A stretch of 33,909 nt of DNA from Desulfonatronospira sp. (GTDB lineage Bacteria > Desulfobacterota > Desulfovibrionia > Desulfovibrionales > Desulfonatronovibrionaceae), in assembly GCA_007125075.1 (NCBI GenBank), contig SLDX01000147.1:1-33909 (forward strand). The letters are read 5' to 3'. Made by a program: the position numbers and the translations under genes. Under the pieces are notes generated by a model. The model ran no database searches. It was not told where the DNA came from and was given only the letters and a program-made list of their open reading frames with translations. Positions 1 through 33,909 of this stretch are shown piece by piece. Every line of letters starts with the position of its first letter. Positions within the stretch are counted from its first letter, which is position 1.

Positions 1-91
1 CTGCCGTCAACGTCGTCTTACCATGATCTATATGGCCTATGGTCCCAATATTAACATGCGGCTTCTTGCGGTCGAACTTTGACTTGCCCAT
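1..91 (-). CDS. tuf: Elongation factor Tu, N-terminal fragment (cut by window edge)
   Basis: This is the first 30 codons of EF-Tu, the GTPase that delivers aminoacyl-tRNA to the ribosome. The start is ATG at 91-89, preceded by a strong purine-rich ribosome binding site (GGGGGAG). The N-terminus reads [20 protein letters not shown], followed directly by the G1 P-loop segment [10 protein letters not shown], which is diagnostic for EF-Tu. The gene runs off the left edge of the window. It lies downstream of four tRNA genes on the same strand, matching the thrU-tyrU-glyT-thrT-tufB arrangement of E. coli, so it corresponds to the tufB position. A leader of about 244 nt separates it from the last tRNA. 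Confidence 0.97.
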
Positions 92-206
92 CTCTCTCCC
101 CCTACTTGAATTTTAAAATTTTCCTTCGTATAAACCAATAATTAGACCGTATAACACTACAGCCGGAGATATTTCACACCTTTCGGAGCCACTATCCGAA
201 TGCCTG

Positions 207-235
207 GACAGCTTGCGGTACCCGACCGAGCTGTC
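207..235 (-). promoter_or_regulatory. Hairpin in the tRNA-tuf intergenic leader
   Basis: A two-tier hairpin lies midway between tRNA-Thr(GGT) and tuf. The outer stem is GACAGCT/AGCTGTC (207-213 with 229-235) and the inner stem is CGGT/ACCG around a five-base loop. No T-run follows it on the minus strand, so it does not look like a terminator. It could be a processing or regulatory structure in the tuf leader, but its function is unknown. Confidence 0.4.
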
Positions 236-335
236 TGCTGGCAACGATTTGAACGCGGTCTTATATTTCCTGCATGTTGCGCATTTGAACAGGTATGCTG
301 ATGAAAGCTGCAAGGACGCCGGGTTTGTGCTGGAA

Positions 336-411
336 TGGAGCCCACGACCGGATTTGAACCGGTGACCTCTTCCTTACCAAGGAAGTGCTCCACCGCCTGA
401 GCTACGTGGGC
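336..411 (-). tRNA. tRNA-Thr (anticodon GGT)
   Basis: A 76-nt cloverleaf on the minus strand. The acceptor stem GCCCACG pairs with CGTGGGC, and a T discriminator and encoded CCA follow. The anticodon arm is CTTCC-TTGGTAA-GGAAG, giving anticodon GGT (Thr, ACC codons). The T-arm carries GGTTCAAATCC. It is the last tRNA before tuf in the cluster. Confidence 0.97.
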
Positions 412-440
412 TTACTCATGATTTATGATTAGCTCACAAA

Positions 441-517
441 TGGAGCGGGAAACGGGACTCGAACCCGCAACCCTCAGCTTGGAAGGCTGATGCTCTAGCC
501 AATTGAGCTATTCCCGC
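441..517 (-). tRNA. tRNA-Gly (anticodon TCC)
   Basis: A 77-nt cloverleaf on the minus strand. The acceptor starts GCGGGAA, and the anticodon arm is TCAGC-CTTCCAA-GCTGA with anticodon TCC (GGA codons). The T-arm carries GGTTCGAGTCC and the CCA is encoded. It sits between tRNA-Tyr and tRNA-Thr(GGT), as glyT does in E. coli. Confidence 0.97.
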
Positions 518-614
518 CTGATCATGTAGTCCGGCAACAGATCTCTGTCTTCTACAGCAAGCAAGCCTGATCATTGTCAACCCGGCCATGACCGGGATCA
601 AAGCAACATCGATA

Positions 615-700
615 TGGTGGAGGGGGGAGGATTCGAACCTCCGAAGGCTTACGCCGACAGATTTACAGTCTGTTCCCTTTGGCCACTCGGGAACCCCTCC
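615..700 (-). tRNA. tRNA-Tyr (anticodon GTA), class II with long variable arm
   Basis: An 86-nt tRNA on the minus strand. The acceptor stem GGAGGGG pairs with CCCCTCC, followed by A and encoded CCA. The anticodon loop CTGTAAA gives anticodon GTA. A long variable arm (GGCGTAAGCC region) is present, as expected for class II tRNA-Tyr. Confidence 0.97.
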
Positions 701-702
701 AT

Positions 703-778
703 TGGAGCTGGCGATGGGACTTGAACCCGCAACCTGCTGATTACAAGTCAGCTGCTCTACCAATTGAGCTACGCCAGC
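703..778 (-). tRNA. tRNA-Thr (anticodon TGT)
   Basis: A 76-nt cloverleaf on the minus strand. The acceptor stem is GCTGGCG/CGCCAGC with encoded CCA. The anticodon arm is GCTGA-CTTGTAA-TCAGC, giving anticodon TGT (ACA codons). It is the first gene of the tRNA-tuf transcription unit. Confidence 0.97.
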
Positions 779-792
779 CTCACAAAAACATA

Positions 793-821
793 AACATACA
801 ATCCCTGAATAAAAAATGCAA
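793..821 (-). promoter_or_regulatory. Sigma-70-type promoter for the tRNA(Thr-Tyr-Gly-Thr)-tuf unit
   Basis: On the minus strand TTGCAT (821-816) and TATGTT (798-793) are separated by exactly 17 bp. They end 15 bp before the first base of tRNA-Thr(TGT). The spacing and position fit a -35/-10 pair for the tRNA operon. Confidence 0.65.
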
Positions 822-858
822 GAGATTTAAATATATTTTTTTCAATTTTTATTTTTAT

Positions 859-1186
859 CCTGAATCCGTGAAAGTTATTTTTTGCGGCCTGATACTCCAG
901 CAGGTTCCTGGGTTTGGTCCGGCACCAACTTTTAGCAAATCTTAATCTTTCCATGTTTTTTGCTGGCAGGATTAAAAGTAGGTGCCGGATCAAAATCCTT
1001 TAACCCTCTGAGTTTAATCATATAACAAATCATACTCTTCAGCAGAATGTCAGCTCAGGCATAGCCGCGATTTTGATTAGTCTGTCACGCCATAGCGTGA
1101 AAGCGGGTCCCGCACTTACTTTTGAATTTTTTTTCATTCTTATGACTGAAGCAACCGGAAAGTAAGTGCGGGATTTCGGAACCTGT
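859..1186. repeat. Mosaic nested-palindrome intergenic element, copy 1
   Basis: This element fills most of the 457-bp gap between the tRNA promoter and the mrp 3' end. It opens with CCTGAATCCGTGAA at 859. Hairpin A has a 17-bp stem with one mismatch (918-934 with 973-989, starting TCCGGCACC). Module B (about 989-1063) is nearly identical to 16087-16155. A short palindrome (TCACGC...GCGTGA) follows at 1085-1100. Hairpin B is a perfect 14-bp stem (1109-1122 with 1159-1172, CCCGCACTTACTTT). The element then ends with CGGAACCTG, but the usual right terminus (ACGGATTCAGG) is missing, so this copy looks like a truncated or recombined composite. Confidence 0.85.
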
Positions 1187-1235
1187 TTTCACTCAACAAG
1201 GGGAAACCAGACGGCAGGTATTTTTGCTGCTTAAG

Positions 1236-2144
1236 TCAGGATTTATGTGCTGTGGCAACAGATTCCAGGCTGTTTAGAGCAGCCTGGTCAACTTTTCTGG
1301 CGAGTTCCATAAGAGCCTGCCTTGCGGGAGAAGGCTCTTTAATCATGACTACGGGTACGCCCTGATCTTCTGCTGCTACGCTTGCCGGATCCAGCGGGAT
1401 GGCGCCCAGAAATTCAATACCGAATTTTTTGGCCAGGTCTCTTCCACCGCCTTCCTTGAACAGTGAAATGCTCTGCCGGCAATGCGGACAGATAAGTCCG
1501 CTCATATTTTCCACCAGCCCCAGAATGTTGGCTTTGGCGTACTGCAGAAAATTTATTGCCTTGCGCACATCTGCCAGTGAAATCTCCTGAGGGGTTGTAA
1601 CCACCAGGCACAAAGCATCAGGTATGGTCTTCAGTACCGTCATGGGTTCATCTCCAGTCCCGGGTGGAGAATCTATGACCAGATAATCCAGATTGCCCCA
1701 ATTAACATCAGCCACAAACTTCCTTATGGCTGAAGTCTTCATGGGGCCTTTCCACATTATAGCCTGATCCGGATCCTTGAGCAAAGACTCTATGGACATC
1801 ACGGAAAGGTTTTCGCTGTATCGCTTGGGCTCGATGAGACTTCCCCGGCCTGGCTCTAACAGTCCCTTTATTCCAAGAAGATGCGGCACGCTCGGACCAT
1901 GGATATCAACATCCAGAAGACCGACTTTCCTGCCTTCATTGGCCAGAGCGACTGCAAGGTTTACTGCTATGGAGCTTTTTCCGACCCCGCCCTTGCCGCT
2001 CATGATAAAAAGCTTGTATTTGATCCTGCCCAGAGTGGAGAAGATCAGTTCGTCCTGAATGGTACGCGATGGACCTTTGACTTTTTCCTCGCCTTTCTTT
2101 TTTCCGCCTGGACAGGAAGGGCATGACTTGTTTCCAGCGGTCAT
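1236..2144 (-). CDS. mrp: Mrp/NBP35 (ApbC) family iron-sulfur carrier P-loop ATPase
   Basis: A 302-residue P-loop ATPase of the Mrp/Nbp35 family, which binds and transfers Fe-S clusters to apoproteins in the cytosol. The deviant Walker A GKGGVGKS is at residues 50-57, followed by DVDIHGPSVPHLLG, the Mrp/ApbC signature. DSPPGTGDE is the Walker B/switch region. A CPHC motif near residue 220 is the cluster-binding CxxC. The N-terminus carries an extra CPSC (residues 8-11), reminiscent of Nbp35-type N-terminal cysteines. The start is ATG with AAGGAGC upstream. Its neighbours on this strand are a YqaA-type gene about 320 bp upstream and repeat copy 1 downstream, whose hairpins could end transcription. 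Confidence 0.93.
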   Translation of the reverse strand: MTAGNKSCPSCPGGKKKGEEKVKGPSRTIQDELIFSTLGRIKYKLFIMSGKGGVGKSSIAVNLAVALANEGRKVGLLDVDIHGPSVPHLLGIKGLLEPGRGSLIEPKRYSENLSVMSIESLLKDPDQAIMWKGPMKTSAIRKFVADVNWGNLDYLVIDSPPGTGDEPMTVLKTIPDALCLVVTTPQEISLADVRKAINFLQYAKANILGLVENMSGLICPHCRQSISLFKEGGGRDLAKKFGIEFLGAIPLDPASVAAEDQGVPVVMIKEPSPARQALMELARKVDQAALNSLESVATAHKS

Positions 2145-2462
2145 TAAAAAGCTCCTTGACTAATTAGATTTTACTCATGCAAAACTTTGATCTGCAGCTG
2201 GTGACTTCAGGAATGCGGCTGCTGGTTCAAAGAAATTGCGGACAATATTAAATAGTTTCTGTCCTTAAACTCTTTTTTTTCCGAATATCGAAACAGCCGG
2301 TTTTCAATCCGGAAGTGAAGAGTTTTTTCTTTTGGCAAAGAATGCAAGCAATTATGAAAAGGCGCATCTAATGGTTGGCGATTGATTGCCAGCAATGTCC
2401 TGTCAGCGTGCAGCGCACAGGCAGACACAGCCAAAAGGAAAATAACCGTTTACGGATAAAAG
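2145..2462. other. Intergenic region with no recognisable gene
   Basis: About 318 bp lie between the YqaA-type gene and mrp. A 75-codon minus-strand reading frame (2207-2434) exists, but I see no family features or ribosome binding site to support it. A small CCGTAAACGG hairpin with T-rich flank just past the YqaA stop (about 2447-2456, minus strand) might be a weak terminator. Confidence 0.4.
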
Positions 2463-3071
2463 TTAAATAAATTTCAAGAAAATAAATCCTACCAACACAA
2501 GGATCAAGGCAAGAACAATAAATTTGTCCATTCGCTTTTCCAGAAAAGTCCTTGCTCTTTCCCCTTGCCAGTAAATCAGCGCGGCAATCAGATAAAACCT
2601 CACTCCCCTGCTGATCACTGAAGCAATAATGAACACTGCCAGATTGATTTTGAATGCACCTGCCGTCAAAGTGCAGACCTTGTACGGAACGGGACTGACT
2701 CCCGCGACAGCCACGGCCCAGGCATCGTATCGATCATACCAGTCTTTAATGGTCTCGTACTGATCCATCAATCCATAAAACCCGATGATGGCCATACCCA
2801 GCAGTTCCATGAAAAACAGTCCGATTATATAGCCTGCTATTCCACCCAATACAGAAAAGATCAGACAGATTGTGGCCAGCCTGAAGACTTTTTTTCTCTG
2901 GGCCAGACCCATGGGTATGAGCAGAAGATCCTGGGGTACCGGGAAAAAAATGGACTCTGTAAAGGCCACCAGCATAAGCACCTTCTCCGCCCCCTTGCGG
3001 GCGGAGAGGTCCCACAACATGCCCATCCATTTCTGAAATATCTGCAAGTCCGGTATCCCGCTACCAGCCAA
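2463..3071 (-). CDS. YqaA/DedA-superfamily membrane protein (SNARE-associated family)
   Basis: A 202-residue multi-pass membrane protein of the YqaA branch of the DedA/VTT superfamily. The first conserved block is [19 protein letters not shown], where YqaA proteins have an acidic residue followed by a P-x-P re-entrant motif. [17 protein letters not shown] is the second block, followed by [17 protein letters not shown]. The last hydrophobic segment ends at the C-terminus. The chosen start is TTG at 3071, overlapping the 3' end of pcm by 11 nt with GGAAAG just upstream. ATG at residue 16 is the alternative. Overlap with pcm implies translational coupling. DedA-superfamily members move lipids or polyprenyl phosphate across membranes, but the YqaA substrate is not established. 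Confidence 0.85.
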
Positions 3072-3705
3072 ACTTTCCGATCAAATCCACAAATGCCACG
3101 CTGCCCATATTTTCCCTGCTGATTTTTCCCGTTTCCTTGGTTAATCGCAGAAGCTGCTGGAATCTACGGCCTTCACCCACAGGAATGACCATAATTCCAG
3201 GATCGCTTAACTGTTGAATAAGGGTATCAGGAACATCAGGGCCTCCGGCTGTAACCAGTATGCGCTCATAAGGAGCATTTTCCGGCCAGCCCATGGTTCC
3301 GTCATCAAGCTTGGTCTTGATTCGAAAGTATTTTAATTTGACGAAGCGTTGCCTGGCGCTCTGGTACAAACTCTTTATCCGTTCAACGGTATATACTTCC
3401 GCGCCGAGTTCGGCAAGAATCGCGGCCTGATATCCTGATCCTGTCCCTATCTCCAGCACCTTCATCCCCGGCTTTACTTTTAATACGGAAGTCATCATAG
3501 CCACTATGTAAGGCTGGGAAATGGTCTGTCCATGGCCTATGGGCAGGGGGTGATCAGCATAAGCCTGAGACTGCAATGCTTCATCCACAAAAAGATGTCT
3601 TGGTACTTTGCGCATGGCCCTGAGCACCTCTTCGTCTTTGATGCCCCTGGCCTCGATTTGATCCCGGACCATCTTTTCCCGTATTCTTCTTGGATCAATA
3701 CTCAA
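3061..3705 (-). CDS. pcm: Protein-L-isoaspartate O-methyltransferase
   Basis: A 214-residue cytosolic enzyme that methylates L-isoaspartyl residues with S-adenosylmethionine to start repair of damaged proteins. The family motif [13 protein letters not shown] is at residues 57-69 and the SAM-binding motif [13 protein letters not shown] begins near residue 83. [10 protein letters not shown] near residue 35 is also typical. The length matches bacterial Pcm (about 210). The start is taken as TTG at 3705, with GGGTG six bases upstream; ATG at residue 12 is possible, but the upstream residues fit the family N-terminus. The downstream membrane-protein gene overlaps its stop. Confidence 0.95.
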
Positions 3706-3871
3706 TTTTCACCCTGATCTGAAAAAATGTGTTTAGGAATAAGAGTTGAGCTAAGTAAAGCCGTACATCTCCCAGGTCTGATTAAAAGTGTCCGGAGCCT
3801 TAGACATTCACAACTTTAAATGAGCACTCCAGAAATATTTTTTGTGTAACATTACAAATCCCTCGTCATAA

Positions 3872-3910
3872 TTTTCCCGTGCCGGATGTAGTACATCCGG
3901 AACGGGAAAA
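3872..3910. promoter_or_regulatory. 39-bp near-perfect hairpin between pcm and the CBS-domain gene
   Basis: An extended dyad: TTTTCCCG-TG-CCGGATGTA, a single central G, then TACATCCGG-AA-CGGGAAAA. All 17 arm bases pair apart from one 2-by-2 internal loop. It lies in a 443-bp divergent intergenic region, about 240 bp upstream of the CBS gene start and 170 bp from the pcm start. It is not at a gene end, so a simple terminator role is less likely; a long operator or leader structure are options. The rest of 3706-4148 shows no gene I can support. Confidence 0.6.
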
Positions 3911-4148
3911 GATTATTGACTTAAGCCTGTTTATCCATGTAAAAAAATTGGAACTAGTTCAGCCAAAAATACAATCAATGCCATCCGAAAAATGCGTCCT
4001 GATGTTTAAGCCGGATTTTGCAATGGAACCAGCTAAATATCATCAGGTTGCGAATGCTCTGAAGAATAGACTTACCATAAATACCGCAAAAAAAATTGGT
4101 CTTTTTCGACTAAATAATCATAAATCAAAACAACAAGGAAGAAAAAGC

Positions 4149-4583
4149 ATGCTACAAGTCAAAGATCTTATGACCCGGGACCTTTTTACTCTGCAGGAAA
4201 CAGACAATCTGGCTTTGGCCAAATCGCTCATGAACCTGGCTCGCATCAGACATATTCCTATTATCAACTCGGTCATGGATTTTGTCGGCCTGCTCACACA
4301 CCGGGACATACTTTCTGCTACAGTTTCCAGACTCGCTGATGTGGATATGCAGACCAGGGAGGAACTCGATCTGGGTATTCCAGTGCGTGAAATAATGAAC
4401 ACAAAAATTACGACAGTCACTTCGGAAACCAGCTTGAAGGAAGCGGCAGCGATTCTTCTGGAACATAAGTACGGCTGTCTGCCTGTTGTCAAAAACCGAA
4501 GGCTGGTCGGCATCCTCACTGAAGCCGACTTTCTGTCTTTGACTATAAGCCTGATGAATACCCTTGAAGAAAGCGGCATGTAA
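4149..4583 (+). CDS. Tandem CBS-domain protein
   Basis: A 144-residue protein made of two CBS domains (about residues 7-60 and 80-140), which usually bind adenosyl ligands and act as energy or ligand sensors. Domain 1 begins VKDLMTRDLFTL and ends near GLLTHRDIL. Domain 2 begins VREIMNTKITTV and ends GILTEADFL. The start is ATG at 4149, preceded by AAGGAAG at suitable distance. The reading frame stays open upstream to 3879, but that part has no CBS similarity and spans a strong hairpin. There is no attached effector domain, so it may act on a partner. It converges with the wrbA-like gene. Confidence 0.9.
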   Translation: MLQVKDLMTRDLFTLQETDNLALAKSLMNLARIRHIPIINSVMDFVGLLTHRDILSATVSRLADVDMQTREELDLGIPVREIMNTKITTVTSETSLKEAAAILLEHKYGCLPVVKNRRLVGILTEADFLSLTISLMNTLEESGM

Positions 4584-4602
4584 TGTAGATCAAGCCCGGT
4601 TT

Positions 4603-4622
4603 GAAGCTTTTAAAAAAGCTTC
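4603..4622. terminator. Possible bidirectional hairpin between convergent genes
   Basis: GAAGCTTTT-AA-AAAAGCTTC is a perfect 9-bp inverted repeat with a two-base centre. It overlaps the wrbA-like stop and lies 19 bp past the CBS-gene stop. Runs of T and A in the arms could act as a terminator in either direction, but the stem is AT-rich and part of it is coding. Confidence 0.35.
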
Positions 4623-5218
4623 GCTGCAATCGAGGCAACATGGCGGCCCTGGAATCTGGCCGCATCGAGTTCATTATCCGAAGGAAGTCTTTCCCCTTCT
4701 CCCCCGGTTATAGTCGATGCGCCATAAGGAGAACCACCTGTTATTTCGTCAATACGCATCTGACCCTGAAAAGAATATGGAAGTCCAACCACTAACATAC
4801 CCTGGTGCAAAAGAGTGGTATGAAAGCTTAGAATGGTCGACTCCTGCCCGCCGTGCTGGGTGGCGCTGCTGGCGAACACACTTCCCACTTTACCGATCAG
4901 TGCTCCGCTTGCCCAGTGTTTGCCCGTGGCATCCAGAAACTGGCGCATCTGGCCGCACATATTTCCAAACCGGGTAGGTGTACCGAAAATTATCCCCGCG
5001 GCTTCCGGGAGTTCTTCAACAGTACAGACAGGAATATCCTTCACTTCTTCCTGAGCCTCAAGGGCTCCCATCTTTTTCAGAACCTCGGCACTCAGAGTCT
5101 CAGGAACTCTTCTAAGCTGGACCTGAACACCCTCTACCTGTTCAGCCCCTTCGGCCACGGCCCTGGCCATGGATAATATATGCCCGTACATTGAGTAAAA
5201 AACGATTTTGATAATCAT
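4610..5218 (-). CDS. wrbA: WrbA-like flavodoxin, NAD(P)H:quinone oxidoreductase type IV
   Basis: A 202-residue flavodoxin-fold protein of the WrbA family. These FMN proteins reduce quinones by two electrons using NAD(P)H. The N-terminal [16 protein letters not shown] is the phosphate-binding loop, in a variant of the usual (Y/S)SxYGH form. [20 protein letters not shown] is the second FMN-binding loop, and [13 protein letters not shown] is the third block. The length matches the family (about 200). It overlaps the upstream coiled-coil/TPR gene by 4 nt (ATGA), indicating co-transcription. A hairpin overlapping its stop codon (4603-4622) separates it from the convergent CBS gene. Confidence 0.93.
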
Positions 5219-6357
5219 TTGTCCCTCCTGTTCTTTCCAATAGCCATAAACAGTTTTCGAATTATTCCAGGATTATGGTCAATAGACTGCAGATAATTCA
5301 TGCCCATCCAAAGCCCCAGCCGTGCGGCCATCTGAAAGTCCTTTTTCGCGGCATACATTTTGCCGTCCTTAATCAGCACCACACCACGATTATGATAGGC
5401 TTCAGCAAAATCAGGCCTTAAGGCAATGGCTGTAGACAAGTCTTCAGCAGCTTCCCTTATCTGGTATTCATCTATGTGAGCCAAACCCCGTTCATTGTAC
5501 AGCCGGGCATTTTCGGGATCCAGTTCAATGGCGGAGGACAGATACGCAATAGCCTGCTGGGGAGCTGTGTAACTCACTCCATCCCAGAGGACGTCGGCTT
5601 TTGCTTTCCAATCTTTTGCGGTTAAACCCTTCTCTGTTTCCTCTGGTTTTTCCATTTGAGCTGATATTTTTTCTTTTTCCATAAGCACTTGTTTTAAATG
5701 TTCATTATTCCTGGACAACTTATCTTTCTCTTGATTCATAATGTTAAGTTCTTTTTTTAATCTGCCAAGCTCGGCCTTGCCCTCTTCAAGATTGAAAGAC
5801 AGTTGATCATTCTCATTATTCATTTCCTCCAGTTTTTTCTGATGAACGGCAAGTTCTTTTTGAAGCTGTTCCCTGTCCCACCGAAGTTCATCTGTTATTG
5901 TCTTCAGTTCCAATTCACGGCTTTGGTACTGGGAAATAAGATCTGATTTGCTCTTAAGCTCTTCTTCCATTTCTTCTGTTTTATTTTTCAAGTCCTTAAG
6001 TTCTCTGGCATAGTCAATTTGAACCTGCATGGATTCTTCAAATTTTGCCTGCAGATAATAATGATCCTTTTCCAGAAGTTCGATTTCTTCGAGCAGGAAA
6101 CGAATGCGTTCAGTCAGCTGAACTTTGGTTTCTTTCGAATCCGGCATGCTTCTTGACTTTAAGGATTTCTTATCATCAGGTATCTTTTGATCATTTTTCC
6201 GGACTGTTAATGAATCTTCCTTCAAGTGCGCAGCAGGCTGACCTTGTGAAAAGTTTATCTCCCTCTTCAGTCTGGCTTCCACCTGATCGTTGAGCAGGCT
6301 TTTTAAGGCTTCACCGCTTTCATTCTGAAATTTTTGCTTTTTGCTTTGCTTGGGCAT
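5215..6357 (-). CDS. Coiled-coil and TPR-repeat protein of unknown function
   Basis: A 380-residue protein with no enzymatic motif. Residues about 1-75 are polar and lysine-rich. Residues about 78-238 form a long, highly charged coiled coil (heptad-rich Leu/Glu/Lys). Residues about 262-350 carry TPR-like repeats, including [20 protein letters not shown] and [19 protein letters not shown]. There is no signal peptide or membrane segment, so it is probably a cytosolic scaffold. It lies between an orphan ParA ATPase (230 bp upstream, same strand) and the WrbA-like gene, which overlaps its stop by 4 nt. A spatial-organisation role with ParA is only an inference. Confidence 0.82.
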
Positions 6358-6587
6358 AATGAAATTCCTCGCCTGAATTAAGTTAATTATTTACGCTCAG
6401 ATGGCTGAACAGGCCTATTAATCCGTCCTTACCAGCCTGCAGATGTACTTTCCACAAATGGACAGATGACCCCGCGCTTAACCTCCTGAAGTATAATGAA
6501 CGCAGGACAGAGAAAATGCCGTCGGCAAGGCAGGCAGAAGACTGAATAACCCCAGGGCGTGATGAACTGAGCGATTATGCTTCAGGT

Positions 6588-7391
6588 TCAATTTCCATCC
6601 TGCACCTGCCCCATCCTCTGGACCATTTCCTCGGCAAAAGAACGGTAATCAGCACAGCCAAATGACTTTGGATCCAGATCGCAAACACACCTGTTGCTTA
6701 GGTTGGCCTTGTTAATGGTCGTGTTTCTGCGGATCACGGTTTGAAAAACCATTTCCTGGAAATATCTGGTAATAGCCTGCGTCACAGTCTTTCCTGCAGT
6801 GGTGCGCATATCAAACATGGTAACCAGAGCCCCCAGCAGCTTGATCGCTGAGCCGCTGTCCTCACGGATGGCCTCTATCGCCTGCATCAGGTGACCTACG
6901 CCCTGTACCGCATAAACAGACTCACCTTCAATAGGCAGAACATAGTAGTCTGCGGCTGCTATGGCGTTGGTAATCAAAGCTCCCTCTATCTGGGGGGGAC
7001 AATCGATAAGTACGTAATCATGATCAACGCCTTGCCCGGAAAGTTCTGTAAGCTTGTTTTTAAGTCCGTAGATCCTTTTGGCGGAATTTGAAGGAAGGGC
7101 CGCAACAAGGGCATAAGTGTGCAGATTGGCTGGAATCAGATCAACCTCATAAGGGGTTTTCACCATGCATCTGCCAGGTGAAAGCTCCTTGTCCGCAAGG
7201 AGGTTTCCTACGGTAAACTCATGCTCAAAAGGATTATGACGACCCAGAGTCAGGCTTGCATTGCCCTGAGGATCCAGGTCCACAACAAGCACCTTGTGCC
7301 CGTTCTCAGACAGAGCATAAGCGGTATTAACCACACTGGTTGTTTTGCCCACTCCGCCCTTGTAATTGGCAAAGGCAATGATTCTGCCCAT
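6588..7391 (-). CDS. Orphan ParA/Soj-family ATPase
   Basis: A 267-residue ParA-family ATPase. The deviant Walker A YKGGVGKTT begins at residue 10. VVDLDPQGNASLTLG is the A' motif and VLIDCPPQIEGAL the Walker B region. Family members dimerise on ATP, bind DNA non-specifically and position chromosomes, plasmids or protein complexes. The start is ATG at 7391, preceded by AGGAG at ideal spacing; a longer frame reaches 7466 but lacks a comparable site. No parB, replication gene or parS-like site is visible, so this is not the usual parAB locus. The next gene on the strand encodes a coiled-coil/TPR protein. Confidence 0.9.
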   Translation of the reverse strand: MGRIIAFANYKGGVGKTTSVVNTAYALSENGHKVLVVDLDPQGNASLTLGRHNPFEHEFTVGNLLADKELSPGRCMVKTPYEVDLIPANLHTYALVAALPSNSAKRIYGLKNKLTELSGQGVDHDYVLIDCPPQIEGALITNAIAAADYYVLPIEGESVYAVQGVGHLMQAIEAIREDSGSAIKLLGALVTMFDMRTTAGKTVTQAITRYFQEMVFQTVIRRNTTINKANLSNRCVCDLDPKSFGCADYRSFAEEMVQRMGQVQDGN

Positions 7392-7614
7392 AGAGTAACT
7401 CCTGTCTCTTTTTAAGACATCTGCTTTTAAGCTGTAATGTACAGCTTTAGAATAATCATGCTTCATAAGCGTAAGAGACCTCTTAAGTCAATGCCTTGGC
7501 ACGCTTCTGCTTCAGCCGTGAATTCGAAATTCAACTGTCAGGCAAAGTTACAATATAGGTATGATTATAAAGACGTTGCATTGACAAGCTTTGGATTTTA
7601 ATGAATGCTTTATT

Positions 7615-8370
7615 ATGTTTAAACAATTTTCTGCATGCAGCCTCATCTTCTTTCTTTTTTTCGTTCTTTGTTCCTGTGGATCGAGACATGCTCGGATGGA
7701 ACCTCCGCGCCATGGCGTGCTTGAAAACATGCAATACACAATCCAGGCTGGAGCTTTCGCCTCTATCAGCAATGCTGTGCAGCTTATGCTCTCCCTGGAG
7801 ATGGAAAATCTTCAGGCTTATTATTTTCTGGATGACAGGGACAAATTATACAAGGTCCGCTTCGGCAATTTTTCAACGTATAAGCAGGCTGAAAGGCATG
7901 CGCAGAATCTTAAATCGCGCAGGCTGCTGGATGATTATTTCATTGTTGTTCCTGACAGTTATGCTGCCCGGCAGGTCCCCGGTAAAGGACCTGAACATCT
8001 GCGCAAAGAACTTGTCCGGACGGCGAAAAGTTTTATCGGTGTTCCTTACCAGTGGGGCGGCTCTTCAGTGCACAGCGGATTTGACTGCAGCGGCCTGACT
8101 ATGGTTGTCTACCGCAAAAACGGCTTGAATCTGCCCAGGATCGCTTCTGAACAATACCGTTTCGGAAGAGCGGTTTCCTTAAACTCTATCCGGGAAGGAG
8201 ACCTGGTCTTTTTTGATACCAGGAAAAAGGGCCGGGTAACTCACGTAGGCGTCTATATCGGCAATGGCCGCTTCATTCATGCCCCGGCCAGCGGGCGCAA
8301 TGTGATGACTGACAGCTTGTCCAGACACTACTTCAGATCAAGTTTTGTCGGAGCCAGAACGTATATCTGA
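7615..8370 (+). CDS. SPOR-NlpC/P60 cell-wall hydrolase lipoprotein
   Basis: A 251-residue predicted lipoprotein. A hydrophobic signal ends in LCSC (lipidated Cys about residue 21). An SPOR-like domain follows, with QYTIQAGAFASISNA and YKVRFGNFSTYKQAERHAQ, a fold that binds denuded peptidoglycan. The C-terminal NlpC/P60 domain has GVPYQWGGSS, FDCSGL with the catalytic Cys (about 158), THVGVYIG with the catalytic His (about 210) and a further His (about 222). It probably cleaves peptidoglycan stem peptides in the periplasm. No clear ribosome binding site precedes either ATG 7615 or the in-frame TTG 7591; TTGACA at 7581 could be a -35 box. It is followed 15 bp later by the nucleotidyltransferase gene. 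Confidence 0.9.
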   Translation: MFKQFSACSLIFFLFFVLCSCGSRHARMEPPRHGVLENMQYTIQAGAFASISNAVQLMLSLEMENLQAYYFLDDRDKLYKVRFGNFSTYKQAERHAQNLKSRRLLDDYFIVVPDSYAARQVPGKGPEHLRKELVRTAKSFIGVPYQWGGSSVHSGFDCSGLTMVVYRKNGLNLPRIASEQYRFGRAVSLNSIREGDLVFFDTRKKGRVTHVGVYIGNGRFIHAPASGRNVMTDSLSRHYFRSSFVGARTYI

Positions 8371-8385
8371 GAGGCAGGCCAAAAC

Positions 8386-9843
8386 ATGGATGACACTATT
8401 TACTGTTATTCGAGAGCTGTTGAGCATCCTGCCCTTATTGCGGCCAAAGAAGTTGTCAGGACCATGACCTTAAGAGGCTGCACAGCACTGATCGTCGGCG
8501 GAGCTGTCCGGGACCTCATCTTGAACAGAGAGATCAGAGAGGTGGATCTTGTTACTGATATGCGGCCCGAAGATATGTCATCCCTGTTCAGAACATATGA
8601 ACCGGGCAAAAGCAGGGACTTTAAAACTCTGTGCATAGTCCACCGCGGCCATCATTTTGAAACCACCATGTTCAGGGGAATTGAGTGGGGAATAAAACCT
8701 GAAAGATTGCATTGCCAGGGAGAACAGTACAAAAATTTTATTTTATTCCAGGACGCTGCGCACCGGGATTTCACCATAAACGCCATGTTCCTGGATGAAG
8801 AATTCAACCTGATTGATCCGCATAACGGCCTTAAAGACCTGCGTGCAGGCCTGCTTAAGGGAGTTCAGGATCCCCCGGAACGCTTCAGAGAGGATCCCCT
8901 GCGCATGCTCAGGGCCGTGCGCCTGTCCGTGCAGCTTGGATTAAGACTGGAAAAATATACATTCTCATCCATCAAGTTCCTTGCGCACAGAATAACCTGG
9001 GTTGCTCCTGAACGTCTGGGCAGTGAAATTTTTAAAATGGCCTCCCTGAGCGGGCCTGAATTTGCAAAAGGCATGGAGATGATGGAGGAAACAGGACTTT
9101 TAGGACTTCTGCTGCCCGAAGTTCAGGCATTAAAAGATATATCAGGCGTGGCTGATCAGCGCCGAAGAAACTTATTTGAGCAGACTGTGGCTGTTCTCAT
9201 ACAGAACCGGGCTGCACGTCCTGAACTTAATCTGGCTTTGCTGACACATGCACTTGGCCGGCCGGAAACCGGCGGGTTCGACCCGGCCGGTCCGGTCCAT
9301 ACCGGAAGCAGGGGCTATGAGCCTAAATTGATCCAGGACATGAGCAAAAGATTAAGACTGGCTAAAAAGACGGTCCAAGCCATGCATGCCGTTGCAGCCA
9401 GACACAGGCGGATAGAAAACATACATCAGCTGCAGCCTTCACAAATTGTGAACATGATTGAAGATCGTCACTGGAACCTGCTTGTTACCGCAACCCGCTG
9501 CATTGTGGCAGCCCGGAAGGGGAAGGCAGCAAAAAAATTTGATGAGAACCTGTCCCTGGCAATGAATAAGGTCAGTCACGCAGTTTCAGAGCTGAATCGC
9601 AGTGGGGTCCGTGTAAAAACAGTAATCACCGGAAGGCAGGTGATGGAGAATACCGGTCTTGAACCCGGGCCAGCCGTTGGCCGGATCATCAGAGAAACAA
9701 CAATGTGGGCCAGGGATCATCATATCCTGGATGAAGAAAAAATTATCAGCCATGCCCGGCAACTGGCTCAAATGATTAGAATGGAAGAAGACTTAAGGTC
9801 TTCAGTGCTTTCTGGACCTGATCATGGAGAAAATCAGTCTTAG
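8386..9843 (+). CDS. Poly(A) polymerase / CCA-adding tRNA nucleotidyltransferase family protein
   Basis: A 485-residue class II nucleotidyltransferase. LIVGGAVRDLIL (residues 36-47) is the GG/VRD nucleotide-binding motif. FETTMFR (91-97) and HRDFTINAM (126-134) are further head-domain motifs. PERFREDPLRMLRAVRLSVQLGL is the neck signature. The length resembles PcnB (about 450) more than short CCA enzymes, but the two are hard to separate by eye. The catalytic DxD is replaced by ExD: E52-V53-D54 where PcnB has DFD. A ribosome binding site AGGCAGG precedes ATG 8386. It likely forms an operon with the upstream NlpC/P60 gene, and its 3' end overlaps the convergent ubiB by 42 bp. Confidence 0.88.
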   Translation: MDDTIYCYSRAVEHPALIAAKEVVRTMTLRGCTALIVGGAVRDLILNREIREVDLVTDMRPEDMSSLFRTYEPGKSRDFKTLCIVHRGHHFETTMFRGIEWGIKPERLHCQGEQYKNFILFQDAAHRDFTINAMFLDEEFNLIDPHNGLKDLRAGLLKGVQDPPERFREDPLRMLRAVRLSVQLGLRLEKYTFSSIKFLAHRITWVAPERLGSEIFKMASLSGPEFAKGMEMMEETGLLGLLLPEVQALKDISGVADQRRRNLFEQTVAVLIQNRAARPELNLALLTHALGRPETGGFDPAGPVHTGSRGYEPKLIQDMSKRLRLAKKTVQAMHAVAARHRRIENIHQLQPSQIVNMIEDRHWNLLVTATRCIVAARKGKAAKKFDENLSLAMNKVSHAVSELNRSGVRVKTVITGRQVMENTGLEPGPAVGRIIRETTMWARDHHILDEEKIISHARQLAQMIRMEEDLRSSVLSGPDHGENQS

Positions 9844-11454
9844 GCCCAATATTAAGGCGATTATGTATCCGAACAGGCCCAAAGCAGGATAACCCCAAAT
9901 CAGCGGACCGGTTCCGGCCATGATGATCAACCCCGAGCCCAGAAACATGGTCCCGATGATTATCCCGATCACCAGCCTGTTGATTATCTTTTCCAGGGTG
10001 CCCTGCAGACCTTCAAGATTCTGGTGCTGAAATCGAATGGCCAGGTCGCCGCGATCCAGCTGGGTGATTATATCCATAACCTGCCTGGGCAACTGGTGCT
10101 GAAACTTATAGAGGTACCTTATATTTTTCTGCAGACCTTTAAACAGATTTTGCGGCCTGTATCTCTCCTTGCTTATCCTGCGGACTATGGGCTCAGCTTC
10201 CCTGATCACGTCCAGATCAGGATACAGCATTCTGGCGGTACCTTCTGCCGTGATCAATGACTTGATCATGATGGATAGATCGGTAGTCAGAATTCTTCCC
10301 TGCGACCGCAGGATGCTGGTCAGATCCATCAGCACCTGCCCCAGATTTATTTCCTTCAGGGGCATGCTTGTAAAATTGCTGATAATTTCCAGGACCTCAT
10401 TCTGGACCATGTTCCGGTTCACGTTTTCTCTTCCGGTGGTGAAGGAAATCAAAGCTTCAGTGACTTCCTCCACATCGTTATCCACCACTGCTGAAATGAG
10501 ATCGACTAGTTCATAGCGGACTCTGTCAGTCAGCCTTCCAACCATTCCCCAGTCCAGTAAAATCATATTCTCATCTTCATCAATGAGGATATTGCCCGGG
10601 TGTGGATCAGCGTGAAAAAAACCGTACTCCAGGGCATGAGACATGGAGAAGCTGACGCCTTTCTTGGCCATAGTCGCTCTGTTTTTAAGCTCATGGATCC
10701 TGACGTCCTTCATCTTGCTGCCCCGGGACAGCTCCATGGTGATCAGAGATTTATTGCAGTACTGCGGATAGACATCCGGAATCACGATACCCTCATCCGG
10801 ATTCAACCTGGTTCGCACCACCTGCATATTGCGCATTTCCTGGATAAAGTTCAGTTCCTGGAGCATCAGTTTCCTGATGCGCTGCACCAGCTGGGGCAAG
10901 TTGTACACTTTAAGGGATTCCACCCGCCCATCGAGGCGGACAGCTATGCGCTCCAGGATATCCATATCCATCTTAATGGTCTCGGTAATGCCCGGTCTTT
11001 GAATTTTTATGGCTACTTCGCGATCGTTTTCCCTCAGTACGGCCCGGTGCACCTGGGCCAGTGAGGCGGCAGCGATGGGTATTTCCTCTATTTCGGAAAA
11101 TATCTGGTCCAGGGGACGCTCAAAGTTTTTTTCCAGTACTTTTTTCATCTCCGGAAAATCTTCCGGAGGCACGTCGTCCTGGAGCTTGACCAGTTCTTCC
11201 AGCAGTTCCCGGGGCAAAAGATCAGCCCGCTGAGACAGTATCTGTCCGCATTTGATAAAAGTAGGACCCAGCTCCTCCAGTACCTTGCGGATCCGCTCCC
11301 AGGTGGTCATGTGCCGGGTATGCACCCTGATCTTTTCCAGATACTTGCGTCCCGGGATATCCAGACGGTCCACGATGTCATCGAAACCGTATTTGACCAG
11401 AGTGGTGGTTATTTCCCGAAAACGCCCCAGATGGGCAACAGCTTTAAGATCCAT
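9802..11454 (-). CDS. ubiB: UbiB/AarF/ABC1-family atypical kinase
   Basis: A 550-residue protein of the UbiB family, needed in other bacteria for isoprenoid quinone production or handling. GPTFIKCGQILSQRADLLP carries the KxGQ motif (residues 68-71) and IAAASLAQVH the Ala-rich loop (about 127-136). EVAIKIQRPG follows, with the expected kinase Lys near 150. HADPHPGNILIDED and LLDWGMVGRL supply the catalytic and metal-binding loops. Two hydrophobic helices near the C-terminus (about 495-545) would anchor it in the inner membrane. The start is ATG with AGGA upstream. It is the last gene of a trpB2-phasin-ubiB operon, 39 bp after the phasin-like gene. Confidence 0.95.
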   Translation of the reverse strand: MDLKAVAHLGRFREITTTLVKYGFDDIVDRLDIPGRKYLEKIRVHTRHMTTWERIRKVLEELGPTFIKCGQILSQRADLLPRELLEELVKLQDDVPPEDFPEMKKVLEKNFERPLDQIFSEIEEIPIAAASLAQVHRAVLRENDREVAIKIQRPGITETIKMDMDILERIAVRLDGRVESLKVYNLPQLVQRIRKLMLQELNFIQEMRNMQVVRTRLNPDEGIVIPDVYPQYCNKSLITMELSRGSKMKDVRIHELKNRATMAKKGVSFSMSHALEYGFFHADPHPGNILIDEDENMILLDWGMVGRLTDRVRYELVDLISAVVDNDVEEVTEALISFTTGRENVNRNMVQNEVLEIISNFTSMPLKEINLGQVLMDLTSILRSQGRILTTDLSIMIKSLITAEGTARMLYPDLDVIREAEPIVRRISKERYRPQNLFKGLQKNIRYLYKFQHQLPRQVMDIITQLDRGDLAIRFQHQNLEGLQGTLEKIINRLVIGIIIGTMFLGSGLIIMAGTGPLIWGYPALGLFGYIIALILGLRLIFSMIRSRKH

Positions 11455-11493
11455 TTACAGTTCCTGTGCAGGCAGCATGATCAGTATGAGCTT

Positions 11494-11823
11494 TTATTTT
11501 TTGTCTTCCTGCATCTTCAGGCTCTCCAGGGTGGCTACCCTGTCCTCCAGACTGGAAATCCTGGCCTCAAGATTTTGCAGTTCATCTTTCCCCGCAAGAT
11601 CCAGATTCTCTCTGCCGGTCTTTATGCTCTCCATCAGCCAGTCTTGAACTTCTTTCTGCTGATCCTCGCTTTTCTGAATCAATTCCCGGACAATTTTTTC
11701 ACCTTCCTCAGCAGACAGCTTTCCCTTTTCAACCATCTGGTTGACTTTTTTTTCCAGTTCGTCTGCTGTGACCACGATAAGACCAAGTCCGGTCAAAAAA
11801 CCTTTTTTAAATACATCCAGCAT
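11494..11823 (-). CDS. Phasin-like small coiled-coil protein
   Basis: A 109-residue protein with an N-terminal hydrophobic stretch (LDVFKKGFLTGLGLIVVTAD). Two charged helical segments follow: VNQMVEKGKLSAEEGEKIV, and a C-terminal coiled coil with leucines at heptad spacing. It resembles small phasin-like (PhaF-type) proteins often annotated as polyhydroxyalkanoate granule regulators. The start is ATG 11823, with AAAGGAG seven bases upstream; this site lies in the 23-bp gap after the trpB2 stop and settles the choice over a longer frame to 11862. No polyester synthase gene is visible, so a polyester role is unsupported. Position next to ubiB suggests a membrane or quinone-related partner role, which is inference. 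Confidence 0.82.
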   Translation of the reverse strand: MLDVFKKGFLTGLGLIVVTADELEKKVNQMVEKGKLSAEEGEKIVRELIQKSEDQQKEVQDWLMESIKTGRENLDLAGKDELQNLEARISSLEDRVATLESLKMQEDKK

Positions 11824-11846
11824 ACTAATCTCCTTTGTTGTCAAGC

Positions 11847-13190
11847 TTAAATGGTGGGACACTCAGCAAGGCACTGCTTAATTTCCTCCTCTGAAAAGGC
11901 TTGATCCTTCAGTCTGCCCTGCAGATAAGCATCATAAGAGCTCAAGTCCAGCAATCCATGTCCGGAATAGAGAAACACGATCACCTGACCGGGCTCGGCT
12001 TCCCTGGCCACATCAATTGTGGCCTTGATTGCATGGGCTGTCTCAGGGGCAGGAAGGAAACCTTCAGTCTGCATGAATAACCTGGCAGCATCAAAGATCT
12101 CATTTTGAAAATAAGCTCTGGCCTCTATCAGACCATGCTTGGCCACATGGGAAACAATGGGGGCTTCTCCATGATAGCGCAGTCCACCGGAATGAATGGG
12201 AGGCGGAAAATAACCGTGTCCCAGAGTATACATTTTAATCAATGGAGTCTGGCGGGCCATATCTCCATAATCATAAGTAAAAAGCCCCTTGGTCAATGTG
12301 GGGCAGGCCTGCGGTTCAGCAGCCACAAAACGGATTTTCCTGCCTTCCAGCTTATCCGGAACATAAGGCATGACCAGTCCCCCAAAATTGCTGCCTCCTC
12401 CAACGCAGCCAATCAGTACGTCGGGTTGCTCATTAATCATTTCCATCTGCTTCTTGACCTCCAGTCCGGTGATGGTCTGATGCAGAATAACGTGATTGAG
12501 CACGCTTCCCAGGGCATATTTTGTGTCCGGACTGGAAGCCGCGTCTTCCACAGCTTCGGATATGGCCAGTCCCAGACTTCCTCCGGATTGAGGATCTTTT
12601 TCCAGGACCTGTCGCCCTACTTTTGTTCTTTCTGAAGGAGAGGGAAAGACCTCAGCACCATAAGTCCTGATGATTATTCCCCGGTAAGGTTTTTGATCAT
12701 AGCTGCAGCGGACCATGTATACCGTACAGTCCATGTCGAACATCTTGCAGGCGAAAGAAAGCGCAGTGCCCCATTGTCCGGCCCCTGTTTCTGTCGAGAG
12801 CCGCTTCACTCCCTCCATCTTGTTGTAGTAAGCCTGAGCCACAGCTGTATTTGGCTTGTGTGAGCCTGCGGGTGACACCGATTCATCCTTGTAATAGATT
12901 CTTGCCTTGCTGCCTATGGCCTGCTCCAGACGCCAGGCCCTGACCAGGGGAGAAGGTCTGTACAAGGTGTATATCTCCAGAAGTTGCTCAGGAATATCCA
13001 CCCAGCGCTTGTCAGACATCTCCTGTTCGATCAGGGACATGGGAAAAATTGCTGCCAGTTTTTCCGGAGCAATGGGCTGCTTGGTTTCCGGATCCAGCGG
13101 AGGCGCCAGCGGTTCGGGCAGGTCCGGCAGAACATTGTACCACTGTCTGGGCATATCTTTTTCGTTTAAAATGATTTTAGTCTGCTGCAT
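11847..13190 (-). CDS. trpB: TrpB2-type tryptophan synthase beta chain
   Basis: A 447-residue PLP enzyme of the TrpB2 class, longer than TrpB1 (about 400) and with the N-terminal extension of that class. The PLP lysine is in GSHKPNTA (K112). [15 protein letters not shown] and the glycine-rich phosphate loop [11 protein letters not shown] are clear. [19 protein letters not shown] is characteristic of TrpB2. The predicted reaction is indole plus L-serine to L-tryptophan; TrpB2 often acts alone or in indole salvage. No trpA or other trp gene is nearby. The start is ATG with AAGGAG upstream. Downstream are the phasin-like and ubiB genes on the same strand. Confidence 0.95.
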
Positions 13191-13406
13191 TCTTAATTCT
13201 CCTTGATGCCTGAGCTGAGTTTTACAGGGATGAATCCAAATGACTACTATAGCCGCGTTTGCTTTTCAAGACAGAAGGCAGGCTTACAAAAAAGCTGCAT
13301 TTTAATATTTGAATGAATCTGCAGGGCGAGCGAAGCCCAGCCCAGAATCTTTTTCGCTATCAACTCTCTGTATCGCAATGAGCAGCAACCCTCATGTTTC
13401 ATCAGC

Positions 13407-13431
13407 AAAAGCCTGCCGCTCGGAGAGCGGC
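13407..13431 (-). terminator. Rho-independent terminator candidate after the U32 gene
   Basis: On the minus strand a perfect 7-bp GC-rich stem, GCCGCTC/GAGCGGC with loop TCC, lies 9 bp past the U32 peptidase stop. A short T-run (TTTT at 13410-13407) follows. The stem is strong but the T-run is short. Confidence 0.55.
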
Positions 13432-13440
13432 GGCCTGCTC

Positions 13441-14673
13441 TCAGGCAGAGCGTATCAACATATGGGGCACGACCCGGGCGTCGTCTGTACGCAAAACTGC
13501 AGTCTGTCCGGAATGGGCCACGGACAATGGCGTTATATCAGCTGTTTCCAGACAGTATTCATTATAACTGAGCACAGGGCGTCTTAGTCCGGGCAAGACA
13601 AGCTCAACATCTCTATCAGTATTCCATAAGGATTTCACCTGAACCAGCCAGGTGGACGGCTCCAGCATCCTTACTACTCTTGCCAGTATGGCTTTATTTT
13701 TCCTTTTATCTTCAGGGCGTACAAAAATCTTTCGCTCCGGCAGAAAAAATCCGGAACTCAGAGGTCTGGAGCCGGCCAGAGCCAATTCCTTAAGATACAG
13801 ATCCGGCCTGAACATCTTTTTATTTATGTCATTAAGCGCCGTCCTGTAGACGTCAGTTACTATCCCCAGGTAGCCTGCACTTTTCATCCTGCCTTCAACC
13901 TTCAGGCAGTCAATTCTGTTGCGGATCATCCAGGGCAGATACTTTACCAGACACAGGTCTTCAGAACTTAATATGCTTGAATAATCATCCTCTTCCCAGA
14001 CCTGCCAGGTTATTCTTCCCGGTCTGGTCCTTTCCTCCAGGGCCATTGCTCTGGGGCGATAGTCAAAACGGCAGGGATGAGTACAAGATCCCTGATTGGC
14101 TGATCTTTTGTTCAAATGTGCGCTCAGCAGGCAAAAGCCTGAAACAGCCATGCACATTGCGCCGTGCACGAAAATCTCCAGCTCGGGCTTCTTTTCCGTA
14201 CTTCTGGAAAGCAGCCTTATCTCCTTAAGAGAAAGCTCTCGGGCCAGATTGACCCTGTCCACTCCCTGCTCGCTCCAGAACAAGGCAGCCTGGCTGTTGT
14301 AGGTTCCCGCCTGGGTGCTCAGGTGCAGGGCTTTATCAGGAAAAGCCGTGCGGACCATCCTGATAAGGCCCGGATCTGAAACAATAAATGCGTCAAATTC
14401 CAATCCGGACAAAATATCCAGATACTTCCGGACAGGTTCCAGATCGTTCTCGGTTGCCAGGGCGTTCAGACAAAAATAGATCCTGGCTCCAGAGCCGCGG
14501 GCCAGGGAAACAGCACTGGATAACTGTTCAAGATCAAAGCCCCTGGATTTAGCCCTCAGGTTAAATGAGCTTCCGCTAAGATAAATGGCGTCAGCTCCGT
14601 AAAAAAGTGCTGACTGCAGACGTTCCAGGTCACCGGCTGGACATAGTAGCTCAGGCACTCTGTCTATATCCAA
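13441..14673 (-). CDS. U32-family peptidase-like protein (TrhP/RlhA-type RNA hydroxylation family)
   Basis: A 410-residue U32 family protein. PELLCPAGDLERLQSA at the N-terminus and HGAMCMAVSGFC (residues 170-181) are the family signatures. C174, C181, C197 and C201 (CTHPC) match the four cysteines that bind an Fe-S cluster in TrhP and RlhA. Those relatives hydroxylate tRNA or 23S rRNA using prephenate, so RNA modification is more likely than proteolysis, but the exact subfamily cannot be fixed by eye. The start is TTG at 14673, overlapping the PHP gene by 10 nt with AAGG upstream; GTG at 14658 is an alternative. It ends an infA-PHP-U32 cluster and is followed by a terminator-like hairpin. Confidence 0.9.
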   Translation of the reverse strand: MDIDRVPELLCPAGDLERLQSALFYGADAIYLSGSSFNLRAKSRGFDLEQLSSAVSLARGSGARIYFCLNALATENDLEPVRKYLDILSGLEFDAFIVSDPGLIRMVRTAFPDKALHLSTQAGTYNSQAALFWSEQGVDRVNLARELSLKEIRLLSRSTEKKPELEIFVHGAMCMAVSGFCLLSAHLNKRSANQGSCTHPCRFDYRPRAMALEERTRPGRITWQVWEEDDYSSILSSEDLCLVKYLPWMIRNRIDCLKVEGRMKSAGYLGIVTDVYRTALNDINKKMFRPDLYLKELALAGSRPLSSGFFLPERKIFVRPEDKRKNKAILARVVRMLEPSTWLVQVKSLWNTDRDVELVLPGLRRPVLSYNEYCLETADITPLSVAHSGQTAVLRTDDARVVPHMLIRSA

Positions 14674-15521
14674 AGACCTTGCTCCACTCTTTTATCCTTC
14701 AATGCCTGCAGTATGGAATAGGATAGATTGAGGTTGCCTTTTCCGGATCCAAGGTCGATTTCAGGCTTTACAGTACCATGGAAATCCGAGCCTCCAGTAG
14801 GCAACAGATCAAGCTTGCGGCACATGGATGCATAATGTTCCGTCTGCGCTCTGTTATGTTCCGGATAAAAGACCTCCATACCATCAAGGCCCAGGTCCTT
14901 GAGCCGGGTGAGTTCCTGGTACAGATCCCGGCCGATAATCCCCAGGGAACATGGGTGAGCCAGAACAACTAGAGCTCCTTCATCCTTGAGCACAGATATG
15001 GCCTTTTCAGGACTGAATTTTTGCTTGGGAACATAAGCCGCGCCGGTGGATCCCAGATAGCGATTAAATGATTCCTGCACCGAAGAGACCACGCCCTTAT
15101 TCATGAGCACTCTGGAAATATGAGGCCGTCCTATGGAGGCTTTTCCTGCCAGCTGTCGGACTTCGTCATAAGTAATGTCTACGCCATTTTTTTGCAGTTT
15201 TTCAATAATGATCTCATTGCGCGCATTTCTTTTTTCTCTCAATTCCTTAAGGGCCCGGTTCAAGGCTGGAGCCCCGGGTTTGAGCCAAAATCCCAGGATG
15301 TCCATAAGTCCAGGATACTCGACACTCAACTCGCAGCCAGGAATAACTTCAAGATTAAGATCTCTTCCGGCCACAAGGGCTTCTTCAAGCCCTCCGGTAG
15401 TATCGTGGTCTGTAAGTGCGATGGCTCTTAGCCCTTTTTTTCCGGCGTAACTGACAAGCTCACGGGGTGTAAAGGTGCCGTCCGAGGCGGTGGAATGGAT
15501 ATGCAGGTCTATTTCTGACAT
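14664..15521 (-). CDS. PHP-domain phosphoesterase (RNase AM / nucleoside 3',5'-bisphosphate phosphatase type)
   Basis: A 285-residue PHP-domain metal phosphoesterase. EIDLHIHSTASDG holds the first HxH metal motif, ALTDHDTTGGLEEA the second, and IPGCELSVEY the metal-binding Glu. LAHPCS and GGSDFHG supply the remaining ligands. This pattern matches the YciV/RNase AM family, which removes phosphate from 3',5'-bisphosphonucleosides and trims RNA 5' ends. The start is ATG 15521 (a TTG lies 6 bp upstream). No good ribosome binding site is visible; instead a terminator-like hairpin ends 12 bp before the ATG. Its 3' end overlaps the U32 gene by 10 nt. Confidence 0.9.
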   Translation of the reverse strand: MSEIDLHIHSTASDGTFTPRELVSYAGKKGLRAIALTDHDTTGGLEEALVAGRDLNLEVIPGCELSVEYPGLMDILGFWLKPGAPALNRALKELREKRNARNEIIIEKLQKNGVDITYDEVRQLAGKASIGRPHISRVLMNKGVVSSVQESFNRYLGSTGAAYVPKQKFSPEKAISVLKDEGALVVLAHPCSLGIIGRDLYQELTRLKDLGLDGMEVFYPEHNRAQTEHYASMCRKLDLLPTGGSDFHGTVKPEIDLGSGKGNLNLSYSILQALKDKRVEQGLWI

Positions 15522-15527
15522 GTACAA

Positions 15528-15547
15528 ATAAATGCCGGTTTTCCGGC
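15528..15547 (-). terminator. Terminator or attenuator hairpin between infA and the PHP gene
   Basis: On the minus strand GCCGG-AAAA-CCGGC is followed by ATTTATTTG. It lies 38 bp past the infA stop and immediately before the PHP start codon. It looks like a short intrinsic terminator for infA that also occupies the PHP ribosome-binding region. Confidence 0.55.
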
Positions 15548-15584
15548 CGGGAATCCAAAGAAGGCAGAATCAGGTGTGAGCAGT

Positions 15585-15803
15585 TTACTTGAAGCGATAA
15601 GTTATTCTGCCCCGGGTCAGATCGTAAGGAGAAAGCTCCACCTTGACCCTGTCTCCAGGCAGAATCCGGATGTAGAATTTGCGCATTTTTCCTGAAATAT
15701 GTCCCAAAACTTCATGTCCGTTATCCAGCCTTATGCGGAACATGGCATTGGGAAGGGCTTCTTCTACAACACCCTCAACCTCTATTGCTTCTTCTTTGGC
15801 CAT
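15585..15803 (-). CDS. infA: Translation initiation factor IF-1
   Basis: A 72-residue IF-1, exactly the usual length. This OB-fold protein binds the 30S A site during initiation. [20 protein letters not shown], then [17 protein letters not shown] and [15 protein letters not shown], are textbook. The ATG is preceded by AAGGAG at ideal spacing. Upstream on the minus strand is a promoter candidate with a consensus TTGACA. Confidence 0.98.
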
Positions 15804-15833
15804 ATATTCTCCTTGAATAAATTTAAATGTTAT

Positions 15834-15862
15834 TTGTTAGATCCATTAAGGTTTTATGTCAA
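15834..15862 (-). promoter_or_regulatory. Sigma-70-type promoter candidate for infA
   Basis: On the minus strand a perfect -35 TTGACA (15862-15857) is followed after 17 bp by a weak -10 TAACAA (15839-15834), about 30 bp before the infA start. Confidence 0.5.
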
Positions 15863-15977
15863 GATTTTTCCAGATTGGAGCCGAAAGCTCAATACACAGG
15901 CTCTTCTTTTAACAAATTTCATTCATAAAAATTTTAATCTTCATTCCATGAACTGTCAGAGAACTTTTATATACTCT

Positions 15978-16298
15978 CCTGAATCGTGTAGTCATTTTTT
16001 TAGCCTGATTGACCCGGCAGGTTCCGTTGTTTGGCCGAACAGTCGTAAACTGTCTGAGCGACTTTATCACGCCAGCGGCGTGACTAGTCAAAATCCTTTA
16101 ACCCTCTGAGTTTATACATATAACAAATCATACTCTTCAGCAGAATGTCAGCTCAGGCACAACTGGAATTTTGATTTAGTCTCTCACGCCATGGCGTGAG
16201 AGCGAGTCCCGCACTTACTTTTGAAATTTCTATTCATTCCATGACTGAAGCTGCGGGAAAGTAAGTGCGGGACATCGGAACCTGTTGTACGGATTCAG
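15978..16298. repeat. Mosaic nested-palindrome intergenic element, copy 2 (both ends present)
   Basis: A 321-bp element in the 593-bp divergent gap between infA and the M48 gene. Left end CCTGAATCGTG (15978) and right end GTACGGATTCAG (to 16298) are imperfect terminal inverted repeats. Internal parts are CAGGTTCCG (16018-16026) with its partner CGGAACCTG (16276-16284), a TCACGCC-AGC-GGCGTGA hairpin (16067-16083), module B (16087-16155), a perfect 20-bp palindrome centred on CATG (16182-16201), and hairpin B with a perfect 14-bp stem (16208-16221 with 16258-16271). No gene is seen in the remaining flanks (15863-15977, 16299-16396). Confidence 0.88.
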
Positions 16299-16396
16299 CA
16301 CCTCTTACTTGCCTTGAATAAAGGTTTGCTGTAAAATTTTTTTTGAAATAATCCAGAAGAAATAAGCCATTGTATTGATAAAGTTACTGTAAGCTA

Positions 16397-17716
16397 ATGA
16401 AAATTCATAATTATAATCAGTGTGCCACCAGGCTGAGCAGAAGGGACTTTCTGTATCTTTCAGGCATCGGTACTGTTGCGCTTCTCTCCGGCTGCGCTGT
16501 CCATCCCGTAACCGGGCGTCGCCAGCTCATGCTCATGAGCGAAGACCAGGAAATAAGGCTGGACCGGGAAAACTCACCTCATCAGATTTCAGCGGATTAC
16601 GGGCTTGTTCAGGATCAGGCCCTTAACGATTATATATCCGGCGTAGGACGGCAAATAGCCGGGCAAAGCCATCGTCCTGATATGCCTTATTCCTTCAACA
16701 CCCTGAACGCCTCCTATGTCAACGCCTATGCCTTTCCCGGGGGGACCATCGGCTTGACCAGGGGCATCCTTCTTGACCTGGAAAACGAAGCTGAGCTGGC
16801 CTCACTTATAGGTCATGAAGTCGGGCATGTCTCTGCCAGACATACCGCCCAGAGGATGACCCGCGGACTTCTGGCGGCCGCGGTATTTTCCGGTGCTGCA
16901 GTTGCTGCCGGACCTGAATTGCAGAATGTGGTTGCCGGACTGGGAGGCATAGGAGCCGGGGCTCTTCTTGCCAGCTACAGCCGCAATCAGGAAAGAGAGG
17001 CTGACGAGCTTGGCCTGGATTACATGGCCGGCTCAGGATATAATCCGCAGGGATTTGTGGGTCTCATGGAGATGCTTATGGACATGTCCGGAAGGGACAA
17101 AGGCCATCTGGCGGTTCTTTTTGCCACCCATCCGATGAGCAGCGAGCGCTACCAGACCGCACTCATCCGTGCGGATGCCGAGCGCGCTTTAAGGGATCAG
17201 CCTGTCTACCGGGAAAGATATATGGACAATATTTCCGGGCTTCGGCGTATAGAGGAAGCCATCCGCCAACTGCAGGAAGGAGATGACCAGATGATGGACG
17301 GCAATCCGGTAAACGCCAGGAAAAATTATGACCGGGCTCTTGTTATTGTTCCTGATGACTATGCTGCCAATTTAAAGCAGGCCAAATGCCTTTTGGCCCT
17401 GAATCAGGGCCGGGAGGCGGAAATACATGCCCTGGCGGCCAGAGAAGCTTACCCTGACGAGCCTCAGGCGGTTCATGTCCTGGGCATGATTCACTTGAAC
17501 CGCAACAGTTTTGACCAGGCCCTGACTCACTTTGAAGCATATAACACACAGCTTCCCGGAAACCCCAACAACGTTTTTTTCAGAGGCTACTGCCTTGAAG
17601 GCATGGGAAGAAGAGACAGAGCGGCCGGAAAATACTATGCGTATCTGCAGCATGTAAGCAGCGGCGATTACGCCCGGCACGCTCATGCCAGACTGCAGGA
17701 GTGGGGATATATATAA
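16397..17716 (+). CDS. M48-family metalloprotease with C-terminal TPR region (BepA-like lipoprotein)
   Basis: A 439-residue predicted periplasmic or outer-membrane-linked Zn metalloprotease. The N-terminus combines a Tat-like SRRDFLYLSG (residues 14-23) with a lipobox LSGC (Cys 33). PVTGRRQLMLMSEDQE follows, typical of BepA/LoiP-type proteins. The catalytic HEVGH is at 140-144 and the third zinc ligand is in EREADELG near 199-206. Residues about 290-430 form TPR-like repeats. BepA degrades or helps assemble outer-membrane proteins such as LptD, so envelope quality control is the likely role. ATG 16397 lacks a strong ribosome binding site. Repeat copies flank the gene on both sides. Confidence 0.92.
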   Translation: MKIHNYNQCATRLSRRDFLYLSGIGTVALLSGCAVHPVTGRRQLMLMSEDQEIRLDRENSPHQISADYGLVQDQALNDYISGVGRQIAGQSHRPDMPYSFNTLNASYVNAYAFPGGTIGLTRGILLDLENEAELASLIGHEVGHVSARHTAQRMTRGLLAAAVFSGAAVAAGPELQNVVAGLGGIGAGALLASYSRNQEREADELGLDYMAGSGYNPQGFVGLMEMLMDMSGRDKGHLAVLFATHPMSSERYQTALIRADAERALRDQPVYRERYMDNISGLRRIEEAIRQLQEGDDQMMDGNPVNARKNYDRALVIVPDDYAANLKQAKCLLALNQGREAEIHALAAREAYPDEPQAVHVLGMIHLNRNSFDQALTHFEAYNTQLPGNPNNVFFRGYCLEGMGRRDRAAGKYYAYLQHVSSGDYARHAHARLQEWGYI

Positions 17717-17725
17717 ATTATAAAT

Positions 17726-17900
17726 CCTGAATCCATGAAGTAATTTTTGTAGCCTGACTGCCCCTGGAGGTTTCGGGTTTTGGCCGAACGGTGGTAAACT
17801 GCCCGAGCCACTTGGACAGACTTGATCACAATCCATTAACCACATGAAACAGTTCATAATAAAATCAGACTCTTCAGCAGAGTGTGCTGCCTCATCCTAT
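17726..17900. repeat. Mosaic intergenic element, copy 3 (degenerate, left half)
   Basis: It starts CCTGAATCCATGAAG ten bp after the M48 stop. It shares the left region with copy 2 (GGCCGAAC, GGTAAACTG, GAGC) and a decayed module B with ACTCTTCAGCAG near 17870. No hairpin B or right terminus is present. The remaining 17901-18072 has no gene. Confidence 0.7.
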
Positions 17901-18014
17901 ATTGATCGATTGCAGACTTTGAGGTGTTTCGACATACTTTTTTTGCCGCAGAACCGCTGATAAATTTTTATAAAATGCTGAATCTATGCTTAATGAAAAC
18001 GTGTCGGCTTCACA

Positions 18015-18040
18015 TAGTATGCTCATCTAGTATGCTCATC
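18015..18040. repeat. 13-bp tandem duplication upstream of the DUF3568 gene
   Basis: TAGTATGCTCATC occurs twice head to tail (18015-18027, 18028-18040), ending 32 bp before the start codon. It could duplicate a promoter or operator element, or be a recent slippage event. Confidence 0.6.
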
Positions 18041-18072
18041 TAAAAACATCATTTACACGAGACAGGAACGTC

Positions 18073-18465
18073 ATGAAAAACCGCAAAACCAAAATCAGTG
18101 CTCTGCTCATTGTTCTTCTCTGTTTCAGCCTCAGCGGATGCTGGTTTGCCCTGGGCGGGGCGGCAGGCGGAGGAGCCGCCATCTATTACAAGGGCTGGCT
18201 CAGGGAAGACACGGCCAGAAACATGCACACGGTGCACGAGGCAATTCTTAAGGCCACGGAGGAAAAAAACATCCATGTAGAGGAAGAGACAAGGCGCACC
18301 GACTTGGTAAGATTAAGGGGCAGATACCAGGATGGAACCAATGTCTGGATTAATATTGAATATCTGGCTGCGAACACCTCAAGGATCAACATCCGGGTAG
18401 GGATTCTTGGCGATGAATCCCGCTCCAGAGCCCTTTGGAATGAAGCCAGGCGTCAAATGGGCTGA
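18073..18465 (+). CDS. DUF3568-type small lipoprotein
   Basis: A 130-residue predicted lipoprotein with a clear signal and lipobox LSGC (Cys 23). A glycine/alanine-rich segment (ALGGAAGGGAAIYYKGWL) follows. The C-terminal domain (about 45-130) fits the DUF3568 family: repeated transport-like strands with ARNMHTVHEAILKA and a final ARRQMG helix. The molecular function is unknown. The start is ATG with AGGA seven bases upstream. It lies 131 bp before mlaE on the same strand, so an envelope role alongside Mla is plausible but not shown. Confidence 0.82.
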   Translation: MKNRKTKISALLIVLLCFSLSGCWFALGGAAGGGAAIYYKGWLREDTARNMHTVHEAILKATEEKNIHVEEETRRTDLVRLRGRYQDGTNVWINIEYLAANTSRINIRVGILGDESRSRALWNEARRQMG

Positions 18466-18545
18466 TTTTGCTTGCCCTTGACTTATTACAGTTTTTTTCA
18501 TTTAGAAACAGAATCAACTGCCAGGCAAAGAGCTGTGAGACTTTC

Positions 18546-18574
18546 TTGACTCTCTGCCTGTTTGACAATAATGC
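18546..18574 (+). promoter_or_regulatory. Possible promoter for the mla operon
   Basis: TTGACT (18546-18551) and TAATGC (18569-18574) are separated by 17 bp and lie 22 bp before the mlaE start. The -10 is imperfect, and TTGACA at 18562 is an alternative -35. Confidence 0.35.
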
Positions 18575-18596
18575 CTCTTCCACTTAGACCTGTGCC

Positions 18597-19754
18597 ATGA
18601 ATGAAGAAGAAATGTCCGGATATGTGCCTGCCGGTAAATCCACTCTGAACTATGATGTTCAAAAAGAACCTCAGGGATTACTCCGGGTAATTCTAAACGG
18701 GCGCATGGAGGCGATGAACATTGGGCCTCTGTGGAAACAGCTCGGAAAAATTTTTAAAAAAAATGATGCAGCCAAAGTTATCCTTGATCTTGATAATGTC
18801 GATTATATCGACATGTCCGGACAGGCTCTGATTTTACACTACTCCAGACTGGCAAAGGAAAAAGGGCTGCAGTTTCAGCTATCAGGCCTAAGGCCTGATT
18901 TCAAACATGTGCATGATCAGGTATCCTGCTTTGACTGCAAGCCTGGTCCGGGCTTTGTCAAACGTTCTTCTGTCGAGGAACTGGGTCATGCAGCTGTCAA
19001 TCTGGTTCGGGATGCCAGAGACTTTTTTTCCTTTGTCGGAGAATTCGTTTCTACGTCTGTCTACGCTCTTATTCGTCCAGGGAGCGTCAGGTGGAAAGAC
19101 GTCCTGCTCCATGTGGAAAACGTAGGCAGCAAGGCTGTATTCATAATCGCCCTGATGGGCTTTCTGGTCGGGCTTATTATTTCCTTCCAGTCGGCTCTGA
19201 TCCTGAGAATGTTTGGTGCTGAAATATTTATCGCCCAGCTTTTGGGCCTGACCATGGTTCGCGAGCTAGGCCCCCTGGTAACAGCCATAATACTTGCCGG
19301 TCGTTCAGGATCCGCATTTGCTGCAGAAATCGGGACCATGAAGACCAATGAGGAGATAAACGCCCTGCAGACCATGGGACTTAATCCGATCAGATTCCTG
19401 GTATTGCCCAAGATGCTGGCAACCATGCTGGTTACTCCTTTTTTGTGCATCTTCTTTCTGTTTTTCAGCTTTATAGGCGGAGCACTGGTCATGCTTTCAC
19501 TGGACTTTACCTTGACCGCTTATTTGAATCACCTGAGAATTTCCATCGGTATGATTGATTTTCTGGGCGGCATGTTCAAAGTTCTTGTCTTCAGCCTGCT
19601 GGTAGCCTGGATCGGATGTGTTCGGGGTCTTCAAACCGGCTTTGGAGCCAGAGCGGTTGGAAGGTCGACTACGAGTGCAGTTGTGAGCGCCATTGTCCTG
19701 ATTATTTTGGCTGACGGCATCTTTGCCGTTATTTATTATGTTTTAGGGATATGA
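18597..19754 (+). CDS. mlaE: STAS-MlaE fusion: ABC phospholipid transporter permease
   Basis: A 385-residue protein. Residues about 20-120 form a STAS domain (VILDLDNVDYIDMSGQALIL), equivalent to the separate MlaB of E. coli. Residues about 140-385 form the MlaE permease with FIIALMGFLVGLIISFQSAL, LGLTMVRELGPLVTAIILAG, RSGSAFAAEIGTM and NPIRFLVLPKMLA. With MlaF and MlaD it should move phospholipids between the inner membrane and a periplasmic carrier. ATG 18597 lacks a strong ribosome binding site; ATG at residue 6 is possible. Its stop overlaps the mlaF start by 4 nt. Confidence 0.95.
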   Translation: MNEEEMSGYVPAGKSTLNYDVQKEPQGLLRVILNGRMEAMNIGPLWKQLGKIFKKNDAAKVILDLDNVDYIDMSGQALILHYSRLAKEKGLQFQLSGLRPDFKHVHDQVSCFDCKPGPGFVKRSSVEELGHAAVNLVRDARDFFSFVGEFVSTSVYALIRPGSVRWKDVLLHVENVGSKAVFIIALMGFLVGLIISFQSALILRMFGAEIFIAQLLGLTMVRELGPLVTAIILAGRSGSAFAAEIGTMKTNEEINALQTMGLNPIRFLVLPKMLATMLVTPFLCIFFLFFSFIGGALVMLSLDFTLTAYLNHLRISIGMIDFLGGMFKVLVFSLLVAWIGCVRGLQTGFGARAVGRSTTSAVVSAIVLIILADGIFAVIYYVLGI

Positions 19755-20527
19755 TTTATATGCGGGAAGAACAGGTACACCCGGTATCGGCAGTAAATCT
19801 GAGCATCGGCTTTCCTGGGGAAATGCTTCTGGAAAACGTCTCCTTTGATGTTTATTCAGGAGAGATTTTTGTTATCCTGGGAGGTTCCGGCAGCGGCAAA
19901 AGTACTCTTCTTAAACATATCATCGGGCTTTATACACCATTGAGCGGAAAGATTTTTATTCACGGACAGGATCTGACCACAGCAGGCCAGGATGAAAAAA
20001 CAAGCATTTTGAATCGCATCGGTATCAGCTATCAGAGCGGAGCCCTTTTCGGATCCATGACCCTGCTTGAAAACATCAGGCTTCCTTTGGAAGAATTTAC
20101 CAATATGCCTATGGAGGCCATGAACCTCGTGTCAAGACTCAAGCTGTTTCAGGTCGGTCTTGAAGGCTATGAAATGCGCATGCCCTCTGAACTGAGCGGA
20201 GGCATGCAGAAAAGAGCGGCCATTGCCCGGGCCATGGCTCTTGATCCATCAATTCTGTTCATGGACGAACCCTCGGCCGGACTTGATCCCCTGACTTCTC
20301 TCGAACTCGATGAATTGATCCTGGATATCGCTCGAAGCCTGAAAATAACTTTTGTCATTGTCACTCATGAACTGGCCAGCATCTTTAATATTGCAGACCG
20401 CATGATAATATTGGATAAAAAAAGAAAAAGAATCGCCGCCCAGGGAAACCCGGTGGAACTCAGCACTTCCAGCCCTGATCCCTGGGTGCGTTCATTTCTG
20501 AACAGGGAAAAAAATGTTGGCAACTAA
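19751..20527 (+). CDS. mlaF: MlaF-type ABC transporter ATPase
   Basis: A 258-residue ABC ATPase energising MlaE/MlaD lipid transport. Walker A GGSGSGKST is at 44-52, the Q-loop is in ISYQSGALF, the signature LSGGM at 148-152, and MDEPSAGLDP (Walker B and D-loop) at 171-180. VTHELASIF supplies the switch His. QSGALFGSMT is typical of the Mla/Ttg2 subfamily. The start ATG overlaps the mlaE stop; ATG at 19760 is an alternative. It is followed 18 bp later by mlaD. Confidence 0.96.
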   Translation: MIYMREEQVHPVSAVNLSIGFPGEMLLENVSFDVYSGEIFVILGGSGSGKSTLLKHIIGLYTPLSGKIFIHGQDLTTAGQDEKTSILNRIGISYQSGALFGSMTLLENIRLPLEEFTNMPMEAMNLVSRLKLFQVGLEGYEMRMPSELSGGMQKRAAIARAMALDPSILFMDEPSAGLDPLTSLELDELILDIARSLKITFVIVTHELASIFNIADRMIILDKKRKRIAAQGNPVELSTSSPDPWVRSFLNREKNVGN

Positions 20528-20545
20528 CCGGATCTTATCCGTTTA

Positions 20546-21688
20546 ATGGAACTAATGAGCAGCCGTCCCAGTTATTTTACCATAGGTGTTTTTGTAAGCG
20601 CAGGTCTAATTCTGCTCCTGGGAGCCCTGATGATTCTCGGAGCCGGTGTCCTGTGGAGGGAAACAGTAACCATTGAGACCTACATGGATGAATCAGTGCA
20701 GGGAATAGCCGCAGGTTCTCAGGTTAAGATGCGCGGCGTGCATATCGGCAATGTGGACAATATAAGCTTTGTCTTTTTCCAGTATCCTCAGGCCAGAGAG
20801 GCTAAAAAACGCTATGTGCTCATCACGATAAGCATTGATGTGAAAACCTTTGGAGACATCCCTGTTGATGATTTTAAGGACACACTGCAAAGAGAGGTTC
20901 AAAGAGGGCTGCGGATCAGACTCCTGCCCATGGGAATCACTGGAACAGCCTATCTGGAAATGGACTATACCGATCCGCAGCGCCATCCTCCCCTGCGGAT
21001 AAACTGGGAACCGGAAAATCCCTATGTCCCTTCGGCTCCCGGCACCTTTGCCCGTCTGGAGGAAACTTTTGAATCCCTGCACAGAACCATGGCCAATATA
21101 GAAGAGCTCGATCTGCAAAACACCCTGAACCATATGGACCATCTGCTCCAGAGTCTGGACCATACTGTCCAGTCCTTAAACATGCAGCATCTTTCCCTGC
21201 AGGCGGAAAAATTTTTAGAGGAACTGCGCGAAAGCAACCGCATGGTCTCAAACCTGCTCGGACCGGAACAGGTTGACATTGATGACAATAATGAAAAGGC
21301 AAACCTGCATGCCGTGCTTATCGATACCAGAAACATTCTGAAAAAGGTGGAGACCGGCATTGACCGGCTGGAAATCGACCAGGAGGACGGTTCCGCGGAC
21401 AAACTGGCACAGACCATCGCCAGGCTGCACGAGAGCTCCATGATAATTCCAGGAGTCCTGGAAGACATAAGCGAAACAGCTCAGAGCCTGAAAAAGGGCA
21501 GCCAGGGAGTTGACAGCCTGACCCGCAACACCTACGCCATGATGCGCGCCACAAATGAAGAACTGCGCCTCATATTGGACAATATGCGGCTGATAAGCGA
21601 AAATTTGCTGGATTTGAGCCAGGATGCCAGGGAGTATCCCTCATACCTTCTTTTTGGAGATGAACCTTTGGAGCGCGAACCGAAATGA
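20546..21688 (+). CDS. mlaD: MCE-domain protein, MlaD-type
   Basis: A 380-residue inner-membrane-anchored MCE protein. A single transmembrane helix (about 12-36) is followed by the MCE domain (about 40-150) with VKMRGVHIGNVDNI and LRIRLLPMGITGTAYLEMDY. A long helical C-terminal region (about 165-360) follows, much longer than in the 183-residue E. coli MlaD. MCE proteins form hexamers that give lipids a path through the periplasm, and the long helices may extend the channel as in YebT/PqiB-like systems. ATG 20546 has only a weak ribosome binding site; ATG 20555 is possible. Its stop overlaps the next gene by 4 nt. Confidence 0.94.
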   Translation: MELMSSRPSYFTIGVFVSAGLILLLGALMILGAGVLWRETVTIETYMDESVQGIAAGSQVKMRGVHIGNVDNISFVFFQYPQAREAKKRYVLITISIDVKTFGDIPVDDFKDTLQREVQRGLRIRLLPMGITGTAYLEMDYTDPQRHPPLRINWEPENPYVPSAPGTFARLEETFESLHRTMANIEELDLQNTLNHMDHLLQSLDHTVQSLNMQHLSLQAEKFLEELRESNRMVSNLLGPEQVDIDDNNEKANLHAVLIDTRNILKKVETGIDRLEIDQEDGSADKLAQTIARLHESSMIIPGVLEDISETAQSLKKGSQGVDSLTRNTYAMMRATNEELRLILDNMRLISENLLDLSQDAREYPSYLLFGDEPLEREPK

Positions 21689-22317
21689 TGATCCGAAATT
21701 TCTTTATATTAATCATTGGACTTTTATTACTGGTTCCGGGAACGTCCTGCGCCCCGAAAAAGCCCCCGATAGAACGCAGTCACTTCATCCTGGAGCCGGC
21801 AAAGTTCCCCAGAGAAAAGCCTCCCTCAGTTCCCGCGGTCTTAAGCATACGCAACTTTAAAGTTTCGCCCGGGTATCAGGGCAGGGAGCTGATCTATAAA
21901 AAAGAATGCGGGCGAAGCAGCAGGGATTTTCATAACCACTACTTTATCTCTCCCGGTCCGATGCTCACCCAGGCTGTCAGAGATTGGCTTGAAGATTACG
22001 GCCCTTTTGATGCGGTCATACCACTGAGCAGCCACAGACAGCCTGACTATATTCTGGAAGGAGCGGTAGTCTCCATGTTCGGAGACTTTCAAAACCCGGA
22101 TCAGCCAAAGGCGGTCATGCGCATTCAGTTTCTGCTGCTTGGGGCAGAAGGCCTGGACTACGACATGATCATGCATGGGACTTATCATGAAGAGGTTTTA
22201 ATGGACCGCCCCGGAGCTGCCCCCATGATCTCGGCTCTGAACGACTGTCTGAGCAGAATACTGGTCCGGCTGGAAAAAGATCTGGTTGAATCCATTGGCG
22301 AACGTTTACAAAACTGA
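21685..22317 (+). CDS. ABC-type transport auxiliary lipoprotein (PqiC/DUF330-like)
   Basis: A 210-residue predicted outer-membrane lipoprotein. A hydrophobic signal (about 1-18) ends GTSCAP, with Cys 22 as the lipidation site; Gly at -3 is unusual. SHFILEPAKFP matches the start of PqiC/DUF330 auxiliary domains (usually YxL near the N-terminus), and the fold continues with VLSIRNFKVSPGYQ and PDYILEGAVVSMFGD. PqiC partners MCE transporters, so it would complete this Mla-like complex at the outer membrane. ATG 21685 overlaps the mlaD stop (ATGA). It ends 8 bp from the convergent DedA gene. Confidence 0.88.
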   Translation: MMIRNFFILIIGLLLLVPGTSCAPKKPPIERSHFILEPAKFPREKPPSVPAVLSIRNFKVSPGYQGRELIYKKECGRSSRDFHNHYFISPGPMLTQAVRDWLEDYGPFDAVIPLSSHRQPDYILEGAVVSMFGDFQNPDQPKAVMRIQFLLLGAEGLDYDMIMHGTYHEEVLMDRPGAAPMISALNDCLSRILVRLEKDLVESIGERLQN

Positions 22318-22325
22318 TATGCAGC

Positions 22326-22913
22326 TCAACCGTTCATAAGCCTCCTGGCAATATTTCTTCCCACCAGCCAGACGGCCAGGAGAATGATGACACCCAGACT
22401 GACAGCCGCGTATGCCCCCAGCAGTGAACTTATGGCTTCGGCATGTACCCAGAAATAGTAAAAAACATAGCCGATAATGAGATTCCAGACAAGAGTGCCC
22501 ATAAAAGTATAGGTTAAAAAGACCCTGAAATTCATGCGAATAATACCAGGAGGAATGGATACAATAGTCCTCACGGTTGGTGCCATTCTTCCGAAAAAAA
22601 CCAGCCAGTGCCCTTTTCTTTTAAAGTAGCCGAAAATCTGGATCAGATCATTGCTGTTTAACAGATAATATCTTTCCAGTTTCCCGACCAGTTTGAAAAG
22701 CCTTTTTTCCCCCAGCATGGCTGATAGAAAATAGATCGCGGCTGATCCGATGCTGCCTCCTATACTGACCACCAGAATGATTACCAGAACAGCCAGAGGG
22801 GGTTGGTCGGTCATAGCAGCGGTAACAAACAGAACAGCTTCCGGAGCAAGCAGCAGGCTGGAAATAAATATCAGCAGGTAGCTCTGGCCAAAAACGATTA
22901 TGGATTCTTCCAT
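22326..22913 (-). CDS. DedA-family membrane protein
   Basis: A 195-residue DedA/VTT-family inner-membrane protein. LLLAPEAVLFVTAAM is in the place of the first re-entrant motif. FFGRMAPTVRTIVSIPPGIIRM is the strongest signature, matching the DedA GR-x-x-P-x-x-R block. FLTYTFMGTLVWNLIIGYVF follows. DedA proteins are linked to undecaprenyl phosphate and phospholipid translocation across the inner membrane. The UppP-like gene lies about 350 bp upstream on the same strand, separated by repeat copy 4 and a 7-bp repeat tract. It converges with the Mla operon. Confidence 0.92.
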   Translation of the reverse strand: MEESIIVFGQSYLLIFISSLLLAPEAVLFVTAAMTDQPPLAVLVIILVVSIGGSIGSAAIYFLSAMLGEKRLFKLVGKLERYYLLNSNDLIQIFGYFKRKGHWLVFFGRMAPTVRTIVSIPPGIIRMNFRVFLTYTFMGTLVWNLIIGYVFYYFWVHAEAISSLLGAYAAVSLGVIILLAVWLVGRNIARRLMNG

Positions 22914-23006
22914 GCTTGAATTCCGAAGTTACCTGTTGTGCTCTTGATGTTCAGTGCAGTTTTTCTGGATCTTTTTTAATGACTGGGCTTTAAAGTTTTT
23001 TTACAA

Positions 23007-23130
23007 CCTGAATCCGTGTAAACAAATTGAAGCCAGATTGCCCCTGCAGGTTTCGGGGTTTGGTCCCGCGCTTACTTTTGAAATTTCTATTCACTCCCAT
23101 GACTGTAGCAGCTAGAAAGTAAATGCGGCA
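23007..23130. repeat. Mosaic intergenic element, copy 4 (decayed hairpin)
   Basis: Left end CCTGAATCCGTG (23007), then CTGCAGGTTTCGGGG, and a hairpin B whose arms (23065-23078 with 23116-23128) now carry mismatches. The right terminus is lost. It lies in the 354-bp gap between the DedA start and the UppP-like 3' end. Confidence 0.75.
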
Positions 23131-23157
23131 TCTGAGCGACGTTCACTGGGGTGATCT

Positions 23158-23268
23158 GTCCTCAGTCTTCTGTCTGCCACGCATCCCAGCATGGTCTTCT
23201 GTCTTCTGTCTGAGCCTGCCACGCTTTTAGCGTGGTCCTCTGTCCTCTGTCCTCTGCCTTCTGTCCTC
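23158..23268. repeat. 7-bp tandem repeat tract (CTTCTGT/CCTCTGT) with embedded hairpin
   Basis: Degenerate tandem units of CTTCTGT or CCTCTGT surround a perfect hairpin CCACGCT-TTT-AGCGTGG (23219-23235). The final unit abuts the stop codon of the UppP-like gene (23268-23270). It may be slippage-prone low-complexity DNA, or a 3' structure for that gene. Confidence 0.75.
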
Positions 23269-24131
23269 TAAATCGGCAGGTCCAGAATCCCGGCTAAAAT
23301 GGCCACAGCCAAAACCCAGACATAAAAAGAAAAAACTTTAAGCCTGGCCCGGTAAAGAAAATAGACCACCAGCTTCAGTGAGACTATGCCCACCAGAGCC
23401 GCGACTATAAATCCGACCGCCAACGCCCCGAAATCAAGCCCCTGCATACCCCCGAGACTTCTGACCTCCAGGCTTTGAAGCAGAGTGGCCGCCAGGATTG
23501 TGGGGATGGCCAGAAAAAAACTGTATTCAGCTGCCCAGCGTCTCTTAAGGCCGGTAAAAAGGGCAAAGACAATAGTCATGGCGCTTCGCGACAGGCCGGG
23601 CATAAGAGCCAGGCCCTGGGCCAGACCTATTACTCCGGCCACTCCAGGATTGATTTTTTTCAAGCTTCTGCGCCTTGGTTTGAGTCGATCGGTCCACCAC
23701 AAAAGCAGGCCGGTCAGGATAAGGGTGACTGCAACCATTTCCGGAGTGGCAAAGATATGTTGAAAAGCACTTTTGAAAGACAGACCCAGTATTCCTGTAC
23801 ACAGCACTGAAAACATGCCCAGCAGAAAAAGCCGGGGATAAAGACCGAAAGAACCGTCACCCTTTTTTCCGGCCCATCTTACGGACTGCTGAATCAGCTT
23901 GATACAGAACACCTTGAGGCTGACCCAGAAGACCACGACTATAGAAATCAAGGTACCGACATGAACAACCAGGTCAAAGAGGATCATTTCCGGGGAATCG
24001 GGTGCGGGCAGAGGATGATCGCTTCGGATCAGCCAATGCTGGACCAGGACCAGATGAGCTGTGGAGCTCACCGGCAAAAACATAAAAACACCCTGGACAG
24101 CACCGAGCAGTGCGGCGATCCAAAGACTCAT
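23268..24131 (-). CDS. uppP: Undecaprenyl-diphosphatase (UppP/BacA)-family membrane protein with altered catalytic motif
   Basis: A 287-residue multi-pass protein of the BacA/UppP family, which dephosphorylates undecaprenyl diphosphate at the inner membrane. The FLPVSSTAHL motif (18-27, with His 26 matching E. coli H30) and PGLSRSAMT (178-186, Ser 181/Arg 182) are kept. The (E/Q)xxxE motif reads QGVFM: E. coli E17 is Gln 13, which the family tolerates, but E21 is Met 17 (codon ATG), which is unexpected. Length is about 10-15 residues above E. coli BacA. Activity or substrate may differ. It follows cbiD by 60 bp on the same strand and precedes a DedA gene. Confidence 0.88.
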   Translation of the reverse strand: MSLWIAALLGAVQGVFMFLPVSSTAHLVLVQHWLIRSDHPLPAPDSPEMILFDLVVHVGTLISIVVVFWVSLKVFCIKLIQQSVRWAGKKGDGSFGLYPRLFLLGMFSVLCTGILGLSFKSAFQHIFATPEMVAVTLILTGLLLWWTDRLKPRRRSLKKINPGVAGVIGLAQGLALMPGLSRSAMTIVFALFTGLKRRWAAEYSFFLAIPTILAATLLQSLEVRSLGGMQGLDFGALAVGFIVAALVGIVSLKLVVYFLYRARLKVFSFYVWVLAVAILAGILDLPI

Positions 24132-24191
24132 TTTTACACCTCAATCAAGGATCATCTTCTTTTGACTGGAAACATTGATGTTCATTAAATC

Positions 24192-25307
24192 CTATTCAGC
24201 AGCGGTGTCCGCTATCACCCGGCCTTCAAAATCAAGGAGCACCCCGCGTATTTCGGCCCCGCCCAGTGCAAACTTACGGGCCTGATCGACCATTTTGCCG
24301 GCAATGCACATAAATATCCGCGGGCATCTGTCCTGAAGCAGAAAAAAAGCCTCTCTGGCTGTATTGGCGCTGCTTATTCTGAAAGCAAGCTCCCGATCTT
24401 TACATTTATTTTTTACCAGCTGGCCCAGCTCTTCCAGGGCCAGAGCAGACTTTGCCGCATGGGTGTGCTCAGCTCCCTGCGCCATTTTCAAAGACTTGCC
24501 GAAAAAGACCACCAGAATTATCCGCCCCAGACCTCTGCGTACTGCCTGTTGCATACTGCGTGCAAAAAAGTCCCCGATCTGTACAAAAGCCTCTGTCGGC
24601 AGCTCGGGGAACAACCCCTGGGCAAAGCGCTCGCTTCTTCTTCCTGTGGTGCACACAACGCTGGTGGAGCCGCATGCCTTTGCTACAGCCAGAGATGAAT
24701 CTATGGTGGCCATATAAGCTGCGTGGGACATGGGCTTTACCAGTCCGGTTGTTCCCAGAATGGAAATGCCTCCCAATATGCCAAGTCTCTTATTCAGAGT
24801 GCGTCTGGCCAGGATCTCCCCTCTGGGGGCAAAAATCTCCACAAGAAACCCTTGACCCATTATATCTTTGTCAGAAATAGAAGTCAGATTTTCCCTGATC
24901 ATCCTTCTAGGTCCCTGGTTGATGGCCGGTTCCCCGGGAGCAAGTTCGAGACCGGGTTTGGTAATCCGGCCAACTCCCTCTCCAGCGGCAATGACTATCC
25001 CTTCTGACTCTGGCAGAGTGGATACCCTGGCTCCGATCACGGCCTTGTGAGTCACATCCGGATCATCGCCTGCATCTTTGATCACTGTGCATTCCGAAGT
25101 TCCGGACCTGTTCAATCCGCAGCTGTTTACCGGAATATTCAATTTCTCTCTGTCCGGCAGGCTGACCATTACCAGTTCGGGACAATAACCGGTGAGCAGA
25201 AGTTCCTTTGCAGCCATTGCGGCTGCGGTAGCAGCTGTTCCGGTTGTGAACCCGCTGCGCAGGGCGCGTCTTTTTTTTCTTGTTTTTTTGTTTGATCCCG
25301 GGAACAA
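24192..25307 (-). CDS. cbiD: Cobalt-precorrin-5B (C1)-methyltransferase CbiD
   Basis: A 371-residue CbiD, which methylates C1 of cobalt-precorrin-5B in the anaerobic (early cobalt insertion) cobalamin pathway. The N-terminal RSGFTTGTAATAAAMAA is the family signature. EGVGRITKPGLELAPGEPAI and STSVVCTTGRRSE are also typical. The length matches CbiD (about 370). CbiD itself indicates the anaerobic route. It lies 23 bp downstream of cbiC on the same strand and 60 bp upstream of the UppP-like gene. Confidence 0.96.
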   Translation of the reverse strand: MFPGSNKKTRKKRRALRSGFTTGTAATAAAMAAKELLLTGYCPELVMVSLPDREKLNIPVNSCGLNRSGTSECTVIKDAGDDPDVTHKAVIGARVSTLPESEGIVIAAGEGVGRITKPGLELAPGEPAINQGPRRMIRENLTSISDKDIMGQGFLVEIFAPRGEILARRTLNKRLGILGGISILGTTGLVKPMSHAAYMATIDSSLAVAKACGSTSVVCTTGRRSERFAQGLFPELPTEAFVQIGDFFARSMQQAVRRGLGRIILVVFFGKSLKMAQGAEHTHAAKSALALEELGQLVKNKCKDRELAFRISSANTAREAFFLLQDRCPRIFMCIAGKMVDQARKFALGGAEIRGVLLDFEGRVIADTAAE

Positions 25308-25330
25308 GCTTCTTTCCTTGAAGATCTGCC

Positions 25331-25978
25331 TTAACGCTGTTTCCGAGCCAGAATTATCAGACTGTTGACTACTGCAGCGGCCACGTTGGAACCGCCTTTT
25401 CTGCCTTTATTGGTTATAAAGGGCACATCCAGTCCGGCAAGCAGATCCTTGGACTCTACAGCATTGACAAACCCGACCGGAAGTCCCACTATCAGCGCCG
25501 GTGCAGCACGGCCCTGACCCAGCAGGTTTATGAGCCTCAAAAGAGCGGTGGGCGCGTTGCCCACAACATATATACCTTGTTCCATATCCGGCAATGCTCT
25601 GTCCACCGCCGCCTCGGCTCTGGTGGAACCTTTCCTGGCGGCAAGCTTGATCGCTTCCGGATCATCTATATAACACCTGAATGGACATCCCAATCCGTCC
25701 AGGTCTTTTTTGCGCAGCCCGGCAAGGACCATATTGGTATCCGTGATCACCGACCTGCCCATGAGAAGGGCGGATATGCCGGACTCAACAGCTCTGGGAT
25801 GAAATCTTACGCTGTGCAGGTACTCGAAGTCTGCACTGGTATGAATCATCCTGGAAACCACAGCCCAGCGTTCAGTGCTGAAACCGTGTTCACCGGCCTC
25901 CCTGGCAATGATAGCCATGCTTGCTTTCTCAATTTCTTCCGGCAGCAAAAGGGCCTCCTTTCCGAGCTGAATGCTCAT
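25331..25978 (-). CDS. cbiC: Cobalt-precorrin-8X methylmutase CbiC (CobH)
   Basis: A 215-residue precorrin-8 methylmutase, which moves a methyl group from C11 to C12 to give (cobalt-)cobyrinate. SRMIHTSADFEYL carries the catalytic His (46). DTNMVLAGLRK, VGNAPTALLRL and GLPVGFVNAVESK are conserved blocks. The start ATG 25978 is chosen because MSIQ...LLPEEIEKAS matches the family N-terminus and length (about 210). The frame is open to 26068, but the extra 30 residues are unlike the family. No good ribosome binding site is visible. It is the first gene of a cbiC-cbiD-uppP-like cluster. Confidence 0.94.
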   Translation of the reverse strand: MSIQLGKEALLLPEEIEKASMAIIAREAGEHGFSTERWAVVSRMIHTSADFEYLHSVRFHPRAVESGISALLMGRSVITDTNMVLAGLRKKDLDGLGCPFRCYIDDPEAIKLAARKGSTRAEAAVDRALPDMEQGIYVVGNAPTALLRLINLLGQGRAAPALIVGLPVGFVNAVESKDLLAGLDVPFITNKGRKGGSNVAAAVVNSLIILARKQR

Positions 25979-26069
25979 AAATATTTTTTCAAAATGATCG
26001 TTGCTGATCAGGTAAAGATGAATCAAGAAGATTTCAAGCTTGCAGAATTTCGGCTGAAAAACCTGCACC

Positions 26070-26121
26070 TTTCATCAGCAGGAAAGTGCTGTCATTCGGA
26101 AGTTCTGGACATCTGATGAAA
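26070..26121. promoter_or_regulatory. Inverted repeat upstream of cbiC
   Basis: TTTCATCAG (26070-26078) and CTGATGAAA (26113-26121) form a perfect 9-bp inverted repeat around 34 bp, about 95-145 bp upstream of cbiC. It could be an operator pair or leader hairpin. The remaining divergent gap (25979-26297) shows no B12-box and no gene. Confidence 0.4.
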
Positions 26122-26297
26122 TCGGCTTACAAAAACCCTTATTCTTCAAGCACAGAAGCATAGGGCGTGCCGCAATGGGAATCAAGGACAAAATACTCCA
26201 AATGAACCGTAAATGATCGTCCTCATTATTTTAAATCAGTATGAGAAGCAGCGGCGCAAGATACCTGACCTGAAAGACTGAAATAAAAAAGCTTTAA

Positions 26298-27209
26298 ATG
26301 TCCATGAACCGGTTGACATCTCTTCTTTTCCCGGGTGAATACTCCAGAGGCATAGCCTTGGCCTTGTCCGGAGTGTTCGTCTTAAGCTTTGATTCTCTGC
26401 TGATCCGCATGGCTATGGCCGACCCCTGGACGGTTCTTTTCTGGCGCGGGTTGCTGATTGGAATTACTTTGAGCCTCGTGCTCTTTTTTGCTTCAAAAAA
26501 ATTATTATGGTCGGCACTGGCTGTCCACGGACCGGCAGCTTTTGTCTCAGGAGCGCTGTTCGGGCTCAGCAGTGCGGGGTTTGTTCTGTCCATACTCAAT
26601 ACACATGTGGCCAACACTGTACTCATATTCAGCACCGCGCCCATTTTCGCGACCATATTCACCTGGTTTTTCCTTAAAGAAAAAGTGGCTCTCAGAACAT
26701 GGCTGGCTGTTCTGGCAACCATGGCCGGCGTTATCATTGTGTTTAAGGGCTCCTTCGGGACGGTCAATCTTGCCGGGGATCTCTTTGCCCTTTTTGCGGC
26801 AGCAGTCGTCGGAGGCAATTTCACATTGCTTAGGCGGCATCCGCATATAAAACGCACGGCGGTTGTGGCTCTGGGAGGATTTGTGACCGCTGCTCTGGCC
26901 TGGTCCTGGGCCTCACCTCTTGGGCTTGGATTTGAAAGTTACCTGGTCCTGGGCCTTATGGGAATTGTGCAAATGCCCCTGGCGCTTATGCTTTTGACCG
27001 TTTCCACCAGGATTCTGTCATCACCCGAGGTCAGTATAATCCTTCTTCTGGAGGCTATCCTGGCTCCCTTTTGGGTCTGGATGGTTTTCGAAGAATCCCC
27101 TCCCGGGCTGACCTGGCTAGGAGGAATCATCATCGTATGCACCCTTTTACTGTATTTTTCTCCTGTCGGCCGTAAACATCATCCTCCCCGGGCAGCGCCC
27201 AGGTCATGA
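26298..27209 (+). CDS. EamA/DMT-superfamily transporter
   Basis: A 303-residue inner-membrane protein with about ten hydrophobic segments in two EamA halves. Typical features are FWRGLLIGITL in the first half, STAPIFATIFTWFFLKEK at the end of that half, and SPEVSIILLLEAILAPFWVW in the second, where EamA proteins have the conserved E-x-x-x-x-P near the last helices. DMT-family members export or import small metabolites; the substrate cannot be predicted. It sits between cbiC (divergent) and cbiA (convergent), which hints at a corrinoid-related substrate only by position. ATG 26298 or 26304. Confidence 0.92.
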   Translation: MSMNRLTSLLFPGEYSRGIALALSGVFVLSFDSLLIRMAMADPWTVLFWRGLLIGITLSLVLFFASKKLLWSALAVHGPAAFVSGALFGLSSAGFVLSILNTHVANTVLIFSTAPIFATIFTWFFLKEKVALRTWLAVLATMAGVIIVFKGSFGTVNLAGDLFALFAAAVVGGNFTLLRRHPHIKRTAVVALGGFVTAALAWSWASPLGLGFESYLVLGLMGIVQMPLALMLLTVSTRILSSPEVSIILLLEAILAPFWVWMVFEESPPGLTWLGGIIIVCTLLLYFSPVGRKHHPPRAAPRS

Positions 27210-27243
27210 ACTGATAGACTTGCATTGACTCCAGGCTCTCTTA

Positions 27244-28632
27244 TCATCCGAAGGAAGCTTCCTGATATTTTCTGCAGGCTGCTGCAAAACAGCCGGATGA
27301 GCCTGGAAAACTTAAAAAATGAAGATGAGCGTAGCTGCCCAGACAATTGCCTTTCAGCCAGCCCGGACAGGATCTTTGCAGCCCGTTTTTGTCCGTTGCT
27401 CCGTAAACCTGCTGAACCGGGCCCATGGATTCTTTTTCCCGCAAACTGGAGTAATGAAATTCATGTCCCCGGAACATGCTTTCTTTGTTGCCCAAAGGAG
27501 TATGTCTCAACATTCTTATTTCCCTGTAGCCCAGGGAGGATCTTTTCGCCTGCATCGTTGTCCTGAAAGGAAACACGCCGGCCATGGTATGGATCTTCCC
27601 CTGCAGATCCTCAAGATCACGGCACAGATACATAAACCCGCCGCATTCAGCATACACCGGCATGCCCGAAGCGCAGACACTTTGTATCTGTGCCAGCATG
27701 TTCGAATTTCCTGAAAGCACATCTGCACGAAGTTCAGGATACCCTCCTCCAAAATAAAGACCCTGAATATCTTCAGGCAAAAAATCGTCCTCAAGCGGGG
27801 AAAAAAACACTGTCTCACAACCGCTGCTGCGCAAAAGATCAAGATTGTCCGGGTAATAAAAGCAGAACGCTTTATCTGCGGCTACTCCAATCCGGACGTC
27901 CGGTTCCGGAATATGCCTGTCTGGAGGACGACCGGCAGGAATTTCCGGCAGATTGTGTATAAGGTCATCCAGATCGATATTACTTTCTACAAGACCGGCC
28001 AGAGCATCTATAGTGTCTTTATTCAGAACATAGTCCTGTGCCGAAATAAGCCCCAGGTGCCTTGAAGGAATCTTTATCCCTGATTCTCTTGGAATTCCTC
28101 CCAGCAGCTTGATCCCCGGCACTGCGGATAAAGAACCTCGCAGATAATCCAGATGTCTTTTGCTGCCGATATTGTTGGCTACAATTCCGCAAAAATTCAG
28201 ATTAGGATCAAATTCAATAAAACCTTTGACCAGCGCGGCAAAACTGCGGGACATCTTTGAGGCGTCCACAACCAGCAGGACTGGCAGACCCAGCAGTTTA
28301 GCCATCTGGGCTGTGGACCCGGCTTCCGATGTGCCGTCCACTCCATCAAAGAGACCCATGACCCCCTCAACCACAGCCACATGAGCGCTCTGGCAGGAAG
28401 ATGAAAATATTTCCGTATTGACCCTGCTGGAAAGCATCCATCCATCCAGATTGCGGCTGGCCCGGCCGGTGATCCGGGAATGATGGCCGGGGTCGATAAA
28501 ATCCGGGCCGATCTTGAAAGGTGCAACCTTAAGCCTTCTGCGGGTCAAAGCTGCCAGCAGCCCCAGAGAAAGTGTCGTCTTGCCGCTTCCGCTGGCCGGA
28601 GCGGCTATTACCAGTCCTTTGATCGTTTGCAT
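27244..28632 (-). CDS. cbiA: Cobyrinate a,c-diamide synthase CbiA (CobB)
   Basis: A 462-residue glutamine-dependent amidotransferase that amidates the a and c carboxylates of cobyrinate. The N-terminal P-loop APASGSGKTT is at 11-20. KIGPDFIDPGHHSRITG, EGVMGLFDGVDG and GLYFGGGYPEL are typical. The class I glutaminase-like domain has the nucleophile Cys 330 in AECGGFMYLC and SYAHLHF near the C-terminus. The start is ATG 28632. It is convergent with the EamA gene (34-bp gap). Repeat copy 5 begins 14 bp upstream, so its promoter may lie inside or beyond the element. Confidence 0.96.
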   Translation of the reverse strand: MQTIKGLVIAAPASGSGKTTLSLGLLAALTRRRLKVAPFKIGPDFIDPGHHSRITGRASRNLDGWMLSSRVNTEIFSSSCQSAHVAVVEGVMGLFDGVDGTSEAGSTAQMAKLLGLPVLLVVDASKMSRSFAALVKGFIEFDPNLNFCGIVANNIGSKRHLDYLRGSLSAVPGIKLLGGIPRESGIKIPSRHLGLISAQDYVLNKDTIDALAGLVESNIDLDDLIHNLPEIPAGRPPDRHIPEPDVRIGVAADKAFCFYYPDNLDLLRSSGCETVFFSPLEDDFLPEDIQGLYFGGGYPELRADVLSGNSNMLAQIQSVCASGMPVYAECGGFMYLCRDLEDLQGKIHTMAGVFPFRTTMQAKRSSLGYREIRMLRHTPLGNKESMFRGHEFHYSSLREKESMGPVQQVYGATDKNGLQRSCPGWLKGNCLGSYAHLHFLSFPGSSGCFAAACRKYQEASFG

Positions 28633-28646
28633 TCTTAAAATTTACT

Positions 28647-28805
28647 CCTGAATCCGTGAAATCATTTTTTGCAGCCTGATTGCCCATGCAGGTTCCGGGG
28701 GTTTGGTCCGGCACCTGCTTTTAGCAAATGTTAATCTTTCCATGTGCTTTGCTGGCAGGATTAGAAGTAGGTGCCGGATTTCGGAACCTGTTGTACGGAT
28801 TCAGG
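28647..28805. repeat. Compact, complete nested-palindrome element, copy 5
   Basis: A 159-bp element with perfect 11-bp terminal inverted repeats CCTGAATCCGT (28647-28657) and ACGGATTCAGG (28795-28805). Nested inside are CAGGTTCCG/CGGAACCTG (28689-28697 with 28782-28790), a 14-bp arm with one mismatch (28707-28720 with 28765-28778), and AGCAAA/TTTGCT at the tip (28723-28728 with 28748-28753). The whole element can fold into one long interrupted hairpin. It carries no gene. Confidence 0.9.
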
Positions 28806-28835
28806 ATATTATATTTGTTAAAAATGTGGTGCAAT

Positions 28836-28868
28836 AAACAGTTTGGTTTTTTATTCAAAAAACTGTTT
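28836..28868 (-). terminator. AT-rich hairpin downstream of murA
   Basis: AAACAGTTT (28836-28844) and AAACTGTTT (28860-28868) form an AT-rich stem 53 bp past the murA stop. A separate 8-bp dyad GGTTGAAA/TTTCAACC lies between it and murA. Either might stall or end murA transcription, but neither is a canonical terminator. Confidence 0.3.
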
Positions 28869-28920
28869 GAGGTTGAAATTCAGCTTTGAGGACCTGCTAA
28901 TCTTTTTCAACCGTGCCAGG

Positions 28921-30171
28921 CTACTCTTTTTCCCTGAATATTTTTGCGCCCACTGCCTGGAGTTTTTTTTCCATGGCCTCATATCCGCGGTCCAGATGGT
29001 AAATCCTGAGCACCTCGGTCCTGCCACTGGCCTTCAGACCGGCTAGAACCAGACCTGCACTCGCCCGTAAATCCGAAGCCATAACCGGAGCTCCAACCAG
29101 ATCCGCTCCTCCCCTGATCACAGCGTTTTGCCCGCTGAGCCTTATTCTGGCGCCCATACGATTGAGCTCCAGAACATGCATGAACCTGTTTTCAAAAATA
29201 GTTTCCCTGATTGTCCCTGTACCTTCGGCCACGCACATGAGAGCCATGATCTGGGCCTGCATATCAGTGGGAAAGCCTGGATAGGGAAGAGTAACCACAT
29301 CCACCCCTCTCAGGGAATCACCGTTTTCGACATATATATCTTCTGCATCGTCCCATATGTGTACGCCCATTTCCAGGAATTTGGCTATTACTGAATCCAG
29401 GGTGTTTGGAGGATAATTGGTCAGAACAAGATTGCCTCCGGTTATGGCCGCTGCGGCCATATAGGTTCCGGCCTCGATACGATCCGACATGACCCTGTAT
29501 CTGCACCCTTTTAACGAATCTACTCCCTGAATTCGGACCATACTGGTTCCCTGACCGCTGATTCTGGCTCCACAGGTGTTCAAAAATCCGGCCAGATCAG
29601 ATATTTCAGGCTCTCTGGCTGCGTTTTCCAGAATGGTTTCCCCCTGAGCCAGGCATGCGGCCATGAGCAGATTTTCAGTGCCTCCCACCGTGGCCAGATC
29701 AAAGTTAATATGCGCCCCTCTTAATCGATTGCACCAGCCCACGATGTAACCGGAATCCAGCTCAAAAGAAGCTCCCATTTTTTCCAGGGCCCTTAAATGC
29801 TGATCAACTGGACGGGAACCGATGGCGCATCCCCCGGGCAGAGCGACCTTTGCTTTTCCCAGTCTGGCCAGAAGCGGACCCAGACAGAGTACAGAAGCCC
29901 TCATGGTCCGGACAAGATCATAGGGCGCTTCAGGCGTAAGGTTCCCCGGACTGATGACCACATTGTCTCCGTCAAAGTCGGCCCTGCATCCCAAAAGGGT
30001 CAAAAGCCTCAGTGTGGTGTGGATATCTTTCAGTCTGGGCACGTTTTCCAGAACAACATCTGTATCAGCCATGATCGAAGCTATAAGCACGGGCAGGGAA
30101 GCATTCTTGGAACCGCTGATCCGGATTTTTCCAGCAAGCCTGATTCCGCCCTCTATTACCAGTTTTTCCAT
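28921..30171 (-). CDS. murA: UDP-N-acetylglucosamine 1-carboxyvinyltransferase
   Basis: A 416-residue MurA, which transfers enolpyruvate from PEP to UDP-GlcNAc in the first committed step of peptidoglycan synthesis. [18 protein letters not shown] is the N-terminal signature. The catalytic Cys 115 is in [16 protein letters not shown]; a Cys here predicts the fosfomycin-sensitive form. The length matches E. coli MurA (419). ATG 30171 is preceded by AAGGCAG. A promoter candidate lies about 85 bp upstream in the divergent gap with paaK. Confidence 0.97.
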
Positions 30172-30253
30172 CTGTCTGCCTTTTATTTAATACGGATTAT
30201 TTGAGCTGGTTCAACAATCTTTGCCGAGAAATAAGCCGCCTGGAACCCTTCAG

Positions 30254-30283
30254 AGTATAAATCGAGCGCCGGCTCAAAGTAAA
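30254..30283 (-). promoter_or_regulatory. Promoter candidate for murA
   Basis: On the minus strand TTTACT (30283-30278) and TATACT (30259-30254) are separated by 18 bp, about 83 bp upstream of the murA start. Confidence 0.5.
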
Positions 30284-30391
30284 CCCCAAAAGAGGAAAAC
30301 CTATTTTTCCTTGACTGGACAAACATCTATAGGGCAGTTAAATATGGATATCTTGAAGGCGGGCTTATTTATCATACTGAAGGAGAAAACC

Positions 30392-31693
30392 ATGGTCTTT
30401 GATGTGCAAAAAGAAACCCTTCCCCGGGATGAACTGGAGGAACTGCAGTTAAAGAGGCTTAAATATCTTGTCCAGAGAATTTATCATAATGTCCCCTTTT
30501 ATCATCAAAGATTTAAAGAACTGGAACTTAAGCCAGACAGACTGAGGTCCCTTTCAGACCTGAAATACCTGCCCTTTACTGAAAAACAGGATCTGCGAAA
30601 CAACTACCCGTTCGGCATGTTTGCCGTGCCCCGGGAAAGCGTGGTCCGGGTCCATGCTTCTTCGGGAACAACGGGCAAGGCCACTGTAGTGGGATACACT
30701 CAAAGGGATGTTGAAAACTGGGCCGGTCTCATGGCCAGGTCTTTTGAAGCCGCCGGAGCCACCAGGGCGGACATCGTGCACAACGCTTATGGATATGGTC
30801 TTTTTACCGGCGGCCTGGGTGCGCACTACGGAGCCGAAGCACTGGGAGCAACTATTTTGCCTGTATCCGGGGGAGCGACCAAGCGCCAGGTTATGCTCAT
30901 GCGCGATTTCGGATCCACTGTTTTATGCTGTACGCCTTCTTACAGCCTGCACCTTTATGAAACCGCTCTGGCTTCGGGAATCAGCATAGAGGACCTTAAG
31001 CTGAGGGTGGGCGTTTTCGGGGCAGAACCCTGGACTGAAGAAATGCGCAATGATATTCAGAATAAATTCGGAATCAAAGCTCTGGATATCTACGGCCTTT
31101 CTGAAATCATGGGTCCTGGAGTGGCCATGGAGTGCATTGCCGCCCAGGAAGGTCTACATATCTGGGAGGATCATTTTCTTCCTGAAATCATCGATCCTGA
31201 AAGCGGGGAACCCTTGCCCCTGGGGGAAAAGGGCGAGCTTGTGGTCACCACTTTGACCAAAGAGGCCCAACCCCTGCTTCGTTACCGCACCAGGGACATT
31301 ACCAGGTTAAACCCTGTGCCCTGTAATTGCGGCCGCACCCATTACCGCATAGAGCGCATCACCGGTCGCAGTGACGACATGCTCATCATCAGAGGAGTCA
31401 ATGTTTTTCCCTCCCAGATCGAAAGCATTCTGCTTGAGACCGAAGGCTTGTCACCTCACTATCAGCTGATAATAAACCGGGAAAGCGGTATGGATACTCT
31501 TGAAGTCAGAGTGGAAGTGGACGAGAACATTTTTTCTGATGAAATCAAGCATCTGCAGCGTCTGGAAAAGAAAATCCAGACTCATATCAAGGACTTCCTG
31601 GGGGTCACTGCCAAAATAACCATGGTGGAGCCAAGAAGCATCGCCCGTTCAGAAGGCAAGGCTCAGCGGATAGTCGATTGTCGTAAATTATAG
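30392..31693 (+). CDS. paaK: Phenylacetate-CoA ligase family enzyme (PaaK)
   Basis: A 433-residue adenylate-forming ligase that converts an aryl acid such as phenylacetate to its CoA thioester with [19 protein letters not shown] (about 88-103) is the AMP/phosphate-binding loop, [10 protein letters not shown] the second signature, and YRTRDIT the adenosine-binding motif. [20 protein letters not shown] leads into the C-terminal domain. ATG 30392 has AAGGAG seven bases upstream and gives the normal family length; an in-frame extension to 30221 is not needed. It is followed 28 bp later by an ACT-domain gene. In anaerobes this pair often serves in recovery of aryl acids from aromatic amino-acid oxidation. 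Confidence 0.93.
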
Positions 31694-31721
31694 CTTAATT
31701 GTTCTGCAGGGAGGTATAGAG

Positions 31722-32153
31722 ATGAAGGTTGAACAGATTTCCGTTTTTTTGGAAAACCGGGCCGGAAGACTGGCTGATGTAACCAGGACGCTGGCCGAAT
31801 CCGGAGTGAACATCAGGGCCTTGTCCCTTGCAGATACCACTGATTTCGGCATTTTGCGCCTGATAGTCACTGATCATGAAAGAGCCAAAAAAGCCCTGAA
31901 AGAAAACGGATTCACCGTGGGCAGAACAAATGTGGTCGCTGCTGAAGTTGAGGACAGGCCGGGCGGACTGCACGCAATCCTGACCATGTTCAGTGAAAGC
32001 GGAATCAATGTGGAATATATGTATGCCTTTGTCCAGCAAAGCGGCAAAAATGCAGTGCTCATCTTTCGTTTTGACCGAACTGACGAAGCCGTTGAAATCC
32101 TCCAGAAAAACGGTGTACGCATCATTCCAGGAGATGAGATGTATAATATATAG
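31722..32153 (+). CDS. Tandem ACT-domain protein
   Basis: A 143-residue protein built of two ACT domains (about 4-65 and 70-135), which bind amino acids as regulatory ligands. Domain 1 reads [20 protein letters not shown] with the usual ENRAG-x-L turn. Domain 2 has [20 protein letters not shown]. There is no catalytic domain. A good ribosome binding site (GGGAGG) precedes ATG 31722. Its position 28 bp after paaK implies co-transcription and an aromatic amino-acid-sensing role. A short CGGCT/AGCCG hairpin follows (about 32178-32197) without a T-run. Confidence 0.92.
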
Positions 32154-32230
32154 TTTTTCGACTCTACCCGGGCTTGTCGGCTGTTGTTAAGAGCCGATGC
32201 CGCGGGCCTCGACAGCTCGGTAATTTCCTC

Positions 32231-32259
32231 TTGACCGATCTGAACACAGGGTATATAAT
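32231..32259 (+). promoter_or_regulatory. Near-consensus sigma-70 promoter for tRNA-His
   Basis: TTGACC (32231-32236), 17 bp, and a perfect TATAAT (32254-32259), followed by a T-rich discriminator region. The predicted transcript start is about 15 bp before tRNA-His. It is the strongest promoter in the window. Confidence 0.85.
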
Positions 32260-32280
32260 TTTTTTTCTAATCAAGACTGT

Positions 32281-32357
32281 GGTGAGTGTAGCTCAGTTGG
32301 CAGAGCACCTGGTTGTGGCCCAGGAGGCCGTGGGTTCAAGTCCCATCACTCACCCCA
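32281..32357 (+). tRNA. tRNA-His (anticodon GTG)
   Basis: A 77-nt cloverleaf. The extra 5' G (G-1, 32281) opposes C73, the tRNA-His identity pair. The acceptor stem is GTGAGTG/CACTCAC, the anticodon arm CCTGG-TTGTGGC-CCAGG with anticodon GTG, and CCA is encoded. It is a single gene that converges with the response-regulator gene. Confidence 0.97.
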
Positions 32358-32388
32358 ATAAAATCCTGCCCAGTTAATCGCCTCCCTT

Positions 32389-33804
32389 TTACTCCCGAAA
32401 TCCATCAGAACGGATCCCGTGCCTGCGCATTATTTTTTGCAGGGCGGTCCGGCTGAGCCCGGCCATCTCCGAGGCCCTGGTCACATTTCCCCCGGTATGT
32501 CTGAGCAGACGGCTGACGTAGTCATTGGTGAAGCTCTCTACCAGTTCTTCCTTGGCCTGCTGATAAAGCTCAAAGGTTTCTCCTTCTTTTGCAGGGTTCG
32601 CTTTTTTTCCTGCCGGGCTGTACAGGCTGTTTTCAGCAGAACGGACCTCGGAAAGACCGATTTCCTGATCTGGCGAAAAGAGCACTACCCGGCGAACAAA
32701 ATTTTGAAGTTCGCGTGCGTTGCCCGGCCATGAACCGCTCATCATGTACTGCATGGCGCTTACGCTGAAACGCTTCAGAGACAGGTCAAGCTCAGTGCAG
32801 ACTTCGCGCAGAAAGTGATCCGCGAGCAGGGGGATGTCCTCGGAAATTTCGGACAGTGAAGGTGTGCGCAAAGTAACAACATTTAGTCGATAATAAAGAT
32901 CTTCGCGGAAAGAACCTTCGCGGATCTTGGCTTCCAGATCCTGATTCGTACAGGACAAAATGCGTACATCCACCTTACTGGACCTGTTTGCTCCCAGGGG
33001 ACGGACTTCTCTTTCCTGCAGGACGCGAAGCAGCTTGGTCTGAATGGACACCGGCAGATCGCCCACTTCGTCCAGCAGCAATGTCGACCTGTCCGCTTCC
33101 ACAAACATGCCCATGTGATCCTTTTCAGCTCCTGTAAAAGAACCTTTCTTGTGCCCGAAAAGTTCGCTTTCCAGAAGATGTTCGGGTATCGCCGGGCAAT
33201 TGACAGTAACCATATGCCGGCTGTTGCGCCAGCTTAAATTGTGAATGGCCCTGGCTACCAGCTCCTTTCCCGTACCTGATTCTCCACGGATGAGCACTGT
33301 GTAATCGGTGCGGGACAGGGCCTGGATACCGTCGTAGAGTTTGCGCATAGGGGAGGATTGCCCTACAAAATCCGCAAAAGGACCTTGTTCGGATACTTTT
33401 TTGCGCAGGTTCATATTTTCCCTGATCAGGCGGCTGCGTTCCAGAGCTTTATTCAGAATTCTGATCAGATCGGGAATTTCAAAAGGCTTGGTCGTAAAAT
33501 CGTAAGCTCCGCGTTTTATGGCTTCTACAGCCTTTTCAATACTGCCGTAAGCGGTGATCATGACCACGGTGATCCATGGATCGATTTCTTTGACAGCGCT
33601 CAGTGCATCCAGCCCGTCCATCTCAGGCATGCGGATATCCAGAAGCAGGACATCGGCAGGAGTATTTTTTATGCGCTCCAGGCCGCTTAAGGCGCTCTTG
33701 TCCGTCTCGATCTGAACTTCGTCCAGTTCCTGGGTTAAAATGCGCTCCAGACCCTGGAGCATGTCTTCTTCATCGTCAATTATCATCAACCGTTGCTTGG
33801 GCAT
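32389..33804 (-). CDS. NtrC-type sigma-54-dependent response regulator
   Basis: A 471-residue three-domain regulator. The receiver (about 1-120) has the acidic pocket IIDDEED and phospho-acceptor D56 in LLLDIRMP, plus the conserved TTKPF Lys. The AAA+ domain (about 146-380) has Walker A GESGTGKE (174-181), the sigma-54-contacting loop GSFTGA (221-226, the common Ser variant of GAFTGA) and Walker B LLLDEVG. A Fis-type helix-turn-helix ends the protein (GGNVTRASEMAGLSRTALQK). No histidine kinase is in the window; it may lie beyond the right edge. ATG 33804 is preceded by AAGGA, and a 9-bp tandem repeat begins 37 bp upstream. Confidence 0.95.
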   Translation of the reverse strand: MPKQRLMIIDDEEDMLQGLERILTQELDEVQIETDKSALSGLERIKNTPADVLLLDIRMPEMDGLDALSAVKEIDPWITVVMITAYGSIEKAVEAIKRGAYDFTTKPFEIPDLIRILNKALERSRLIRENMNLRKKVSEQGPFADFVGQSSPMRKLYDGIQALSRTDYTVLIRGESGTGKELVARAIHNLSWRNSRHMVTVNCPAIPEHLLESELFGHKKGSFTGAEKDHMGMFVEADRSTLLLDEVGDLPVSIQTKLLRVLQEREVRPLGANRSSKVDVRILSCTNQDLEAKIREGSFREDLYYRLNVVTLRTPSLSEISEDIPLLADHFLREVCTELDLSLKRFSVSAMQYMMSGSWPGNARELQNFVRRVVLFSPDQEIGLSEVRSAENSLYSPAGKKANPAKEGETFELYQQAKEELVESFTNDYVSRLLRHTGGNVTRASEMAGLSRTALQKIMRRHGIRSDGFRE

Positions 33805-33840
33805 GTTTTTCAGAATCCTTGATGGAAAATTCTTGAGAGA

Positions 33841-33909
33841 CTCTTACGTCTCTTACATCTCCTAAGTCTCTTATGTCTCTTATGTCTCTTATGTCTCTTA
33901 TGTCTCTTA
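33841..33909. repeat. 9-bp tandem repeat upstream of the response-regulator gene (runs off the window)
   Basis: About 7.7 units of CTCTTATGT. The three units nearest the gene are diverged (CTCTTACGT, CTCTTACAT, CTCCTAAGT) and the outer four are identical. The array continues beyond 33909. It sits where the promoter or 5' leader of the regulator should be. Confidence 0.9.

Follow-up and report, generated by a model that had tools for sequence, protein, structure and literature searches.

Miniature transposon-like elements with exchangeable interiors and a structured core in Desulfonatronospira

Introduction

The window analysed here is an entire contig of 33,909 bp from a Desulfonatronospira genome of 2.17 Mb in 149 contigs. 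Five intergenic loci in it begin with a similar sequence, and in the last of them almost the whole locus is palindromic. This raises the question of what kind of element spreads between these genes and what keeps its palindromes paired. A first-pass annotation of the sequence had proposed either a miniature mobile element, of the MITE or of the REP type, or a family of structured RNA elements. In the usual view MITEs are transposon debris, in which the ends give rise to a hairpin as a by-product. Here we analysed the ends, the insertion sites and the interiors of the elements in the window, in the host genome and in related bacteria.

Results

The window holds five related shells

All five loci were recovered, at positions 859, 15979, 17726, 23007 and 28647. 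The left end is exact at 859, 23007 and 28647, has one mismatch at 17726 and reads CCTGAATCGTG at 15979. Copy 5 (28647-28805, + strand), classed as a type I element, has perfect 11-bp terminal inverted repeats as annotated, CCTGAATCCGT at 28647-28657 on the + strand and its counterpart at 28795-28805 on the - strand. It is made of three nested palindromes: these ends, an inner shell pair formed by the arms CAGGTTCCG (28689-28697, +) and CGGAACCTG (28782-28790, -), which are paired in the fold, and a 72-bp module that we call hairpin A (TCCGGCACC...GGTGCCGGA; 28707-28778, +), present in other shells in congeners (positions 61-132 of the query). Folded as RNA, the 159 bp reached a minimum free energy of -74.5 kcal/mol (z -7.3), against -46.7 +/- 3.8 for shuffled sequences, none of 200 being as low. 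In agreement with the annotation, no ORF was found inside. Its description as a complete copy holds for the ends; the element is a derivative form, in which hairpin A replaces the usual core within a complete shell.

The other copies, all on the + strand, combine the same parts differently. Copy 1 (859-1192) has a left shell, hairpin A (919-990), a partial core, a second module named hairpin B and a degraded right end. Copy 2 (15979-16299) retains both ends (the right one at 16289-16299), with a partial core and hairpin B (16208-16275). The inner helix of the structured core was matched by a covariance model, R1, at 988-1078 in copy 1 (E 3.5e-8) and at 16082-16181 in copy 2 (E 5.1e-8). Copy 3 (17726-17960) consists of a left shell and a decayed full core (17773-17960; R1, E 0.0017) and misses the right end, and copy 4 (23007-23131) is a truncated element with a left shell and hairpin B (23065-23131).

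The genes flanking the window copies are ordinary, encoding an Mrp-type ParA, infA, an M48 peptidase, DUF3568, a VTT protein, BacA, CobB/CbiA and an EPSP-synthase/MurA-type enzyme; copy 5 lies between the CobB/CbiA-type gene (27244-28632, - strand) and the EPSP-synthase/MurA-type gene (28921-30171, - strand). Four tRNA genes, for Thr, Gly, Tyr and Thr, are clustered next to copy 1 at 336-778. A tract at 23150-23270, directly beside the truncated copy 4, consists of simple repeats (CTGTCCTC/TCTTCTGTC) and CCACGC palindromes, and similar tracts flank elements of the congener G002 (L083). The contig end (33838-33909) is a TGTCTCTTA-like 9-bp tandem repeat that runs off the contig.

Inside the window the 11-mer with up to two mismatches is not enriched (13 occurrences, 9.1 by chance). 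Genome-wide, the 159-bp query gave 40 BLAST matches and a query of 330 bp gave 59. When the searches with copy 5, with the longer copy and with the end patterns were combined and neighbours merged, about 59 distinct related sites were counted in 2.17 Mb, a few of which rest on a single end, so the high copy number expected from the window was borne out. In T1Sed10_59 many contigs stop within elements of a second type, type II (contig ends L099, L104, L106 and L110), which suggests that the assembly broke at near-identical copies and understates the true copy number.

Target duplications, empty sites and a transposase with the same ends

We compared the flank before each complete element with the flank after it, using flanks swapped between elements as control. 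For type I ends the duplication peaked at exactly 6 bp, with 10 of 53 elements exact and 22 of 53 within one mismatch (expected 0.2 and 1.2). Type II ends (GTAACTATTCACC...GGTGAACAGTTAC), abundant in T1Sed10_59, peaked at exactly 8 bp, 12 of 22 being exact and 17 of 22 within one mismatch (expected 0 and 0.05). The duplications are thus a property of the family; in copy 5 itself none is visible, and its insertion is old because the sister species G004 has an element at the same place. Furthermore, searches of relatives with the joined flanks found empty sites: the L105 site of G001 is contiguous in G002, the L109 site of G002 is contiguous in G005 and G001, and the L189 site of G000 is contiguous in G004. 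Element length in the analysed set ranged from 37 to 520 bp. The loci might instead have been parts of one ancestral segmental duplication; this was contradicted by unrelated flanks, by several copies with target duplications of their own and by the empty sites.

A transposase was found between the same ends in a congener. In G005, type I ends 1673 bp apart enclose a transposase frame broken in two, both parts of which match the IS1380 family (NF033539; 2.4e-71 and 9.2e-16), and a second IS1380-family copy of 1654 bp has the same type I ends and a reading frame that is also broken. The window's genome contained no IS1380-family transposase. The IS1380 member IS1247 (PMC3281130) is 1672 bp long, has ends of 16 bp and duplicates 5 bp of its target. 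IS1380-family elements (IS1247, ISEcp1) resemble the G005 copies in a length of about 1.67 kb, ends of 13-16 bp and a DDE transposase. From this family a duplication of 4-5 bp was expected and the type I elements show 6 bp; size and ends thus fit, with the duplication off by one.

Type II ends are IS66-like. As in IS66-family elements, type II and several distant copies begin with GTAA and have 8-bp duplications, the latter being the length given for ISPpa5a and ISPpa7 (PMC3281130). Nine IS66 copies in G005 (L216, L219-L226), apparently recent, have GTAAGCG ends; an IS66 element with the exact type II ends was not found, and this candidate partner was set aside.

Elements that are intergenic, palindromic and mosaic could also be REP or BIME palindromes spread by a RAYT (TnpA-REP) transposase, which was one branch of the first-pass annotation. 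The window's genome gave no match to the Y1/RAYT transposase family PF01797, which already contradicts this origin for the host, and terminal repeats with fixed-length target duplications are features of MITEs, so that we regard a RAYT origin as highly improbable. By every criterion tested the elements are MITEs: besides the duplications and the empty sites, an insertion sequence with the same ends was found, represented by the two broken IS1380-family copies and not by a TnpA-REP. IS1380 transposase would be what mobilises them, acting in trans.

Interiors are replaced in place

Four kinds of module fill the type I shells in varied combinations: a core of roughly 190 nt, the two hairpins A and B (the latter TCCCGCACTTAC...GTAAGTGCGGGA) and small palindromes of CACGCC. 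Some shells are minimal, at 37-73 bp, and lack them all. In G004, the closest sister species, the site orthologous to copy 5 has flanks of about 90% identity. The shell there is the same, and where copy 5 has hairpin A this 250-bp element has the core. Two other orthologous sites differ likewise, one by length (49 against 136 bp) and one by the presence of hairpin A. Since orthologous sites hold different interiors in the same shell, the interiors have been replaced in place. The simplest route would be recombination, or template switching, by way of the arms that the shells share. Two stand-alone GCACTTACTTTT hairpins at L091 1280-1570 in G002 indicate that units like hairpin B exist outside any shell too.

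In-place swapping and the coreless shells would also suit ordinary MITEs whose palindromes are kept at the DNA level only and have no function as RNA or single strand. Long palindromes are prone to template switching and to repair of cruciforms, either of which would homogenise the arms. This reading makes a statement about strands that can be set against the core, as described below.

The core has a covarying fold

The core, found in most full-size relatives, measures about 190 nt and is built on GAGCGA...GAGCGA. In the aligned type I and type II cores the stretches AAACTGTYTGAGCGAC and CTTGGAGYGAGTYTTTRCG are invariant, and their consensus fold has 49 pairs, 19 of which changed on both sides. 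In a wider alignment of 36 cores with other genera included, double changes occurred in 42 of 46 pairs and 88.7% of the cells were paired, against 69.0% after shuffling. The covariation score was 0.507, compared with 0.184 +/- 0.010 for the control and at most 0.231 when the partner was slid by one column.

The layout comprises an outer helix, an internal junction in which 5'-GA(NN)GA-3' faces 5'-GA(NN)GA-3', and a second helix. The middle bases of the junction covary: at the middle position of the facing GAGCGA segments the 36 sequences have G-C (18), A-U (6), C-G (6), G-U (4) and U-G (1), and the flanking GA / GA are near constant. In the junction, two ordinary pairs may be enclosed by two tandem sheared G-A steps; the pairing is demonstrated by the covariation, and the sheared geometry is putative.

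For the core of most full-size relatives, the structured-RNA branch of the first-pass annotation is thus supported by covariation, as well as by the strand asymmetry described below. The covariance model that it had called for was built, and R1 matched the core in copies 1, 2 and 3; the core was also found in congeners and in other genera. A known RNA family was rejected as its identity: Rfam gave only tRNAs at gathering score in the window and, with cores of several genera as queries, nothing plausible up to an E of 1. A simple intrinsic terminator, considered on sequence grounds, was rejected as well, the T-run lying 7-9 nt past the inner helix.

One strand of the core appears to be selected

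If double-stranded DNA alone were maintained, changes to G-U and to A-C would be equally frequent, and an excess of G-U indicates structural selection on one strand. On a tree of 35 cores, in counts that take in unpaired opposite columns, there were 18 changes from Watson-Crick pairs to G-U and 2 to A-C, along with 27 double changes. With the fold made without wobble pairs, the asymmetry was 37 to 7 unique contexts in type I and 23 to 9 in type II. Compared with its complement, the core strand had the lower RNA energy in all 19 type I elements and in 17 of the 19 of type II. On these comparisons one core strand appears to be selected, as RNA or as single-stranded DNA. Homogenisation of arms is blind to strand, yet the changes are strongly biased towards G-U, and the unpaired segments CTGTCTGA and GAGTTTTT rank among the most conserved core columns; both observations argue against palindromes kept at the DNA level only, which we consider unlikely.

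RNA would be the simplest reading of the asymmetry, and single-stranded DNA, with G-T wobble, would give the same. The core might accordingly be a recognition structure in single-stranded DNA, for replication, transposition or recombination. DNA hairpins tolerate G-T wobble as well, and copy 5 folds as DNA far from chance (z -6.1). Furthermore, where the neighbouring genes are in tandem, the core strand runs opposite to them in 14 of 19 cases, so that readthrough mRNA would carry the weaker strand; this argues against plain readthrough mRNA as the carrier. On the other side, the IS1380, IS66 and ISL3 families have DDE transposases that act on double-stranded ends, and no HUH/Y1 transposase is present in the window's genome. 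We consider a single-stranded DNA structure improbable, and RNA from the strand starting CTGTCTGAGCGA would be the most likely form of the core.

The core occurs within different transposon ends

An exact core pattern, scanned against 84,980 species genomes, matched only Desulfonatronospira MAGs from soda-lake sediments. With the covariance model the core was detected in at least 13 of 247 genomes, among them all seven congeners and six others of the order. A second model added at least 8 genomes from other families of the phylum, two of which have short forms with weak scores, or at least 9 of 395 when the genome of the window is counted as well; these counts are lower bounds, the best candidates per genome having been scored. 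Type I shells with core were found in G009 and G015 and type II shells with core in G017. In G003 and G006 the core lies within the ends GGCTCYTCGAC...TGTGGATTTT, which we take to resemble those of ISL3. Two of the copies from other families, L272 and L273, have IS66-like ends of the GTAA type with exact 8-bp duplications, ATAAAAAG and GATATTTT. The homologous core thus sits in at least two and probably three unrelated kinds of ends.

In G022 and G040 (L248 702-1127, L249 704-1138, L245 823-1222) the covariance model found cores lying side by side in tandem pairs, with no transposon ends recognised around them. For G022, G037 and G040, gene context as judged by ORF layout alone was tried as a clue to a partner gene and discarded. 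A short hairpin, ACAAACTGTCTGAGCGAAGCGAGTTTTTGT, corresponding to the core junction minus the second helix, occurs in two genomes of another family (L277 1501-1580 and L278 1501-1572). Spread on plasmids or viruses was dismissed, as plasmids gave no core match and viral contigs no exact short form. A literature search for the core motif, largely outside subscription journals, found no description, the core strings appearing only as unrelated strings; papers on REP superfamilies and triplex repeats did not mention Desulfo- hosts.

Discussion

We think it probable that these loci are non-autonomous shells mobilised by IS1380, carrying a structured core that is kept as a folded single strand, exchanging their interiors and sharing the core with other ends. 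The outer shell would be recognised in trans by an IS1380-family transposase, producing the 6-bp duplications, and the core, hairpin A, hairpin B and the CACGCC palindromes would be exchanged between copies at fixed sites, possibly through the shared shell arms. IS66-like and ISL3-like ends would have acquired homologous cores. As for function, the most likely role might be, speculatively, to buffer insertion between genes by providing a defined structure or a processing site in the joined transcript. Evidence against this explanation as a whole comes from the 5-bp duplication of IS1247 compared with 6 bp here, from the broken state of both IS1380 copies of G005 and the absence of any in the window's genome, from copy 5, in which no target duplication is visible, and from the orientation of the core strand, which mostly opposes tandem genes; G-T wobble in single-stranded DNA would also produce the strand asymmetry.

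Several known systems share part of these properties. IS-derived MITEs (RUP, NEMIS/Correia, ERIC, Nezha, MITEAba12) are likewise short, gene-less and intergenic, with terminal inverted repeats, target duplications and ends shared with an insertion sequence; what sets the present elements apart is the interior, a covarying structure conserved in unrelated transposon ends and in different bacterial families. BIME and BOX mosaic repeats also have interchangeable palindromic modules, whereas the present elements lack a RAYT and have fixed-length target duplications around the whole unit. Mosaics of TIMEs arise from pairs of TIMEs that bracket other DNA, not from exchange of interiors. Like the present elements, TIMEs are non-autonomous inverted-repeat elements that generate mosaics, but they have Tn3-family ends (PMC4133298). 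In the Bacillus cereus group, the bcr elements (bcr1-bcr18; PMC3446304 and references there) include the MITE-like bcr1-3, many copies that are transcribed, and bcr10 and bcr18, which are predicted RNA elements. Their host lineage is unrelated, and one core in several end types is not reported for them in the literature consulted.

In comparison with the usual view of MITEs, what is unusual here, as judged from the alignments, is that the core is better conserved than the surrounding ends, covaries over many genera and is strand-asymmetric. The ends that carry it must be handled by different transposases, and the presence of a homologous core in IS66-like and ISL3-like ends suggests that the core acts as cargo outliving its vehicle. 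It is possible, although we would put it at somewhat below an even chance, that the core is a previously undescribed mobile noncoding RNA found across the Desulfobacterota, a selfish cargo with the GA(NN)GA / GA(NN)GA junction that has repeatedly changed vehicle between IS1380-like, IS66-like and ISL3-like ends. The comparisons of the same sites in sister species show directly how mosaic palindromes arise, by replacement of the interior in place after insertion, and that some bacterial mini-transposons may be vehicles for structured RNA is now a testable idea.
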